Below, piece after piece: positions 1 to 46,331 of a stretch of DNA of 46,331 bases. The stretch's first letter is position 1, and each line of letters begins with the position of its first letter. Origin of the DNA: Opitutaceae bacterium (GTDB lineage Bacteria; Verrucomicrobiota; Verrucomicrobiia; Opitutales; Opitutaceae). The translations under genes were made by a program, and so were the position numbers. Under the pieces are notes generated by a model that was given only the letters and a program-made list of their open reading frames with translations, made no database searches and was not told the origin of the DNA. Location: NCBI GenBank assembly GCA_016794625.1, contig JAEUGY010000102.1:1-46331 (forward strand), read 5' to 3'.

Positions 1-114
1 CCCTCGTTCTGCAATCTCTCCATCCTGCCCAAACTCTGCCTCAACACGATGGTCTCCGACGTGGTGTCCATCCTCGGCTCGCTCGACTTCGTCATGGGCG
101 AGTGCGACCGCTGA
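1..114 (+). CDS. nuoD: NADH-quinone oxidoreductase subunit D, C-terminal fragment
   Basis: This is the last 37 codons of a gene that enters from the left edge, in frame 1, ending at the TGA at 112-114. The peptide ends DVVSILGSLDFVMGECDR, which matches the conserved C-terminus of the 49-kDa subunit (NuoD), where the carboxy-terminal arm lines the quinone pocket at the interface with NuoB and NuoH. nuoE follows 40 bases downstream on the same strand, the canonical gene order. nuoA, nuoB and nuoC presumably lie just outside the window. The assignment rests on this short tail plus context. Confidence 0.9.
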   Translation, partial: PSFCNLSILPKLCLNTMVSDVVSILGSLDFVMGECDR

Positions 115-154
115 CCGGCTGGTCCTGGCCCGCTCCTCTCCCTTTTACCGCTCG

Positions 155-643
155 ATGAATCTCAAGCCTGAAACCCTGTCGCGAATCGACGAGGTGATCC
201 CGCATTACCCGTCGAAGCGCAGTGCCACGCTGCCGCTGCTGCACCTCATCCAGGAGGACATCGGCTACCTCCCCCCGGAGGCGATCGAGTGGGTGGCCGC
301 CAAACTCGAGCTGCAGCCGATCAATGTCTATGAGGTGGTGACCTTCTATCCCATGTTCCGCCAGAAACCGATCGGCCGGCGCCACATCAAGGTCTGCCGC
401 ACGCTCTCGTGTGCTCTGGTGGGTGGATACAAGGTGTGCGAGACCTTCGAGAAGGAATTCAACACCCGCTGCGGCGAGGTATCGCCCGGCGGCGAGGTGA
501 CCATCGAGTTCGTCGAGTGCCTCGCGAGCTGCGGCAGCGGCCCGGTCGTGCTGATCGATGATGACCTGCATGAAAAGGTGGACGCCGCCAAAGCCAAGGC
601 GCTCGCCGACCAGATCAAACAGGAGGCGGCGCGGCGGCCCTGA
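155..643 (+). CDS. nuoE: NADH-quinone oxidoreductase subunit E (24 kDa, 2Fe-2S)
   Basis: A 162-residue thioredoxin-fold subunit of the complex I NADH-dehydrogenase module that carries the N1a 2Fe-2S cluster beside the FMN of NuoF. The four cluster ligands are visible as C81-x4-C86 (CRTLSC) and C122-x3-C126 (CLASC), the spacing expected for this family. The N-terminal helical part (about 1-70) contains the usual YLPPEAIEWVAAKL segment. The length is normal. The ATG at 155 is preceded by a pyrimidine-rich stretch rather than a Shine-Dalgarno sequence. It lies 40 bases after nuoD and is followed by an extra small gene rather than directly by nuoF. Confidence 0.97.
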   Translation: MNLKPETLSRIDEVIPHYPSKRSATLPLLHLIQEDIGYLPPEAIEWVAAKLELQPINVYEVVTFYPMFRQKPIGRRHIKVCRTLSCALVGGYKVCETFEKEFNTRCGEVSPGGEVTIEFVECLASCGSGPVVLIDDDLHEKVDAAKAKALADQIKQEAARRP

Positions 644-670
644 GCCGTTCTTGCCTTTTCCTTACGAACC

Positions 671-898
671 ATGACCACGCGCGATGTCATTCTCGCCTAC
701 CAGAAGAAGGTTCCGTTCCTCCCGTTCACCATTCATCTGTCAGACCGGCTTGCCTTCAAGGTTCTGCACCCGGACGCCTTGTTCAGCTCCAAGATGGGCA
801 TCCTCTACCACGAGTCCGACGACGGTGAACTGACGATTTTCGATTTGGGTCAAATCACCTCCGTCAATGTCAAGCGGTCGCCTCGTTCCGCAGCCTGA
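671..898 (+). CDS. Small hypothetical protein inserted between nuoE and nuoF
   Basis: A 75-residue soluble protein with no signal peptide or membrane segment. It begins MTTRDVILAYQKKVPFLPFTIHLSDRL-type and continues with a Val/Leu-His-Pro stretch (VLHPDALF) and an acidic DDGELTIFDLGQITSV segment. This pattern (PF-x-PF-x-IHLSD, then HPD, then YHESDDG, then DL-x-x-ITS) resembles, from memory, a family of short uncharacterised proteins found mostly in planctomycetes and verrucomicrobia, probably a small beta-barrel-like fold. The function is unknown. It is co-oriented with nuoE (27 bases upstream) and nuoF (34 bases downstream), so it is almost certainly co-transcribed. The canonical nuo operon has no gene here. 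Confidence 0.75.
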   Translation: MTTRDVILAYQKKVPFLPFTIHLSDRLAFKVLHPDALFSSKMGILYHESDDGELTIFDLGQITSVNVKRSPRSAA

Positions 899-932
899 CT
901 CGAACCCGCACCTGTCGCTCTCTCCCTTTTCC

Positions 933-2294
933 ATGTCCGCGCCCGCCCAACGCCGCATCATTTTCCAGCACATCGACGAGCCGGGGTATACCAATGACCT
1001 CGCCTGCTACGTCCGTCATGGCGGATACGAGACCTTCAAGAAGTCGGTCGCCCGCAAGCCGGAGGAGCTGATCGACGAGGTCAAGAAGTCGGGCCTGCGC
1101 GGCCGGGGCGGCGCCGGTTTTCCCTGCGGCGTGAAGTGGAGCCTGGTCGACCGCAAGAGCGGCAAGCCGATCTACCTCGTGGTCAATGCCGACGAGTCGG
1201 AGCCCGGCACCTTCAAGGACCGGTACATCATGCACCAGGATCCGCACCAGCTGATCGAGGGCATCATGATCACCTGTTTCGCGAACAACGTGAAGCAGGC
1301 CTACATCTACATCCGCGGGGAGTTTCCCCACGGAGCCCGCATCCTCGAAAAGGCGATCGCGGAAGCCCGGGCGGCGAATTTTGTCGGCCCGAATGTGCTC
1401 GGCACCGGCTACAGCTGCGAAATCTACGTGCACCGCGGCGCCGGCGCCTACATCTGCGGCGAGGAAACGGGTCTGATCGAGTCCCTCGAGGGCAAGCGTC
1501 CCTATCCCCGCATCAAGCCGCCGTATTTCCCGGCGGTGCTCGGCCTTTACCAGTGCCCGACGATCGTCAACAACGTGGAGACGCTCTGCCACGTGAAGTA
1601 CATCGCCGAGGTCGGCGGCGAGGCCTACTCCAAGATCGGCACGCCGAACAACACCGGCACCCGCATCCTTTGCGTCTCGGGGCATGTGCAGCGCCCGGGT
1701 TACTACGAGTTTGAGGTGGGCAAGATCACCCTCGGTCAGCTGCTCTACGACGTCTGCGGCGGTCCGCTCCCGGGCCGCACGTTCAAGGCCGTCATTCCCG
1801 GAGGCTCCTCCGCCAAGATCCTCAAGGTCGGCGAACGCTTCAAGGGCAAGCGCAAGGTCGGGCCCGACATGGTCGACTACGACTGGGGCATCGAGGATGT
1901 GCCGATGGACTTTGATTGCCTCGCGATGATCGGCTCGATGGGCGGTTCCGGCGGCGTGATTGTGATGGACGACTCCGTCGACATGGTCGCCGCGCTCGCC
2001 AACATCAACGCCTTCTACGCGCACGAAAGCTGCGGCCAGTGCACGCCCTGCCGCGAAGGCTCGCTCTGGATGAAGAAGATCTCCTCGCGCATGATTCACG
2101 GCGAGGCCCGGCCCGAGGACGGCGCGCTGCTCAAGAGCGTGGCCGACCAGATCGCCGGCCGCACCATCTGCGCCTTCGGCGAAGCCTGTTCCTGGCCGAC
2201 CCAGAGCTTCATCGCCAAGTTCGGCGACGAATTCAAAGCCTACCCGCAAACCAAGAAGGCGCCCAAGGCCGAGAACGCCTTGGAGCTGGTTTAA
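933..2294 (+). CDS. nuoF: NADH-quinone oxidoreductase subunit F (51 kDa, NADH/FMN site)
   Basis: A 453-residue subunit that binds NADH and FMN and carries cluster N3; it is the electron entry point of complex I. Visible motifs are the glycine-rich FMN/NADH loop GLRGRGGAGFPCGVKW (55-69), ADESEPGTFKDR (86-97), GAYICGEETGLIESLEGKRP (171-190) and the 4Fe-4S ligands C367, C370, C373 (SCGQCTPC) with C413. An upstream start at 867 stays in frame but overlaps the preceding gene and adds 22 residues of low conservation. The ATG at 933, behind a nearly pure pyrimidine tract (ctctctcccttttcc), is preferred. The length is normal for NuoF. Confidence 0.97.
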   Translation: MSAPAQRRIIFQHIDEPGYTNDLACYVRHGGYETFKKSVARKPEELIDEVKKSGLRGRGGAGFPCGVKWSLVDRKSGKPIYLVVNADESEPGTFKDRYIMHQDPHQLIEGIMITCFANNVKQAYIYIRGEFPHGARILEKAIAEARAANFVGPNVLGTGYSCEIYVHRGAGAYICGEETGLIESLEGKRPYPRIKPPYFPAVLGLYQCPTIVNNVETLCHVKYIAEVGGEAYSKIGTPNNTGTRILCVSGHVQRPGYYEFEVGKITLGQLLYDVCGGPLPGRTFKAVIPGGSSAKILKVGERFKGKRKVGPDMVDYDWGIEDVPMDFDCLAMIGSMGGSGGVIVMDDSVDMVAALANINAFYAHESCGQCTPCREGSLWMKKISSRMIHGEARPEDGALLKSVADQIAGRTICAFGEACSWPTQSFIAKFGDEFKAYPQTKKAPKAENALELV

Positions 2295-2304
2295 GGGAAT
2301 TGAG

Positions 2305-2700
2305 ATGGAAATCAGAATCCAGAATCCAGGAGCCAGTAGGGCGACAGCGAAGTCGTTCGAAGACTTGATCGTGTGGCAGAAGGCGCACGCATGGGTTCTA
2401 TCGACGTATCGACTGAGCGAGCGTTTTCCCCAGAAGGAGACCTACGCCTTGACCTCGCAATTGCGTCGGTCGGCGATGTCGGTGCCAGCGAACATTGCAG
2501 AGGGCTTCAAGAAGCGAGGGACCCGCGACAAGTTGCGCTATTATAACATCGCCCAAGGATCGCTGGAGGAGTCGCGCTACTATTTCATTCTCGCTCGCGA
2601 CCTCGGATACGTCGCCATCGCCAATGAAATGGAGCGACTCGAAGAAGTGAGTCGCCTGCTGGAATCGTACTGCCGCACCCTTCTGAATTCTGAATTCTGA
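2305..2700 (+). CDS. Four-helix-bundle protein (23S rRNA intervening-sequence protein family) inside the nuo operon
   Basis: A 131-residue helical protein of the S23/IVS-protein family. The core carries the family hallmarks: a DLIVWQKAH start, FPQKETYALTSQLRRSAMSV, PANIAEG, and GSLEESRYYFILARDLGY. Members occur within intervening sequences of 23S rRNA genes or as free-standing genes, and form pentameric four-helix bundles related to Avd; their cellular role is unclear. Here the gene sits between nuoF (11 bases upstream) and nuoG (20 bases downstream), on the same strand. Its first codons (MEIRIQNPG) and its last (NSEF-stop) are encoded by short heptamer repeats. The repeat supplies the stop codon, as if the gene arrived as a cassette. 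No rRNA gene is nearby. Confidence 0.9.
   Translation: MEIRIQNPGASRATAKSFEDLIVWQKAHAWVLSTYRLSERFPQKETYALTSQLRRSAMSVPANIAEGFKKRGTRDKLRYYNIAQGSLEESRYYFILARDLGYVAIANEMERLEEVSRLLESYCRTLLNSEF
2312..2331 (+). repeat. Left heptamer repeat of four-helix-bundle cassette 1
   Basis: Nearly three tandem 7-base units (TCAGAAT, CCAGAAT, CCAGGA) lie just after the start codon of the four-helix-bundle gene. The unit is a slightly decayed reverse complement of the TTCTGAA repeat at 2681-2704, so the two runs form an imperfect terminal inverted repeat around the gene. Confidence 0.6.
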
Positions 2701-2704
2701 ATTC
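2681..2704 (+). repeat. Right heptamer repeat of four-helix-bundle cassette 1
   Basis: Three perfect tandem copies of TTCTGAA plus a partial fourth (TTC). The third copy provides the TGA stop codon (2698-2700) of the four-helix-bundle gene. Together with the inverted, degenerate copies at 2312-2331 it frames the gene. nuoG starts 17 bases further on. Confidence 0.8.
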
Positions 2705-2720
2705 CCCGGATTCTTCCTCC

Positions 2721-4409
2721 ATGATCCAGCCCGCCAAACCCGACCTCGTCACCGTCAATGTCGACGGCAAAGACATTGCCGTGCCGAAGGGCACCAATGT
2801 GATCGAAGCCGCCCGCCTGGTGGGGGTGGACATCCCGCACTACTGCTACCACCCGAAGCTGAGTGTGGTCGGTAACTGCCGGATGTGTCTGATCGAAATG
2901 GGCATGCCGGCGGTTGACCCGGCGACCAAGGCGCCGGTGATGGACCCGGCCACGGGCAAACAGAAGATCAACTGGATCCCGCGCCCGCAGATCGGCTGCG
3001 CCACGAACGCCTCGCCGGGACTGCACATCCGCACCCAGACGCCCCAGATCAAGGACTGCCGCGAAGGGGTGATGGAGTTTCTGCTTATCAATCATCCGCT
3101 CGACTGTCCGATCTGTGACCAGGCCGGCGAATGCAAACTCCAGGAGCAGTCGACCGGCTACGGCCGGGGTTACTCGCGCTTCATCGAGAACAAGAACGTC
3201 AAACCGAAGCGCACCCAGCTCGGGCCGCGGGTGACCCTCGACGACGAGCGCTGCATCCTGTGTTCGCGCTGTATCCGTTTTTCCAAGGAGATCGCGAAGG
3301 ACGACGTGCTCGGGTTCATCGATCGCGGCAGCTATTCGACGCTGACCTGCTATCCGGGCAAAAAGCTCGAGAACAACTATTCGCTCAACACGGTGGACAT
3401 CTGCCCGGTCGGCGCGCTGACCTCGACGGACTTCCGCTTCAAGATGCGCGTCTGGTTCCTGAAGCAGACCAACAGCATCGACACCGAGTCGTCCGTCGGC
3501 GCCAACACGGTGGTCTGGTCGCGCGAGGGCGTGATCTACCGGATCACCCCGCGCCGCAACGACGAGGTGAATGACACCTGGATGGCCGACAGCGGCCGGC
3601 TGCTCTACAAGGAGGTCAAGGCCCCGACCCGCCTGACCACGACCGAGTCGCTGGACACCCTGGTCGCCGCCGCCGAGAAGGTGCTCAAGAGTGCGCCGGG
3701 TGCGGTGGCCGTGGTCGGCTCGGGCCGGAGCACGGTGGAGGAACAATTTCTGACCCGCCGTCTGGCCGACGCCCTCAAGGCGCCGGTCTCGCTCGTCGCC
3801 CGCACGGGCGAAGGGGATGGCATTTTGGTCTCGGCGGATCGCAACCCCAATGTCCGCGGCGCCCTCGTGACGGGTCTGGTCTGCGCCCTGCCATCCGCCC
3901 GCTTGGATGACCTCGCACGGGCGATCGACGCCGGCCAGATCAAGGCCGTGGTTTCCGTGGGCGAGGACCTCGTCGCGGCCGGTCTGACCGCCGCGCAGCT
4001 GGCCAAGGTTTCGATCGTCTATCTCGGCACCCAGACCAACGCCACCAGTGTGGCGGCCCGGGTGGTGCTGCCGACCCTGACCGTGTTCGAAAAGTCCGGC
4101 ACGTTCGTGAACCAGCAGTTCCGTCTGCAAAAGGTTGCCAAGGCCGTGCCGGGAGTCGCTGGCGCCTTTGATGACCTTGTCGTGCTCGCCCGGCTGGTGA
4201 CCGCCGCGGGCGGCCCGGCGGTGAATCCGGAGCTGCACAGCCTGTGGAGCCTGCTGACCGCGGAGGTCCGCGCGCTGAGCACGGTCACCTACCGTACCCT
4301 GCCGGAAACGGGTTTGCTGCTGGATTCCACCCCGTGGCAGGGGCTGCCGTTTGTCGAAGGCGAGACCTTGCACTACAAGCCGGCCAAGGCGGAAGCGCTG
4401 AAAAGCTGA
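2721..4409 (+). CDS. nuoG: NADH-quinone oxidoreductase subunit G (75 kDa, short form without N7)
   Basis: A 562-residue iron-sulfur subunit that passes electrons from NuoF towards NuoI. The N-terminal ferredoxin domain binds N1b (C42, C53, C56, C93). The next region binds N5 with a His ligand (H125, C129, C132, C138). N4 is bound by C178, C181, C184 and C228. The fourth cluster site present in E. coli and Thermus (N7) is missing: the region around 250-262 reads NSIDTESSVGANTV, with no cysteines. The C-terminal molybdopterin-oxidoreductase-like part is short, so the protein resembles the mitochondrial layout more than the roughly 900-residue E. coli form. It starts just past the four-helix-bundle cassette. 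Confidence 0.95.
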   Translation: MIQPAKPDLVTVNVDGKDIAVPKGTNVIEAARLVGVDIPHYCYHPKLSVVGNCRMCLIEMGMPAVDPATKAPVMDPATGKQKINWIPRPQIGCATNASPGLHIRTQTPQIKDCREGVMEFLLINHPLDCPICDQAGECKLQEQSTGYGRGYSRFIENKNVKPKRTQLGPRVTLDDERCILCSRCIRFSKEIAKDDVLGFIDRGSYSTLTCYPGKKLENNYSLNTVDICPVGALTSTDFRFKMRVWFLKQTNSIDTESSVGANTVVWSREGVIYRITPRRNDEVNDTWMADSGRLLYKEVKAPTRLTTTESLDTLVAAAEKVLKSAPGAVAVVGSGRSTVEEQFLTRRLADALKAPVSLVARTGEGDGILVSADRNPNVRGALVTGLVCALPSARLDDLARAIDAGQIKAVVSVGEDLVAAGLTAAQLAKVSIVYLGTQTNATSVAARVVLPTLTVFEKSGTFVNQQFRLQKVAKAVPGVAGAFDDLVVLARLVTAAGGPAVNPELHSLWSLLTAEVRALSTVTYRTLPETGLLLDSTPWQGLPFVEGETLHYKPAKAEALKS

Positions 4410-4420
4410 GGGACTGAACG

Positions 4421-5575
4421 ATGGACTTCTCTTTCTACTTCGACCTGCCGCTCGCGTTGCGCCTGCTCCTGCAGGGCACCGCCGTGATCCTCGTGCTCTT
4501 CCCCCTCGCGGCCGCCTGTTCGATGGCCGAGCGCAAGATTTCCGCCTGGATCCAGGGCCGGCCGGGTCCGAATCGGACCATGCCCCCGTTCATGGCCTAT
4601 GTGCCGGTGATCGCTCCGATCCTGCGCAGCCTGGGCCTTTTCCAGCTGGCGGCCGACGGCGGCAAGTTTGTCTTCAAGGAGGATCCGATCCCGGGGCACG
4701 TCAACAAGCTCTACTTCGTCCTCGCCCCGATCCTGTCGATGATCCCGGCGCTCACTACGATCACGGTGGTGCCGTTTGGCGCGTACCTGAACCAGGCGGG
4801 TGCCTGGGTGCCGATCGTGCTGGCCAACCTCGACGTGGGCCTTCTGGCCGTCTTTGCGGTCTCCTCGCTCGGCGTCTACTCCATCATTCTCGCCGGCTGG
4901 GCCTCCAACTCGAAGTATCCGTTCCTCGGCGGCGTGCGCGCCTCGGCCCAGTTGATTTCGTACGAACTGTCGATGACGCTGTCGGTGCTGCCGGTCTTCC
5001 TCTGGGTCAATGCCCCGGGCGGCAGTGGCACGCTGAGTCTGTTTGATGTCGTGCAGAGCCAGAGCCAGCCCGGGCTGTGGGGTGGGGCGTGGTATGCGTT
5101 CCTCATGCCGGTTTCGGCCTTCATTTTCCTGGTGGCCCTGTTCGCCGAGACGAACCGCCAGCCATTCGACATGCCGGAATCCGAGGCCGATCTCGTCGGT
5201 GGGTTCCACACCGAGTACGGGGCCTTCAAGTGGTCGCTCTTTTTCGTCGCCGAGTACTGTCACATGATCGTCGGCTCCGGCATCTTCGTCCTCCTCTTCC
5301 TCGGCGGCTGGAATCCGCTGCCGTGGGTGCCGCTTCAGACGGTGATCGAGGCGATCGGGCTCGCCGGGCAGCCGTTGCTGACCGGTGCGCTGGCGGTGGG
5401 CATCTTCCTCGGGAAGGTCGTCTTCTTCATCTTCTTCTTCATGTGGGTGCGCTGGACGCTGCCCCGTTTCCGTTATGACCAGGTGATGACGATCGGCTGG
5501 AAGAAACTCCTGCCGCTCTCCATCGCGAACCTCATTGTCTACGCGCTGGTCATCGCGTGGATCGAACGGTCCTGA
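4421..5575 (+). CDS. nuoH: NADH-quinone oxidoreductase subunit H
   Basis: A 384-residue multi-spanning membrane subunit that forms the quinone chamber with NuoB and NuoD. The conserved segments WIQGRPGPNR, DGGKFVFKEDP, AETNRQPFDMPESEADLVG and GAFKWSLFFVAEY are clear. The loop between GPNR and ADGGKF is about 18 residues longer than in typical NuoH, and contains MPPFMAYVPVIAPILRSLG. This lengthening looks like a lineage-specific insertion near the quinone entry region. It follows nuoG by 11 bases and is followed by nuoI after 67 bases. The remaining length is normal for the family. Confidence 0.97.
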   Translation: MDFSFYFDLPLALRLLLQGTAVILVLFPLAAACSMAERKISAWIQGRPGPNRTMPPFMAYVPVIAPILRSLGLFQLAADGGKFVFKEDPIPGHVNKLYFVLAPILSMIPALTTITVVPFGAYLNQAGAWVPIVLANLDVGLLAVFAVSSLGVYSIILAGWASNSKYPFLGGVRASAQLISYELSMTLSVLPVFLWVNAPGGSGTLSLFDVVQSQSQPGLWGGAWYAFLMPVSAFIFLVALFAETNRQPFDMPESEADLVGGFHTEYGAFKWSLFFVAEYCHMIVGSGIFVLLFLGGWNPLPWVPLQTVIEAIGLAGQPLLTGALAVGIFLGKVVFFIFFFMWVRWTLPRFRYDQVMTIGWKKLLPLSIANLIVYALVIAWIERS

Positions 5576-5642
5576 CCCCGCGCCGCCCTCTTCCTCCTTT
5601 CCGCGCAAGCGGTCCGAGCTCCGAACCTTCCGTCTTCCTCCC

Positions 5643-6191
5643 ATGGCCGTCATCCAAGTCGAACGCAAACCGCTCACGCTGGCCGAGCGCACCTATCTCC
5701 CGCAGATCTACCACGGGCTGAAGACCACGCTGAAGCACCTCGTCGCGCCGACGGTCACGCTCCAGTACCCCGAGCAGCGCCCGGAGATCCCGACCGGCTA
5801 CCGGGGCGTGCCGACGCTGGTCAAGGATCCCAATGGACGGGAAAAGTGCGTGTCCTGCCAGCTGTGCGAGTTCGTCTGCCCGCCCAAGGCCATCCGCATC
5901 ACCCCGGGGGAAATCCCGGAGTCGTCGCCCCACGCCCACGTGGAACGCGCGCCGCAGGCCTTCGACATCGACATGCTCCGCTGCATCTACTGCGGGCTCT
6001 GCCAGGAGGTGTGTCCCGAGGAGGCCATCTGGCTGCAGAAGCAGTATTCGATGACCGGTTACACCCGCGAGGAGATGGTCAACCACAAGGACCGGCTCTA
6101 CGAGCTCGGCGGAACGCTGCCGGACGATCATTTCAAGTGGGACAAGAAAAAGGCGGCCGAGGATGCCGCCGCCCACGGCGGACACCATTGA
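5643..6191 (+). CDS. nuoI: NADH-quinone oxidoreductase subunit I (two 4Fe-4S clusters)
   Basis: A 182-residue ferredoxin-like subunit that carries clusters N6a and N6b and links NuoG to NuoB. The two cluster motifs are C69-x2-C72-x2-C75-x3-C79P (CVSCQLCEFVCP) and C114-x2-C117-x2-C120-x3-C124P (CIYCGLCQEVCP). The reading frame stays open upstream to 5535, overlapping nuoH, but that extension is Arg/Ser/Pro-rich. The ATG at 5643 gives the family N-terminus and lies behind a pyrimidine-rich leader (cttccgtcttcctccc). The C-terminus ends in a His-rich AAAHGGHH tail. Confidence 0.96.
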   Translation: MAVIQVERKPLTLAERTYLPQIYHGLKTTLKHLVAPTVTLQYPEQRPEIPTGYRGVPTLVKDPNGREKCVSCQLCEFVCPPKAIRITPGEIPESSPHAHVERAPQAFDIDMLRCIYCGLCQEVCPEEAIWLQKQYSMTGYTREEMVNHKDRLYELGGTLPDDHFKWDKKKAAEDAAAHGGHH

Positions 6192-6224
6192 GCCCCGGGT
6201 CCACGCTCCAACCGCTTTCCAGCC

Positions 6225-6743
6225 ATGGCTGCCCTCCTGTTTTATCTCTTTGCCGCGATCACGCTCGGCACCGCCATTCTGGTGGTGGTGAGCAAGAACG
6301 CGGTCAACTCGGCGATGTTTTTCCTGCTCAGCCTGATGGGCACGGCTTCGCTCTTTGTCCTGCTCGACGCCTTCCTCCTGGCGGTGCTGCTGGTGCTGGT
6401 CTACGCGGGCGCGGTGGTGGCGCTGTTTCTCTTCATCATCATGCTGCTCGACATGCACGGCGGCGATCGCAAGCCGTTCAAGCGGACCACGATGGTGGCC
6501 AGCGCCTTTGCCGCGATCCTGCTCGGCCTCGGCGTGCTGGGCTTCGTGCAGCGGGCGCAGCTCACGTCCGCGCCGGTCGGAGCCGAGGTCGTCGCGGTGG
6601 GCGCCACGCTCAAGGGGTATGCGGCGCAGCTGTTCACGACGTACCTCCTGCCCGTGCAGATCGTCGGTTTTCTTCTGCTCATCGCCATGCTCGGCGTCAT
6701 TGTGCTGAGCAAGCGGTTTGAGGGACTGGAGGACGTCAAATGA
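6225..6743 (+). CDS. nuoJ: NADH-quinone oxidoreductase subunit J
   Basis: A 172-residue membrane subunit with five hydrophobic segments, containing the typical [18 protein letters not shown] segment and the [19 protein letters not shown] helix that forms the pi-bulge region of the membrane arm. The C-terminal half is a membrane segment ending [17 protein letters not shown]. Its stop codon overlaps the nuoK start (ATGA at 6740-6743), indicating translational coupling. The length is normal. Confidence 0.95.
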
Positions 6744-7045
6744 CCATCGGACTCAACGACTACCTGTTTCTCAGCGTGCTGCTGTTCGCCATCGGCTTTC
6801 TCGGTGTGCTGCTGCGCAAGAACACCCTCGTGATCTACATGTGCCTCGAGCTCATGCTGGTCGCGTCGACCCTCGCGTTGGTGGCCTTCTCGCGGTTCAA
6901 CGGCACCCTCGACGGCAACGTCTTTGTCTTCTTCATTCTGACCGTGGCCGCCGCCGAGGTGGCCGTGGGTCTGGCCATCATCGTGGCTCTCTTCCGCCGT
7001 CGCCAGACGGTGCAGGTCGACGAGCTCAACGCGCTCAAGAACTGA
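6740..7045 (+). CDS. nuoK: NADH-quinone oxidoreductase subunit K
   Basis: A 101-residue protein with three membrane helices, homologous to MrpC. Family features include [20 protein letters not shown] at the start, a glutamate in the second helix ([19 protein letters not shown]) and a second in the third helix ([19 protein letters not shown]). These are the paired Glu residues of the proton channel next to NuoN and NuoJ. The start overlaps the nuoJ stop by four bases. Confidence 0.96.
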
Positions 7046-7087
7046 GACGCGACTCCTCCGCCTTTCGACGCATCCTTTCCTGATTCC

Positions 7088-8974
7088 ATGGCGCCCACGC
7101 ATCTCGCCCTGCTCGTTCTCCTCGCGCCCCTTGCCTCGGCCGCCCTCATCGCCCTGTTCCTGCGGCGACACGGAGGCCTGGCGGCGGCGTTGTCCGTGCT
7201 CGCCGCCGCGGTGGTGGCCGGCGCCGGTCTCACCCTCGTGCTCGGGGGGCACCGCTTCAACGCGTCCATGCCCTGGCTGCAGCTGGGCGACTTCACGCTT
7301 TCGCTCGGGTTCAAGGTCGACGACCTCGCGGCGCTCATGCTCGCGGTCGTGGGTGTGGTCGGCCTCGCCGTGCACGTGTTTTCCCTCGGCTACATGCACG
7401 ACGATGGCGCGCGTGGGCGCTACTTCGGCGGCCTGTCGATCTTCATGTTCTCGATGCTCGGCATTGTCCTCGCCGACAATCTGCTGATGATTTTCGTCTT
7501 CTGGGAGCTGGTCGGCTTCAGTTCGTATCTGCTGATCAACCACTACCACGAGAAACAGTCGGCGGCGGACGCGTCGAAGAAGGCCTTCATCGTCAACCGG
7601 GTCGGCGACTTCGGTTTCCTGCTCGGCATCCTCTGGTGCTACTGGAGCCTCGGCACGGTCAACCTGTCGGAGCTCGGGGCCGCGGCCGAAGGCGGCAAGG
7701 TCATCGCGGCCGGCATCCCCCTGCTGCTCTTTTGCGGTGCCATCGGCAAATCCGCCCAGATGCCGTTGCATGTGTGGTTGCCCGACGCGATGGAAGGTCC
7801 GACGCCGGTCTCGGCGCTGATCCACGCGGCGACCATGGTGGCGGCCGGCATCTACATGCTGTGCCGGATCGAGCCGCTCTTTGCGGCCGCGCCCGACGCG
7901 CTGACGGCCGTGCTCTGGATTGGCACGATCACCGCGGTGTATGCGGCGTTCTGCGCGATCGTGCAGAGCGACATCAAGAAGGTCCTGGCCTATTCCACGC
8001 TGTCCCAGCTCGGTTACATGGTCGCGGCGTTCGGACTCGGCGCCCTTACCGTCTCCCACTCGCACGGCGACGGCGCGGCGCACAGCGTGGCGTTCGCCGC
8101 CGGGGCGGGGGCCGCGATGTTCCATCTCACCACGCACGCCTTCTTCAAGGCGCTGCTCTTCCTGGGATCGGGCGCGGTCATCCATGCCTGTCACCACGAA
8201 CAGGACATCTTCAAGATGGGCGGACTGAAGCAGCTGCCCGTCACCTTCATCACCTTCACGGTGGGCGTGCTCGCGATCATCGGCACGCCGGGCCTGGCCG
8301 GCTTCTTCTCCAAGGACGCGATCCTGTACCTCGCGTATGCGAACAACAAGGCGGTCTTCGGTGTACTCGCGTTCACCGCCGTGCTGACCGCGTTCTACAT
8401 GGTCCGCATGTGGAAGCTCGTCTTCCTCGGCGCTCCCCGCAGCGAAAACGCCAGCCACGCCCACGAGGGCGGCCTGTCGATGCTGGCCCCGCTGCTTGTC
8501 CTCGGCGTTCTGGCCGTCGTCGGGGGTTGGTCCGGAACCTACGGCAGGCTGGCGGGTTCGTTTGCCGACCTCATTCCGGTCGCGCATGGCGCAGACCACA
8601 CCGTCATCCTGGTGACGAGTCTGATCGTGCTGGTCGTCGGCGCGGGAGCGGCCTGGGTGTTTTATCCGTCGGTGTCGCAGGATGCACTCGCCACCCGCGT
8701 GCCCGGAGCCTTTGCCGGTCTCACCCTGCTCAAGGAGTCCTTTGACGGCCTCTACGGCTACTACGTGGCCAAAATCCAGCAGCGGTTCGCCATGCTGGTG
8801 AACTACCTCGAGCAGATCCTGCTCTCCGGCCTGATCATCCGCGGCGCGGCCGGTCTGGTGGGCCTGGTCGGACTCGGGGCCCGCGCCCTGCATGTCGGCA
8901 GCCTGCACGTCTATGTCTATTGGTTCCTCCTCGGCGTGGCGCTCTTCTGGGGCTTTGCCGCCGGCATTTTCTAG
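7088..8974 (+). CDS. nuoL: NADH-quinone oxidoreductase subunit L (antiporter-like)
   Basis: A 628-residue distal proton-pumping subunit with about 16 membrane segments. The antiporter-family core is clear: FWELVGFSSYLLINHY with the conserved Glu, and IGKSAQMPLHVWLPDAMEG followed by PVSALIHAATMVAAG with the conserved Lys and His residues. The C-terminal part (after about 500) carries the hydrophobic region expected for the lateral helix and final anchoring helix. A His-containing loop (SHSHGDGAAHS, near residue 321) is a small departure from typical sequences. It lies 42 bases after nuoK, with a pyrimidine-rich leader (catcctttcctgattcc). Confidence 0.97.
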   Translation: MAPTHLALLVLLAPLASAALIALFLRRHGGLAAALSVLAAAVVAGAGLTLVLGGHRFNASMPWLQLGDFTLSLGFKVDDLAALMLAVVGVVGLAVHVFSLGYMHDDGARGRYFGGLSIFMFSMLGIVLADNLLMIFVFWELVGFSSYLLINHYHEKQSAADASKKAFIVNRVGDFGFLLGILWCYWSLGTVNLSELGAAAEGGKVIAAGIPLLLFCGAIGKSAQMPLHVWLPDAMEGPTPVSALIHAATMVAAGIYMLCRIEPLFAAAPDALTAVLWIGTITAVYAAFCAIVQSDIKKVLAYSTLSQLGYMVAAFGLGALTVSHSHGDGAAHSVAFAAGAGAAMFHLTTHAFFKALLFLGSGAVIHACHHEQDIFKMGGLKQLPVTFITFTVGVLAIIGTPGLAGFFSKDAILYLAYANNKAVFGVLAFTAVLTAFYMVRMWKLVFLGAPRSENASHAHEGGLSMLAPLLVLGVLAVVGGWSGTYGRLAGSFADLIPVAHGADHTVILVTSLIVLVVGAGAAWVFYPSVSQDALATRVPGAFAGLTLLKESFDGLYGYYVAKIQQRFAMLVNYLEQILLSGLIIRGAAGLVGLVGLGARALHVGSLHVYVYWFLLGVALFWGFAAGIF

Positions 8975-9019
8975 GCCCGCCATGCGACCCCTTTCTGTGC
9001 GCCCAGCTCCGTCCCAGCG

Positions 9020-10546
9020 ATGACCATGCACGTCGACCTTCTACTCGTCTCGATCGCGACCCCGCTCGCGGTGGCCCTGGCGATCTTCGCCGGTCTGCCC
9101 AAGCGGTACTCCGTCAAACTCGCCTACCTCGGGTTCGGCGTGCCGGCGGCCATCGCCCTGTGGCTCTGGAGCCGGTTTCCCACGAATCCGGGCGACACCT
9201 ACGTGTTCCTGTCGGCCTACGATCTCGGCCTCGAACTGCTCGGCATCCGGCTCAAGCTCGGCCTGAACGGCATTTCCCTGCCGCTCTTTGTCATGGCGGG
9301 TGTAGTGGGGCTGGCGGCGGGACTCTACGCGATCCAGTCCGGGGCGGAACGGCTCAAGATCTACCTCGCGCTGCTGCTGGTCATGCAGTCCGGGCTGATG
9401 GGCGTCTTCGCCAGCGTGGACATCTTCTTTTTCTACTTCTTCCACGAACTCGCGCTGATCCCGACCTTCATCATGGTCGGCATCTGGGGTGGACGCGATC
9501 GCAGCTATGCGGCGATGAAGCTGACGATTTACCTGACCGTCGGAGCGATGCTCTCGCTGATCGGACTGATCATCGTCTACTACCAGAGCGGCCTGGAGTC
9601 CTTCGACCTCATCAACCTGCGGCAGGAAGCGGTCGCCAACCCGATTTCCGCCACGGCCCAGAAGTACGGCTTTGGCCTCCTGCTCTTCGGCTTCGGCATC
9701 CTCGTTTCCCTCTGGCCCTTCCACACGTGGGCTCCGCTCGGATACGGCGCGGCGCCCAGCTCGGCGGCCATGCTGCATGCCGGCGTGCTGAAGAAGTTCG
9801 GTCTCTACGGCCTGATCCAGATTGCGCTCCCCATGCTGCCGGTCGGAGCGAGCCACTGGAGCGGCGTGCTGACCGTGCTGGCCCTGGGCAACATCCTCGT
9901 GATCGGGGTGATCACGATGGCCCAGCGCGACCTGAAGCAGGTCATCGGTTATGGCTCGGTCATGCACATGGGTTATGCCTTTCTCGGCGTGGCGAGCCTG
10001 TCGGTGATCGGCGCGGGGGGCGTGGTCCTGATGATGGTGGCGCACGGCCTGTCAGTGGCGCTGCTCTTCCTGCTCTCGACCTGCGTGCACCACCGGACGC
10101 ATACGTTTGATCTCACGGAAATGGGTGGCCTGGCGCAGAAGACGCCGGTGCTGGCGGCGTTCTTCGTCGCCGCGACCATGGCCTCGATCGGCCTGCCGGG
10201 GTTTGCCAATTTCTGGGGAGAGCTCGCGATCTTTGTCGCCGTCTGGAAATTCTCCCCCTGGGTGGCCGCAGGGGCGGTGGCCGGGGTGGTGATCTCGGCG
10301 ATCTACGGCCTGCGGGCCGCGGCGAGTGTCTTCTTCGGTTCGCCGACCGAGACCTTCTCCCGGGTGCTGGCGCAGACCGCGCCCGTGGATCTCCGCTGGG
10401 GTGAGAAAATCCCCGCGTTGATCCTGCTCGTTGCGCTCCTCTTTGTTGGCTTCTGGCCCCGGTCCCTGTCCGCACCGCTCAATTCCGCCCTCCAGGCGAT
10501 TTATCCGGCGCTCAAGGTCCTTCCGCTGGAAATCGTCCGCAAGTAA
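9020..10546 (+). CDS. nuoM: NADH-quinone oxidoreductase subunit M (antiporter-like)
   Basis: A 508-residue antiporter-like proton-pumping subunit with about 14 membrane segments. Key elements are FFFYFFHELALIPTFIMVG with the channel Glu, and LWPFHTWAPLGYGAAPSSAA followed by MLHAGVLKKFGLYGL. Further on are QRDLKQVIGYGSVMHMGYAF and GLPGFANFWGELAIF. The start codon region contains ATGACCATG; the first ATG (9020) is used here, the second is two codons later. It follows nuoL by 45 bases and precedes nuoN by 15. Confidence 0.97.
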   Translation: MTMHVDLLLVSIATPLAVALAIFAGLPKRYSVKLAYLGFGVPAAIALWLWSRFPTNPGDTYVFLSAYDLGLELLGIRLKLGLNGISLPLFVMAGVVGLAAGLYAIQSGAERLKIYLALLLVMQSGLMGVFASVDIFFFYFFHELALIPTFIMVGIWGGRDRSYAAMKLTIYLTVGAMLSLIGLIIVYYQSGLESFDLINLRQEAVANPISATAQKYGFGLLLFGFGILVSLWPFHTWAPLGYGAAPSSAAMLHAGVLKKFGLYGLIQIALPMLPVGASHWSGVLTVLALGNILVIGVITMAQRDLKQVIGYGSVMHMGYAFLGVASLSVIGAGGVVLMMVAHGLSVALLFLLSTCVHHRTHTFDLTEMGGLAQKTPVLAAFFVAATMASIGLPGFANFWGELAIFVAVWKFSPWVAAGAVAGVVISAIYGLRAAASVFFGSPTETFSRVLAQTAPVDLRWGEKIPALILLVALLFVGFWPRSLSAPLNSALQAIYPALKVLPLEIVRK

Positions 10547-10561
10547 ACGCCGCCCGTCGCG

Positions 10562-12082
10562 ATGAATCTCGAACTCCTTCAATCTGCCGCCGCCGACAAC
10601 CGGTGGGGAGCCTTGTTTCCCGAGCTCCTGCTCGGCTGTCTCGCGCTGTTGCTGCTCGTCCTGGAGATCGTGCTGCCGAAGAAGCACCACAGCGCGATCC
10701 CTTCCGTCGCGATTCTCGGACAGATCGCGCTGCTCATCGCCCTGATCGTCCACTTCCGGACGGGTTTCATCGGAATGACCACCTTCAACGGCCTGCTCCG
10801 GCATTCGGTGGAGGGACAGTTCATGCGGGTGTTTTTCCTGCTGACCTCGATTCTCGTCAGCATCCTCGGCGTGGTCAGCCTCTCCCGCCAGCGCATGCCG
10901 CGGATCGAGTTCTTCCACATCGTGATCGTGGTATCGGCGGCGATGATGCTGCTCGTCCAGAGCCACCACTTCGTCCTCTTCTTTGTCGCCCTCGAAACGG
11001 TCACGATCGGTTTCTACATCCTCGTCAGTTATTACCGCACCAACCCCCTCTCGCTCGAGGCCGGGTTGAAGTACCTGATCATGGGCGCGCTCAGCTCCTC
11101 GATCCTGCTGTTCGGCATTGTGCTGCTCTATGGCGTGGTCGGTAATCCGGCGCTCGCGCCGGCAGGTGCGGCCGGTTCGATGGACTTCTCGTCGGTGCGG
11201 CAGTTCCTTGCGCTGCATCCGGACAACTTCCTCGCCAAGGTGGGCATCGTGCTCGTGCTGTCCGGGGTGGCCTTCAAGATCGGCACCGTGCCGTTCCAGA
11301 TCTGGGTGCCGGATGTGTACCAGGGCGCGCCGACACCGGTCACCGCCTTCCTCGCGGTGGGTTCCAAGGCGGCCGGCTTTGCGGTGCTGATCGTGCTGGC
11401 CGGCGTGTTTGCTCCCTACCAGAAGCTGGTGATTCCGGTGCTGGCCTCGATGGCGGTGGCGACGATCCTCTTTGGCAATCTCGCGGCGTTGACCCAGTTC
11501 AATGTCAAACGCCTGATCGGTCTCTCCGGCGTTTCGCATGCAGGGTACCTGCTGATCGGTGTGATCGCCGCCTACACGGACCCGGCGGCGATTGGCGCGG
11601 TGTATTTTTACCTGTTCGCCTACCTGCTGGCGTCGTTTGCGGTGTTTGGGGTGATGACCCACGTCTCGGGGTCCAATGATGCGGAGCAGGAACTCGAGCA
11701 CTACGCCGACCTGGCGAAGACCCATCCGTTCCTCGCGTTCGTGCTGGCGGTGGGCCTCGGTTCGCTCGCCGGCATCCCGCCCCTGGCCGGGTTCATCGGC
11801 AAGTTGATGATCTTTCTCACCGCCTTCCACGCGGGACTCTACGTGCTGCTGGGCGTCGCCATTCTCGGCGTCATCGTTTCGATCTACTACTACTTCGGCT
11901 GGATCAAGGCCGCCTTCTTCGCTTCGTGGCGCCTGCCGGCGCCGGCGGGTGAGGCGCAGGCCGACCTGCCGCGGGTGGCGGTGGGCTGGCCGGCCAAGCT
12001 GGCCCTGGGCTCGCTCGCCCTCGGTTCGATCGTGCTCGGGTTCTACCAAGGGCCGCTGGTCGAGTGGTTGGTCTTGCGGTAA
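10562..12082 (+). CDS. nuoN: NADH-quinone oxidoreductase subunit N (antiporter-like)
   Basis: A 506-residue antiporter-like subunit next to NuoK in the membrane arm. The family core is seen in FVALETVTIGFYILVSYYR with the channel Glu, and GLKYLIMGALSSSILLFGI. It continues with KIGTVPFQIWVPDVYQGAP and TPVTAFLAVGSKAAGF, then QFNVKRLIGLSGVSHAGYLL. It is the last complex I gene of the operon. The ThyX-like gene begins 11 bases after its stop on the same strand. Confidence 0.96.
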   Translation: MNLELLQSAAADNRWGALFPELLLGCLALLLLVLEIVLPKKHHSAIPSVAILGQIALLIALIVHFRTGFIGMTTFNGLLRHSVEGQFMRVFFLLTSILVSILGVVSLSRQRMPRIEFFHIVIVVSAAMMLLVQSHHFVLFFVALETVTIGFYILVSYYRTNPLSLEAGLKYLIMGALSSSILLFGIVLLYGVVGNPALAPAGAAGSMDFSSVRQFLALHPDNFLAKVGIVLVLSGVAFKIGTVPFQIWVPDVYQGAPTPVTAFLAVGSKAAGFAVLIVLAGVFAPYQKLVIPVLASMAVATILFGNLAALTQFNVKRLIGLSGVSHAGYLLIGVIAAYTDPAAIGAVYFYLFAYLLASFAVFGVMTHVSGSNDAEQELEHYADLAKTHPFLAFVLAVGLGSLAGIPPLAGFIGKLMIFLTAFHAGLYVLLGVAILGVIVSIYYYFGWIKAAFFASWRLPAPAGEAQADLPRVAVGWPAKLALGSLALGSIVLGFYQGPLVEWLVLR

Positions 12083-12093
12083 CGCGGGGTGAC

Positions 12094-13440
12094 ATGCGCA
12101 TCACCGGTCTCGCCCTGGTTCCGCCTCCGACGGCGGCTGATCTTCCCAAGGTCACCCCGGAGCTGCTCGCCTCCGTGCTCGCACGGTATTCGCGGAGCAA
12201 CGACGGACTGGCCGCGATTCTCGAAAAGGTCGACCTGGCGAATCCCGACGCGTCGATCGACCGCATCCTCAAGTTTGTCGATTACGGCCACGCCTCGATC
12301 GGTGGTTTGACCGGCGGTCTGGCGGTGGCGCTGGACGGGATCTCGATGTGGCTGGCGTACAAGCTGTTTGAGATCGCGCAAATGGCGGACGGCCAGGAGT
12401 CGTCCACCCGCTACATCACCATGGACGCCTCCGCCGTGCCCTCGGCGGAAGAGCTCGGCGTGCCCGCGGACCTGGCTGATCGCTGGCGGGACCTGCTCGC
12501 CCGCTCCTTCGCCGCGTATCAGGCGGAGTATGCGCGCCTCGACGCCCTGGCTGTGGCAGAACCCGGCCGGATCCGGGTGCCGGAGGGGGCCAAGCCGGCG
12601 GTGGTGACGCGCCTGCGCAAGAACTACGCCCTCGACCGCGCCCGCTATTTCATTCCGCTCGCGACCCGCACCAATGTCGGCCTGGTGCAGACCTCGCGCA
12701 TGTGGGCGCAGACCGTCAAAACCCTCGATTCGCTGCCGCATCCCGAGGCCCGGGAAGCCGCGCGGTTGATTCGGGATGACCTGCTCAAACAGTCGCCGCG
12801 GCTCATGCGGCACAGCTTCGCCGAGCCCTCGTACGAGGAACAGGCGCGGCAGGACCTGGCGACCTCGGTGCGACTCGGTCTGGCGCGACTTTCAAGCGAG
12901 CCGCTGAAGGACGAAGTGTGGGTCCATGTCGACCGAGCCTGTCCCCCGTTTCTACAGGAAGAACAGCCGGTTTCCGAGGCGCTGCGACACCGGAGCAACC
13001 GGTACGGGCAGCAGGGTTCGGCCACCCGCCGCATGCGGGTGGGTTTTGCCTGGAACAACCTGGCGCTCGCCGAGCTGCGGGACCTCAACCGCCACCGCAC
13101 CGGAAACCGGTACACCCCGTTCATCCAGGCGGGCTTTTATCTTCCGCCGGAGATCGATCGAGCGGCGCATGCGAGCTTGCTGGCCGAGCAACGCGAGCTG
13201 ACCCGAGAATTGCTGCGTCGGGGCGCATCGGCCTACGTCTACAGCCTGCTGCTCGGGGCCCAGACGCCGTTCGAGCACACCACCCACGCGGACAAGTTCA
13301 TTTACGAGGCCGAATTGCGCACCGGCATGGGCGCGCATTTTCGTTATGCCGAGCACCTCAGTGCCGCGCTCCGGGGCTTTCTCGACCAGGTGCCCGAAGC
13401 GCGCGACTGGGTGGTCGAAGGCACCGCCGAACCGGAGTGA
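12094..13440 (+). CDS. ThyX-like (FAD-dependent thymidylate synthase family) long protein
   Basis: A 448-residue cytoplasmic protein, about twice the length of ordinary ThyX (roughly 220-250). The N-terminal half has the ThyX look: ARYSRSNDGL (30-39), ILKFVDYGHASIGG (58-71) and GQESSTRYITMD (100-111), which resembles the second half of the ThyX motif RHRxxSxNExSxRY. The RHR part appears far away in the C-terminal half as RHRTGNRY (333-340), preceded by LAELRDLN. The protein may be a tandem duplication in which the halves of the active site were partitioned. It may therefore be a diverged ThyX or a paralogue with another role. The ATG at 12094 is chosen because an earlier in-frame start overlaps nuoN. 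Confidence 0.75.
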   Translation: MRITGLALVPPPTAADLPKVTPELLASVLARYSRSNDGLAAILEKVDLANPDASIDRILKFVDYGHASIGGLTGGLAVALDGISMWLAYKLFEIAQMADGQESSTRYITMDASAVPSAEELGVPADLADRWRDLLARSFAAYQAEYARLDALAVAEPGRIRVPEGAKPAVVTRLRKNYALDRARYFIPLATRTNVGLVQTSRMWAQTVKTLDSLPHPEAREAARLIRDDLLKQSPRLMRHSFAEPSYEEQARQDLATSVRLGLARLSSEPLKDEVWVHVDRACPPFLQEEQPVSEALRHRSNRYGQQGSATRRMRVGFAWNNLALAELRDLNRHRTGNRYTPFIQAGFYLPPEIDRAAHASLLAEQRELTRELLRRGASAYVYSLLLGAQTPFEHTTHADKFIYEAELRTGMGAHFRYAEHLSAALRGFLDQVPEARDWVVEGTAEPE

Positions 13441-13519
13441 AACCGGGTGGGCGGCGGGCCGCGTGCGGTTCGCTTTTCAGGTAGCCTTGGCTGTCGCGAC
13501 GCCGTAGACACGTCCCTCC

Positions 13520-14332
13520 ATGTCGTGGCTTCAAAAACTCGAGCGCCGGCTGACCCCGCTCGCCATCGTCAATATCACGATGTATATCGTGATCGGGCAA
13601 ACGTTTGTGTATCTCACGACGATGTTTGGCCTTTTGGACGGATCGCGCTTGATGCTCGTTCCGGCCCTTGCGCTGCAGGGTGAGTGGTGGCGGTTGCTGA
13701 CCTTTGTCGCGGACCCGCCGTCGGCGCACTGGCTGTTCATCGCCTTCGCGCTCTACTTTCTCTACCTGACGGGAAATGCCCTCGAGAACCAGTGGGGACC
13801 CCTGCGGTTCAATCTCTTTCTCCTCGTCGGTTACGTGCTGACGGTCGGTACTTCGTTCATCACCCCGTATGCGGTGGCGAGCAACCTCTTCATCGCGGGC
13901 TCCATCTTCCTCGCCTTCGCGCACCTGCATCCGAATTTCACGATGTATGTGTTCCTCGTGCTGCCGATTCAGATCAAATGGCTCGCGTTGCTGACCTGGA
14001 TCTTTCTCGCCTGGAGCTTCTTCACCGGGGACCTCTCGACGCGCCTCGCGATTGGATCGTCGCTCGTAAACTTCTTCCTCTTCATGGGCCGCGACCTCTG
14101 GGCCGGGCTGCGCGACAGCCAGCGACGGGTGACGCACCAGACCCGCCGCATGGTGGTCGAGCGCAGTGGACCGGAAGTCCGGCATCGCTGCCTCGTCTGC
14201 AACCGCACCGACCTGTCGGATCCGCAGCTGGATTTTCGCTACTGTTCGAAGTGTGCGGGCGACCAGTGTTACTGCCCGGACCACATTCGGAACCACGAGC
14301 ACGTGCTGACGGAAGGCGATGAAAAAAAGTAG
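13520..14332 (+). CDS. Rhomboid-like membrane protein with C-terminal zinc ribbon
   Basis: A 270-residue protein with about five or six membrane helices (roughly 13-37, 69-88, 95-115, 118-136, 140-168, 175-193) followed by a cytoplasmic tail. The segment GEWWRLLTFV and the helix ending LTGNALENQWGPLRFNLF resemble the rhomboid fold. No GxSG serine motif or helix-6 catalytic histidine is apparent, so it is probably a pseudoprotease-type member. The tail has a Cys/His cluster, CLVC near 223-226 and CSKCAGDQCYCPDH near 241-254, suitable for binding one or two zinc ions. Its stop overlaps the prmB start by 14 bases, so the two are probably coupled. A weak hairpin (13441-13470) lies between thyX and this gene. 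Confidence 0.7.
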   Translation: MSWLQKLERRLTPLAIVNITMYIVIGQTFVYLTTMFGLLDGSRLMLVPALALQGEWWRLLTFVADPPSAHWLFIAFALYFLYLTGNALENQWGPLRFNLFLLVGYVLTVGTSFITPYAVASNLFIAGSIFLAFAHLHPNFTMYVFLVLPIQIKWLALLTWIFLAWSFFTGDLSTRLAIGSSLVNFFLFMGRDLWAGLRDSQRRVTHQTRRMVVERSGPEVRHRCLVCNRTDLSDPQLDFRYCSKCAGDQCYCPDHIRNHEHVLTEGDEKK

Positions 14333-15380
14333 GCCCGCCTCCCCGCGTCGCCCGGCCCGCCGGACCCCGTCGACGGCCGCCCCGGCCCGTGAGTCCAAGT
14401 CCGTGGCGACCCCGGCTCCTCTGAAACAGCTGCCGCCCACTTCCCAGCTGGAAACCCTGGCGGCCTGGCTGGCGTTTGCCGAGGACGTCTATGCGCGGGG
14501 CGGGGTCGCGCTCGGGCAGGTCGCCACCACGGCCCACGACGAGGCGCTGTACCTCCTGTTGCGCACGCTCGACTGGCCGCTCGACAGCGATGCCCGGGTG
14601 CTGGAGCACCGCATCGAGCCGGCCCAACGGATCGCGCTCCGTCGCGTCCTGGAAAAACGGATTCTCGAACGCGTTCCCGCCGCCTACCTCACGCGGGAGG
14701 CCTGGCTGGGCGAACACCGCTTTTATGTCGACGAGCGGGTCATCATCCCGCGCAGCTATGTGCTCGAGCACGTGGCCTCGCTGCAGATCGACGCCCTGCT
14801 CGCGGATGCGGGCCCGGTGCGGCGCGTGGCGGATGTCTGCACGGGCTCGGGCTGCCTGGCCATCCTGCTCGCTCATCACTTTCCCAAGGCGCGCGTGGAT
14901 GCCTTCGAGCTTTCGCCGGACGCGCTGGCCGTGGCAAAGATCAATGTCGCCGCCCACCGGCTGGTCCGTCGCGTGCAGTTGGTCCAAAGCGATGTTTTTG
15001 ACGCGCTGCCGCCGCCCCCCGGCGGTTATGACCTCATTCTGAGCAATCCGCCCTACGAGCCCAGCGCGGTGTGTGATGCCCTGCCGGCCGAGTTCCAACA
15101 GGAACCAAGACTGGCTCTCGACGGCGGGGCGGACGGGCTCGTCATCATCCGCAAACTGCTCCGCCAGGCGGGCGAGCGCATCGCCCCGCATGGCGTTGTG
15201 CTGATCGAGGTGGGCGGGCTGCGCGCCGCCATGGACCGCGAGTTTCCCCAGCTCGGGCTGGCCTGGCTGCCGTCGATCGACGGCAGCGACTGCGTCTGCG
15301 CCATTCGCGCGGAGGCCCTGCTCGCGCATCCGGTGCCGCCGGCCGGCGGGCCCCCGCGCGCGGCGAAACGTCGTCGGTGA
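14319..15380 (+). CDS. prmB: Ribosomal protein L3 N5-glutamine methyltransferase (PrmB type)
   Basis: A 353-residue class I SAM-dependent methyltransferase of the HemK group. The SAM loop is ADVCTGSGCLA (171-181) and the catalytic NPPY motif is at 243-246. PrmB rather than PrmC is suggested by the segment RVPAAYLTREAWLGEHRFYV (118-137), DERVIIPRS (138-146), and AEFQQEPRLALDGGADG after NPPY, all close to E. coli PrmB. PrmB methylates Gln150 of ribosomal protein L3. The first 40 residues are a basic, Pro/Ala/Arg-rich extension of unknown use. It overlaps the preceding rhomboid-like gene and is convergent with the beta-mannosidase gene. Confidence 0.88.
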   Translation: MKKSRPASPRRPARRTPSTAAPARESKSVATPAPLKQLPPTSQLETLAAWLAFAEDVYARGGVALGQVATTAHDEALYLLLRTLDWPLDSDARVLEHRIEPAQRIALRRVLEKRILERVPAAYLTREAWLGEHRFYVDERVIIPRSYVLEHVASLQIDALLADAGPVRRVADVCTGSGCLAILLAHHFPKARVDAFELSPDALAVAKINVAAHRLVRRVQLVQSDVFDALPPPPGGYDLILSNPPYEPSAVCDALPAEFQQEPRLALDGGADGLVIIRKLLRQAGERIAPHGVVLIEVGGLRAAMDREFPQLGLAWLPSIDGSDCVCAIRAEALLAHPVPPAGGPPRAAKRRR

Positions 15381-15420
15381 GCGCGGAGGGCCGGCCGCGG
15401 CGGGTGCCGCAGCCCTTGGG

Positions 15421-17916
15421 TCAGGTGTAGGTGTCCACCAGTGACACGGTGCGCACCCGGGCAAGAAAGGCGCGCGGAGTCATCGGCTTTTTCAACGTCA
15501 CCCGGATGGTCTTGGGTTCGTCCGGGTAGAGTTCGAACGCGTTGTCGCTGTAGAAGGGCTGCAGTCCCGGCAGTTCCACGGTCACACGGTGCTGAAACAC
15601 CGGGGAGACGAGCGTGAGGTCGAGGACCCCCGGGGCCACGCTCTTGGCGGTGGTCTTGATCCGCCCGCGCGGCAGCGGGATGAAGCGGGGAGGGGTGAGG
15701 AAAACGGTGTCCTCGCTCACCGTCGTGCCGGCCACGTCCAAGGCCATGCGCAGGTACAGGTGTTCGCGCCCGTAGGTCGACATCGGACGTTCCAGGTCGA
15801 GCGAGACCTGCCGCACGCTCTCGCCTGGCCGGAGGGCCACCGCCTTGCGACCCCGCTGCAGCACACGGCCGTCGAGGTGGAAGAGGTCCCACCGTAGTGT
15901 GCCTTTGGCCGCCTGCGGCGCATCATAGACCGTGTAGAGATGAACCTCCCGCACCGTGGAGCGCCGGTAGTTGCCGGTCGTCAGCGTCTCGTCGCCAGGC
16001 ACGTGGGCGGAGACCAGGGCCGGGGCGTTGAAGCGGCGGGCGACGTGATGCAGGGCCTTCCAGCGTCCGGTGAATTCGATCGAGCTCCACGAGGCGACCG
16101 GCCAGCAGTCGTTGAGCTGCCAGTAAATCGCGCCCATACACCGCGGCATGAGGCGGCGGTAGTGCTCGACGCCGACCTGCATGCAGTAGGCCTGGTTGAG
16201 CTGCGACAACAGGATCAGGGAGTCCTGGTCCTTGGGCAGCCGGAAGCGACGCGACACATAGTCGAGGATGATCTGGTTGCCGGCCCGGTTCTTCTGATGG
16301 TTTTCCATCGTCGGCCCGAAGATGTTGCCATCCTGCGGCGGGCAGAAGGTGGCGTTGGTCTCGGGCGACGAGTAACTCTGCATGCCGAACTCCGAGACGA
16401 AGCGGAACGCCCACTTCTCGTAGTCCTTGACCGGATGCCGGGCGTGCCAGACATCCCAGAAGTGCGTGTCGCCCTCGCGCTCCCCGTGCGTATGGCCGTC
16501 CTCGAACGTGCCCCGCCACTGGCTTGAGGGCAGGTACGGGGTGACGCCGTCGTGCTGCGCGACCGCGCGGGCGAGCACGTCGTGAAACAGCTTCTCGTAG
16601 CCGGCGCGCAGCGTGGCGTTGCCGCGCAGGGCCGCGCCGTTGATCTGCGGCAGTTCATTGTTGCCGCACCACAGCGCGAGACACGCCCGGTGACGCAGCC
16701 GCGGAAGTTGCGAGGCGACCTCCGCCTCGACCAGGGCGATGAAGGCGTCATCGCTCGGATACAGCGTGCAGGCGAACATCAGATCGTGCCAGACGAGCAG
16801 GCCCAGTTCGTCGCACCGATCGTAGAAATCCTCGCTCTCGTAGATGCCGCCGCCCCAGAGCCGGACACAATTCATGTGGGCGGCGACGGCCGCCTCGAGG
16901 TCGCGCGCGTAGTCGGCGCGCCGGAGCGTCGTGACAAAACTATGGGCGGGAATCCAGTTGGCGCCCTTCAGGAACACCGGCCGGCCATTGACCAGAAACC
17001 GAAACGTCTTGCCCCACGCATCCGGTGATTGGTCGAGCTGGATCGTGCGCAGGCCGATCCGGCGCTGCAGCCGTCCCCATTCGCGGCCGTCGGGCCCGCG
17101 CGCGATGAGTTCCAGGGTGTAGAGGGGTTGCGCGCCCTGGCCGGCGGGCCACCAGAGTTGCGGTTGCGCGACGGTCAGACGCAGGGCGTCCGCCCGCGAG
17201 CCGGTGTGCGTGGCGACGGTGACGCCGTCCAGGGCGAGTGTGACGGTGTAGGTGACCGGTGCGTTCCCGGCCGGGCGAGCCCACTCCGGTTGTACGTCGA
17301 CCGTGACCTGGCCCTCGCGGTGGTTTTGGTGGAGACGCACGCCGGAGAGACGATTCTGACTCCATCCCTCCAGCCGGAGGTCACGCCAGATCCCGGCCGA
17401 GACGAAACGAGGACCCCAGTCCCAGCCGAACTGACATTGCTGCTTGCGGATCCGCACACAATTGCCGACCGGGTCGTTGAATTCCTGCGGAGGTGTGAAT
17501 CCGTCGTGCTCGCGGATGTACCGCATGGCCGAGTCGAAACGAATCGACAACCGGTTCCGCCCCGGGCGCAGCCAGCGTTTCACGTCCCAGCGGAAGCCGA
17601 CGAACATGTTTTCGGTCCGCGCCACTTCGTGACCGTTCAGCGTCACGGTGGCGACGGTGTCGAGCCCGTCGGCGACCAGATCGATCACCTCTTCTGCGCG
17701 CAGGCTGGCTGGAACGGTGAACGTCGATTCGTATTCCCAGTCCCGCTCCTCGATCCACTGCAGGTCGAGTTCGTTGGTGCCATAGAAAGGATCGGGGATG
17801 CGCCCGGCCCGCATCAGGTCCGTGTGGACGCAGCCGGGGACTTCGGCGGGCAGCCAGGTTTTGGTGGACGTATCGCGAAAACGCCAGGCCGAGCCGGCAA
17901 GGGAGTGGGAAACCAT
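15421..17916 (-). CDS. Beta-mannosidase, glycoside hydrolase family 2
   Basis: An 831-residue GH2 enzyme that releases terminal beta-mannosyl residues from manno-oligosaccharides. It has the domain order of beta-mannosidases: a sugar-binding jelly-roll domain (about 1-185, with FGWDWGPRF at 163-171), an Ig-like domain (about 195-290), the TIM barrel (about 300-600), and C-terminal beta domains. The acid/base is E421 in WCGNNELPQ and the nucleophile is E509 in FVSEFGMQS. RLWGGGIYE (352-360) is the barrel motif. No signal peptide is present, so it is probably cytoplasmic and works on imported oligosaccharides. It is divergent from the AraC-type regulator at 18006, which probably controls it. 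Confidence 0.93.
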   Translation of the reverse strand: MVSHSLAGSAWRFRDTSTKTWLPAEVPGCVHTDLMRAGRIPDPFYGTNELDLQWIEERDWEYESTFTVPASLRAEEVIDLVADGLDTVATVTLNGHEVARTENMFVGFRWDVKRWLRPGRNRLSIRFDSAMRYIREHDGFTPPQEFNDPVGNCVRIRKQQCQFGWDWGPRFVSAGIWRDLRLEGWSQNRLSGVRLHQNHREGQVTVDVQPEWARPAGNAPVTYTVTLALDGVTVATHTGSRADALRLTVAQPQLWWPAGQGAQPLYTLELIARGPDGREWGRLQRRIGLRTIQLDQSPDAWGKTFRFLVNGRPVFLKGANWIPAHSFVTTLRRADYARDLEAAVAAHMNCVRLWGGGIYESEDFYDRCDELGLLVWHDLMFACTLYPSDDAFIALVEAEVASQLPRLRHRACLALWCGNNELPQINGAALRGNATLRAGYEKLFHDVLARAVAQHDGVTPYLPSSQWRGTFEDGHTHGEREGDTHFWDVWHARHPVKDYEKWAFRFVSEFGMQSYSSPETNATFCPPQDGNIFGPTMENHQKNRAGNQIILDYVSRRFRLPKDQDSLILLSQLNQAYCMQVGVEHYRRLMPRCMGAIYWQLNDCWPVASWSSIEFTGRWKALHHVARRFNAPALVSAHVPGDETLTTGNYRRSTVREVHLYTVYDAPQAAKGTLRWDLFHLDGRVLQRGRKAVALRPGESVRQVSLDLERPMSTYGREHLYLRMALDVAGTTVSEDTVFLTPPRFIPLPRGRIKTTAKSVAPGVLDLTLVSPVFQHRVTVELPGLQPFYSDNAFELYPDEPKTIRVTLKKPMTPRAFLARVRTVSLVDTYT

Positions 17917-17974
17917 GGATCGGAGGGAGAAAGAGGTTTGGGATTCTAGCAGGCGATCGAAGTTCCGGCATTGC

Positions 17975-18003
17975 CTAAAATGACATTACTTTTGTTGTTT
18001 TAG
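17975..18003. promoter_or_regulatory. Candidate operator in the mannosidase/regulator divergent region
   Basis: The 89-base gap between the divergent genes is AT-rich at its right end and contains an inverted repeat with arms CTAAAA (17975-17980) and TTTTAG (17998-18003) and a 17-base spacer. The arms sit immediately upstream of the regulator start codon. The position suits autoregulation or control of the mannosidase promoter. No clear -10/-35 pair could be fixed. Confidence 0.35.
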
Positions 18004-18005
18004 CC

Positions 18006-19172
18006 ATGACTCTGCCTCCCCGCCGCAAGCCCTACCGGGTGCAGATTGTGACCGATGCGCAGCTGGAGTATTTTCGGGAGGCGGTCATCGGGGCCCGCCA
18101 CTATGGGTTTGAGACCGGCCGCATTGAGTTCGTGGACCGCTGGCTCGACCATGAGATGCGCGGCGACCTCGCGGCGCTGGTGCGGAGGGATCGCGTGCAG
18201 GGCATCGTGGCGCCCATCCACACCGTGAAGGAAGAGCGCCGATATGCGGCGCTTGGCATCCCCGTGGTGAACGTCTCCCACACCCAGATCGGCTCGGCAC
18301 TGCCGCTGGTCACCCAGGATGATGTGGCCGTGGGACGCCTGGCGGCGCAGCACCTCCGCGGCTGTGGGTGTCGCTCCTTTGGCTTCTGGGGAGATCCCGG
18401 CCGGGCCTATTCCGAGGAGCGACTGCTCGGTTTCCGGGCTGAGCTCGGATTGCACGGACAGACCGACGCACTCCAGATCGGCTCGGGGCCGGATGTGCGC
18501 ATGAAACGGTGGTTGAGCCGACTGGTCCGACCGGCGGGGATTTTTGCGGTGCTCGACATCGGTGCGCTCGGGTTGATCCGGTCGGCCCGTCAGTTGGGCT
18601 GGCGCGTGCCGGAGGACGTGGCGATCCTCGGGGCGGGCGACGACGATTTTTGGGTCGAGTTCGAACGCGTGCCGCTGTCCAGCGTGCGTCTGCCGGCGCG
18701 ACGCATTGGATACGAGGCCGCATCCCTGCTGACCGAGCTGCTGGAACGGGGTCCGGTCTCGCCACCACCGTGCCGCCGACTGCCGGTCGAAGGGATCGCA
18801 GCGCGCAAGTCCACGGATGTCATTTATGCGGGTGATCCAGCCGTGGCGCGGGCCCTGCGCTTCATCCGCGAGCAGGCCTTGCGCAATCCTTATGTCAGCG
18901 AGGTGGCGCGTGCCGCCGGCATTGCCCGCACGGCGCTGCAGACACGCTTCCGGTCCGTCGTCGGGCGGACGATCCTGCACGAGATCCAGCGCACCCAGCT
19001 CGCCCGCGCGCAGGAGCTTCTCACCACGACCGACCTGCCGCTGGCGATGATCGCGGAGCAGTGCGCGTTTCCCAATTCCCAACGCTTCTCCGTGGTCTTT
19101 CGCCAGCGGTTGGGACTGTCGCCCAGCTCCTACCGCCGCCAGTACCGCCCCGCGGGATTTGGTCGGGAGTGA
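18006..19172 (+). CDS. AraC-family regulator with XylR-type sugar-sensor domain
   Basis: A 388-residue transcription factor. Residues about 8-270 form a LacI/periplasmic-binding-protein-like sensor (RRDRVQGIVAPIHT, then IPVVNVSHT, DDVAVGRLAAQHL, and VPEDVAILGAGDDD before a run ending RRIGYEAASLL). Residues about 280-385 are the AraC DNA-binding domain with two helix-turn-helix motifs: VSEVARAAGIARTALQTRFR, and later MIAEQCAFPNSQRFSVVFRQ followed by GLSPSSYRR. This architecture is that of E. coli XylR. The divergent beta-mannosidase suggests a mannose-related ligand and target, but that is inference. The ATG at 18006 has no Shine-Dalgarno sequence. Confidence 0.9.
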   Translation: MTLPPRRKPYRVQIVTDAQLEYFREAVIGARHYGFETGRIEFVDRWLDHEMRGDLAALVRRDRVQGIVAPIHTVKEERRYAALGIPVVNVSHTQIGSALPLVTQDDVAVGRLAAQHLRGCGCRSFGFWGDPGRAYSEERLLGFRAELGLHGQTDALQIGSGPDVRMKRWLSRLVRPAGIFAVLDIGALGLIRSARQLGWRVPEDVAILGAGDDDFWVEFERVPLSSVRLPARRIGYEAASLLTELLERGPVSPPPCRRLPVEGIAARKSTDVIYAGDPAVARALRFIREQALRNPYVSEVARAAGIARTALQTRFRSVVGRTILHEIQRTQLARAQELLTTTDLPLAMIAEQCAFPNSQRFSVVFRQRLGLSPSSYRRQYRPAGFGRE

Positions 19173-19185
19173 GGAAGCGCAGGAC

Positions 19186-19540
19186 AGAACCCTGCGGGTG
19201 GTCGGTTGTAGGCGGCCTCGCTGAGGCCGCGCCCGCGCGTCAGATGACGGGACGCCGAAGCGCCTTGTTGATTGGGATGGGGGCTCCGGTGGAGGGCGTC
19301 GCTCCGTCGACGCCGGGGGACGGTCTACGCGCCACCGCGCCAGATCGTTTTTGGATACGCGACGCGCAACCGGCGCCGACGGAGCGGCGCCCTCCAGGAG
19401 AGAACCCTGCGCGTGCCCGTTGGAGGTGGCCTCGCTGAGGCCGCGACGGGACCGAGCGGTCCCGCCTCCGCCGATGTCGGATGGCTTCACGCGACGCCCA
19501 TCTTCGCGGGGTCGTCGACCCCACGTCCAGCGGAGGACGA
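19186..19540. repeat. Composite hairpin-repeat block 1
   Basis: The 399-base gap between the regulator and the nuclease gene is filled by nested palindromes. In order there is a stem GCGGCCTC/GAGGCCGC (19212-19230), a stem GGCGTCG/CGACGCC (19295-19314), a long partner of that region at 19371-19395 (23 of 25 bases complementary to 19291-19315), another GGCCTC/GAGGCC stem (near 19428-19442), CGGGACCG/CGGTCCCG (19447-19464), and GGGGTCG/CGACCCC (19508-19522). The same modules recur in the same order at 24290-24660. No protein-coding gene is credible here. Confidence 0.8.
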
Positions 19541-19571
19541 CCTTGTGACGCGCAACCGGCGCCCGTCCGGT

Positions 19572-20930
19572 TCAGACGACGTACTCGCGCAGGGGCACGG
19601 GATCGACGATCCGGGCGTGGGGCAGCTTGGCGGCGATCTCCTGCATGAACCAGCGGCGGGCATCCGGGTCGCCGTGCGTCAGCACGATGCTGCGGGCCTT
19701 GGTCTGCACCGCGAACTGGAGCAGCTCGTCGCGTTCGGCGTGGCCGCTGAGCTCGAATCGCTCGACGCGGGCCTTGACCTTGGTCTTCACATTGAGCGCG
19801 GCAAAGGCGAAATCCTGGCCGGACTTGGTCGCGAGCAGTTTGCCCCCGGGTGTATCCGGATCACAATAACCAACAAATCCAATCGTATTGCGGGCCTGGC
19901 CGAGCAAGCCCGACGCTAGGGCGTAGCTGGGGGTGCGCTCCACCAGCATGCCGGAGCTGATGATATAAAGCGCGTTCTTCTTCGGATCGACTCCGGGCTC
20001 GATCTTGCGGGGCAGGGGTTTCAACTGCAGGTCCTTCAGGATCCGCCGGTCGAACTGGACGTCCTTGGTGCTGCGGGACAACTCGTCAAAGATCTCGGCG
20101 ATGCCCATGCCCAGCCCGGCTGCGTAGATCGGGCAGTCGATCAGCCGGCCGAACTGACGCGCGTCGTGCAGCACCGACAGGATCTCCTGCATCCGGCCGA
20201 GTGCAAATACGGGCAGCAGGAAGGAGCCGCCGCGCGCGATGGTGTCGTTGATCGAGGCCACGAGCCGGGCGATCTCGTGCACGCGTTCACGTCCGAACGC
20301 CCGCTCGGTCGTGCCGCGGGTGGTCTCGATGATGAGGGTGTCGAAGTGACCGGCCGGGAACATCGCGCCCTTCAGGGTGCGCTGGTCCTCGAACAGCACG
20401 TCTCCGGTGATGAAGATCTGGCGTTCCTTGTGCTGGATCTCGACCGCAGTGGCGCCGGCGACGTGGCCCGAGCGGTGGAACACGATCTCGATCTCGTCCT
20501 TCTTCCCGCGAACCTTCTTCACCTTGCGATAAGGGAGTCCGACAAACCGGCCCATCAGGCGTTCGACGTCCTTATGCGTGAAAAGCGGGTAGCCGGGGAC
20601 ATTGTCCTCCTCCTTCTGCTTCTGCATCACCGTCGCGGAATTGTGCAGCATCTTCTCGATCAGTTGCCGGCTCGACTGCGTGAGCAGGACCGGAGTCTTG
20701 GGATGCTGGCGCATCACCACCGGCAGGCCGCCGATGTGATCGAGGTGACAATGGGTGATGATGATCAAGTCGAGCTTCACGTCCCGCAGGCGGTCGAAGT
20801 CCGGCAAGGCGCCCAGTCCGGGCGTCTTGGGGTTCAGACCGCTGTCAATCAGCAGGTGAAGGTCGCCGATTTGCACATACATCGAGTTCGCTCCGATGCC
20901 GCCTTGTCGGTTGAGGTCGATGATTTTCAT
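19572..20930 (-). CDS. Beta-CASP metallo-beta-lactamase-fold RNase (CPSF/YSH1-like)
   Basis: A 452-residue metal-dependent nuclease of the archaeal/bacterial CPSF-type beta-CASP group. The metal motif is T-H60-C-H62-L-D64-H65, with H156 (SGHVAGA) and D177 (FITGDVLFEDQ) as further ligands. The beta-CASP insertion lies at about 200-380, and the C-terminal motifs include FELSGHAERDEL and IVLTHGDPDA. Such proteins usually process or degrade RNA, and some cleave RNA 3' ends. There is no signal peptide. It stands alone, bordered on its 3' side by repeat block 1 and divergent from the PQQ-propeller gene. The RNA specificity cannot be told from the sequence. Confidence 0.88.
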   Translation of the reverse strand: MKIIDLNRQGGIGANSMYVQIGDLHLLIDSGLNPKTPGLGALPDFDRLRDVKLDLIIITHCHLDHIGGLPVVMRQHPKTPVLLTQSSRQLIEKMLHNSATVMQKQKEEDNVPGYPLFTHKDVERLMGRFVGLPYRKVKKVRGKKDEIEIVFHRSGHVAGATAVEIQHKERQIFITGDVLFEDQRTLKGAMFPAGHFDTLIIETTRGTTERAFGRERVHEIARLVASINDTIARGGSFLLPVFALGRMQEILSVLHDARQFGRLIDCPIYAAGLGMGIAEIFDELSRSTKDVQFDRRILKDLQLKPLPRKIEPGVDPKKNALYIISSGMLVERTPSYALASGLLGQARNTIGFVGYCDPDTPGGKLLATKSGQDFAFAALNVKTKVKARVERFELSGHAERDELLQFAVQTKARSIVLTHGDPDARRWFMQEIAAKLPHARIVDPVPLREYVV

Positions 20931-21097
20931 GCAAATCGATTCCGCCGGTGGGATGCGACGAGCGCAAGCCCCGATCCCGGGCGGCGGGAGAAGGCGCGTT
21001 GCCGGCCGTCGGCCTACGCAAGTGCGCGTATTCCCAGGTTTCCGGATCTTTGTTAATCTGAGGAGTGTTCGCCCTATTCGCTCCCTCGCTTCGACTT

Positions 21098-22858
21098 ATG
21101 CTCACCCGGTGCATCGCTTTGGCGTCGTTTGGCCTCGTTTTGCTGGGTTCTGGTCTCACCGCAGCTCCGGCCGCCCAGGTTTGGAGTACGCCGCTCGGTA
21201 GTGACGCCAAATGGCATCAATTGACCGCGTTGGGCTCCTTGCTCGTCGGCACGGACGGAGCGCTGCTTTGTCTTTCGCCTGATGATGGCAAGGTGATCTG
21301 GAAACGGGACGACATTCGGAAGTCGAATCGCACCATGGCCCGCGAGATCCCCGGCACCCCGCTGCTCGCCTGCCCGCTGTTTGACGGCATGATGAACAGC
21401 AAGATCACCCCCATGGTGATGGATTTTCAGACGGGCAAGACGCTCTGGACGGCTCCGCAGATGCTCGGGCAGTTTCTCGGCACGATCGCGGTGCCGGAGC
21501 GCAACCTCGCCATCTTTGTCGTCAATACGATGGATCGAAAGGACAATGGCGTATTCTTCCTCGCCCACGACCTGACCACCGGCGCCGCCAAGTGGGCTTC
21601 AAAGTTCACGAAGGCAGGCGGCATCCCGCTGCATCTCGCCGACAACAGCGGAAAATTCATCCCCACGATGGATCTTTCCGGCTACCACGACCCGGTGGTC
21701 GACGGGAACGACCTCTATGTCGGCTATCTCGGTGTGCACTGCGTGGACCTGGAGACCGGAGCGGTGAAGTGGGGCGTGGAGTTTCCTCCGGGCAACAAGG
21801 GGCTCAAGAAGACCTATGCGCCCCTGCGCATCGACGGGGACCGGATTTACGGCGGGGGCGGCGGCAGTGTTTACGCCATCGACCGCCGGACGGGTGCCCA
21901 GATCTGGAAAAGCGATCGCATCTCCGACTACGCGGGGCTCTTCAAAGCCCGTGACAACGCCATCGTTTCCCAGATCGAAATCGTGGGGGGTAAACTCTTC
22001 TCCCGTTACGGCGGCAATTTCTCCGATGGCAAAACGGCTTCGTTGCGCGAGCCGATCGGCATTGTGGCTCTGGATCCGGCGGACGGAAAATCGCTCTACC
22101 ATTTCGACAAGGCGAAGGAGGGCATCACCAACCTCGCCGTGCTGCCCGCGAGCACGACCGTGGTGTTTGCGGACGGCGCCCATGTCTTCGGACTCGATGC
22201 CGCGCCCGCCACGCCGGTCGAACTGTTCCGCGTGCCGATCGAGTTCAAGCGCAAGATGGGGATGGGCGGCGTGGCCAAGATCGGGCTGGGCGCGCTCGGC
22301 GGCGTCACCGGTCTCGCCAAGGGAGTGATGTCGGCCAACAAGGGCCTGCTCGACGTGCCGGTCGCGGTCAGCCTGTCGGGAGGTCGCGTCGTGGTGCAGG
22401 GCAAGCAGCACTTGCTCAGCTTCGATCCGGAGACCAAGACCGCCACGTGGTCGCTCTTCTATGCGGCGCCCAGCGAGGCGCTCGGCAACATCGCCATGTT
22501 CGCCGTCACCGCCGCCGCCGCCGTGTACGGCAATGGCCAGGTCGCCGCCAGTGGTGGGTTCGCGACCAGCGGCTACAGCAGCGGAGTGAACACCATCCAC
22601 AGCAACCTCGACCGCTACAATGCATACACCGAAAAGGCGATCGCGCGGGCCGGCTCGTCCAAGTCGTCACAGAATTACACCTACATCATCACCAAGCTGG
22701 AAAAGGACATCGGCGTCGTCGGGGTCAACCTGGCCACCGGTGAAACCGACCGCGAGCTGCCGCTGAAGGAGAAGGAGCCCGAGTACACCGTTGATGAACA
22801 GCTGAACCGCGTGTTTCACTTCAAGGGCAAGGACACGGTGGTGGCGTACCAGTTCTGA
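21098..22858 (+). CDS. Secreted PQQ-like beta-propeller protein
   Basis: A 586-residue protein with an N-terminal signal peptide (MLTRCIALASFGLVLLGSG, cleavage likely near TAAPA-AQ). Repeated blades of the PQQ/WD-like type are visible, with motifs such as GTDGALLCLSPDDGKVIWKR, DLETGAVKWGVEF, YAIDRRTGAQIWKS and GIVALDPADGKSLYHF. A Gly-rich insert (KIGLGALGGVTGLAKGV, near 390-406) interrupts the pattern. It may act as an envelope scaffold or a BamB-like protein; no catalytic residues for a PQQ enzyme are evident. The frame is open upstream to a GTG at 21065, but the ATG at 21098 gives a clean signal peptide. Confidence 0.8.
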   Translation: MLTRCIALASFGLVLLGSGLTAAPAAQVWSTPLGSDAKWHQLTALGSLLVGTDGALLCLSPDDGKVIWKRDDIRKSNRTMAREIPGTPLLACPLFDGMMNSKITPMVMDFQTGKTLWTAPQMLGQFLGTIAVPERNLAIFVVNTMDRKDNGVFFLAHDLTTGAAKWASKFTKAGGIPLHLADNSGKFIPTMDLSGYHDPVVDGNDLYVGYLGVHCVDLETGAVKWGVEFPPGNKGLKKTYAPLRIDGDRIYGGGGGSVYAIDRRTGAQIWKSDRISDYAGLFKARDNAIVSQIEIVGGKLFSRYGGNFSDGKTASLREPIGIVALDPADGKSLYHFDKAKEGITNLAVLPASTTVVFADGAHVFGLDAAPATPVELFRVPIEFKRKMGMGGVAKIGLGALGGVTGLAKGVMSANKGLLDVPVAVSLSGGRVVVQGKQHLLSFDPETKTATWSLFYAAPSEALGNIAMFAVTAAAAVYGNGQVAASGGFATSGYSSGVNTIHSNLDRYNAYTEKAIARAGSSKSSQNYTYIITKLEKDIGVVGVNLATGETDRELPLKEKEPEYTVDEQLNRVFHFKGKDTVVAYQF

Positions 22859-22975
22859 CCGCGGAGGGTGGGCCGGTTCGCGTCGCTCGCGGGAGGTCAA
22901 TGGGGCGATTGCACCAGGGCCTGGGCCTATTGGCTAATGGTAATTTCGGATCGGTTGGGTTAGGCTGGGCGCACG

Positions 22976-23236
22976 ATGAACACCGTGGACGTGATGGAGG
23001 CTCGTTCCAGTGACACCGAGGTTTCCCGGACCTCCCGGATGGGCGGCGGAGCGCCGGCGACGCGGCGTACCTTGGGTCTGCCGGTTGTTTACGTCGGCAC
23101 GTTGCTCGGGTTTGCGCAGATGCCGGAAACCGAGCTCTACAATCTCGTCGCCCCGGTTGACGAGTATCCCGAAGGAGCCACGATCACGCGGGCGACCTTG
23201 GAAAAGCTGGCGAGCCGGCTGGGTTGGGCGTCGTGA
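22976..23236 (+). CDS. Small hypothetical protein
   Basis: An 86-residue protein that I do not recognise. The first 30 residues are polar and Ser/Thr/Arg-rich. The rest (LGLPVVYVGTLLGFAQ, then PETELYNLVAPVDEYPEGA, and TLEKLASRLGW) looks like a compact alpha/beta domain. There is no signal peptide. Support for a real gene comes from a clean hairpin plus T-tract terminator 11 bases after its stop (23247-23275), and from its lying alone between two well-supported genes. An internal ATG at 23039 could be the true start. Confidence 0.55.
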   Translation: MNTVDVMEARSSDTEVSRTSRMGGGAPATRRTLGLPVVYVGTLLGFAQMPETELYNLVAPVDEYPEGATITRATLEKLASRLGWAS

Positions 23237-23246
23237 GGCGCGCCGC

Positions 23247-23275
23247 TCCGCGGTGAACGCGGACGGTTTGTTTTT
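23247..23275 (+). terminator. Rho-independent terminator after the small gene
   Basis: A perfect 6-bp stem, TCCGCG/CGCGGA, with a GTGAA loop (23247-23263) is followed by a T-rich run (TTTGTTTTT, 23267-23275). It lies 11 bases after the stop of the 86-residue gene and before the convergent apbE stop. It is one of few T-tailed hairpins seen in the window. Confidence 0.6.
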
Positions 23276-23304
23276 CGCAGGTCGACGCCGGGCGGGTGGA
23301 GGCC

Positions 23305-24159
23305 TCAGGGGTGGAGGGGGGTGTCGGGAGGGTCGATCGCTCCGAGAAGCCGCACCGTGCCGTCCGCCGCCGTCACCCCGGCTCCATACTCGGGGTGTCG
23401 CCGGCAAAAGGCCTCCACTGCGTCGTCGATCATGACAAAAAACGCCGTGGAGAGCGCATCCGAAGAGGCTGCGTCCGCGGCAAACGCCCAGGTTCGTGTC
23501 TGGCGTTGCGCCGGTTGCCCGCGACGCACATCGATCACGTGAGCCCCCTGTACCGCCACTCCGGAACCGCTCAGCGCTCGATCACGCAGGAGCAAGGAGC
23601 GGTAGGAGTCACCCTCGCCCAGGCCCACGGGCCAGCCCGCCAGTCCGGCCGGGGGGGCGAGGGCGAGCGCGGTGCTGCCGCCGCTTTGGAGACAGACCTC
23701 GGTCAGCGTCCACTCGCGCAACAAGTCCGCCATGCAATCGAGTGCGTACCCCTTTCCGATCGCGCCCAGGTCCAGGTGGAGCCGTGGGGTGAGCGAGGTG
23801 AGTTCATGACGCGCCGGATCGAGCGCGTAGAGGGCCTGGTCGGCGAACGGCCGGCCCGGTGCGAGCGACGCGTAGGCGGGATCGAATGCGCGATCCGTCG
23901 CCGCCGAGAGACGCGACGCGAGCAACAGGCAGCGCAGTGCGTCTTCGCCGAGGATCAGGGACTCGCCTTCGGCCAGACGATTGGCCCGCGCGATGTCGCT
24001 CGATTCCACGTAGCGGCTGAGCTCGTTTTCGAGACGATCCAGTTCCCGAAACGCCGCCGCCGCCGCCTGGCGGGCATATTCCGCGGGCACGCCGGCGACG
24101 AACACCGAAAAGGTCGTCGCCATGGCCTCGTGACTGAAGGTGTGGTGCGGAGGAAGCAT
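23305..24159 (-). CDS. apbE: FAD:protein FMN transferase (ApbE family)
   Basis: A 284-residue member of the ApbE family, which attaches FMN covalently to a Thr/Ser of target flavoproteins. Family motifs are AMATTFSVFV near the N-terminus, AFDPA, LDLGAIGKGYALDCM, CLQSGGSTALAL, HVIDVRRG and ASSDALSTAFFVM. The last contains the Asp and Thr region that coordinates magnesium. Unlike many ApbE proteins it lacks a lipoprotein or Sec signal, so a cytoplasmic form is suggested. It is also short (most are 300-350). No Nqr or Rnf genes, the usual targets, are in the window. The ATG at 24159 is the first in frame. Confidence 0.9.
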   Translation of the reverse strand: MLPPHHTFSHEAMATTFSVFVAGVPAEYARQAAAAAFRELDRLENELSRYVESSDIARANRLAEGESLILGEDALRCLLLASRLSAATDRAFDPAYASLAPGRPFADQALYALDPARHELTSLTPRLHLDLGAIGKGYALDCMADLLREWTLTEVCLQSGGSTALALAPPAGLAGWPVGLGEGDSYRSLLLRDRALSGSGVAVQGAHVIDVRRGQPAQRQTRTWAFAADAASSDALSTAFFVMIDDAVEAFCRRHPEYGAGVTAADGTVRLLGAIDPPDTPLHP

Positions 24160-24286
24160 CGAAACGTCGCCGCACGCAGGCCCAGAGGTCCACGCGCGGG
24201 CAGGACGGACAGGCTCGCCTGATCGCCAGCCCGAAGGCGATCACGAAGACCCGCAAACGCGATCAACGCGAAACGAAGACGCGCAA

Positions 24287-24660
24287 CCGGTGCCCTCCGG
24301 AGCGGCGCCCTCCAGGAGAGCTCCCTGCGGGTGCCTGTGGTTGTAGGCGGCCTCGCTGAGGCCGCATGAATTCAGGCACGCCCATGACCGTTTCTTGAAT
24401 GGGATGTGAAGGCTCGGTTGGAGGGCGTCGCTCCGTCGACGCCGGGGGACGGTGTACGAATGACAACGCCCGGCCGTTTGGGGATACGCGACGCGGAACC
24501 GGCGCCGACGGAGCGGCGCCCTCCAGGAGAGAACCCTGCGCGTGCCTGGTTGGAGGCGGCCTCGCCGAGGCCGCGACGGGACCCTCGGTCCCGCCTCCGT
24601 GGTCCGAATTCTTCACGCAACGCCCATCCCCGCGGGGTCGCCGACCCCACCTCCAACGGA
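24287..24660. repeat. Composite hairpin-repeat block 2
   Basis: The 717-base gap between apbE and the TPR gene carries a second copy of block 1 (19186-19540) with the modules in the same order. It includes a GCGGCCTC/GAGGCCGC stem near 24348-24365, GGCGTCG/CGACGCC near 24424-24443, its long inverted partner near 24499-24523, GGCCTCGCCGAGGCC near 24559-24573, GGGACC/GGTCCC near 24578-24592, and GGGGTCG/CGACCCC near 24634-24648. The closing arm is CCTCCAAC. Stretches of 30-60 bases are nearly identical between the two blocks. Confidence 0.8.
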
Positions 24661-24672
24661 CGGCCAGACACT

Positions 24673-24754
24673 CATTGTAGGGCTGGCCCTCGCGGCCACG
24701 CCTAAGCCCTTCGACAGGCTCAGGGCTTGGCCTCGAAGGGGCAGCCCTGCAATG
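24673..24754. repeat. Palindromic repeat with CCCTTCGACAGGCTCAGGG core
   Basis: Outer arms at 24673-24685 and 24742-24754 pair at 12 of 13 positions (CATTGTAGGGCTG with CAGCCCTGCAATG). Inside is a second stem AAGCCCT/AGGGCTT (24704-24728) whose loop is TCGACAGGCTC. The left arm and the following bases match 46054-46081 at 25 of 28 positions, so this belongs to the same repeat family as the window's right end. Confidence 0.7.
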
Positions 24755-24810
24755 GGATGCGATGCGGCTGATGGCGGCGCGACCTGCACGCTGAGTCCCA
24801 TTGGGCTCAT

Positions 24811-24877
24811 TAAGGCAAAATAAATGCGAAAAAGAATTGACGCACTGCCTGTCATTTATCGACATTTAATTGCCTTA
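24811..24877 (+). promoter_or_regulatory. Candidate promoter and operator of the TPR/ExbBD operon
   Basis: This is the most AT-rich stretch in the area. An inverted repeat TAAGGCAAAATAAATG (24811-24826) / CATTTAATTGCCTTA (24863-24877), complementary except for one extra base and a substitution, brackets a TTGACG hexamer (24837-24842) that could be a -35 element. The right arm runs into the ATG start codon (24877). The -10 element cannot be fixed; TCGACA at 24859-24864 is the nearest candidate by spacing. Confidence 0.4.
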
Positions 24878-27792
24878 TGAATGGCTTAGCCTCCTATCTC
24901 CGATGGTTCTCCTGCGCGGTGCTGCTGGCCGCCCATCGACGCATTGAGTTCGGGGTTGCGCTGCTTCTGGCCGGGCTGAGTACACCTCTGTCTTCAGCGC
25001 CAGCGCCAGCATCGGCGTCTCCACCCGGACTGGCACGGGTGGCTTCGTCGCCGTCCACACCGGCTCCGGCCGCTGTCATTCCGCTGGTCCACCTGCTTGC
25101 GGAAGCGGAGAGCCACCGCGCGGCGAAGCGGGACGCGGAAACGGCCGTGGTGCTCGATCGCGTGTTGGAGCGACTCCAACGGGGCGAACCGCTGCCGCCC
25201 GGGGTGGAGCTGGAGCGTCTCCAGCTGGCCGCCGCCACGGCCCACCTGCGGGTCGGTGGCCATACGCGGGCGGCCGAACTGGCGCGCCGTCTCACGTCGT
25301 CGGCGCCCCGCGGGCAGCGCGCCGAGGCGCTGTGGATCCTGGGTCTTGCGCTGTGGTCGGCCGGGTCATCCGCGGAGGCGGTGCCGGTGTTCGCCGAGCT
25401 GGCGAGCCATCCCCAAGGGGGGCCGCCGGCCCTGGCGTACCAGGCGATGGCGGCGCGCGCGGCCGGGCAGCTGGATCTGGCGGTGACGTTGTATCAACGG
25501 TTATCCGACACGGCGCCGCAGCCCAGTGATGGCGTCGACGCCGCCCTTGCTCTGGTCGAACTTCACCTGGAACGCGGTTCCCGGGAGGAGGCCTGGCAGG
25601 GGCTCGCTCCCGTGGCGCGGCGTGCGGAGGCCATCGACAATGTCGCCGGCTGGGCGTTGCTTGTCCTCCGGGTCGGAGATGGAGCGCTGGCGGCGGATGA
25701 TGCGGCCGCCGCCTTGAGCGCCTATCAGTTCCTCCCCAACCGGGCGGAGTTGCTGCGCCGCCACGACGACCGGGATCGTCAGATGGAAGTGAAACTCGCC
25801 GGGTTGCGCTCCCTGGCCGGCAACGGCGCGGCGGACTTGGAGAGTGGACGCCGACTTGAGCAGCGCCGACTTCAGGGCGCGCAGGCGAGGGCGGAGCTGG
25901 CCAAACACGAAGGCTTCGACGCCTCGCTGCTGCTGCGACGCGCACGGGCCTTCCATGCGCGAGGGCAAATTTGGGAGGCGGCGCTGGTGCTGGAGCGTCT
26001 GATCGAGCGTCACACGCGCGCCGCTGAGTGCGAACTCGGATTCGCGCTTTGGGTGCGCGCGCTCGCCGAGGCGGGCCGGTCGGGTCGTTTGGATACCGTG
26101 GTTGACCGTTTCCTCGCCGCCTATCCCCGGAGTGCCCACGCCGCCCAGGCCCTGACGCTCGCGGCCCACGCCGCCGGCGAGCGGGGTGATCGCGACCGAC
26201 AACTCCGCTGGCTCGATCAGGCCTTGATCCTGAACCCTCCGCCCGAGCTCCGGGAAACGCTGCTGCTCCTGCGCGCCAACGCCTTGATGGCGGCGGGTCG
26301 TCACGACGAGGCGCGAACCGCCGCCGCGCGCGTGCTGGAGGAGTTTGGCGAGGGCCGGTTCGCCGAGGAAGCGACCTACCTGCGGACCATGGCGGGGTTG
26401 CTCGCGGGACAACCGCGCCGGGCCCTTGAAGAACTGGTCGCCTACCGCGGCCGTTTTCCGGGCGGTCGTTTTTCCGCGGATGCGCAGTACCGCGAAGCGG
26501 CGGCCCATTACGCCCTGAACGAGCCGGATCTGGCGCTCGCCATCCTGGCCGACTGGCTGGAGCGTCACCCGCCAGAACACGCCCAGCGGGGTGAGGTGTT
26601 TTCCTTGCAGGGTGACGTCTGGGTGGCGTTGCGTCGGGAGGATGAGGCCGTGGCCGCCTATGAACAGGCGCTGAAGCACCCCCTGTCGACCGAGGGGCGG
26701 GGATACGTGCTTGATGAGTTGACACGGCTGCACGTGGCCCACCGCGAGTTTGAGGCGGCGTCCCGTCGCTGGGAGGAAACCGTGGCCGGCGATCCGGATC
26801 CCGTCTTTCTCGTGCAGGCCGCGTATTGGATCGGACGACTCCGCCTGCAGGCCGGTGACACCGCCGGCGCGGTCAGCCGCATGGCCGAACTGGTGCGCCC
26901 GCACCTCGACCACCCGAAGCGGGAGGACGTGGAGCGCGTCTTGCTCGAAGTGGCGCGCGCGGCCAGCCGTCCCGGCGGCGCAGGCTCGTGGGCGGAACCG
27001 GTCGAGTCATGGTTGCTGACCCCGGGACAACTGGCGTCACCAACCGCGCGCGCGCGGTCGTGGTTTGTCGAAGCGGAGCGGGCCTCCCTGGCGCGTCAGC
27101 CCGAAGCCAGCGCCGGCTGGCTGGAGCGGATGGGTCGTGAGTGCCCGGTGGAGACCCTGCCACCCGGACTGCTTGGACGGCTCGGCGACCACCACCGCGC
27201 GCACGGGAACCTCGAGGCGGCCCGGGTGGCGTATCAGCGCCTCGTCACCGACACGCCGAAATCACCGTTCGCCGATTTCGGTTACGTCGGACTGGGGGAA
27301 ATCGCCTTCGCGGAGGGCCGGACGGAAGAGGCGCTGTCCCTGTTTGAGGCGGCCGTTGATCGGGCGGGTGCACGATTCAAGGTGAAGGAAGCCACGCTCG
27401 GGCGCGCCCGTTGTCTGTACGCCCTGGAGCGTTGGGCGGAGGCCCGCGCCCTCTTCGAGCAACTCGCCTCCCATCGCGCGTGGCGGGGTGAGGTTACCGC
27501 CGAGAGTGTACACACGCTGGGCGAGATCCACGCCCGCGGTCCGGACCCGGAGGCGCTCGCGCAGGCGCAGGGATTTTTTCAGCGCGTTTATGTGGGCTAC
27601 CGAAAGTATGCTCCCTGGGTGGCGCGAGCCTACCTGCGCAGCGGGGAGGTGTTCGAGCGACTGGGTCAGGAGAGTGAAGCGCTGCGGACCTATCGTGAAC
27701 TCCTCCGGGATGCCCGTCTCACCGACACCAAGGAAGCCGAGCAGGCCCGCCGCCATGTGCAACGTCTGGAAACGAAAGCGCCCGCGACATGA
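24877..27792 (+). CDS. Large secreted tetratricopeptide-repeat protein
   Basis: A 971-residue protein with a hydrophobic N-terminus (FSCAVLLAAHRRIEFGVALL, then a second hydrophobic run) acting as a signal or anchor, followed by an Ala/Pro/Ser-rich linker (about 45-70) and then almost entirely helical TPR-like repeats. Typical units are AELARRLTSSAPRGQRAEAL, AVTLYQRLSDTAPQPSDGV, ARVAYQRLVTDTPKSPFADF and EALSLFEAAVDRAG. It is likely periplasmic, forming a scaffold for the ExbB/ExbD genes that follow. Its stop overlaps the next start (ATGA at 27789-27792), so it heads the operon. Such large TPR proteins often accompany ExbB/ExbD in verrucomicrobia and planctomycetes, as far as I recall. Confidence 0.85.
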   Translation: MNGLASYLRWFSCAVLLAAHRRIEFGVALLLAGLSTPLSSAPAPASASPPGLARVASSPSTPAPAAVIPLVHLLAEAESHRAAKRDAETAVVLDRVLERLQRGEPLPPGVELERLQLAAATAHLRVGGHTRAAELARRLTSSAPRGQRAEALWILGLALWSAGSSAEAVPVFAELASHPQGGPPALAYQAMAARAAGQLDLAVTLYQRLSDTAPQPSDGVDAALALVELHLERGSREEAWQGLAPVARRAEAIDNVAGWALLVLRVGDGALAADDAAAALSAYQFLPNRAELLRRHDDRDRQMEVKLAGLRSLAGNGAADLESGRRLEQRRLQGAQARAELAKHEGFDASLLLRRARAFHARGQIWEAALVLERLIERHTRAAECELGFALWVRALAEAGRSGRLDTVVDRFLAAYPRSAHAAQALTLAAHAAGERGDRDRQLRWLDQALILNPPPELRETLLLLRANALMAAGRHDEARTAAARVLEEFGEGRFAEEATYLRTMAGLLAGQPRRALEELVAYRGRFPGGRFSADAQYREAAAHYALNEPDLALAILADWLERHPPEHAQRGEVFSLQGDVWVALRREDEAVAAYEQALKHPLSTEGRGYVLDELTRLHVAHREFEAASRRWEETVAGDPDPVFLVQAAYWIGRLRLQAGDTAGAVSRMAELVRPHLDHPKREDVERVLLEVARAASRPGGAGSWAEPVESWLLTPGQLASPTARARSWFVEAERASLARQPEASAGWLERMGRECPVETLPPGLLGRLGDHHRAHGNLEAARVAYQRLVTDTPKSPFADFGYVGLGEIAFAEGRTEEALSLFEAAVDRAGARFKVKEATLGRARCLYALERWAEARALFEQLASHRAWRGEVTAESVHTLGEIHARGPDPEALAQAQGFFQRVYVGYRKYAPWVARAYLRSGEVFERLGQESEALRTYRELLRDARLTDTKEAEQARRHVQRLETKAPAT

Positions 27793-28700
27793 GCCACTCC
27801 GCCCCTGACCTGCTCTGGAGGAGGCTTGGCCCCCGTCGTGCGCGATGGCTCGTCGTCCTTTTCCTGCCCCTCTCGCTCCCGGCCGAACGCTACCGGCTCC
27901 GCGACGGGCGGATGTTGGAAGCGGAATCCACGGTAGTCCGGGAGGGCATGATCCGGATCGTGACACCCGGGGAAGGCGCGGCGACTGGGGAGGTGGCGTA
28001 TCCGATTTCCATGGTCACCCAGATTGAAGACACCGACCCCGCGCCCCTGCTCCAGGCCCGCCGCTCGCTGGAGGCGGGACGTGCAGCCGAGTCCAAGGTG
28101 GACGCGGAGCGGGTCGTGCACCGCTTTGCGGCGTTCCCCCGCACGCCCGGGTCCCCCTGGCTCGAGGCGCAGGTGCTGGTGCTGCGGGCGCTGACGGCGC
28201 TGCGTCGCGACCCCGAGGCCCAGGCACTGTCGGCATTGCTCCAGCGCGAGCCCGCGACGCCCCTGCAGCGGTCCTGGATGACCTGGTGCGGGGCGATGCT
28301 CGACGCGCGCCAGGGCCGCCCGACCGCAGCGCGGGCCGCCCTCGAAACGCTGGTCGGCGCCGAGGCGCCGCCAGAGCTCGAACCGGTGGCCACCCTGGAG
28401 CTGGCCGACCTCTGCCTCGCCGCGGAGGCGTGGGAGCAGGCGTTGGAAGGTTATCTGAGGATTCCGGCGTTCCACGGCACCCGCGCGGAACTGCTCCCCC
28501 GCGCCCTGTTGGGATCCGCGCGCGCCTACCGGGGACTGAAGGACGTTGCCCGGGTGGAGCGGGCGCTCTTCCAGCTCAACGACGACCATGGCGCAACCCC
28601 GGAAGCGGCCCTGGCCCGCCGCGAATTCGCGGCCCTGACCACCACCGCGCCTGCGACCTCTGCGCCGCCCCTCCCACCGGCTGCGGGAGCCTCTCCGTGA
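27789..28700 (+). CDS. Secreted protein with N-terminal SH3-like segment and helical repeats
   Basis: A 303-residue protein that starts with a signal-like stretch (WLVVLFLPLSLPAE, about 20-33). It continues with a short beta segment RYRLRDGRMLEAESTVVREG, like the small 'LxDGxxxxG' domains found in envelope proteins of this phylum. The remainder (about 75-280) is helical with TPR-like pairs (SLEAGRAAESKVDAERVVHR; ALEGYLRIPAFHGTRAELL). The last 20 residues are Ala/Pro/Thr-rich. It is translationally coupled to the TPR gene upstream (ATGA overlap) and lies 106 bases before exbB. A specific function is not recognisable; it is likely a partner of the TPR protein. Confidence 0.7.
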   Translation: MSHSAPDLLWRRLGPRRARWLVVLFLPLSLPAERYRLRDGRMLEAESTVVREGMIRIVTPGEGAATGEVAYPISMVTQIEDTDPAPLLQARRSLEAGRAAESKVDAERVVHRFAAFPRTPGSPWLEAQVLVLRALTALRRDPEAQALSALLQREPATPLQRSWMTWCGAMLDARQGRPTAARAALETLVGAEAPPELEPVATLELADLCLAAEAWEQALEGYLRIPAFHGTRAELLPRALLGSARAYRGLKDVARVERALFQLNDDHGATPEAALARREFAALTTTAPATSAPPLPPAAGASP

Positions 28701-28806
28701 AAATCGGACACCCGCACGCGTCGGTGGCGGTTTGGCGGGCCGGGCGGGCCGGCTGCCGCGAGCTCCGGTGGTCCCCCGTCTTTTCCCATCGCTTCCACTC
28801 TCCTGT

Positions 28807-29670
28807 ATGAAACTCATAATTACATCCTACCTTCGACGGATCCGTGGTCTTGCGGTTTCCCGTCTTCCCCAGCTCGTTTCCGCACTCTTGCTGGCTCCCG
28901 TGCTGGCGCGGGCGCAAAGCGGCGGCGCGCCGACGGTGGTGGTCAAGAAGACCTTGTTGCAGGAGTTGAATCTGCCGGCGATCTGGTTCCTGGTGGGATG
29001 CTCGCTGCTCATCGTCTGGTTCGTGGTCGATGTTTACCTGCGTAGCGGCCGGGCGCGGCTGCTGCCGCCGGCGGATCTCGAGGCCGTCCGGCATCGATTC
29101 CAGCGGGGTGATTACCAAGGCGCGTTCGACGAGGTCGGCCGGCGTCCCGGTCTCTTTTGCGAGGTCATGCGCGAGGCGCTCAAACACGCGGCGGAGGGCA
29201 AGCGGGCAAGTGAAGAGGCGGCGGCGCATGCGCTCGCCGGCGGCCAGGCTCGTTTACAGACGCGCATCTCCTACCTCTCCGTCATCGGCGTCATTGCGCC
29301 GATGGTCGGCCTGACCGGCACGGTGCTCGGCATGATCGAAGCCTTTGCGCTGATGGGGCAGGCGGGGGCGGCGGACCCTTCCCGGCTCTCCGGGGCGATT
29401 GGCCACGTGCTCCACGCCACCGCGGGCGGCCTGATCGTGGCGATTCCGGCGTTTGTCTTCTACTATCTGTTGCGCAACCGGGTGGGCCAGGGCCTGCACG
29501 CCCTGTCGTCGGCGGTGCAGGAACTCTTCCGCGGTTTCCCGTACGAGGAGCTCGCCCGTCAGGGATTGCGCGGGGCTGAACCGTGCGCGGCCCGACTACC
29601 GGTCCGCACGGAAACAAGCCCCGTCGCCGGGACGGCCCTGCCGGGCGAGCCGGTCGCCGCGCAACCCTGA
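28807..29670 (+). CDS. exbB: MotA/TolQ/ExbB proton-channel family protein
   Basis: A 287-residue inner-membrane protein. It has a cleavable-looking signal sequence (residues 1-37, ending PVLARAQS) and then the ExbB layout: TM1 (59-78), a cytoplasmic domain (80-155), TM2 (157-182, GVIAPMVGLTGTVLGMIEAF) and TM3 (200-223, GHVLHATAGGLIVAIPAF). The TM2/TM3 glycine and threonine pattern is that of the proton channel. The signal peptide is a feature of a subset of ExbB-like proteins. The ATG at 28807 follows a pyrimidine tract (cccgtcttttcccatcgctt region); the longer open frame upstream is not credible. It precedes two exbD genes. Confidence 0.92.
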   Translation: MKLIITSYLRRIRGLAVSRLPQLVSALLLAPVLARAQSGGAPTVVVKKTLLQELNLPAIWFLVGCSLLIVWFVVDVYLRSGRARLLPPADLEAVRHRFQRGDYQGAFDEVGRRPGLFCEVMREALKHAAEGKRASEEAAAHALAGGQARLQTRISYLSVIGVIAPMVGLTGTVLGMIEAFALMGQAGAADPSRLSGAIGHVLHATAGGLIVAIPAFVFYYLLRNRVGQGLHALSSAVQELFRGFPYEELARQGLRGAEPCAARLPVRTETSPVAGTALPGEPVAAQP

Positions 29671-29687
29671 ACCCGGAGCGGATTGCC

Positions 29688-30113
29688 ATGGCCAGCATGG
29701 GAGGAGGCGCCGACGGGGACCCGGAGTTCCAGATCGCACCGATGATCGATGTGCTTCTGGTTCTGCTGATCTTCTTTATGAGCATCGCCGCGACCGCGGT
29801 GACCCGCTACGACCCGTCGATCGCCCTGCCGGTCGCCCCGGATGCGGCCAAGAAGGAAGATTCCGAGGGCGAATTGGTGTTCAATGTCGCCTGGCACGCC
29901 GCGCAGGCCGAGGCGTGGGTGACGTTTGAAGAGGCCCGCCTTGCCCCGGCCGATCTCGAAGGCGTGCTCGCCCAGCGTCTGAAGGCGCAACCGGGGGCGC
30001 GAGTGCTCGTGCGGAGCGACGCCGCCACCCCGGTGCGTCATGTACAGGCAATTGTGGCGGCTGCGGCGGCCGCCGGTGTGGCCGAGGTGACGTTTGCGGC
30101 GCGGGTCCGATGA
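29688..30113 (+). CDS. exbD: ExbD/TolR-type biopolymer transport protein, copy 1
   Basis: A 141-residue protein with a single N-terminal membrane helix (about 17-38) containing the essential Asp (D21 in FQIAPMIDVLLVLLIFFM) that couples proton flow. A periplasmic domain follows (about 40-141) ending in a typical VRHVQAIVAAAAAAGVAEVTF segment. It begins 17 bases after exbB. The frame is open further upstream but overlaps exbB; the ATG at 29688 gives the family N-terminus. It shares the nine-residue core FQIAPMIDV with copy 2. Confidence 0.93.
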   Translation: MASMGGGADGDPEFQIAPMIDVLLVLLIFFMSIAATAVTRYDPSIALPVAPDAAKKEDSEGELVFNVAWHAAQAEAWVTFEEARLAPADLEGVLAQRLKAQPGARVLVRSDAATPVRHVQAIVAAAAAAGVAEVTFAARVR

Positions 30114-30177
30114 AGCACCACCGCCACGGCGACGCGCCCTCCGGCTCCCTTGAACGCTCTCCCGCGCCCCTTATCGC

Positions 30178-30621
30178 ATGAAACCCCGTTCCCTGTCCCT
30201 CGAGGCCGATGTGGGCTTCCAGATCGCACCGATGATCGATGTTGTCTTCGTCATCCTCGTCTTCTTCATGGCGCTGGCGGCGCAGATTCGCATTGAGCAC
30301 AGCCTGCAAACGACCTTGCCCGGTGTGGCCGTGGCCGGAAGTCCGACCCCGTTGGTGGATGAACAACTCATCCAGATCGACGCGACGGGCGAGGTCCGGT
30401 TGAACGACGAGGCCTTGGATGCGACCGACTCGGTGCATCTGCCCGGGTTGCGAGCCACGATGCTCCGGCTCAAGGAGTCGGCGGATGCGGCAAAGTCCAC
30501 CGTGGTGGTCACGGTGATCGGCCACCCGGACTCCGCCTACGGACGCACGATCGAGGTGCTCAATGTGCTCGCGGCGGCTGGCATCCGCCAGGTGACCTTT
30601 ACGACGGAGGAGGAGTCATGA
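30178..30621 (+). CDS. exbD: ExbD/TolR-type biopolymer transport protein, copy 2
   Basis: A 147-residue second ExbD. The membrane helix (about 15-36) has D21 in FQIAPMIDVVFVILVFFM. The periplasmic part contains the family's GEVRLNDEALD, LPGLRATMLRLKESAD and EVLNVLAAAGIRQVTF segments. Two different ExbD subunits suggest an asymmetric ExbD dimer inside the ExbB pentamer. Its stop overlaps the VWA-like gene start (ATGA at 30618-30621), so the three gene products are probably made in matched amounts. Confidence 0.93.
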   Translation: MKPRSLSLEADVGFQIAPMIDVVFVILVFFMALAAQIRIEHSLQTTLPGVAVAGSPTPLVDEQLIQIDATGEVRLNDEALDATDSVHLPGLRATMLRLKESADAAKSTVVVTVIGHPDSAYGRTIEVLNVLAAAGIRQVTFTTEEES

Positions 30622-32060
30622 GCCGCGGGTCGCTCCTCGGCCGCGTGCTGGGAGGAGGTCCCTTGCTGGTCAGCGTTGCGGTGCACGCCCTTGTGGTGGG
30701 ACTGGCGGGGATCTACGTGGTGCACGAAACCGTGGTGGGGAAGAAGAGCGGATTTGAGGCACCGCCTGCGCGCGAGTCCGCGCCGGTGCCGCGCGAGGTC
30801 GAACACCGCCTCCGCGTCGCCCGCCAGAGCGGAGGTGCGGCGGCTGTATCGCCGGTGTCCATGCAGCGCGTGCTCACGACTGCCGCGAGCGCCTTCGCCC
30901 TGCCGCCCTTGCCCGAGATGGCCTCGTCGGGGCCGAGTCTGTTCGGGGGAGCCGCGGGAGGAACCTCCGCGGGCCTGGGTCTTGGCCGCGGTGTCGGGCT
31001 GGCGACCGGCCTGGGCGGCGGTGCCCTCGGCGGCAAGGGCCTCGTCTCGCTCCGCTTCCTCGGGTTGACCAGCCCGCGGGTGAACAAGGTGGTGTTTGTC
31101 GTGGACGTCAGCCGCGACCTCATGGACATCCGCAAGGGAGGCTTCAAGGCCTTCGGAGTGATCCGGGACGAGATGATGCGCCTCGTTGCCGAGCTGCCTC
31201 CCTCCGCGCAGTTTGGCGTGGTGCTCTTTGGCGGCGCCGCGGGCGACATCAATGTATTCGCACCGCAGCTGACGCCGGCGACCGTGGCAGCGAAGGAGAC
31301 GTTCTTTGCCTGGATCCGTCCGGTCAACGCCCGACCCGACCGACTCGGCACCCACTCCGCCGGCGCGTTCACCGCCTGGAAGGAGCGGCCGCAGCGAGGC
31401 ATGAATCTGGATACCACCTTGTTGCCGCCACCGTGGGTCCGGGCGCTGCACGCCGCGCTCGAACTGAAGCCGGAGACCGTGTTCCTTGTGACCGGCACCG
31501 CCGCCTCCGCGTTGCGACCCCGCTCCGAGGCGCGCAGGGAGATCCTGGAGCGCCGCAATGACCTGACCAAGGAGCGGCTCAAACGACAGGGCATCGACCC
31601 CGAAGGAATCGCCCGGGCGCGACTGGCCGCGTTGGCGAAGGCGCGCCGCGAGTTGCAGGCGATCAACGCCCAGCTTCAGGCGCAGGGGAAGAGTCCGTAC
31701 ATTGTCACGGACACGAAGCGCATCTTTCAGCCCGACTTCCAGGCGGCGCTCAAGCAAGCCGGCTTTGCGATCGAGTTGGACACGACGGGCTGGGCCGATG
31801 CCCAGGGAAAGCCGATCTGGGAGCTCGGGGTCAGTGCGCACGAGAAGGTCGACTTTGCGGAGGTGCTCACCCACATCGCCCGCCTCCAGAATGGACTGCT
31901 GCGGGAAAAGGCTGTGCTGCACCCGTTTCTTTTTGTCGGCCCCGACGAGAAACCGAAAGACCCGGTGGAGCACCTCACCCTCCTCGCCCAGCGCAACGGC
32001 GGAAAGTTCTCGCTCCTCACGGCGCGGACCCTCGAGGCGTTGGCGGAGAAGAGACCCTGA
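30618..32060 (+). CDS. VWA-like protein with TonB-type N-terminal anchor
   Basis: A 480-residue protein with one N-terminal membrane helix (about 15-36). It reads LLVSVAVHALVVGLAGIYVV, with S19 and H23 spaced as the SxxxH motif of the TonB helix that contacts ExbB and ExbD. A proline-containing linker and a Gly-rich stretch (108-143) follow. A von Willebrand A-like domain comes next (about 155-475), beginning KVVFVVDVSRDLMD. The metal site is degenerate: D163-x-S165-x-D167 instead of DxSxS. A charged coiled-coil-like insert is at about 295-360. In a typical cluster this position is held by TonB. It is translationally coupled to exbD copy 2. The role is inferred to be a force-transmitting periplasmic arm. 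Confidence 0.8.
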   Translation: MSRGSLLGRVLGGGPLLVSVAVHALVVGLAGIYVVHETVVGKKSGFEAPPARESAPVPREVEHRLRVARQSGGAAAVSPVSMQRVLTTAASAFALPPLPEMASSGPSLFGGAAGGTSAGLGLGRGVGLATGLGGGALGGKGLVSLRFLGLTSPRVNKVVFVVDVSRDLMDIRKGGFKAFGVIRDEMMRLVAELPPSAQFGVVLFGGAAGDINVFAPQLTPATVAAKETFFAWIRPVNARPDRLGTHSAGAFTAWKERPQRGMNLDTTLLPPPWVRALHAALELKPETVFLVTGTAASALRPRSEARREILERRNDLTKERLKRQGIDPEGIARARLAALAKARRELQAINAQLQAQGKSPYIVTDTKRIFQPDFQAALKQAGFAIELDTTGWADAQGKPIWELGVSAHEKVDFAEVLTHIARLQNGLLREKAVLHPFLFVGPDEKPKDPVEHLTLLAQRNGGKFSLLTARTLEALAEKRP

Positions 32061-32108
32061 ATGAAGTCCCGGGCTTGCGGTGGGCGGCCGGGCGGATTTG
32101 CTGGGGGC

Positions 32109-32495
32109 ATGCCTGTGACCAAACTCCTCCACACCCGCATGCGGGTGAACGACCTCGAGCGCACCCTCCGTTTTTACCAGGAAGCGCTGGGACTGACCGT
32201 CTCCCGCCGCCACACCTCCCCCCGCGGCGCGCAGCTCGCCTTCCTGCAGACTCCGAACAGTGCGGAGGAGATCGAAATCTGCCAGATGCCGCCCGGTGCG
32301 CCGCCGGTCGAGGTTCAGCCCGACCTGATGCACCTCGCGTTTGAGGTCGACGATCTGGCGGCGTTTGCCACCGCCGCCGCCGCGCGGGGTTATCCGCTCA
32401 GCGACGGGCCGACCAAGACCAGCAGCGGCTCCATCATTGCCTTCATCGACGCCCCCGAGGGCTACGAGGTCGAGTTGATCCAGCGGTCGAAGTAG
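32109..32495 (+). CDS. VOC-family protein, glyoxalase I-like
   Basis: A 128-residue protein of the vicinal-oxygen-chelate fold, with two beta-alpha-beta-beta-beta modules. The four positions expected to bind the metal of glyoxalase I are present: H8 (LLHTRMRV), E56 (EEIEIC), H75 (LMHLAFEV) and E122 (GYEVELIQ), the same pattern as E. coli GloA. It may therefore be a lactoylglutathione lyase, although VOC members vary widely in substrate. The ATG at 32109 (MPVTKLLHTR) is chosen over 32061, which adds 16 unconserved residues. It is 48 bases downstream of the VWA-like gene. Confidence 0.82.
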   Translation: MPVTKLLHTRMRVNDLERTLRFYQEALGLTVSRRHTSPRGAQLAFLQTPNSAEEIEICQMPPGAPPVEVQPDLMHLAFEVDDLAAFATAAAARGYPLSDGPTKTSSGSIIAFIDAPEGYEVELIQRSK

Positions 32496-32512
32496 GGAAG
32501 GGCGACGCGGCC

Positions 32513-33430
32513 TCAGGTGCGCGCCGTGGCGGCGTCCGGCGGGAAGGCCTTGCCGTGACGCCGTTCCCACGCGAAGACGAATTGCTGTGCGAGACCGGCG
32601 TGCGGCCCGAAGTGAGCGCGCCCAAACCGGGCCACCTGGGCGGGCGACCACCCCTGCAGACCGTAGCGATCGGACAGGGCGCGCAGGATCCAGACGTCGA
32701 CGGGAAACGCCTCCAGCTGGCCCGCGCCGAAGAGCAGCACGCAGTCGGCGACTTTTTCGCCCACGCCGGGCAGGGAACACAGCCGCTCCTTCGCCACGGC
32801 GTACGGGGAGGCCTCGGTGACGGCGAGCCAGTCCGGTTCCGCCTGAAGCCGCAGCGCGGTCTCGTGGATGTAGCGGGCACGGAAACCGAGCAGGCAGCGG
32901 CGGAGTTCGGCCTCCGGGACCCGGGCGAGGGCATCCCATGTCGGCAATCGATGGATACCCGGTGCGACCGGTTCACCGTGGCGCTCGGCGAGCAGGCGCA
33001 TCATTTGTTTGATCTGCAGGATCTGTTTGGTCGCGCTGCAGAGGAAGCCGAGCAAGGTCTCTCCGAACGGCTGACGCAGCAGCCGGAGATGGGGAAACGC
33101 CGCCTGGCAGCGCGCCAGATGCGCATCGCTTCGCCAGGGGAGGCGATCCATCCAGCCGGCCCAATCTTGGTCGAGGGCAAAGTAGCGGTGCACGGCTGCC
33201 GCCGGGTCCCGGGCATCCGCCGTCACCGCGCGCCATTCGAGAACTCCCGACGGGTGCCGTCGGACCTCGGCGAAGGTGTCGCCCCAGCTCCCGCTCCAGA
33301 CCCCGTGCTCCGTCGGACCGTACCACCGGAACGCCTGTCCGCCGTCGAGAATCTCCGCCAACGTGGAGTCGTCGGGGGCGAACGACGGAGGAAAGGCGGT
33401 CCACGCGGACCAGGCGGCGAGGGCAGGCAT
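32513..33430 (-). CDS. ogg: 8-oxoguanine DNA glycosylase (OGG1 type)
   Basis: A 305-residue bifunctional base-excision repair enzyme of the HhH-GPD superfamily, removing 8-oxoguanine opposite cytosine and cutting the abasic site. The N-terminal OGG_N-like domain (about 15-115) is followed by the glycosylase domain. The HhH-GPD motif is LPGVGEKVADCVLLFG (220-235) with catalytic Lys K226 and Asp D245 in FPVDVW, aligned with K249 and D268 of human OGG1. The first helix motif LGFLCSATKQILQIKQMM is typical. The ATG at 33430 is preferred; the longer frame to 33532 adds a non-conserved stretch that crosses an inverted repeat. The gene stands alone, convergent with the VOC gene. Confidence 0.88.
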   Translation of the reverse strand: MPALAAWSAWTAFPPSFAPDDSTLAEILDGGQAFRWYGPTEHGVWSGSWGDTFAEVRRHPSGVLEWRAVTADARDPAAAVHRYFALDQDWAGWMDRLPWRSDAHLARCQAAFPHLRLLRQPFGETLLGFLCSATKQILQIKQMMRLLAERHGEPVAPGIHRLPTWDALARVPEAELRRCLLGFRARYIHETALRLQAEPDWLAVTEASPYAVAKERLCSLPGVGEKVADCVLLFGAGQLEAFPVDVWILRALSDRYGLQGWSPAQVARFGRAHFGPHAGLAQQFVFAWERRHGKAFPPDAATART

Positions 33431-33494
33431 GACCTGCGAGCCGAACAGGCCGAAGGCGATCCGGCAATCCGGGACGTGCGCGGGCGCGAAGCCG

Positions 33495-33590
33495 CGAAAC
33501 GAGGTCTGGGAGCTCCGGCTTCGTGTTGGCAATGCTCAGCCAAGGCACGATCCAGCCAACAAGGCGCCTCCGCCCCCAGACCTCGTTTCG
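33495..33590. repeat. Perfect 16-bp inverted repeat upstream of ogg
   Basis: Arms CGAAACGAGGTCTGGG (33495-33510) and CCCAGACCTCGTTTCG (33575-33590) are exactly complementary and enclose 64 bases with a nested GTTGGC/GCCAAC pair. It sits upstream of ogg. It has no T-tract and looks like a mobile palindromic repeat rather than a terminator. Confidence 0.75.
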
Positions 33591-33622
33591 CTCCGCCAAG
33601 GGGCAGCAGGGGCCCTTCGGCT

Positions 33623-33737
33623 TCCGTTGGAGGTGGCCTCGCTGAGGCCGCGACGGGACCCTCGGTCCCGCCGTTTCCGTGCCCTCTTTTCACGCGACGC
33701 CATTCCCCGCGGGGTCCGCGACCCCACCTCCAACGGA
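33623..33737. repeat. Hairpin repeat block 3 with 14-bp terminal inverted repeat
   Basis: A 115-base element bounded by perfect 14-bp inverted arms (TCCGTTGGAGGTGG at 33623-33636; CCACCTCCAACGGA at 33724-33737). Inside are three hairpins: GGCCTC/GAGGCC, GGGACC/GGTCCC and a GGGGTC/GACCCC-type stem. It equals the last module of blocks 1 and 2. It accounts for most of the 355-base gap between ogg and the alpha-E gene. Confidence 0.8.
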
Positions 33738-33785
33738 GGCCGACCCAAATCGCGCTCAGGTTGGCGCGCGAGAACTTCGCGCCGC

Positions 33786-34772
33786 TCAGGCGAGGATCTT
33801 GGCGCGGGAGGTCGGGTAGTCGATGAAGGTGGACTGGATCGCGGCGTGGATCTCATCGATCCGCTTCTGGATCAGGTCGAGGAATTCGTGCAGCCCATCG
33901 GAGATCACCGCTGGGCTGTCGGTGCTCTCCAGTTCCTGCCTCAGGGTGGTGGCGGCCAGACTGGCGGGGTTGCCGATGAGATGGTCATCCCCGTTGACGA
34001 TGCGCAGCAGCGCCTGCTCCATTTCGGCGACCGAGTAGAGGATGCTCCGGGGGAACAATTCGTCCCGGACGAGGAAGTCGACCACCCGTTCCAGGTTGAG
34101 CTGGCCCCGGCGACTTCGTCGAAACGCCTCGAAGGCCGAGCACGAGCGCAGCACCGATCCCCATTGGATCATGTCGAGCGCGGTGCCGACCGCGGCCACC
34201 TCCGGCAGCAGCATGTAGTACTTCACGTCGAGGATCCGCGACGTGTTGTCGGCCCGCTCCAGGTAGCGCCCCAGCTGGAAGAACCACCACTCGTCGCTCC
34301 GCGGCAGCATCGATTCCGCCACCCCGTAGAAGAGCTGAATCTGGGCCTTCACCCGGTTCAGGTACTCCGAGGACCCCAGCTGTGCATACCGCGCAAAGTC
34401 GTCGTCCTTCAGCTTCAGATAAAACGTGTTCAACGTCTCCCACACCTCCGCGGCGAGCAGGTCGCGGATGCAGCGCGCGTTCTCCCGAGCCTGGGAGACG
34501 CAGGAGAGGACCGAGGACGGATTGCGCCGGTCGAAGAGCATGAACTCCACGACCGCGCGCTCGCTCACCGTCTTGCCGTAGAGCTCGAAGAATTTCTCGT
34601 CGTTGCCCGCGACGAACACCAGCGGCTCCCACGAGCGCGGATCATCCGCCGCCTGCCGCGACTGCAGGTCGAGCACCAGCTGTGCATTCACATCGACGAT
34701 ACGAGCCGTGTTTTCGGCCCGTTCAAGCTGACGGGCCATCCAGTAGACGAGATTGGCAACGCGGGAAAGCAT
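33786..34772 (-). CDS. Alpha-E domain protein
   Basis: A 328-residue all-helical protein of the alpha-E family, recognised by MLSRVANLVYWMARQLERAE at the start, RCIRDLLAAEVWETLNTFY in the middle, and WWFFQLGRYLERADNTSRIL further on. Alpha-E genes usually sit beside a circularly permuted ATP-grasp gene and often a transglutaminase, and are thought to take part in a peptide-synthesis or peptide-modification pathway. The reaction is not established. Here the ATP-grasp gene lies upstream on the same strand (35231-36724) but a four-helix-bundle cassette separates the two. No transglutaminase gene is in the window. Confidence 0.9.
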   Translation of the reverse strand: MLSRVANLVYWMARQLERAENTARIVDVNAQLVLDLQSRQAADDPRSWEPLVFVAGNDEKFFELYGKTVSERAVVEFMLFDRRNPSSVLSCVSQARENARCIRDLLAAEVWETLNTFYLKLKDDDFARYAQLGSSEYLNRVKAQIQLFYGVAESMLPRSDEWWFFQLGRYLERADNTSRILDVKYYMLLPEVAAVGTALDMIQWGSVLRSCSAFEAFRRSRRGQLNLERVVDFLVRDELFPRSILYSVAEMEQALLRIVNGDDHLIGNPASLAATTLRQELESTDSPAVISDGLHEFLDLIQKRIDEIHAAIQSTFIDYPTSRAKILA

Positions 34773-34780
34773 GGAGAGAA

Positions 34781-34810
34781 ATGACGAATGACGAATTCCG
34801 AATGACGAAT
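34781..34810 (+). repeat. Left heptamer repeat of four-helix-bundle cassette 2
   Basis: Tandem 7-base units ATGACGA, ATGACGA, ATTCCGA, ATGACGA and a trailing ATG lie between the four-helix-bundle stop and the alpha-E start. The run is the inverted counterpart of 35178-35210, with the variant TTCCGA unit present in both. Confidence 0.85.
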
Positions 34811-34819
34811 GGGACCGGA

Positions 34820-35179
34820 CTATTTGACCGGGGTGGATTTTCTGAAAATGGTTGAGAATATGAGATTCAGTTCATTGGCCTCGGTCCAAAGCGAGCGGAG
34901 GGGAACTTTTTTCTCGGGAACGGCCTTGGCGAGGAGTCGACACCAGTATTTTGCTTCGCGAGACTCCTTTCGACAGAGGGCGATTTTGTGGCGGAAATCT
35001 GGTTTGGACTCAGCGTCATCGGCCTCGCAGTAGTTGGCTCCAATGCTGGTTCCAGAACGGACGAGTTGGCTGATGAGGGGTCGCGTCACCGCAGTTTCCC
35101 TCAATTCGAGGCACAATTCGATGATCTGATTGGCGAAAACCGTCGTTCGCTCCTCGAGATCGTAGGGTGTGCTGGCCAT
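34820..35179 (-). CDS. Four-helix-bundle protein (IVS-protein family, second subtype)
   Basis: A 119-residue helical protein of the S23/IVS-like four-helix-bundle family but of a different subtype from the copy at 2305. Hallmarks are ERTTVFANQIIELCLEL, LISQLVRSGTSIGANYCEAD and DFRHKIALCRKESREAKYW, ending LIFSTIFRKS. The start codon overlaps the first heptamer of the right repeat. The stop is about ten bases from the left repeat. It lies between the alpha-E gene and the ATP-grasp gene on their strand, so it can be co-transcribed. Function unknown; members form oligomeric helical bundles. Confidence 0.88.
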   Translation of the reverse strand: MASTPYDLEERTTVFANQIIELCLELRETAVTRPLISQLVRSGTSIGANYCEADDAESKPDFRHKIALCRKESREAKYWCRLLAKAVPEKKVPLRSLWTEANELNLIFSTIFRKSTPVK

Positions 35180-35210
35180 TCGTCATTCGTCATTCGGAAA
35201 TTCGTCATTT
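35178..35210 (+). repeat. Right heptamer repeat of four-helix-bundle cassette 2
   Basis: Units ATTCGTC, ATTCGTC, ATTCGGA, AATTCGTC and ATTT. Read on the minus strand this is AAATGACGAA, TTTCCGA, ATGACGA, ATGACGA, AT, nearly the same series as the left repeat at 34781-34810. The two runs thus form terminal inverted repeats of about 30 bases around a roughly 430-base cassette. Confidence 0.85.
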
Positions 35211-35237
35211 CGTGTGACCGCGCTGCGCGGTCACACG
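35211..35237. terminator. Perfect 12-bp hairpin at the end of the ATP-grasp gene
   Basis: Arms CGTGTGACCGCG (35211-35222) and CGCGGTCACACG (35226-35237) pair perfectly around a CTG loop. The stem includes the TGA stop of the minus-strand ATP-grasp gene and abuts the heptamer repeat of cassette 2. No T-tract follows on the minus strand, so it may be a pausing or RNA-processing stem rather than a full terminator. Confidence 0.5.
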
Positions 35238-36724
35238 ATCAGTTTTTCCGGTCCGCCCTGGGTCTGGCTCTGGACTTGGTCGTCGTCGGCGAGGACCCAG
35301 GTGTCTTTCGAGCCGCCGCCTTGGGAGGAGTTGACGACGAGCGAGCCTTTGCGCAGGGCGACTCGGGTGAGGCCGCCGGGCATGATCTTGATGGTTTCGC
35401 CGTTGAGGATGTAGGGGCGGAGATCGATGTGGCGGCCTTCGATCGCGGTGTCGCACACGCTTGGGCAGCGGGACAGGCCGATCGTGGGCTGGGCGATGTA
35501 GTTGCGGGGGTTGGCGATGACCTTGGCCCGGAATTCCGCGATCTGCGCGGCGGTGCTGTGCGGGCCGACCAGCATGCCGTAGCCGCCTGCCTCGTTGACG
35601 CTCTTGACCACGAGCTTGGGCAGGTTTTCGAGGATGTAGCTGAGATCCTTCGGATCGGACGAAAGGAACGTCTCGATGTTGTGCAGGATGGCGTCCTGCC
35701 CGAGGTAGAACTTGATCATCCGCGGCACGTAGTAGTACATCGCCTTGTCGTCGGCGACGCCGGTGCCGATCGGATTGCAGAGGGCGACATTGCCTTTGCG
35801 ATACGCGCCGACCAGGCCGGGCACACCGAGCAGCGAATCCGGGCGGAAAACGGTCGGGTCAAGGAAGTCGTCGTCGAGCCGCCGGTAAATGACGTGCACC
35901 GGGGCGAGTCCGTTGCTGCGGCGCATGTAAACCCGGTCGTTTTCGACCACGAGGTCGCTGCCCTCGACAATCTCGATGCCCATCTGCCGGGCGAGGAAAC
36001 TGTGTTCGAAGTAGGCGGAGTTGTACACGCCCGGGGTCAACAGCACCACGGTCGGTTCGGGCACGTGCTCGGGCGCGAGGTGGAGCAGCAGGTTGAGGAG
36101 ATCGTTGGCGTAGGTCTCGACCGGCCGGACACGGTAGTCGCGGAGCAGATTCGGGAACACGCGCTTCATCACCTGCCGGTTCTCCAGCACGTAGCTGACG
36201 CCGGACGGGGTGCGCAGGTTGTCCTCGAGCACCCGGTACGCGCCGGACTCGTCGCGGATCAGGTCGGTGCCGTTGATGTGGACAAAAAGACCGCGCGGCA
36301 TGGCGAAGCCCATCATCTCGCGCCGGAAATGTTTGGAGGTGTTGACCATCTCCGCCGGCACGACGCCTTCCTTGAGGATGCGTTGCTCACTGTAGATGTC
36401 CGTGAGGAAGAGGTTCAGCGCCTGCATGCGCTGGGTCAGTCCGGCCTCGAGCACGGCCCACTCGTGCGCGGGCACGATGCGCGGGATGAGGTCGAAGGGG
36501 AAAATCTTCTCGGTGCCGGCGGTGTCGGAGTAGACGGTGAACGTCACCCCCCGATTGACGAACGTCTGGTCGGCGGTGCGCTGCCGCTCGAGCAGGTCGC
36601 TCATGCTGTCCATGCGGCCAAAGCGATCGAACAGCCGCTGGTAATGAGGACGCGGCCGCCCCGGGCCGGCGAACATCTCATCGTAAAAGCGGCCGTGGTC
36701 GTAGGAGTGGAACAGATCGGACAT
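35231..36724 (-). CDS. Circularly permuted ATP-grasp protein
   Basis: A 497-residue protein of the circularly permuted ATP-grasp family that is typically paired with alpha-E proteins. Recognisable segments are [71 protein letters not shown] and [12 protein letters not shown]. The family is predicted to form amide bonds in an uncharacterised peptide-related pathway with the alpha-E protein. The first residues [18 protein letters not shown] match the usual N-terminus. The length is normal. The 12-bp hairpin described at 35211 overlaps the stop codon. Confidence 0.92.
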
Positions 36725-36851
36725 GGGTCGAGGCGAGAGGCGGGGGGGAGGCGTGGGGAGGTGCTAGCGGTACCGGGACGCGAGGGGACGAAGGCGGAGC
36801 GGGAGGCGGGATGTGCGGCCTGGGCGGAGGGTCATGAAAAACGGGGAGGCA

Positions 36852-37325
36852 TCAGGGCGTGGCCCAGAGAAAACTCTGCTGCCGGGCGAGAGGCTCAGGC
36901 TGGGCCGGATCATGGAAGCTCAACCGCCACGCGACCGGGCGGACCTCGCTTTGCGGCCAGTCCGTTCCTGTCACCCCCACGTGCAACACGGTGACCCCGG
37001 CTTTCAGCGGGGTGGTGAACGTATGCACTTTCGGGATCAAACTGCCCGGCAGGATGACCTCGAGCCGTACCTCGGCCGATGCGATGGCCTGAGCGGAACG
37101 GATCCGCGTCAGGAAATAAAACCCCTCCCGTGCCGGGCTCTGGCTCCGCCACAGGATTCTGCCGCCGGTGGGTTCGCCGCGGCCGAACAGTTCCCCCACG
37201 GACTCGAAGGATTCGGCGGTGCGGTAACCCGGCCAGACGCGGATCAGTTCAACCGTCGACGCCTGCAGGGCGGGGCTCAGGAGAGCCACCACCAGCAGAA
37301 ACAAGGTGCAGCGTTGCATCGACAT
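36852..37325 (-). CDS. Small secreted hypothetical protein
   Basis: A 157-residue protein with a signal peptide (MQRCTLFLLVVALLSPALQA, starting at residue 3 of this call) and a beta-rich mature part. Segments include STVELIRVWPGYRTAESFES, GREPTGGRILWRSQ-like and WRLSFHDPAQPEPLARQQ. It is not recognised. It is probably periplasmic. The ATG at 37325 or the one at 37319 may be the start; the frame is open to 37385, but the extra residues do not suit a signal peptide. It lies 127 bases upstream of the ATP-grasp gene on the same strand and could be the first gene of that unit. Confidence 0.65.
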   Translation of the reverse strand: MSMQRCTLFLLVVALLSPALQASTVELIRVWPGYRTAESFESVGELFGRGEPTGGRILWRSQSPAREGFYFLTRIRSAQAIASAEVRLEVILPGSLIPKVHTFTTPLKAGVTVLHVGVTGTDWPQSEVRPVAWRLSFHDPAQPEPLARQQSFLWATP

Positions 37326-37492
37326 GAGGATTAGACCGGCTCGGGGGCCCGGCAAGGCTCCTCTCGCAACTTGCGTGCCAAGCATGACGATTCTTCATTC
37401 CGATTTGCCTGACAGGCGAGGTGCTCACCGCTTGCATCCGGGATCGCTCCGTAACGCCGGCGAGACCGAGAAATCCGTTGAAGGTAAACTGG

Positions 37493-39142
37493 TTACGATC
37501 CTTCAGGTCCGGCGAGCGAAACGTTTTGGTACCGATGAAAGCCGAGCAGAGCCGGAGCCCACCCCCGGACAGACGCGTGGATCAAGAACGTACGGGTGCC
37601 GTGGTAGAGGGGCAGGATGGGGACCTCCTTGAGCAGGATCGCCTCCGCGGCCTGGTAGAGTTCGTTGCGACGCTGGGGTTGCGTCTCGGCGCCGGCCGCC
37701 CGGACGAGGCGGTCGTACTCCGGATTGACCCAGCCCGTGGCATTGTTGCCGCTGTTGGAAAGGAAGACCTCGAGGAACGTGCTGGGGTCCACATAGTCCC
37801 CGATCCAGCGGGCGCCGGAGAGTCCGTAATTGAGCTGGCGCTCGTCATCGAGCCAGACGCGCTGCTCCTTCATCGCGAGGGTCAATTCGACCCCGAGTTC
37901 CCGTTTCCACATCTGCTGGATCGCCTCGAGCAGACGCTGGTTCAGCTCATTGGTGAACGTCATGACCTCCAGCCGCGGCAGGCCCTTGCCGCCCGGGAAA
38001 CCCGCTTCGGCGAGCAGGCGCCGGGCCTCCTCAAACGAGTCCTGCAAGACGGACGGAGCCGTGTAACCACCGGTGCCGGGAGGAGTCAGGCTGAAGGCGG
38101 GAAGCTGGCCGCCGAGGGCGACGTTTTCAACCAGGGAGCGACGGTCGAGAGCGCGAGCGAGGGCTTGGCGAACCTTGGGGTTGTTGAGTGGGGGGCGGGT
38201 GGTGTTGAAACGCAGAAACCCGGTTTCGAGGAACGCATCCGCGCGCAACTGCTCCGGATTCGGGCCATTGCGATAGGCGGCGATTTTGGACAACGGCACT
38301 TCACTGGTGAGATGGATCTGCCCGGCGCGGAAGGCCGCCTCCTGGGCGGTGGCGCTCTCGTAGGGGTAGAAAATCACCGCGCTGAGCGGGGTGGAGGAGG
38401 CTGTGCGATAGTGGGGATTGCGCTCGGTGACGATGCGTTGATTCCGGTCCCACGCGGTGACGCGAAACGGACCGTTGCCTACGAGGTGTTGCGGCTGCGA
38501 CCAGCGGTTGGCGCGGTCGTCGGCGCCGCCGAGACGTTCGATGACATGACGCGGCACGGGAAACGTCGCCGGCAGGGCGAGGATCGCGGCGAGTGCCGGG
38601 GTGGGCTGGGTCAGACGCAACACGACGGTCCGGTCATCCGGAGCGCGGATACCGAGGGTGGCCGGATCACTCGACTTGCCGGCGTTGAAGGCCTCAGCAC
38701 CCTGCAACGTGAATAGGATGTAGGCGTACTCCGAGCCGAGCTTGGGCGAAAGCACCCGCTGGAAGGCGAAGACGAAGTCCGAGGCGACCAGTGCGGTGCC
38801 GTCCGACCACTTCAAGTCCGGCCGCAGGTGAAACGTCCACGTCAAACCGTCGCCCGACACCTCCCAGCGCTCCGCGAGCCCCGGCACCGGAGCAGACGTC
38901 GCCTCGTCGACCGCCGTCAGCCCCTCGAACAGCGCGAGGGCGATCGTCATGTCGTTGTAGGAAACGAGAATTTGTGGATCCAGGTCGCGTGGTTCCGCAC
39001 TGATCGCCAGATGCAACGTACCTGTGCGCCTCCCGCTCTCGACCCGCGTCTCCCGCTTTCCGCAGCCGGAGAAGAGGAGCGTTCCGGCGAACCCGCAGAG
39101 CAAAACCCGCGCAAGCCGGGCGGACCATGGAGACAAGCACAT
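37493..39142 (-). CDS. Peptide/oligopeptide-binding lipoprotein (family 5 solute-binding)
   Basis: A 549-residue periplasmic substrate-binding lipoprotein of the OppA/DppA family. The signal peptide (about 1-26) ends in a lipobox-like FSG-C27. The mature protein has the family's start (LHLAISAEPRDLDPQILVSY), the WTFHLRPDLKWSDGTAL motif and DFVFAFQRVLSPKLGS. LNNPKVRQALARALDRRSLV follows. No permease or ATPase genes are adjacent, so it works with a transporter encoded elsewhere or has a separate role. The frame remains open to 39913, but the extension overlaps the divergent RDD gene and is discarded. The spacing to the RDD gene is 102 bases. Confidence 0.88.
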   Translation of the reverse strand: MCLSPWSARLARVLLCGFAGTLLFSGCGKRETRVESGRRTGTLHLAISAEPRDLDPQILVSYNDMTIALALFEGLTAVDEATSAPVPGLAERWEVSGDGLTWTFHLRPDLKWSDGTALVASDFVFAFQRVLSPKLGSEYAYILFTLQGAEAFNAGKSSDPATLGIRAPDDRTVVLRLTQPTPALAAILALPATFPVPRHVIERLGGADDRANRWSQPQHLVGNGPFRVTAWDRNQRIVTERNPHYRTASSTPLSAVIFYPYESATAQEAAFRAGQIHLTSEVPLSKIAAYRNGPNPEQLRADAFLETGFLRFNTTRPPLNNPKVRQALARALDRRSLVENVALGGQLPAFSLTPPGTGGYTAPSVLQDSFEEARRLLAEAGFPGGKGLPRLEVMTFTNELNQRLLEAIQQMWKRELGVELTLAMKEQRVWLDDERQLNYGLSGARWIGDYVDPSTFLEVFLSNSGNNATGWVNPEYDRLVRAAGAETQPQRRNELYQAAEAILLKEVPILPLYHGTRTFLIHASVRGWAPALLGFHRYQNVSLAGPEGS

Positions 39143-39244
39143 GGGGAGCCACGGTAGATTGCGGCTCGACGGGTGCAAGTTCCTGTCGATCCCTCCTCCC
39201 AGTTCGGATTTGCCGCGGAAGGCGGAGGCTGGCTGCATCGGGGG

Positions 39245-39946
39245 ATGCCGTGGTACTATGCAAATGATGGGGTGCGTTCGGGGCCGGTGGAGGATCATGA
39301 ATTTCAAGAGCTGATCCAGAACGGGCATGTGCGTGCCACCACGCTGGTCTGGACGCAGGGGATGGGGGCCTGGAAACCGTTTTCCCAGGTGGCGGATGCC
39401 ATCCGGTTGCCGCCGCCCTTGCCGGGGGTAAGTCCGGCCCCGGTCTCGGTGGGGTCCAACCTGACGCAGCCGGCGTTTGCCGCGGTCTATGGTGGTTTTT
39501 GGGAGCGGGTGGGAGCGCGGCTGATCGACGGCTTCATCGTCTGGTTCGCGGGTCAGGTCGTGGGTGGACTGGCCGTCGCCAGCCTGATGCCCAACGCGCT
39601 GCAATCCTTTGCGATGCAGCCGGGAGAAACGCCTTCCCCGGAACAGATGGCGGTCGTGGCCAAGACGCTCTTCATCGTCCTGGGAGTCTCTATCGTGGTA
39701 GGTCTGGCTTACGATCTCATCTTCCTGCGCATGTTCTCCGCCACGCCCGGGAAGATGGTCCTGGGCTTGAAGATCAAGACCGCTCAGGGCGCCCCGTTGT
39801 CGGTGCTGCAGATCATCGGCCGGCACTTCGCCCAGGTGCTTAGCGGACTTGTGCTGGGAATCGGCTACCTGCTGGCGGCGTTCGATCCGGAAAAACGCGC
39901 CCTCCACGATCACATTTGCGGCACGCGCGTGGTGAAGGAGAAATAA
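39245..39946 (+). CDS. GYF_2 / RDD membrane protein
   Basis: A 233-residue protein with an N-terminal GYF_2 domain (about 2-52: WYYANDGVRSGPVEDHEFQE, then WTQGMGAWKPFSQV) and a C-terminal RDD domain (about 75-230). The RDD domain has the opening GGFWERVGARLIDGFIVWF, the YDLIFLRMFSATPGKMVLGL signature and DPEKRALHDHICGTRVV near the end. Three membrane segments are evident. RDD proteins are integral membrane proteins of unclear function, some linked to sodium or osmotic stress. The ATG at 39245 gives a clean GYF_2 start; the frame upstream overlaps low-quality sequence. It is divergent from the lipoprotein gene. Confidence 0.87.
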   Translation: MPWYYANDGVRSGPVEDHEFQELIQNGHVRATTLVWTQGMGAWKPFSQVADAIRLPPPLPGVSPAPVSVGSNLTQPAFAAVYGGFWERVGARLIDGFIVWFAGQVVGGLAVASLMPNALQSFAMQPGETPSPEQMAVVAKTLFIVLGVSIVVGLAYDLIFLRMFSATPGKMVLGLKIKTAQGAPLSVLQIIGRHFAQVLSGLVLGIGYLLAAFDPEKRALHDHICGTRVVKEK

Positions 39947-39966
39947 GGCTCGGGTGGCGGTCCGCG

Positions 39967-39992
39967 CTCGCGTTGCGCGAGGGCTACTTTTT
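39967..39992 (+). terminator. Candidate terminator after the RDD gene
   Basis: A perfect 6-bp stem CTCGCG/CGCGAG with a TTG loop (39967-39981) is followed, after GGCTAC, by TTTTT (39988-39992). It lies 20 bases beyond the RDD stop and overlaps the 3' end of the convergent YHS gene. Confidence 0.45.
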
Positions 39993-40430
39993 CAGCAGCT
40001 TGGGCCAGTTGGCTTCGGCCTTGGCGATGTTGCCCGGTACGTCGAGTTCCCACTTTTTTTGGATCTCGCGATTGTAGTTCAGGTACAGCTTTCCGTTGAC
40101 GATTTTCCAGGCGTTTTCGGGGTCGGTGCTGGCCGTGTAGTTCTGGCTCACGGCCCAGGCGCAATAGCCGCCGAACTGGGGGGCAAATTGTTCGGGCGTG
40201 GCTTTGAAGGCGTCGCGGTGCTGCGCATTCGCAAACCGCCAGGTGGCGCCCTGCCACTCCAGCGTAAAGTTGGAAGCACCCTGCCGGGGCTTGCCTTCGA
40301 CAAAATACGCCACCGGGTCGAATCCCTTGATGGCGACTCCGAAGAGCGTGGTGTTGATCGGCTTTTCCGCGCGCGCAGCCGGGTTGAAGAGCGACAGCGC
40401 GGCGATCGCGAGGAGATGGAAGGGTTTCAT
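39984..40430 (-). CDS. Secreted YHS-domain protein
   Basis: A 148-residue protein with a signal peptide (MKPFHLLAIAALSLFNPAARA) and a YHS domain. The typical segments are GVAIKGFDPVAYFVEGKPRQ, WRFANAQHRDAFKATPEQFA and PQFGGYCAWAVSQ. The domain is often metal-associated, and it occurs in many small periplasmic proteins of unknown function. The C-terminal part (WKIVNGKLYLNYNREIQKKW) is typical of the longer YHS family. The start at 40430 is chosen for the signal peptide. Confidence 0.88.
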   Translation of the reverse strand: MKPFHLLAIAALSLFNPAARAEKPINTTLFGVAIKGFDPVAYFVEGKPRQGASNFTLEWQGATWRFANAQHRDAFKATPEQFAPQFGGYCAWAVSQNYTASTDPENAWKIVNGKLYLNYNREIQKKWELDVPGNIAKAEANWPKLLKK

Positions 40431-40706
40431 GGATGGAAGAAAAGCGGCTCCGGGCACGTATCGACGACCCGGGGCGTACTCATGGGAATCCGTGCCTCCG
40501 TGGTTTATTCCCAACCTGGCACCGAAAGAGTGCGTCGGTTCCGTGGGGGTGAAGGCGCTTTGATCTGTTGTTATATGGCCTATGGCACGAGCTTAGGGCG
40601 GATGGACGAGGTCGACCTTCCGTTTTCTCCCGACGGGTTTTGCCGTGGGTGGCCCGCGAGTGTCGTCTGCGCGTGCAATCACATTGCGCAGGGGACGAAG
40701 AATTCT

Positions 40707-40731
40707 GAACATCCGGTCCTAAGAAACGGTC
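40707..40731 (+). promoter_or_regulatory. Candidate ECF-type promoter
   Basis: The 328-base gap between the YHS gene and the sigma factor gene holds no credible gene. Near its right end GAAC (40707-40710) and GGTC (40728-40731) are separated by 17 bases, resembling the GAAC / GTC pattern of many ECF-sigma promoters. It would be suited to autoregulation of the downstream sigma factor gene. Short motifs like this can occur by chance. Confidence 0.35.
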
Positions 40732-40758
40732 ACACCCTGCGTTATCTCCTCGAAGGTC

Positions 40759-41286
40759 ATGATCACACCGACCTCCCCTCATGAAAGCGCAGGAGAATTT
40801 GTCGAAGCCGCTGTCGCCCAGCACCAGGCGTCCTTGCTGCGTTACGCCGCTCGCCTGGTCGGAGATTTGGATCGGGCACGCGATGTCGTGCAGGACACGT
40901 TCGTCAAGTTCATGGCCCAGCCGAGAGCGGCGGTGGAGGGGCACGAGGCGGAATGGCTGTTCACGGTCTGTCGGCACCGTGCCTTCGACGTGCTGCGCAA
41001 GGAGGGTCGCATGAGTCATTTTGCCGACGGAGAAGCCGAGCGGGTGAGTTCCTCCGAACCTCGGCCGGGCCTTGTCTTGGAGCAGAAGGAAACACAGTCC
41101 GCCCTGCTGGCCCTGATTCACCGACTGCCCCCGAACCAGCAGGAGGTCATCCGGCTGAAGTTCCAGAGTGGATTCAGTTACAAGGAAATCAGCCGCATCA
41201 CGGCCCTGTCGGTCTCCAATGTCGGATTTCTGATCCATACCGCGGTCACCCGCCTCCGCCGCGACTTCGCGGCGCTCCCCCGATAG
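40759..41286 (+). CDS. ECF sigma factor
   Basis: A 175-residue sigma-70-family protein with region 2 (about 20-85: LLRYAARLVGDLDRARDVVQ, then TFVKFM, and AEWLFTVCRHRAFDVLRKEG) and region 4 (about 110-165: LALIHRLPPNQQEVIRLKFQ, then GFSYKEISRITALSVSNVGF). The short linker replaces region 3. ECF factors redirect RNA polymerase to stress- or envelope-related promoters, usually under an anti-sigma factor. The next gene, 29 bases downstream on the same strand, begins with an anti-sigma-like segment and is the probable partner. Confidence 0.92.
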   Translation: MITPTSPHESAGEFVEAAVAQHQASLLRYAARLVGDLDRARDVVQDTFVKFMAQPRAAVEGHEAEWLFTVCRHRAFDVLRKEGRMSHFADGEAERVSSSEPRPGLVLEQKETQSALLALIHRLPPNQQEVIRLKFQSGFSYKEISRITALSVSNVGFLIHTAVTRLRRDFAALPR

Positions 41287-41315
41287 TGGGCGCCTGACCC
41301 TTTGTCCCTCAGACC

Positions 41316-42764
41316 ATGAACGAGCACGACCTCCCCCTTTCCCCGGACGATCCGCGGCTGACCGCGTATGCGTTTGGCGAACTGGATGAAGCCGAACGGC
41401 AAGTGATCGAAGCGGCGGTGCAACGCGACCCGGCGTTGCAAGCGGCGGTCCGCGACCTGCGCGCCCTCGGAGGCGGATTGACGTCGGCCCTCGGCGAGGA
41501 GCCGCTGCCCACGGTGGTTCCGGTGTCTTTCTCGGCGGTGGCGCCGACCTTGCCGCCCGCGCGTCCGGCCGTTCCTGATCGGTCAGAGTTTGACCTGCCC
41601 AAGGCAGCGCGGCTGCTGCGTTTTCCCGGACTCTATTACGTGTTGACCGGGGCCGCTGCGGCCGGGTTCGCGCTGCTCGTGGCGGTGCGGGATCCGATTG
41701 CGAGCTCCGGAAATCGGTATGCGGTGCGGCAGTATGAGGTCCGCCTGTCGCCTCCGCCGGGCGACGGTGGGAACACCGGCCCCGCGAGGGCGGCCGCTTC
41801 TCGCTACGCCTCGGTGCCGCGTCCCGCCGGCTCCACCGGAGCCGACGCAAAGGCGCAGCGGGGCGAGGGGGGGAACGCTGACGACAGGGACAATCCCTTC
41901 GTGCTGGCGGCGGAGGCCCCGGTGTCGACGTTTGCGGTGGACGTGGGGACCGAAGCCTACGCGGAAGTCCGGCGTCTGTTGCACGCGGGCCAGACGCCTC
42001 CGCTTGAATCCGTGCGGATTGAAGAACTGGTGAACCACTTTCCCTATCGCTACGAGGCGCCGGCGCGCGGGGCGATCGAACCCGTGGCTGCGCACCTGGA
42101 GGTCGCGTCGGCACCCTGGGCCGAGCGGCACCGGCTGGTGCGGATCGGGCTGCAAGGGCGCGAATTGGCTCAGCGGGCGGATCCTGTTCTCGCCGAGGAT
42201 GTGCGGTTCGAAGTGGAGTTCAATCCGGCCCAGGTGGCTGGATACCGGTTGTTGGGCTACGAGCAACGCCGGACAGACCCTGGCGACTCGACCGGAGCGT
42301 CCTCGGCACCGGCGCCGGCGGAGGCCGGACGGATTGAGGCGGGCTACCGGGTGACGGCTCTCTACGAGATCATTCCCGTGGGGGAGGACCTCCGCACCGA
42401 CGCCAGCGCGCGGGGCGACGCCCGGAGCTACTCCCGGCCGGCCGCGCAAGCGGTCGACGCCGCGCGGGCGCTTGAACTGCTGACCGTGACCGTCCGCTAC
42501 CGGGATCCGGAGAGCGAGGCTGCACGCCTCCTGTCCTTTCCGCTTGTGGACGGCGGGGCTGCGTTCGACGCGGCAAGTCCCGACTTCCAGTTTGCGGCAG
42601 CCGTCGCCGGATTCGGACTGGTGTTGCGCGATTCCCCCCATCGGGGCACCGCCTCGCTGCCGACGGTCGTGCGCTGGGCCGAATTGGGCGCCGCGTTCGA
42701 CCCGGGTGGACATCGCGCGGATTTTCTCGCCCTCGTGCGCCGCGCGGAGACGCTGGTCCGCTGA
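41316..42764 (+). CDS. YfbK-like protein lacking its VWA domain, with anti-sigma-like N-terminus
   Basis: A 482-residue protein. Residues 14-50 (LTAYAFGELDEAERQVIEAA) look like a zinc-less anti-sigma N-terminus; a membrane helix lies at about 104-124. Residues 193-250 are the region that precedes the VWA domain in YfbK proteins (NPFVLAAEAPVSTFAVDVGT, then VRIEELVNHFPYRYEAP). The typical PWAERHRLVRIGLQGRE follows at 268-283. It then jumps to LAEDVRFEVEFNPAQVAGYR (292-311), which starts the C-terminal DUF3520-type domain. The roughly 180-residue von Willebrand A domain that normally lies between is absent, with the frame intact. It is paired with the ECF sigma factor upstream. Confidence 0.82.
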   Translation: MNEHDLPLSPDDPRLTAYAFGELDEAERQVIEAAVQRDPALQAAVRDLRALGGGLTSALGEEPLPTVVPVSFSAVAPTLPPARPAVPDRSEFDLPKAARLLRFPGLYYVLTGAAAAGFALLVAVRDPIASSGNRYAVRQYEVRLSPPPGDGGNTGPARAAASRYASVPRPAGSTGADAKAQRGEGGNADDRDNPFVLAAEAPVSTFAVDVGTEAYAEVRRLLHAGQTPPLESVRIEELVNHFPYRYEAPARGAIEPVAAHLEVASAPWAERHRLVRIGLQGRELAQRADPVLAEDVRFEVEFNPAQVAGYRLLGYEQRRTDPGDSTGASSAPAPAEAGRIEAGYRVTALYEIIPVGEDLRTDASARGDARSYSRPAAQAVDAARALELLTVTVRYRDPESEAARLLSFPLVDGGAAFDAASPDFQFAAAVAGFGLVLRDSPHRGTASLPTVVRWAELGAAFDPGGHRADFLALVRRAETLVR

Positions 42765-42843
42765 ATGGAGTCGCCGCGGGTCCGGCCGGGTTCGACGAGA
42801 ACGCCCGGCTCCGGGGCCGTGGCCGCCCGTCCGCATCTCCCGC

Positions 42844-43236
42844 ATGAACCAATTTATCGGATACATCAGCGTCCTCGTGACCGACTACGACGAGGCGATC
42901 GCCTATTACACCCGCGTGCTTGGGTTCACCCTCCTGGAGGACACCCGTCTCGATGCGCGCAAGCGCTGGGTGCTGGTGCGTCCGCCCGGGGCGGCGGAGT
43001 GCGCACTCCTGCTCGCGCAGGCGGTCAAGGATGAGGAAAGGGCCGCCGTCGGCCGCCAGTCAGGCGGGCGGGTGTTCCTGTTCCTGCACACCGATGATTT
43101 CTGGCGCGACTACCACGCCTTCAAGGCCCGCGGCGTCCGCTTTGCCGAGGAGCCCCGTCGGGAGGCCTATGGCACGGTGGTCGTATTCACCGACCTTTAC
43201 GGCAATCGGTGGGACCTGCTCCAGCGGCACGCGTAG
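42844..43236 (+). CDS. VOC-family protein (glyoxalase/bleomycin-resistance type)
   Basis: A 130-residue VOC protein. The first module has IGYISVLVTDYDEAIAYYTR and VLGFTLLEDTRL, and the second has GGRVFLFLHTDDFWRDYHAF and TVVVFTDLYGNRWDLLQ. Only some of the metal ligands of glyoxalase I are in place, so catalysis is uncertain. It resembles small stand-alone VOC proteins annotated as glyoxalases. The ATG at 42844 is preferred to an earlier in-frame start inside the upstream gene. It lies 79 bases after the YfbK-like gene and is convergent with the gamma-glutamyltransferase gene. Confidence 0.82.
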   Translation: MNQFIGYISVLVTDYDEAIAYYTRVLGFTLLEDTRLDARKRWVLVRPPGAAECALLLAQAVKDEERAAVGRQSGGRVFLFLHTDDFWRDYHAFKARGVRFAEEPRREAYGTVVVFTDLYGNRWDLLQRHA

Positions 43237-43251
43237 CCGGCCGCCGCCGCC

Positions 43252-44973
<1,722 letters not shown>

Positions 44974-45219
44974 GAGTCAGCTTGAGAGACCCGACCGCCC
45001 ACCGGCAATGCCGATCCCGATCCACCGGAGCGTTTGTGAGGGGTGCGTCCGATGCCTCCGGAGTCCCGGCCTTGGGACGGTCGCTTCCCGTCGACGGGGC
45101 AATTGCCGACATCGCAGTTGGACCTGGATTCACTTAATCCACTGATGGAAAGCGTCATGGGTGATGGATGAAGGGCTGGCACGCGAAATGATAAGGAGGC
45201 CGTCTGTTCCAAATCCCAC

Positions 45220-45987
45220 ATGAAAACCATCCTTGTATCCTTTCTCCTCACCTGTGCCGTGGCCGCGGCTCTTTCCGCCGCCCCGGTCCTGCGACTCGCG
45301 CATGTTGGCGTGGCGCGCTTTGTCGTCGACACCTCCGGCCGCGATCAAATCGAGCGAGGCTGGCTCAATGCCCAGGGCGGGTTCGAACGCGAGTCCATCG
45401 AAGCGGTGCTCTCGACCGTGACCGTGCCCCCGGGAGCACGTAACCGATTTCTGGTGACACGGGAGATGGCGGGTGCGTACCGGAGGCTCGGTCCGGTGGC
45501 GATGGCCAACTTCATCGTCGATGATGCGGGCGAGTTCTTCGTCCTGGGGGCGCGCGACTACCTGCCGATCACGATTTCACCCGCGTCCCAGGCCGGAGCG
45601 GGCCGGGTGCCCAATCTCTCGACCCGCGGACGCGTCGGTCCAGGACTTGCGTTGATCGGCGGATTTGTCGTGCTCGACCAACCACGGACCGTGCTTGTAC
45701 GGGTGGTGGGGCCCGGGCTGGCGGCGTTTGAAGTGGTCTCACCGGCGCCTGACCCGTCCCTGACGCTGTTCCGCGGCGATGAGGTGCACCACCGCAACGA
45801 CAACTGGGGCGATGATGCCTCGGCCGCGGTCATGGCGGACGCAGAAGCCCAGGTGGGCGCGTTTCCCCTGGAGGCGGGTTCCAAGGATGCCGCCTACCTC
45901 GCCACCCTGCCGGCCGGGGCCTATACCGTACAGGCCTCCTCCAGTGTGGTCGGCGAAGTCCTGATCGAAGTGTACCTCCTACCCTGA
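45220..45987 (+). CDS. Secreted protein with verrucomicrobial-type beta domain
   Basis: A 255-residue protein with a signal peptide (MKTILVSFLLTCAVAAALSA). The mature N-terminal part (about 25-130) is not recognised. The C-terminal part (about 132-255) has the pattern NLSTRGRVGPGLALIGGFVV, then LVRVVGPGL, then RNDNWGDDASAA, then LATLPAGAYTVQ and VLIEVYLLP. This module recurs widely in secreted verrucomicrobial proteins, usually with the same short phrases, and probably forms a beta-sandwich. A purine-rich AAGGAGG lies 20 bases before the ATG, too far for a normal ribosome-binding site. No neighbour suggests a role. Confidence 0.75.
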   Translation: MKTILVSFLLTCAVAAALSAAPVLRLAHVGVARFVVDTSGRDQIERGWLNAQGGFERESIEAVLSTVTVPPGARNRFLVTREMAGAYRRLGPVAMANFIVDDAGEFFVLGARDYLPITISPASQAGAGRVPNLSTRGRVGPGLALIGGFVVLDQPRTVLVRVVGPGLAAFEVVSPAPDPSLTLFRGDEVHHRNDNWGDDASAAVMADAEAQVGAFPLEAGSKDAAYLATLPAGAYTVQASSSVVGEVLIEVYLLP

Positions 45988-46053
45988 ACTGGAGGGCTTC
46001 GGTGGGTCGACGAATCCGGCGACTGCACATGGGTGTCAACGTAACGGTCCGAG

Positions 46054-46202
46054 TGTAGGGCTGCCCCTTGCGGGCACGCCTTGTGTTGCAGACCGAAAAC
46101 CGATGAATAGACTTGAGGTCCCAGAATCCGTGCTGGGTGCGATGTTGGTTGCGCGGTGCGGTTGAGTTTACGACGCCAGGCGTGCCCGCAAGGGGCAGCC
46201 CT
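46054..46202. repeat. 25-bp perfect inverted repeat
   Basis: The 344-base tail of the window has no gene. Arms at 46057-46081 and 46178-46202 are exactly complementary (AGGGCTGCCCCTTGC... with its partner ...GCAAGGGGCAGCCCT), with 96 bases between. The left arm plus three bases (46054-46081) matches 24676-24703 at 25 of 28 positions, so the element belongs to a repeat family. Confidence 0.8.
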
Positions 46203-46286
46203 TGTTTCTTAAAATCTGCTATGGTCTAGCCCGTTCAGTCTGGGCTCGCCCTGCAAGTTGGTTCGACGGGGCGGGTGCGGGCGGAT

Positions 46287-46318
46287 GATCCGGGAGGGCC
46301 TGCAGGCCCTCCCGGATC
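46287..46318. repeat. 32-bp perfect palindrome
   Basis: The sequence 46287-46318 is self-complementary over all 32 bases: GATCCGGGAGGGCCTG is followed directly by its reverse complement CAGGCCCTCCCGGATC, centred on CTGCAG, with no loop. No T-tract follows. It may be a recombination or protein-binding site, or a repeat end; its continuation lies beyond the window. Confidence 0.75.
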
Positions 46319-46331
46319 GGCCGCTCCTGAG

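Follow-up and report, generated by a model that had tools for sequence, protein, structure and literature searches.

What is a small gene framed by inverted seven-base repeats doing between two genes of an operon? The locus that raises this question lies in a 46,331-nucleotide stretch of an Opitutaceae bacterium (contig JAEUGY010000102.1; the window). A first-pass annotation of that stretch had read the locus as a compact gene-plus-repeat cassette with the layout of a mobile unit. We compared it with related loci (genomes and loci carry G and L labels; the source genome is G000). The comparison makes it likely that the locus is a transferable gene-plus-repeat element linked to a dispersed heptamer family.

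The gene (34820..35179, minus strand) encodes 119 amino acids and belongs to the S23 family (23S rRNA-IVP, four-helix bundle; PF05635, TIGR02436). On its left lies a heptamer array (34780..34811, plus strand; AATGACGAATGACGAATTCCGAATGACGAATG) of AATGACG units with one TTCCGA variant, detected by TRF and as inverted repeats. The array on its right (35177..35209, minus strand; CATTCGTCATTCGTCATTCGGAAATTCGTCATT), detected by TRF and inverted matches, is the reverse complement of the left one. Because the S23 gene is on the minus strand, the left array is the 3' arm of the element and the right array its 5' arm. A perfect palindrome with 14-bp arms and a 1-base loop (35210..35238, minus strand) touches the 5' arm and spans the end of the upstream operon neighbour, a circularly permuted ATP-grasp gene (35231..36724, minus strand; PF14403/PF04174). 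The downstream neighbour is an Alpha-E gene (33786..34772, minus strand; PF04168).

The framing by inverted heptamer arrays, as first annotated, was borne out by the TRF arrays and by perfect inverted pairs of 17 bp and 16 bp that a repeat search found between them. The variant unit said to be common to both sides is indeed present in each, as TTCCGA in the left array and TCGGAA in the right, and the predicted overlap of repeat and start codon is real, the ATG of the ORF being part of the array. The window holds four period-7 rows (TRF, score 30), two at this gene and two at a second copy near 2.3-2.7 kb. The ungapped arm score of the element was 17, and none of 500 order-1 Markov shuffles reached it (maximum 13), which rules out chance as the origin of the arms. 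As the arms are complementary, a stem around the ORF is possible.

The predicted protein matched PF05635 with 47.9 bits (1.8e-12; cut-off 33.8) and TIGR02436 with 68.4 bits (5.7e-19; cut-off 24). Its AlphaFold2 model consists of four helices (pLDDT 95.3), and the nearest solved folds in a Foldseek search were the S23 proteins 2rld (E 1.3e-5, TM 0.78/0.85) and 2gsc. They were followed by the DGR reverse transcriptase (RT) complex 8ub7 and Avd 4dwl (TM 0.68-0.78, E 0.3-0.6). A profile search of the ORF returned PF05635 as the sole domain and neither a transposase nor a Y1 domain, in line with the earlier statement that no transposase is encoded. S23 structures have been solved since 2006 (2gsc). 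Solved relatives form pentamers (PMC4990558, available text; also general knowledge), and the same text describes S23/IVP proteins as lacking a known function.

The earlier annotation held that the gene separates two normally adjacent genes and suggested a search for empty sites. We examined 30 ATP-grasp/alpha-E loci, the best of 50 genomes with a match. The S23 gene was present in three (the window, G107 and G105, the last with its frame broken near the start), and arms with a gene remnant were found in G125 and G100. The other 25 gaps, which range from an overlap to 145 bp, contained neither an S23 gene nor, by eye, an obvious remnant. Among the empty sites is that of G091, of the same genus, where 26 bp separate the two genes. 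Two of the empty gaps (L111 and L120) hold short palindromic stretches, as seen by eye. At each of these five loci, filled or remnant, the two arms matched one another with scores of 16-28, and the upstream arm scored 6-16 against the upstream arms of the other loci. The two ends of the element therefore change together.

The source genome carries six S23 genes, two of them inside the window, and these genes are framed by differing heptamers. In the second window element, a 5' array of CAGAATC units (2313..2329, plus strand; TRF) precedes a TIGR02436 match (2371..2682, plus strand; E 7.3e-31), and the ORF extends into a 3' array of TTCTGAA units (2681..2704, plus strand; TRF), near-inverse of the 5' array (arm score 14). 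From their translations, we take its upstream neighbour (867..2294, plus strand) to be NuoF-like and its downstream neighbour (2721..4409, plus strand) to be NuoG-like. Elsewhere in the genome, a copy with a GAAGAGT unit lies between what appear to be LeuB- and AlaRS-like genes, and a copy with an AACGCTG unit lies between what appear to be glycolate-oxidase-like genes, both again judged from translations. Inverted arms at a score of at least 14 were present in four of the six copies; L038 and L039 fell below.

Among 30 NuoF/NuoG loci (the best of 79), an S23 gene was found in two, one being that of the window, and both same-genus genomes have the gap without it. The nuo element is common to G000, G086 and G075. 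By eye, about 11 of the 28 gene-free nuo gaps (within L127-L155) contain inverted arrays that are short, enclose no gene and belong to another type, with CACGAAA-like units as one example.

We then surveyed arms across the order, in which TIGR02436 is present in 41 of 86 genomes. The survey covered 82 distinct S23 genes from the window and loci L007-L095, a hand-picked subset of at least about 160 hit places, obtained from 97 rows after removal of duplicates and of the second halves of a split gene (L027/L051). Upstream and downstream flanks formed inverted repeats with a score of at least 14 in 57 of these 82 genes, which are not independent since orthologues such as L085/L087 are counted twice, compared with 0 of 133 in the background; 25 genes were without inverted arms at this score. 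Direct-repeat flanks occurred in 3/82, and a flank paired with that of one random other element per gene gave 0/82. The lag-7 score was at least 10 in 66 of 164 flanks and in 30 of 905 windows of the background; mild enrichment was also seen at lags 6, 8 and 12, and none at lags 5, 10, 11 and 13. The arm units vary by element, with lengths of 6 to 9 bases, mostly 7. The expectation that homologous genes have flanking short-period arrays was borne out, with units other than that of the window. A scan of named genomes gave 10 loci, and in six relatives beyond the close group of the query (L160-L165), four had arms at a score of at least 14. In 554 kb of loci we counted 35 inverted short-period pairs, 30 of them at an S23 gene, which is no rate because the loci were chosen for that gene.

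Several side observations were made in these loci. On the sense strand, purines predominate in the 5' arm of 62 of 75 elements. Inverted CTCAGCT-type arrays surround another small gene, apparently for a membrane protein, at L064:2126-2544, so that other cargo may exist. A gene-less inverted pair at L062:5466-5597 has the unit of an S23 element 1.5 kb away.

Do the arms belong to the gene or to the site? We scored pairs of loci for shared arms (score of at least 12), defining synteny as protein similarity within flanks of up to 4 kb (1.5 kb for shorter loci); the pairwise arm score spans 170 bases that are partly non-array, and its thresholds were chosen after the scores were known. Among non-syntenic pairs, arms were shared in 20 of 38 with a protein identity of at least 0.6 and in 32 of 1976 with an identity below 0.3. 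Syntenic pairs with an identity below 0.5 shared arms in 4 of 58 cases. By this measure, the arms follow the protein more than the site.

Different elements at a single site were seen in one genus (g37), where the ATP synthase operon (genes named by eye) contains elements in five of eight genomes. This comparison leaves out both G077 sites and the G164 atpC site, where the upstream gene differs. Between atpD and atpC, G036, G161 and G162 carry an element with the unit TAACTGA, G050 and G163 carry one with the unit GAATAGT, and G160 is empty. The flanks of G050 at this site are about 97% identical to those of G036 and G161 despite the different elements. Between atpA and atpG, four genomes representing four species of the genus have one element in common, and G163 has another. 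Upstream of atpF, G036 contains a 105-bp gene-less pair with GAATAGT arms; we take this to be the atpE/atpF gap, so that one kind of arm would occur at two different gaps. A target-site duplication was not recognised at atpD/atpC, where close pairs are few, and no near-identical copies at two unrelated places were present among the loci compared. The ATP synthase operon of G036 has further insertions, namely DinD/BRO-like genes (by eye; L085:1013-1873 and 5350-6222). As judged from the sequences compared, the arms are real and inverted, the sites are empty in close relatives, and sister species have different elements in one gap; from this we infer that the element is mobile.

The repeat unit is not confined to the S23 genes. 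The window unit (18 bases, up to two mismatches) had 197 overlapping matches in its own genome and the unit of L037 had 181, with none for the reversed controls. Among the matches listed, exact ones to the window unit occurred at 33 separate places, the window included. The mobile-cassette reading came through both checks that could have refuted it, as homologous genes carry flanking arrays and empty sites exist, and gene and arms occur together at unrelated sites. The heptamer itself is not private to the cassette and is found mostly away from the gene. Among 10 dispersed copies sampled, three are exactly the 32-base window array, TTCCGA variant included. These AATGACG copies are solo arrays, with an inverted partner within 700 bp in 0/10, and a hairpin with a stem of at least 7 lies on the 5' side in 5/10 and on the 3' side in 5/10, compared with 10/400 background windows. 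The unit is unevenly distributed over 80 family genomes: 197 matches in its own, 97, 67 and 62 in three others, 1 and 0 in two of the same genus, and none in 41 of the 80. The reversed control was not always silent elsewhere, with up to 14 matches (G116).

In an 800-kb sample of the source genome, 32 of 45 period-7 arrays matched a resident S23 unit (at most one mismatch), versus 8.8% of random heptamers. This census was not blind, as dispersal of two of the five units had been established beforehand; the sample includes one S23 gene (L038), and the L039 unit was left out. The unit of the nuo element had no array in this sample. A census of periods 6-9 gave 23 of 69 arrays matching the genome's own arms in G000 and 18 of 52 in G013, with 0-9 matches for other arm sets in each case (eight sets for G000). 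In G085, 8 of 50 arrays matched its own arms, and 10, 11 and 10 of 50 matched those of G000, G013 and G075. The arm sets comprise 1 to 9 elements and require an arm score of at least 12 (passed by 5/7 fetched in G085 and 4/6 in the source genome); these uneven sets and the score filter may explain part of the poor result for G085. S23 genes and heptamer arrays are tied together by these data in two of the three genomes sampled. Some intergenic regions of the source genome (L220-L279) are mosaics in which heptamer arrays of several types are separated by GC-rich hairpins.

Of 59 elements, nine have a perfect hairpin with a stem of at least 10 just beyond the 5' arm and one has such a hairpin beyond the 3' arm; among other gene ends, it occurs at 5 of 252. 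By eye, seven of eight 5'-side hairpins shown run across the end of the gene upstream. Palindromes in this position were noted at 35210-35238 in the window and in L036, L037, L016, L063, L073 and L089; in the orthologous pair L016/L073, the palindrome halves differ in step. Snap-back DNA synthesis at the 5' junction and a selected, end-protecting hairpin would both give such a structure. In the predicted RNA of the window element, the arms are paired (z -5.5), and across 57 elements the paired fraction of arm bases averages 0.84, equally on both strands. Inverted repeats pair in this way by construction. On the sense strand, A-C mismatches exceeded G-U in 38 elements versus 16 with the reverse and 21 ties (p 0.004). 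The arms show no G-U tolerance, so a sense-RNA stem as the target of selection is unsupported. We rejected selection for that stem, as a mismatch bias of A-C over G-U is the opposite of its prediction.

The S23 genes tend to point along the operon. Fifty of 65 genes with both neighbours called lie in tandem gaps and 15 do not, and in 45 of the 50 the S23 gene is on the strand of both neighbours (p 4e-9). Neighbour strands came from our own codon-model gene caller, in which strand errors occur; L056, for example, was called convergent, yet its window orthologue is tandem. On named plasmids, we examined 14 loci out of 23 records found, and 13 of the 14 have inverted arms. Nine of the 12 annotated plasmid loci are co-directional with both neighbours, including genes at cas10/cmr3, at cas6/cas4 twice, and in a conjugation gene cluster. 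The other three (L206, L211 and L217) lie on the strand opposite to both neighbours. Three S23 genes (L209, L213 and L214) lie within CRISPR cas operons of cyanobacterial plasmids. Carriage by phages was rejected on the basis of one query (L011), for which tblastn gave no match in 50,697 phage records and one scan of viral contigs confirmed no S23 match.

At L207, on plasmid AZO_p2 of Azospirillum lipoferum, an S23 gene with heptamer arms lies inside a 23S rRNA gene. The Coxiella intervening sequence (IVS) has tandem GACAGAT heptamers upstream of its S23p ORF (PMC4990558, available text). These two cases indicate a common anatomy for rRNA intervening sequences and the element in the window. 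In this light, the classic rRNA intervening sequence appears to be one site among those of a broader element.

The locus is probably a transferable unit in which an S23/IVP gene has a copy of a dispersed heptamer-array repeat on either side, the two copies being inverted, and which has settled between two operon genes so as to point along the operon. We propose that the S23 protein binds nucleic acid at the repeat unit of its own element, and that this binding might help both gene-less arrays and gene-bearing cassettes to spread or persist. The chemistry would fall to the host, through replication, recombination or template switching in hairpins. In RNA, the arms could pair into a stem around the gene, and a cut in that stem, of the kind made by RNase III in the Coxiella IVS in vitro, would free the message of the gene and keep the operon unharmed. 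That the S23 protein drives the spread has, in our estimate, slightly less than an even chance.

A simpler account would make the gene a passenger, with heptamer arrays arising as host repeats through slippage or another system and S23 genes sitting, or having been captured, between two of them. The dispersed AATGACG copies sampled are indeed gene-less solo arrays, half with a hairpin on either side, and the arrays of G085 do not track its S23 genes. Heptanucleotides are also the top class in most repeat-rich genomes, for which slippage has been proposed (work cited in PMC4679880, available text). This account is nevertheless rather unlikely, given that genes within one genome are framed differently and that unit likeness tracks protein likeness, unlike a single host-wide repeat; resident units also cover 32 of the 45 arrays in the 800-kb sample. 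Vertical inheritance of an operon gene with slippage-prone flanks, with repeated loss and no movement, would suit the nuo element of G000, G086 and G075 and the atpA/atpG element of four congeneric species. It is highly improbable in view of sister species with different elements in one gap, the same arms in another gap, and similar proteins with similar arms at unrelated sites.

Movement in trans by a reverse transcriptase, suggested by the similar fold of DGR Avd, or by a Y1/RAYT transposase is very unlikely as well. It drew on the DGR complex 8ub7 and Avd 4dwl among the fold matches after S23, and on the presence of RT genes in 20 of 41 S23-bearing versus 4 of 45 other genomes (Y1, 33/41 versus 11/45). 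When only genomes of at least 3 Mb were considered, neither association was significant (p 0.49 for RT, 0.19 for Y1), and both helpers were rejected on this ground. Five genomes with at least five S23 genes each, the source genome included, gave no RVT_1 hit, so RT genes are not needed for the presence of S23 genes. A regulatory or insulating cassette, whose arms are cut by RNase III and whose 5' hairpin shields the end of the upstream message, would fit the co-direction of S23 genes with the operon, the hairpins almost exclusively on the 5' side, and the in vitro cutting of the Coxiella IVS by RNase III, which yields ends within the stem (PMC4990558, available text). Its patchy presence and the lack of G-U tolerance in the arms speak against this function, which we regard as unlikely. 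A transferable gene-plus-repeat element remains our preferred reading.

In its widest form, the proposal would be that S23/IVP proteins drive many bacterial short-period arrays, each recognising its own 6-9-base unit, framing itself with inverted copies and seeding a gene-less family. On this view, rRNA intervening sequences, the cyanobacterial and Xanthomonas heptamers, and the Beggiatoaceae TAACTGA repeats would all belong to one mobile class that needs no known transposase or reverse transcriptase, which is conceivable yet doubtful. Heptamer arrays are common among long simple bacterial repeats and their origin is unsettled (PMC4679880, available text, and partly general knowledge). The tie between S23 genes and arrays makes both testable, as the gene predicts the unit and the unit predicts the gene. 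If true, the link would account for the S23 ORF in rRNA intervening sequences. The present data place such small elements inside conserved operons, namely those of ATP synthase, NADH dehydrogenase (by eye) and CRISPR cas (by annotation). In the open literature searched, no title, abstract opening or available passage, those of PMC5524665 included, tied S23 genes to heptamer arrays outside rRNA; subscription journals were mostly outside this scope.

Compared with known systems, the window element shares with the 23S rRNA IVS of Coxiella and Leptospira the protein family, the inverted terminal stem and an ORF that reads along the host transcript (PMC4990558, available text). It differs in lying between two protein genes, outside any rRNA gene, and in having element-specific tandem heptamer arms and gene-less dispersed copies. 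The heptamers of Xanthomonas and Nostoc likewise form arrays between aligned ORFs, with 70 and 75 inverted heptamer pairs in two Xanthomonas genomes (Rehm 2015, PMC4692102, available text). They differ in being treated as G-quadruplex repeats, and S23 is absent from the available main text of that paper. One of the solved S23 structures (2gsc) is from Xanthomonas campestris, in a genus with the heptamer GGGAATC. In Beggiatoaceae and cyanobacteria, the TAACTGA repeats (PMC4679880) have the identical unit that frames an S23 gene in G036 (L085:8546). The available main text of that paper does not contain 'Four helix', 'intervening' or '23S', and it raises the possibility that the mobile element is a protein binding TAACTGA.

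DGR Avd (4dwl, 8ub7) has a fold like that of the window protein; unlike a DGR, the source genome (a draft, 95% complete) has 0 RVT_1 matches. RAYT/REPIN systems likewise combine a low-copy gene framed by repeats with gene-less copies of those repeats dispersed in intergenic gaps. Framing by genome-dispersed repeats was found for the window unit and, in the 800-kb sample, not for the nuo element. The window element differs from RAYT/REPIN in that its protein is a four-helix bundle without a Y1 domain and its repeat is a short-period array instead of a REP palindrome. Taken together, the many related genes framed alike elsewhere in bacterial genomes and the scattered gene-less copies of the repeats point to a little-noticed kind of mobile element.
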